Source: Akkermansiaceae bacterium (GTDB lineage: Bacteria; Verrucomicrobiota; Verrucomicrobiia; Verrucomicrobiales; Akkermansiaceae). Taken from it: a DNA stretch of 10,756 bases. The stretch covers positions 1-10,756 of the forward strand of contig JALZWJ010000332.1 of the NCBI GenBank assembly GCA_023300065.1, written 5' to 3'. Position 1 is the first letter of the stretch, and each line of letters starts with the position of its first letter. The notes beneath the pieces are model-generated. The model saw only the letters and a program-made list of their open reading frames with translations. It ran no database searches and was not told where the DNA came from. A program made the position numbers and the translations under genes. Shown here in pieces: positions 1 through 10,756 of this stretch.

Positions 1-98
1 TTTGACGTTTGTTTCTCGCTGAATTCGACTTTGAGGGACGAGTTCTGTTTTTGTTGCGTGCTTCTGTGGAGGCCATGATCGTATTTTGTTCCTAGCTA

Positions 99-107
99 TA
101 AGGAGGT
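99..107 (+). other. Orphan perfect Shine-Dalgarno-like sequence
   Basis: TAAGGAGGT is fully complementary to the usual 3' end of bacterial 16S rRNA. No ATG follows at working distance. The only start-like codon is TTG at 121, which would give a three-codon frame (TTG ATT GGC TAG). It stands out because most real genes in this window have no clear Shine-Dalgarno sequence. It may be chance or a relic of a lost gene. Confidence 0.3.
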
Positions 108-140
108 GGGAAATTTCTCTTTGATTGGCTAGAGCAATCT

Positions 141-158
141 CAAGAACAGGTGTTCATG
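141..158. promoter_or_regulatory. 18-bp dyad, candidate operator
   Basis: The half sites GAACA (144-148) and TGTTC (151-155) are perfect reverse complements around a GG centre. The symmetry continues to CA/TG on the outside with one mismatched pair between. It lies about 145 bases upstream of the PEP-CTERM gene start. A dimeric regulator could bind it. The core GAAC-N4-GTTC resembles the LexA box of Gram-positive bacteria, but the motif I recall for Verrucomicrobia has the arms in the opposite order (TGTTC-N4-GAACA), so LexA is not the favoured reading. Confidence 0.3.
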
Positions 159-301
159 TAGGTTCGATGAGGAAGCGGGTCAACTGGAATTTCAATTACT
201 CATTTTTTCTTCAGTGGCTGTCCCAATACACCTTTCAGCTTCGAATAGTAAGGTAAGCACTTTTCAAGGGTGCGTCATTTTAACCTCAGACCTTATTTTG
301 T

Positions 302-1015
302 ATGAAAAAATTGATTTTTAGTAGCGCCGTAGTTTTGACGATGATCAGTACAAGCCACCTGGCCCATTCCGCGGTCCTTTCAATTTCTGATAATCTCATC
401 GTCACAGCTGATGGCACGGTCGGTTCGGCCGCTAACAGCGGTCTTCCTACCAATGGCGTGGCGTTTGACTATGCGGTTCGAGAGCGTCAAAATTCTAATC
501 AGACCGATCGCCGCGTTGTTTCTTTTCTGGGAGTCGATACGAGTAACTTGACCGTGGCCGAGGTGAATACTCCGGGGTTTCAAGCCACATTCACTGTCAA
601 TCACGTGGGGCAGCTAAATAGTGTCAATACGGGGCTAGATTTATCGCTAGGGCGGAACGTTTCTGGTGATTGGGATTCGATTTCTGATAGCGGTGATCCT
701 GATCCGCAGTTTGCGTGGGCTGCTGCTTCTGCAGATCAGTCCGTGATCCTTGCTGATATACATACTGTTGCCGATTCTCAGGCTCTCTCGCTTGATGTCA
801 CCTCGATTGTGCAGGGATGGGTCAATGGCACTTTTGCCAATCAAGGACTTATTTTATTAGGCACTCCAGCCGCTTCTAACGCTGGAAATAATAATCTTAG
901 CCAAGCTTCTTATCTCGCCGGAGCCGCGATTAACACCGCCATCGTCCCTGAGCCATCTGCGCTCATTCTCACGGGGTTCGGGTTGCTGGGTTTTCTAGCC
1001 GTCCGTCGGCGTTAG
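302..1015 (+). CDS. PEP-CTERM sorting domain protein with DNRLRE-like module
   Basis: This is an exported surface or matrix protein of 237 residues. A Sec signal peptide (Lys2-Lys3, hydrophobic 4-15, likely cleavage after AHS near residue 23) leads to a beta-rich domain of about residues 27-205. That domain holds RERQN (60-64), DRRVVSF (69-75) and an LDVTSIVQGWVNGT segment (164-177), which also occur in the next two proteins and match the general pattern of DNRLRE/CBM96-like modules. The C-terminus (215-237) is a classic PEP-CTERM signal: VPEP, a hydrophobic helix, then RRR. In known systems this signal is cleaved by an exosortase, and the protein goes to the envelope or extracellular matrix. 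No exosortase is visible here. The start is the only Met before the signal peptide and has no clear ribosome-binding site. It probably leads an operon with the two genes downstream. Carbohydrate binding is inferred from the module. Confidence 0.88.
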   Translation: MKKLIFSSAVVLTMISTSHLAHSAVLSISDNLIVTADGTVGSAANSGLPTNGVAFDYAVRERQNSNQTDRRVVSFLGVDTSNLTVAEVNTPGFQATFTVNHVGQLNSVNTGLDLSLGRNVSGDWDSISDSGDPDPQFAWAAASADQSVILADIHTVADSQALSLDVTSIVQGWVNGTFANQGLILLGTPAASNAGNNNLSQASYLAGAAINTAIVPEPSALILTGFGLLGFLAVRRR

Positions 1016-1046
1016 TGGAGAAATCATAAAGCCGCTTAATCTCCAC
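1015..1046 (+). promoter_or_regulatory. Inverted repeat just before the TSP3-protein start
   Basis: GTGGAGA (1015-1021) and TCTCCAC (1040-1046) can form a 7-bp stem with an 18-base loop. The 5' arm begins on the last base of the upstream stop codon and the 3' arm ends 5 bases before the next ATG. There is no T-run, so it is not a standard intrinsic terminator. It could modulate translation of the second gene or protect an mRNA end. No function is shown. Confidence 0.35.
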
Positions 1047-1051
1047 TTTCC

Positions 1052-3280
1052 ATGAATTTATTAAAAATCCCCCTCCTCTGTGTGCTGGGTTCTTTTGGGA
1101 TCGCCTCATTTTCAGTAAGTCTCCTCGGTCAAACTCTAACAATTCTGAGCCCTTCTGATACTGCGGTCACTGATAATCTTAATCCCGCGAATGCTGATGG
1201 CACTTCGGCCCTTGCGGGTGTCAATGCTGTTGTTACTGGCGATCTTGTCATTCGGGAACGTAGAAATCCGGATCAGAGTGATCGCCGGATCAGCTCTTTT
1301 ATTCAATTTGACCTGACAGAACCCGAGGCTGTAACTGCGCTTGCAGTGCCGCTTTTTACAGCGTCTCTGACTCTTGAATATGTCGGGCAGCTGAACACGA
1401 CAAATGCGGCGGGGGCTGCGCTTGGCAGGGTAACGGCGTCCGCCTGGGATAGCGTGACTGCGCTTCCGCTGCATTCTTATGGTCTAGATGCTGCTAATGA
1501 TATTACGTCTGCCGCAGATGTCATTCATTTCATTACGAACGTAGCAAACGAGGCTGCAACGGGGCAGACCTTAACGATTGATGTCACCAATATTGTGAGA
1601 GACTGGTTGGTCGGTGTTGAGCCGAATTACGGGTTCGTGCTTTTTTTTAATCAATTAGAGTCACAAGGAGCGGGTTTTGATAATCCCCAACTAGTCATCA
1701 CGATTCCAACTGATCGTGATAATGATGCGATTCCGGACGATTATGAAGTCGCGAATGGTTTGGACCCCAACGTGGATGATGCGGGCATCGATAACGATGC
1801 CGATGGCGGCCCAGACGGCTTGACTAATTTAGAGGAGTTTCGTGCCGGAACGGACCCGCAGGATAGCGATTCGGATGGCGATCAACTTCTGGATGGTGAG
1901 GAAGTCAACGGGACCCTCAATCCTTTTCAGGGGGATCAAGCCGGAGATGCGGCGACGGGAGCGCCTGGACTCACGACAAATCCCTTGATCGCGGATTCTG
2001 ACTCAGGTGGACTGAGTGATTTTGAGGAACTCGATGACGCTAATGGCTCGATGAGTAATCCTTTGACGAACGATACCGATGGAGACCAGTTACTAGATGC
2101 TTACGAGGTTGCCAACGGGCTGGACCCCGCAGATGCAACTGGAGATAACGGAGCGTTGGGCGATCCGGATAGTGATGGCCTGAGTAACTTGGAGGAGCAG
2201 GGACAGGGCACCAAGCCGGGGCTCGCGGACTCTGATGGAGACAGCTTGAACGATGATGTGGAGGTGGCCGGTCCTACCGATCCATCGAACCCTGATACGG
2301 ATGGAGATGGCATCGCTGATGATGTCGAAACTGCAGAAGCGAGCACCACGGATCCAATCATTCCTGATATGGATTTCGATGGTTTTTTAGACGGGGTAGA
2401 ATTGGCCGCTGGCTCAAACCCGAATGACTTTTCTTCCACCCCTGCGGTTGCGACCATTTCTTGGGCTGTTTCAGAACTGACCGGTGAAACCAATCTTATC
2501 ACCAGTGGGGCGCTACTTTTTGCGGAGAACTTTGGCGGACCAGCAGCAGTAGTGAATGGCATCCTTTTCGAAAATGCGGCGGATGTTGCGGGGACGAATG
2601 CGACCCGTAATACGATTACCTTGATTACGGGTGGAACGATGGATCAACCCACCTTCTACGATGATGAAGACCCACCACTTAGCGCTCTTTTGGAGAGCAG
2701 TTGGACCGTTGGGACTGACCCCAAGGTGGCGATCTTGGGCCTCACTCCGGGCCAATCCTACGTGATTCAGATTGGCCGTGCAGATGACCGTGATATCGGG
2801 ACGGTTGAGGGGCGATTTTATACGATCGACAGAGTAGGAGGCGAGGTCGGGGGGGATCCCGTGGGCGTCACAAACACGATCTTTGGCGGATCTGAAAATC
2901 CAGCGATTCTCTTTACCGGATCGTTCACGGCAAGCTCCACGGTGCAGAGCTTTGAGGTGAATCAATTCAATACGGGTGAAGATTCATTAGGAGGGGGAGC
3001 CACTGTTTTGAACTTCATGCAGGTTCGTGAAGCGGGAACGCGTGTTCTTCAAATCACGGAGGTTTCACGAAATCGAACTGACAATACGGTGTCTCTGACT
3101 TGGGACTCCACGGAGTCAGACATCTTTAGCGTATTTTACTCACTGGATATGATCAATTGGGAAGGAGGCCTAGAAAGCGGGATTCTTGGAGATGCGGGAA
3201 CCAGCACAAGCCGCACGTATGACCTGACTAACTTCGGGTTAGAGAATGAGGACAGAGTCTTCTTTCGTATTGAATATTAA
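1052..3280 (+). CDS. Large secreted TSP3-repeat protein with DNRLRE-like module
   Basis: This is a predicted exported adhesion or polysaccharide-binding protein of 742 residues. A signal peptide covers about residues 1-27. A DNRLRE/CBM96-like module follows (about 30-217), with IRERRN (67-72), DRRISSF (77-83) and a DVTNIVRDW segment (177-185). Residues 221-461 are about nine Asp-rich TSP3-type repeats (DxDxDG followed by LxxxxE), expected to bind calcium and form a rigid stalk. Residues 466-662 form a domain I cannot name, starting ISWAVSELTG. Residues 665-742 are a small beta-rich C-terminal domain ending FFRIEY, shared with the downstream sulfatase (FFRLEV). There is no PEP-CTERM tail, unlike its upstream neighbour. 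The ATG has no clear Shine-Dalgarno sequence and lies 36 bases after the previous gene. No catalytic motif is visible, so an enzymatic role is not claimed. A T8 run (1641-1648) and a G7 run (2849-2855) lie inside the gene. Confidence 0.85.
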   Translation: MNLLKIPLLCVLGSFGIASFSVSLLGQTLTILSPSDTAVTDNLNPANADGTSALAGVNAVVTGDLVIRERRNPDQSDRRISSFIQFDLTEPEAVTALAVPLFTASLTLEYVGQLNTTNAAGAALGRVTASAWDSVTALPLHSYGLDAANDITSAADVIHFITNVANEAATGQTLTIDVTNIVRDWLVGVEPNYGFVLFFNQLESQGAGFDNPQLVITIPTDRDNDAIPDDYEVANGLDPNVDDAGIDNDADGGPDGLTNLEEFRAGTDPQDSDSDGDQLLDGEEVNGTLNPFQGDQAGDAATGAPGLTTNPLIADSDSGGLSDFEELDDANGSMSNPLTNDTDGDQLLDAYEVANGLDPADATGDNGALGDPDSDGLSNLEEQGQGTKPGLADSDGDSLNDDVEVAGPTDPSNPDTDGDGIADDVETAEASTTDPIIPDMDFDGFLDGVELAAGSNPNDFSSTPAVATISWAVSELTGETNLITSGALLFAENFGGPAAVVNGILFENAADVAGTNATRNTITLITGGTMDQPTFYDDEDPPLSALLESSWTVGTDPKVAILGLTPGQSYVIQIGRADDRDIGTVEGRFYTIDRVGGEVGGDPVGVTNTIFGGSENPAILFTGSFTASSTVQSFEVNQFNTGEDSLGGGATVLNFMQVREAGTRVLQITEVSRNRTDNTVSLTWDSTESDIFSVFYSLDMINWEGGLESGILGDAGTSTSRTYDLTNFGLENEDRVFFRIEY
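1712..2434 (+). repeat. TSP3 repeat tract in the 742-residue protein
   Basis: This part of the gene encodes residues 221-461, about nine degenerate calcium-binding units such as DSDSDGDQLLDGEEVNG, NDTDGDQLLDAYEVANG and PDTDGDGIADDVE. The units vary in length (about 20-25 residues) and are not near-identical in DNA, so this is a protein-level repeat and not a DNA satellite. Confidence 0.85.
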
Positions 3281-3318
3281 CCTGCCGAACTTTCACTTCT
3301 TTTGCTTCGTTTCAAAAA

Positions 3319-6300
3319 ATGCACTTTTCCCCTAAATCACCTCGTTTCCCAATCACTCTGGTGACGTCCTTGTCTCTGCTCGGGGCGTCTCTTTTAGTAA
3401 CCTCTGCCGCATTCATCAATCCGGCGAGCGAAGTCATCATTAACGCCACTTTCAATAATACCGTAGATGGCTTGCGTGAGGATTTTAATCTCATTTCAAA
3501 TTCTATCGGAAACCCTTCTTGGAATAACGCCACAGGGCAAGCTGCGATGTCTATTGACGAGGCCTCTAATGGAGCGGTCGGCTGTGTTAGTGGGAGTTCT
3601 TTTAATGGCGCGCTCTTTTCAACCATCACGGCGTCCATCACTATCACGAGCATCACTGATCCCGATGGGCAGCCCACGAACAACGGCCACTGGGCTGGAC
3701 TGACTGGAAATAATACGGAGATTTGGAACAACTCTGAACTCGCCGGAGGGGCTGATGGCTGGGCTTTGGGGATTCGTTTTATCGGAGGCGCGGTCAATTT
3801 TGTGTACGACAATGCAGCTGGAAATGAGGTCATTATAGCCTCTCTTGGAACTTACACTCTGAGCAGCCTACAAGACGGCTACACCGTCGATTACCGTTTT
3901 AATAGGGACGGCTGGCAGGTCTGCCTGACTGGTCTCACGGGTTCTGTGGATGCGGATGGAGTTTGGCCTGCGGGTTTCGATTACTCGACTCTGACAAATG
4001 ATGATTCCCTGTTTGCCTCCATGGTGTATCAGCAGGTGAATGAGGCCGATAGCGTCATTGAGGTCGCTTCCATTTTTGTGAACGGTGACTCTGCGACCAC
4101 GGCTAGTAATCTGAACCCAAGCACGGTCTTCACGACCGATGCCCAAAGCGCAGCAGTCACCGGCGCGACCTCTGTGAATAGTGGTGACTCGACGAGCGCC
4201 TCGTCCATCTACATCCGTGAAAGACGAAACTCGACTGAACTCGACCGTCGAGTCAGCTCCTTTTTGAATTTCGATGTCAGTTCGTTGACGGCGACAGAAG
4301 TCAGCACTCCCGGATTTTCGGTTTTTTTCACGGCGGACTACAATTTTCAACTGAACGATCTGAACAGCACCGCCGCCGTTGTGGGGCGCGTGACCAATGG
4401 AGCGTGGAATGCCACCACCATTTTTCCTCTCCACACTTGGGGGATCGATGACGCGGCAGACCGCTCAGCTCTGATCGTGGACATTTCAGCTCTCAGCCCT
4501 CCTTCATCAGTCTCGTCAGATGTCACCGACATTGTAGCGGGGTGGGTGAATGGGACGTTCGATAACTACGGGCTCGCGGTATTTCTCGGTAACCTTGAAT
4601 CGAATGCCGCGGGCTTTCTGAATCCCCGACTCGTGATTACAAGCGTCCTTGATTCCGATAACGATGGGCTATCTGACAATTATGAGTTGGCAAATGGTCT
4701 CGATCCAAATGTCGATGATGCAGACCTCGATAATGATTCGTCTGGAGGTGCTGATGGCCTGACTCATTTGCAAGAATTCATCGCGGGGACTGATCCGCAG
4801 GACAGCGATAGTGATGATGATGGTCTTCTCGATGGCCAAGAGGTCAATGGCACGCTCAACCCTTGGGTCGCGGGCGTGCAGTCCGGTGCTCCGGGGGACC
4901 CCACCGATCCACTCGAAGCGGATTCCGATGGTGATGGGAGTGATGATCATTCAGAAATTCTCGCGGGAACGGATCCTAATGCACGGCCGCCCGACACCGG
5001 CCCCCTCATCGCTTTCATCGATAGCGATGGGGACAGCTACCGCGATGAGGCAGAAGTTGCCTTTGGTTCTCTCCCGAATGATGCGGCCGATATCCCCGAC
5101 CATCGACCGCCCGCGGCGAGGCCAAACGTGGTCATCATTTATGCCGATGATCTGGGATTTGGTGACATCTCCGCTTATGGGGAGTTATTTGGCACCACCA
5201 GCTCTGCGCCCACGCCAAATATTGACGAACTCGCTGCGCAAGGGGTGATGTTTACTCAGGGCCACTCCGCAAATGGAGTGTGCACTCCCAGCCGCTACTC
5301 ACTGCTCACCGGTAAATACAATTTTAGAGAGTTTGATAATATCACGAATAACTATGGCGGCACGATTGGCGGCGATGAACTCCCGCGGGTCTCTGATGTC
5401 ACCATCGCGGAGTTCCTCAAAACCCAGCAATACGACACCGCTGCAATCGGGAAGTGGCACCTAGGCGGCGCTTTCTATCGAAGAGATGGAACGCGCATCT
5501 CCGATAACCCGGAGGATGGAGCAGAGGTCGATTGGGCGCGGCCCGTTGAACTGCATGCCACCGATCACGGATTTGACCAATATCGCGGCAATGCCGTGGC
5601 GATCAACTTCGCGCCCTACGTCTACATGATCGATGACCGCATGCAATTTTGGGACACCTCGCTCAATGGCGGGGCAGGGGGGTATCGGGATGCTCTCAAT
5701 ACCGACCCGTTCCGCTGGTTCACCACGGCTGAGCTTAACTCGACGGTGGTGGGGGCAAAGGGCTCACGCGCTGGTCTCGGCGATCCTTCCTACGAGCAGG
5801 TCGATCTTGGCCCACAGCTGGTGAACGATGCTGAAGCCTACTTCGCAGACCGCGCCACGAGCGGAGATGCCGATCCTTTCTTTGTTTACCTGCCCCTGCA
5901 TTCACCACACCGGCCTTGGGCACTGACCCCACCTTTTATCGGTGAGGATACGAACCGAGGCTTTATTTTTGCGGATTGGATGCGCGAGGTCGATGACCGC
6001 GTGGGCCGCATTCTTGCAGCCATCGATAATAACGGCTTCGGTGCTAATACCATGGTCGTCTTCACCTCAGATAATGGACCTGAGAGTGACATGCTGCGTG
6101 AGAGCATCCTCTTCGGGAGTGACGCCAATGGACCCTTGCGAGGCCATAAACGAGAGACCTATGACGGCGGCACCCGCGTCCCCTTCATGGTCCGCTGGCC
6201 CGGCCAAGCAGCGGCTGGCCTGAAAGTCACTGACCCCATCTGGCAGGGCGATATCTTCGCCTCCATCGCCGCCTATCTCGGCGTGGATCTCCCCGATTCC

Positions 6301-7098
6301 ACCGCACCCGATGGTGAGAGTTTCCTGAATCTCATCCGTGGCCAAGCAAAGCCCTCGGTCCAGCGTGAAGCGATCGTGCTCAGCGGGCAACGAGGCGACT
6401 TAGCTCTTAAAACCCCCGACGGATGGAAGTTCATCGATTCCACCGGAGGAAGTTCGGATAGATCTTGGAAGACTGATAATATCGAGTTCTTCGGCGCTGC
6501 CGGAATCGATCAAGGCAGCCCAAAACAACTCTTCGAGCAGAATATTGACCTCGGAGAAAATACCAATCTCATCGAGAACCTGACCGATGATACCGCGATC
6601 CGGAGCGAGCTGACCGCACTCACGGGCCGTGACCTCCTGGGTCTTCTCGACAATCTCCGCACCACTGAATCGACGAGCCTTTTCCCACGGGTTCCAGATA
6701 ACGATGGCGATACCCTGCCGAATGCTTACGAGCTCGCCAATGGTCTTGACCCCGATTGGCCGCTGGATGCCAGGGGCGATCTAGATGGTGACGGAGCCAG
6801 TAATCTGGATGAGTTCATCTCTGGTACCGATCCAACCGACCGTAATGATGTATTGCGCATCAGTAGCTTTAGCCGGCAAAGTGGTTCTGTGGTTGTCAGC
6901 TGGCCCAGCATTAGCGGGCGCACTTACCAGGTCACATGGTCCACTGATCTCATCAACTGGTCTGTCGTCGGGAGCATCTCCGGCACCGGGACAGAGGTGG
7001 ACTTGGTTGTCGATCTTGGGCCGATCGACCGCGTGGATGGAGTCGAGGGGAACTTAGACCGCCTATTTTTTAGATTGGAAGTCGCTGCTCCCGAGTAG
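3319..7098 (+). CDS. Multidomain secreted sulfatase with DNRLRE-like module and TSP3 repeats
   Basis: This is a predicted extracellular type I (formylglycine-dependent) sulfatase of 1259 residues, far longer than the roughly 450-600 usual for the family. In order: signal peptide (about 1-31); a beta-rich domain possibly of the concanavalin/LamG type (about 36-258); a DNRLRE-like module (about 265-440, with IRERRN and DRRVSSF); TSP3 repeats (445-593); the sulfatase domain (about 601-1110); a second TSP3 piece (1127-1175); and a C-terminal beta-rich domain (1178-1259). The catalytic set looks complete: metal ligands Asp610-Asp611 and Asp918-Asn919, the formylglycine signature CTPSR (655-659) with Cys655 as the modified residue, GKWH (Lys712, His714), HSPH (861-864) and Lys944. 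It needs a formylglycine-generating enzyme encoded elsewhere. The likely substrate is a sulfated polysaccharide; which one cannot be told. It is 38 bases after the TSP3 protein, probably in the same operon, and its ATG has only a pyrimidine-rich leader upstream. Confidence 0.92.
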   Translation: MHFSPKSPRFPITLVTSLSLLGASLLVTSAAFINPASEVIINATFNNTVDGLREDFNLISNSIGNPSWNNATGQAAMSIDEASNGAVGCVSGSSFNGALFSTITASITITSITDPDGQPTNNGHWAGLTGNNTEIWNNSELAGGADGWALGIRFIGGAVNFVYDNAAGNEVIIASLGTYTLSSLQDGYTVDYRFNRDGWQVCLTGLTGSVDADGVWPAGFDYSTLTNDDSLFASMVYQQVNEADSVIEVASIFVNGDSATTASNLNPSTVFTTDAQSAAVTGATSVNSGDSTSASSIYIRERRNSTELDRRVSSFLNFDVSSLTATEVSTPGFSVFFTADYNFQLNDLNSTAAVVGRVTNGAWNATTIFPLHTWGIDDAADRSALIVDISALSPPSSVSSDVTDIVAGWVNGTFDNYGLAVFLGNLESNAAGFLNPRLVITSVLDSDNDGLSDNYELANGLDPNVDDADLDNDSSGGADGLTHLQEFIAGTDPQDSDSDDDGLLDGQEVNGTLNPWVAGVQSGAPGDPTDPLEADSDGDGSDDHSEILAGTDPNARPPDTGPLIAFIDSDGDSYRDEAEVAFGSLPNDAADIPDHRPPAARPNVVIIYADDLGFGDISAYGELFGTTSSAPTPNIDELAAQGVMFTQGHSANGVCTPSRYSLLTGKYNFREFDNITNNYGGTIGGDELPRVSDVTIAEFLKTQQYDTAAIGKWHLGGAFYRRDGTRISDNPEDGAEVDWARPVELHATDHGFDQYRGNAVAINFAPYVYMIDDRMQFWDTSLNGGAGGYRDALNTDPFRWFTTAELNSTVVGAKGSRAGLGDPSYEQVDLGPQLVNDAEAYFADRATSGDADPFFVYLPLHSPHRPWALTPPFIGEDTNRGFIFADWMREVDDRVGRILAAIDNNGFGANTMVVFTSDNGPESDMLRESILFGSDANGPLRGHKRETYDGGTRVPFMVRWPGQAAAGLKVTDPIWQGDIFASIAAYLGVDLPDSTAPDGESFLNLIRGQAKPSVQREAIVLSGQRGDLALKTPDGWKFIDSTGGSSDRSWKTDNIEFFGAAGIDQGSPKQLFEQNIDLGENTNLIENLTDDTAIRSELTALTGRDLLGLLDNLRTTESTSLFPRVPDNDGDTLPNAYELANGLDPDWPLDARGDLDGDGASNLDEFISGTDPTDRNDVLRISSFSRQSGSVVVSWPSISGRTYQVTWSTDLINWSVVGSISGTGTEVDLVVDLGPIDRVDGVEGNLDRLFFRLEVAAPE
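4651..5097 (+). repeat. First TSP3 repeat tract in the sulfatase
   Basis: It encodes residues 445-593, including DSDNDGLSDNYELANG and DSDSDDDGLLDGQEVNG. Residues 461-515 match residues 237-291 of the preceding protein at 44 of 55 positions (hand count, no gaps), pointing to duplication of a shared segment. A second short tract (residues 1127-1175) follows the sulfatase domain. Confidence 0.85.
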
Positions 7099-7176
7099 CG
7101 GTCTACCCAGTCTCAGAGATTAGAAACATTTCCTTCACACGCGATTCCATTTCGCTAAAGTTGACGCTCTTTCCCG

Positions 7177-7770
7177 ATGGCATCGACTTTTCAAACCCGT
7201 CACTCTCTTCTTCAACGGGCAACCGACTTGAAAGACGAAAGCGCATGGGTGGAGGTGGTGGAGCAATATCGCCATTTTATTTTCTGTGTTCTGAATCAGC
7301 TCGGAGTTTCGCGTGATGATTTGGAAGATCTTTCCCAACAGATCCTCATCGGCCTGACCAAAAGCCTGCCTCGGTATGATCGTAAGAAGGCGAAGTTTCG
7401 CTATTGGCTGAGCGCCATCATTCGGAATAAAGCTAATAGCTATTTCCGGAAGCAATATAGCGCCAAGAAATCTCTGGACCAGATGTCGAATCACGCACGC
7501 GAAAATCACGAGATTACCGCCCCGGAGATCGAAAATGTCATCGAAAGAGAGTGGGCCGCCTATATCGGGAGCCAGGCGATGTGCCGGACAAGAGAGGCTT
7601 TTAGTGGACAGGCTATGGAGGTTTTTGAACTTGGGTTAGATGGACATTGCGCTGCTGATATTGCCGCGAAGACGCAGCTGACGATTGCTACGGTTTATAC
7701 TTTAAAAAAACGGGTCAAGAAGCGCCTGTATCTTGAGATCCGAAAACTCTCTGCCGAGCTAGAGGGATGA
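7177..7770 (+). CDS. ECF-type RNA polymerase sigma factor
   Basis: This is a sigma-70 family factor of 197 residues that would direct RNA polymerase to a specific promoter set. Region 2 lies at about 32-92: DDLEDLSQQI (47-56) corresponds to the core-binding region 2.2, and YDRKKAKFRYWLSAIIRNKA (67-86) covers regions 2.3-2.4, which melt and read the -10 element. Region 4 lies at about 145-190 with a helix-turn-helix (AADIAAKTQLTIATVYTLKK, 159-178) for the -35 element. The layout fits the Verrucomicrobia/Planctomycetes ECF-like factors. No anti-sigma gene is adjacent; instead the stop codon overlaps the start of a membrane kinase, so control by phosphorylation is likely by analogy with kinase-linked ECF groups. 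Region 2.2 has Ser53 and Gln55 where ECF factors usually have V/T and an acidic residue. The ATG follows a pyrimidine-rich leader without a clear Shine-Dalgarno sequence, 78 bases after the sulfatase gene. Confidence 0.88.
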   Translation: MASTFQTRHSLLQRATDLKDESAWVEVVEQYRHFIFCVLNQLGVSRDDLEDLSQQILIGLTKSLPRYDRKKAKFRYWLSAIIRNKANSYFRKQYSAKKSLDQMSNHARENHEITAPEIENVIEREWAAYIGSQAMCRTREAFSGQAMEVFELGLDGHCAADIAAKTQLTIATVYTLKKRVKKRLYLEIRKLSAELEG

Positions 7771-9806
7771 GCCGCTCCACCAAAAATCCTCAAGATGATG
7801 ACGCGTATCAGAACGATTATCGTTTGATCCAAGCTTACCAAGAAGCGACTAATCTCGACGAAGAAGGCTTCGAGGCTTTGTGTCCTTCTTACATTGAGCT
7901 CTCCGAAACCTCGACCCGCTATCAAGATGAAACCTTAATCGGAAAAGGCGGCGTCAAGGAGGTCTGCCGGACCTTTGATAACCACACGCGGAGATGGCTT
8001 GCGATGGCGCGCCTCCGCCCAGACCACGGCCCCGAGTTTTATGATCTCTTTGTCCATGAGGCATGGCTCACTTCCTCGCTAAATCATCCCAATATTATTA
8101 GTGTCCATGATGTCGGGATCGACCCCTCCGGGCACCCATTTTTCACGATGGACCTCAAGGGAGACACCACGCTTGATAGCTTCATCAAAGGCAGCCAGCG
8201 AGAACTGCACGACCTCCTGCGCGATTTCCTGAAAATCTGCGATGCTGTTTCCTACGCTCATTCGAAGAATATCCTCCACCTCGACCTCAAGCCCGAAAAC
8301 ATCCAGACTGATGCCTTCGGAGAAGTCCTGGTCTGTGACTGGGGGCTTGGGAAAATCATTTCTGATCCTGAGGGAGATTCCCCCGATTCCCCCTCCCACG
8401 ATCTGCTCGATAACATGACTCTCGTCGGCCAAATTAAGGGAACACCCGGTTACATGGCCCCCGAGCAGATTGCAAAAGACATAGCCAAGGATCCCCGCAC
8501 GGATGTCTTCTCCCTCGGTTGTATCTTGCACGCTATTCTCACCGATGAACCACCGTTCCGGGGTGATCATGAAGCTCGGCTGGCCGCTACCTCTGAAGGC
8601 AACGTCGCAGACCCATGTCAAAAATTTCCCTCTCGCAAAATCCCACTCGGCCTCGGTGCCGTTACCTTGAAGGCTTTGACGAAAGATCCCAGTGGGCGCT
8701 ACCAGTCGGTCTCCGAGCTGAAAAAAGATGTTCTACGATACATGGAAGGATTTTCGCCCAAGGCGGAAGAGACCCACTTCCTACGCGAGGCCTTTCTCTT
8801 CGCTTCTCGGAATCGGATTCCCGTTTTTGTCGCCTTCTTTTCAATGATTCTCCTCAGCGTCTTAAGCACTCTCTTTGTTCAAAGACTCGACTTCCTTCAG
8901 CAATCCGTGCGCGAAGAATCTCACCTAGCCGATCACTACGCAACCGCAGCCGATGCCGCCAACCAGCGGCATCTTGACGCCCTCTCAAAATCACAGGAAG
9001 AGCAACGTGCTCTTTCCCAGTCTTTAATGTCGTCAGTTAAAAATCTGAAAAGCAAAGGGGTTTTTGACACCCCGATGAAAAGCATCCGCGAGGCCGTGGT
9101 GCTGGCAGAGCACTCGCTCGCGCTTAACCCCGATTCAGAGGCTGCAAAATTTCAACTCTTTGCCCTCAATTCGATTCAACTAAATTTCAAAGGTGCGCTG
9201 GAGTTCCCACTACCGGAGGGACATGCGCGCCACGGATACATGTCCTTTGCTCAAGCTTTTCCAGAATTTGACTATCATCGGGAAAAAAGGCCCTCGCTGG
9301 AAGCCCTCTGTGATTTCTTAGAGGAAGCACGCACGCTAGACCCAAACCATCGCCCGATTATTGAACGGATGATTTCCTACGATGCCGCAGTCCGCCCTTC
9401 AAAAAAGTCCTATCACCAAGTGGTTCTAGAACTCATAAATTATCTCAACCCCAGTCATGAAAATATCGAACTGAAACCGGGGTTAGAAGAGTCGGAGCTC
9501 ACTTTACGCTCTCTCAATCGTCCTCGATTGATCGTCAATCGAGGTGGATCCGAACAATGTGTGCTGCGGTATCTGAACGTTCGCAATCTCACCTTAGAAA
9601 GCCCGTCCGTGCTCGACCTCGCGCAACTCAATGGCCTAACCATTCAGAAACTCGACCTCACAGGTTGTGCCCGCTTCCGTCTTAAACAGCCCCTGAGCCT
9701 TCCCGCTCTGGATACCATCATCATTAAATCAGGCCACCACTCGATTGAAGAACTGCGAACTTGGATCCGCAGTTCGGGGGATTTTGAAATCATCGAAGCT
9801 TCCTAA
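7767..9806 (+). CDS. Transmembrane Ser/Thr kinase with relocated (WNK-like) lysine
   Basis: This is a Hanks-type kinase of 679 residues. The cytoplasmic kinase domain (about 53-330) has the glycine loop IGKGGVKEV (58-66), alpha-C Glu98, HLDLKPEN (171-178, catalytic Asp173), DWG (191-193), an extended Ser/Asp-rich activation segment, GTPGYMAPEQ (225-234) and DVFSLGCIL (246-254). The beta-3 Lys position is Ala81 (LAMARL), while Lys64 sits in the glycine loop, as in WNK kinases. The HRD Arg is Leu172, making it a non-RD kinase. One membrane helix (about 351-371) is followed by a coiled-coil-like stretch (372-430), a TPR-like stretch (436-480) and a leucine-rich-repeat-like end (about 577-668, with LDLAQLNGLTIQKLDLTG). 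The latter parts should be periplasmic and probably sense a signal or bind a partner. The ATGA overlap with the sigma gene implies translational coupling, and the sigma factor is the obvious candidate substrate. Activity is likely but unproven because of the unusual ATP site. Confidence 0.88.
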   Translation: MSRSTKNPQDDDAYQNDYRLIQAYQEATNLDEEGFEALCPSYIELSETSTRYQDETLIGKGGVKEVCRTFDNHTRRWLAMARLRPDHGPEFYDLFVHEAWLTSSLNHPNIISVHDVGIDPSGHPFFTMDLKGDTTLDSFIKGSQRELHDLLRDFLKICDAVSYAHSKNILHLDLKPENIQTDAFGEVLVCDWGLGKIISDPEGDSPDSPSHDLLDNMTLVGQIKGTPGYMAPEQIAKDIAKDPRTDVFSLGCILHAILTDEPPFRGDHEARLAATSEGNVADPCQKFPSRKIPLGLGAVTLKALTKDPSGRYQSVSELKKDVLRYMEGFSPKAEETHFLREAFLFASRNRIPVFVAFFSMILLSVLSTLFVQRLDFLQQSVREESHLADHYATAADAANQRHLDALSKSQEEQRALSQSLMSSVKNLKSKGVFDTPMKSIREAVVLAEHSLALNPDSEAAKFQLFALNSIQLNFKGALEFPLPEGHARHGYMSFAQAFPEFDYHREKRPSLEALCDFLEEARTLDPNHRPIIERMISYDAAVRPSKKSYHQVVLELINYLNPSHENIELKPGLEESELTLRSLNRPRLIVNRGGSEQCVLRYLNVRNLTLESPSVLDLAQLNGLTIQKLDLTGCARFRLKQPLSLPALDTIIIKSGHHSIEELRTWIRSSGDFEIIEAS

Positions 9807-9825
9807 AATTTAGCGTCGTCGTTTT

Positions 9826-9838
9826 CCCCAAAATGGGG
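9826..9838 (+). other. Small hairpin between kinase and phosphatase genes
   Basis: CCCCA (9826-9830) and TGGGG (9834-9838) form a 5-bp stem with an AAA loop. No T-run follows, so it is a poor intrinsic terminator. It sits directly before the ribosome-binding site of the phosphatase gene and could affect access to it. Confidence 0.3.
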
Positions 9839-9843
9839 TAGGA
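9839..9843 (+). promoter_or_regulatory. Ribosome-binding site of the alkaline phosphatase gene
   Basis: TAGGA ends 6 bases before the ATG at 9850. It is the best-placed Shine-Dalgarno-like site in the window and supports that start, which also gives an intact Tat signal. Confidence 0.5.
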
Positions 9844-9849
9844 TTAGCT

Positions 9850-10756
9850 ATGAAGCATTCACGTCGTCATCTCCTGAAAGGAAGTCTTATTGGGGGCGCC
9901 ACCGCGGCGCTTGCCACGATTTCGCCGGCCCGCGCGCAGTCGGCTCCCGATGCACAAGCAAGTAGCCCGCCGAAGAAGCCACGAGGTATCATCTTCATGG
10001 TCTCCGATGGAATGAGCCAGGGGGTGCTCTCGATGACGGAGGCATTTTCCACTCAAGTGCGCGGGAAGGGGACTCGGTGGTGGGAGTTGCTCTCGAACTC
10101 TAAAGCGACCCTAGGCCTCATGGATACCGCATCCTCAAATTCCATGGTTACGGATTCTGCCGCTGCGTCCTCGGCTTGGAGCTCTGGGAAGCGAATTCCG
10201 AATGGTCAAATTAACGTCGATGACAAGGGGAAGAGGTTGGAGTCGATTGGTGAGACGCTGGAGAAGAACCGCGTGCGGCTTGGCTTAGTCTCGACCGCGA
10301 GCATTACGCACGCGACTCCCGCAGGTTTCGCCGCCTCGGTAGTGAAACGGGGGCAGGAGGATCTCATCGCGCCGCAGTATCTGAATCGGGTCGATGTCAT
10401 TCTGGGTGGAGGGTCAAAGTTTTTTGATCCGAAGGTGAGGAAGGATAAAAAAGACCTTTTTACGAGTTTTGCGAAGGAGGATTATGACGTGGTCGGGACG
10501 CGAGACGAGCTCTTGAAGTCGAAGTCCAAGAAGATCCTAGGGACCTTTTCGTCCGGACACATGCCTTACACCATTGATCGGAATCAGAATGCCAAGATGC
10601 AGATGAAGGTCCCGACCTTGGCGGAAATGTCAGAGGCCGCGGCGGCTCGCTTTCTGGATGGCGATGAACCTTTCCTCCTCCAGATCGAGGGAGCGCGGAT
10701 TGATCACGCCGCGCACAAGAATGACATCGGCGCGATCTTGCGCGAGCAAATGGCCT
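9850..10756 (+). CDS. Tat-exported alkaline phosphatase, PhoA family (3' end cut by window)
   Basis: A metal-dependent phosphomonoesterase that frees phosphate from organic compounds outside the cytoplasm. The first 302 codons are present with no stop; the frame runs off the window. The N-terminus SRRHLLK (4-10), a hydrophobic stretch and ARA (27-29) form a twin-arginine signal, so export is as a folded protein. PhoA landmarks are Asp53 in MVSDGMS (metal), TDSAAAS (101-107) with nucleophile Ser103 and metal-binding Asp102, THATPAGF (153-160), GGGSKFF, and EGARIDHAAH (280-289) with Glu280, Asp285 and His289 at the same spacing as E. coli Glu322, Asp327 and His331. His154 and His286 take the places of E. 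coli Asp153 and Lys328, as in animal alkaline phosphatases. The gene begins 43 bases after the kinase gene. A PhoB-type site is not evident. Family is certain; the exact substrate is not. Confidence 0.93.
   Translation, partial: MKHSRRHLLKGSLIGGATAALATISPARAQSAPDAQASSPPKKPRGIIFMVSDGMSQGVLSMTEAFSTQVRGKGTRWWELLSNSKATLGLMDTASSNSMVTDSAAASSAWSSGKRIPNGQINVDDKGKRLESIGETLEKNRVRLGLVSTASITHATPAGFAASVVKRGQEDLIAPQYLNRVDVILGGGSKFFDPKVRKDKKDLFTSFAKEDYDVVGTRDELLKSKSKKILGTFSSGHMPYTIDRNQNAKMQMKVPTLAEMSEAAAARFLDGDEPFLLQIEGARIDHAAHKNDIGAILREQMA

Follow-up and report, generated by a model that had tools for sequence, protein, structure and literature searches.

The question raised by this locus is whether a bacterial membrane kinase that has Ala at the position of the beta-3 lysine may still anchor ATP, with a lysine moved to another part of the active site. 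The window analysed is the whole 10,756-nucleotide stretch of contig JALZWJ010000332.1 from an Akkermansiaceae bacterium, and the kinase gene, like the genes upstream of it described below, lies on its forward strand. The gene at 7767..9806 (stop codon included) encodes a receptor-type Ser/Thr kinase of 679 aa, and its open reading frame reads ...TLIGKGGVKEVCRTFDNHTRRWLAMARLRP.... The kinase domain (residues about 50-335) scores 113.9 bits with the Pkinase profile PF00069, above the curated cut-off of 31.7, and has the bilobal kinase fold. It is followed by a transmembrane helix, residues about 353-371 (8823..8879; Kyte-Doolittle 19-residue maximum of 2.54 at 353), and by a predicted extracytoplasmic tail, residues 400-679 (8964..9803), with one helical half that resembles TPRs and a short beta half that resembles LRRs. 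The TPR-like and LRR-like assignments are weak partial matches, and a Foldseek search with the tail fold returned nothing at E < 0.001. In structural comparisons of the kinase domain, ERK2 chains rank on top by Foldseek E-value and PknB by a second structural aligner; neither ranking has a WNK chain in its top 50 rows, an absence that is uninformative on similarity.

The initial annotation had proposed a WNK-like layout of the active site, with Lys64 in the nucleotide loop, Ala81 at the beta-3 position and 17 residues between them, and the alignments bear this out. Three printed alignments of the window kinase with solved PknB chains are ungapped between loop and beta-3, and they place Lys64 at the third glycine position of GxGxxG and Ala81 at the lysine position of VAVK. 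The alignment with WNK1 (PDB chain 5w7t), likewise ungapped between the two sites, puts the WNK1 Lys on the Lys64 column and its Cys on the Ala81 column, and the spacing of 17 residues is the same as that from Lys233 to Cys250 of WNK1. In the window, the glycine-rich loop GKGGVKEV (residues 59-66) is found at 7941..7964; the relocated lysine, Lys64, is the first residue of beta-2 (codon AAG, 7956..7958), and Ala81 is encoded by GCG at 8007..8009. The alpha-C glutamate, Glu98 (8058..8060), the catalytic loop HLDLKPEN (residues 171-178, 8277..8300), in which HLD replaces HRD, and the metal-binding motif DWG (residues 191-193, 8337..8345) follow downstream. Thus the window kinase differs from PknB-type Hanks kinases in the third loop glycine, now Lys, in the beta-3 lysine, now Ala81, in the loss of the HRD arginine, and in the lack of any PASTA match in the profile search, and agrees with them in the alpha-C Glu (Glu98), the catalytic Asp and Asn (Asp173, Asn178) and the metal-binding Asp (Asp191).

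Conservation of the layout was assessed in three sets of matches. A protein search with the window kinase was taken to the best 120 of 3081 significant matches, the window's own protein included; all 119 homologues that cover the loop have Lys and Ala, and the one other, P0039, is without the N-lobe. A genome scan, taken to the best 80 of 584 confirmed loci and aligned with the paralogues from the genome of the window, contained 97 rows that include an N-lobe: 46 with Lys/Ala (window locus included), one with Lys/Gly (L039), 48 canonical, and two alignment slips (L061 and L067). A second protein search, seeded with L046, a kinase with HLD, DWG and the canonical lysine, gave in the best 120 of 4331 matches the WD40-tailed kinases of the L046 type and 86 further Lys/Ala rows with HLD. 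The pooled set of 357 rows consists of 252 loop-lysine domains, 89 canonical domains and 16 rows set aside (13 without both columns, and L061, L067 and P0130); it includes few duplicates, with 246 distinct family strings and 88 distinct canonical strings.

The 341 classified kinase domains fall into two classes. In the 252 loop-lysine domains, referred to here as the family, the beta-3 residue is Ala in 251 cases and Gly in one, L039 being the single member found with Gly; the other 89 are canonical, and none of the 341 has both lysines. The co-variation of the two positions is therefore complete in this sample. Reduction to less than 70% identity leaves 106 family and 75 canonical domains, with Lys64 in 106/106 and Ala81 in 105/106 (one Gly) of the former, and Lys at position 81 in 75/75 of the latter. 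The spacing from Lys64 to position 81 is 17 residues in all but one of the 252 family domains, the exception having 18. Over 47 loci, the window included, Lys64 is encoded by AAA in 25 and AAG in 22; the codon varies while the residue stays, and thus it is the lysine itself that persists. The two positions switch reciprocally in the sample, and the layout has been conserved for long. It may have arisen once, so that the co-variation would represent one long-kept event and not many independent events. A hydrophobic segment C-terminal to the kinase domain (a Kyte-Doolittle 19-residue stretch of at least 1.6) is present in all 205 family proteins tested.

Forms that have both lysines or neither would be transitional between the two layouts. 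A third search was seeded with P0197, which has HRD, DWG and the canonical lysine, and its best 120 of 7996 matches contained 115 new proteins, giving 141 rows, 20 of them without an N-lobe. Among the remaining 121 rows, 119 have the beta-3 Lys without a loop Lys, and two have VALK offset by one alignment column. No transitional form was found among the best 120 matches each of the HLD-canonical-seeded and HRD-outgroup-seeded searches. Five apparent exceptions (L061, L067, P0130, P0248 and P0258) were rejected after reading by eye, since the beta-3 Lys is present and offset by one alignment column; P0130 is also without a nucleotide loop.

The nearest canonical relatives of the family are bacterial kinases with the unusual HLD motif. 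WD40-tailed kinases such as P0121, P0122 and their relatives share HLD and DWG with the family, but keep the canonical GxGxxG loop and the beta-3 Lys. When the 106 non-redundant family domains were compared with 23 canonical domains that have HLD (22 of them distinct), a set from which two tandem-kinase proteins were excluded, columns 64 and 81 were the sole fixed-for-fixed swaps. Column 177 comes next, nearly disjoint yet variable (E/D/S/A in the family, H/N/Q in the HLD canonical domains). HLD kinases with the canonical beta-3 lysine and WD40-type Pfam matches are P0121-P0129, P0131-P0137, P0140-P0142, P0144, P0146, P0148 and L046; L046 and P0121 are one protein. Two tandem kinase domains per protein were seen in P0138, P0139, P0143, P0145, P0147, P0154 and P0164, with the beta-3 lysine present, and some of these tandem-domain kinases carry HLD, HCD or HQD motifs.

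Which residue of the family would take the place of the missing lysine was considered from strand geometry and conservation. In the predicted model beta-2 spans residues 64-71 and beta-3 residues 76-83. Lys64 lies two residues before Val66 of beta-2 and Ala81 two residues after Ala79 of beta-3, so that the side chains of both should face the nucleotide cleft, and that of Arg82 (CGC, 8010..8012) should point away. Arg82, adjacent to Ala81, had been put forward as the other candidate, which would amount to a Lys-to-Arg type change with a shift of one residue. Arg is found at this position in 107 of the 119 close homologues (best 120 of 3081) and in 119/252 of all family domains, but among the 106 non-redundant members it is found in only 36, the others having V, I, T, E or L, in contrast to Lys64 in 106/106. 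Arg82 as the anchor is thus rejected on conservation, and with the predicted strand parity also against it, this substitution can be given practically no credence.

The remaining catalytic residues are conserved throughout the family. Lys64, Glu98, Asp173, Asn178 and Asp191 are invariant in 252/252 family domains, and Lys175 is retained in 249/252. Thus constraint remains on the whole catalytic set. Trp192 of DWG is found in 106/106 non-redundant members; L103, which retains the loop Lys, the beta-3 Ala and HLD, has DFG in place of DWG. Position 172, the Arg of HRD, is Leu in 245 family domains, Phe in 6 and Arg in 1, and in this one loop-lysine domain HRD was kept or regained. With the HRD Arg lost in 251/252, the family members would be non-RD kinases, and control through the activation loop must differ. 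In the inactive structure of WNK1 the alpha-C Glu bonds to the HRD Arg (Kannan 2007, PMC1821047); where HLD replaces HRD this Glu-Arg contact is impossible.

Loss of the beta-3 Lys alone is a usual criterion for a pseudokinase (PMC12599244), and by sequence the window kinase has lost this Lys, has kept both Asp, and has a lysine at a possibly compensating place. It should therefore be considered that ATP is bound via Lys64 with no phosphotransfer, and that the protein acts as a nucleotide-dependent conformational switch or as a scaffold for an ECF sigma factor. Both the beta-3 lysine and the HRD arginine are gone, and several bacterial families without the beta-3 Lys have been classed as pseudokinases (PMC12599244). 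However, a non-catalytic switch would hardly need Asp173, Asn178, Asp191 and Glu98 in every family domain together with Lys175 in nearly all, and we regard a pseudokinase as rather unlikely, if a real possibility. The strand parity of Lys64 and Ala81, together with the invariant Glu98, Asp173, Asn178 and Asp191, favours an active enzyme, as the initial annotation had preferred. The reading that we hold to be quite probable is that of an active single-pass membrane Ser/Thr kinase whose ATP-anchoring lysine has moved to the loop as Lys64, and which is probably separate from the WNKs.

Lys233 of WNK1 is considered to enter the nucleotide cleft from the loop, to bind the alpha and beta phosphates, and to pair with the alpha-C Glu. 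For the window kinase we infer the side-chain geometry, the catalysis, the signal and the substrate. The ATP-anchoring lysine would have left beta-3, where Ala81 now stands, for the loop end at the start of beta-2, and the side chain of Lys64 would enter the cleft and make the contacts proposed for Lys233, with the alpha and beta phosphates and with Glu98. The family shares with WNK1 the Lys at the third glycine position, the missing beta-3 Lys, the 17-residue spacing and the retained alpha-C Glu, but differs in that its members are bacterial membrane receptors with Ala where WNK1 has Cys, and with HLD and DWG where WNK1 has HRD and DLG.

The relationship to WNKs and to the HLD kinases was addressed with trees, all of them quick searches with long branches. 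The first tree has 101 rows, three eukaryotic kinases and 98 bacterial, with the trait columns 64, 81 and 172 removed. The family lies on one side of a branch with a weak SH-aLRT of 59; family and WD40-type HLD canonical rows come together (96), P0197 with its HRD is next outside (96), the HLD rows P0138 and P0143 are placed elsewhere, and the three eukaryotic kinases are apart (95). On this tree the layout needs one change within bacteria. A second tree was built from a global alignment of five eukaryotic kinases with 40 bacterial rows from the earlier 98. Here the HLD canonical kinases are nested inside the family, although a monophyletic family is not rejected (p 0.452). The layout takes three changes in total on this tree, and the family and its HLD relatives form a joint clade (93). 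The change from HRD to HLD probably preceded the move of the lysine. As the monophyly of the family is weakly supported, with a value of 59 in the one tree and HLD rows nested in the other, the WD40-type HLD group may have gone back to the canonical layout.

Descent of the family and the eukaryotic WNKs from one ancestor, with transfer one way or the other, would account for the identical two positions and spacing, and the larger tree with three eukaryotic rows failed to reject a grouping of the family with WNK1 (AU test, p 0.463). However, in the tree that has five eukaryotic kinases WNK1 clusters with the eukaryotic ones (97), and the AU test rejects a clade of WNK1 with the family alone (p 0.0027) as well as one of WNK1 with the family and its HLD relatives (p 0.003). 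The differing motifs, HLD, DWG and the beta-3 Ala as against HRD, DLG and Cys, also speak against common descent, which we consider very improbable. Rejection was obtained with five eukaryotic kinases and not with three, and convergence with WNK rather than shared origin is likely. The layout would then have a bacterial origin among HLD/DWG kinases, probably separate from that in the eukaryotic WNKs.

The resemblance to WNK1 had also raised the question whether such kinases sense ions, for which no support was found. It has been proposed that WNK1 can bind a halide because Lys233 sits at an unusual place (PMC4718504), and on this ground the emptied beta-3 site could accommodate an anion or a small ligand, in the manner of the chloride-sensing WNKs. 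The window kinase has V113, F126, W192 and L194 at the equivalents of WNK1 F283, L299, L369 and L371, which we take to be the chloride-pocket positions; three of the four differ, and only L371 is matched. V, F and W at the equivalents of F283, L299 and L369 are also the commonest residues in the canonical relatives, and a ligand pocket of this kind is quite improbable for the window kinase. Slightly less so, and still a long shot, is the wider proposal of an independent bacterial WNK-type active site in hundreds of receptor kinases, with the vacated beta-3 site as an allosteric anion or metabolite pocket. If true, lysine-less kinases would have evolved ion or osmotic sensing on two occasions.

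Kinases without the usual lysine have been described in other groups. WNK is the only functional ePK family without it according to Kannan 2007 (PMC1821047). The CAK-chloro proteins, of the choline/aminoglycoside kinase group, show the same shift of a positive charge, to position 55 from position 72, where Met is found, but the shifted residue is Arg and not Lys, and the alpha-C Glu is replaced by Phe (Kannan 2007, PMC1821047). The bacterial pseudokinase families ActPs2, DYD, DLHK and GLW also lack the beta-3 lysine; their beta-3 position is taken by Arg or a bulky residue, or they have arginines at other sites, and no relocation of a lysine to the loop is described for them in the available portion of the source (PMC12599244). 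In the open literature searched, as far as its accessible text extends, no bacterial Hanks kinases with a loop lysine are reported as a family; that literature does not include a 2025 atlas of bacterial kinases (42 families; summary in PMC12599244).

An ECF-type sigma-70 factor gene (7177..7770; Sigma70_r2 50.6 bits, TIGR02937 53.1 bits) lies directly upstream of the kinase gene, and the two genes share 4 nt (ATGA), where the stop of the one meets the start of the other. An ECF gene is directly upstream in 18/47 family loci (2 others at a contig edge) and in 6/48 canonical-kinase loci (4 at a contig edge), counts in which distant ECFs may be missed, since the ECF model had the factor of the window as its seed. 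A signal is probably sensed by the extracytoplasmic tail and relayed by the kinase, and in the subgroup of the window the target of the relay is probably the translationally coupled ECF sigma factor. An ECF sigma factor gene also adjoins a Ser/Thr kinase gene in the EcfP-PknT pair of ECF43, but EcfP has STTA in region 2.2, with the DAED motif missing (PMC8999054), and the window factor has an acidic region 2.2, DDLEDLSQ (by eye). Thus the window ECF does not belong with ECF43-like factors, defined by the missing DAED, and misfits their phospho-activation model. Further upstream (302-7098, all on the forward strand) are genes for a PEP-CTERM protein, a protein with TSP3 repeats and a sulfatase of 1259 aa that has a TSP3 match; downstream, a gene for a TAT-signal alkaline phosphatase (9850-10755) adjoins the kinase gene and runs off the contig end.

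Family records are named Verrucomicrobiota, Lentisphaerota and Kiritimatiellota, with Planctomycetota found rarely in the sample (L024, P0041), and in this sense the conjecture that the arrangement is general in the phylum held. Of 288 genomes drawn from the phylum, 211 match a family profile at E <= 1e-40, canonical kinases included, and 76 have a match at E < 1e-90 (hand count, own genome included). The best locus in each of 30 genomes (E <= 6.4e-113), the window among them, is Lys/Ala in 30/30. Full-protein matches at E <= 1e-60 are present in 10 of 38 near genomes, own included, and the gene is thus patchy. Three genomes (G194, G211 and G235) each have more than 100 first-pass candidates, and all 8 that were scored matched, which suggests large kinase expansions.

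A survey of Planctomycetota counted kinases as functional only with the K-D-D triad (PMC11032199), and surveys of this type would miss loop-lysine kinases. It looks as if the same lysine trick evolved twice, in this bacterial family and in the WNKs of animals and plants. The family and its canonical relatives with the HLD motif form a natural pair, testable by two substitutions. A large bacterial family with a WNK-type move would also serve as an independent test of which features are consequences of the lysine shift, such as halide binding, regulation and drug selectivity, and which are specific to WNKs.
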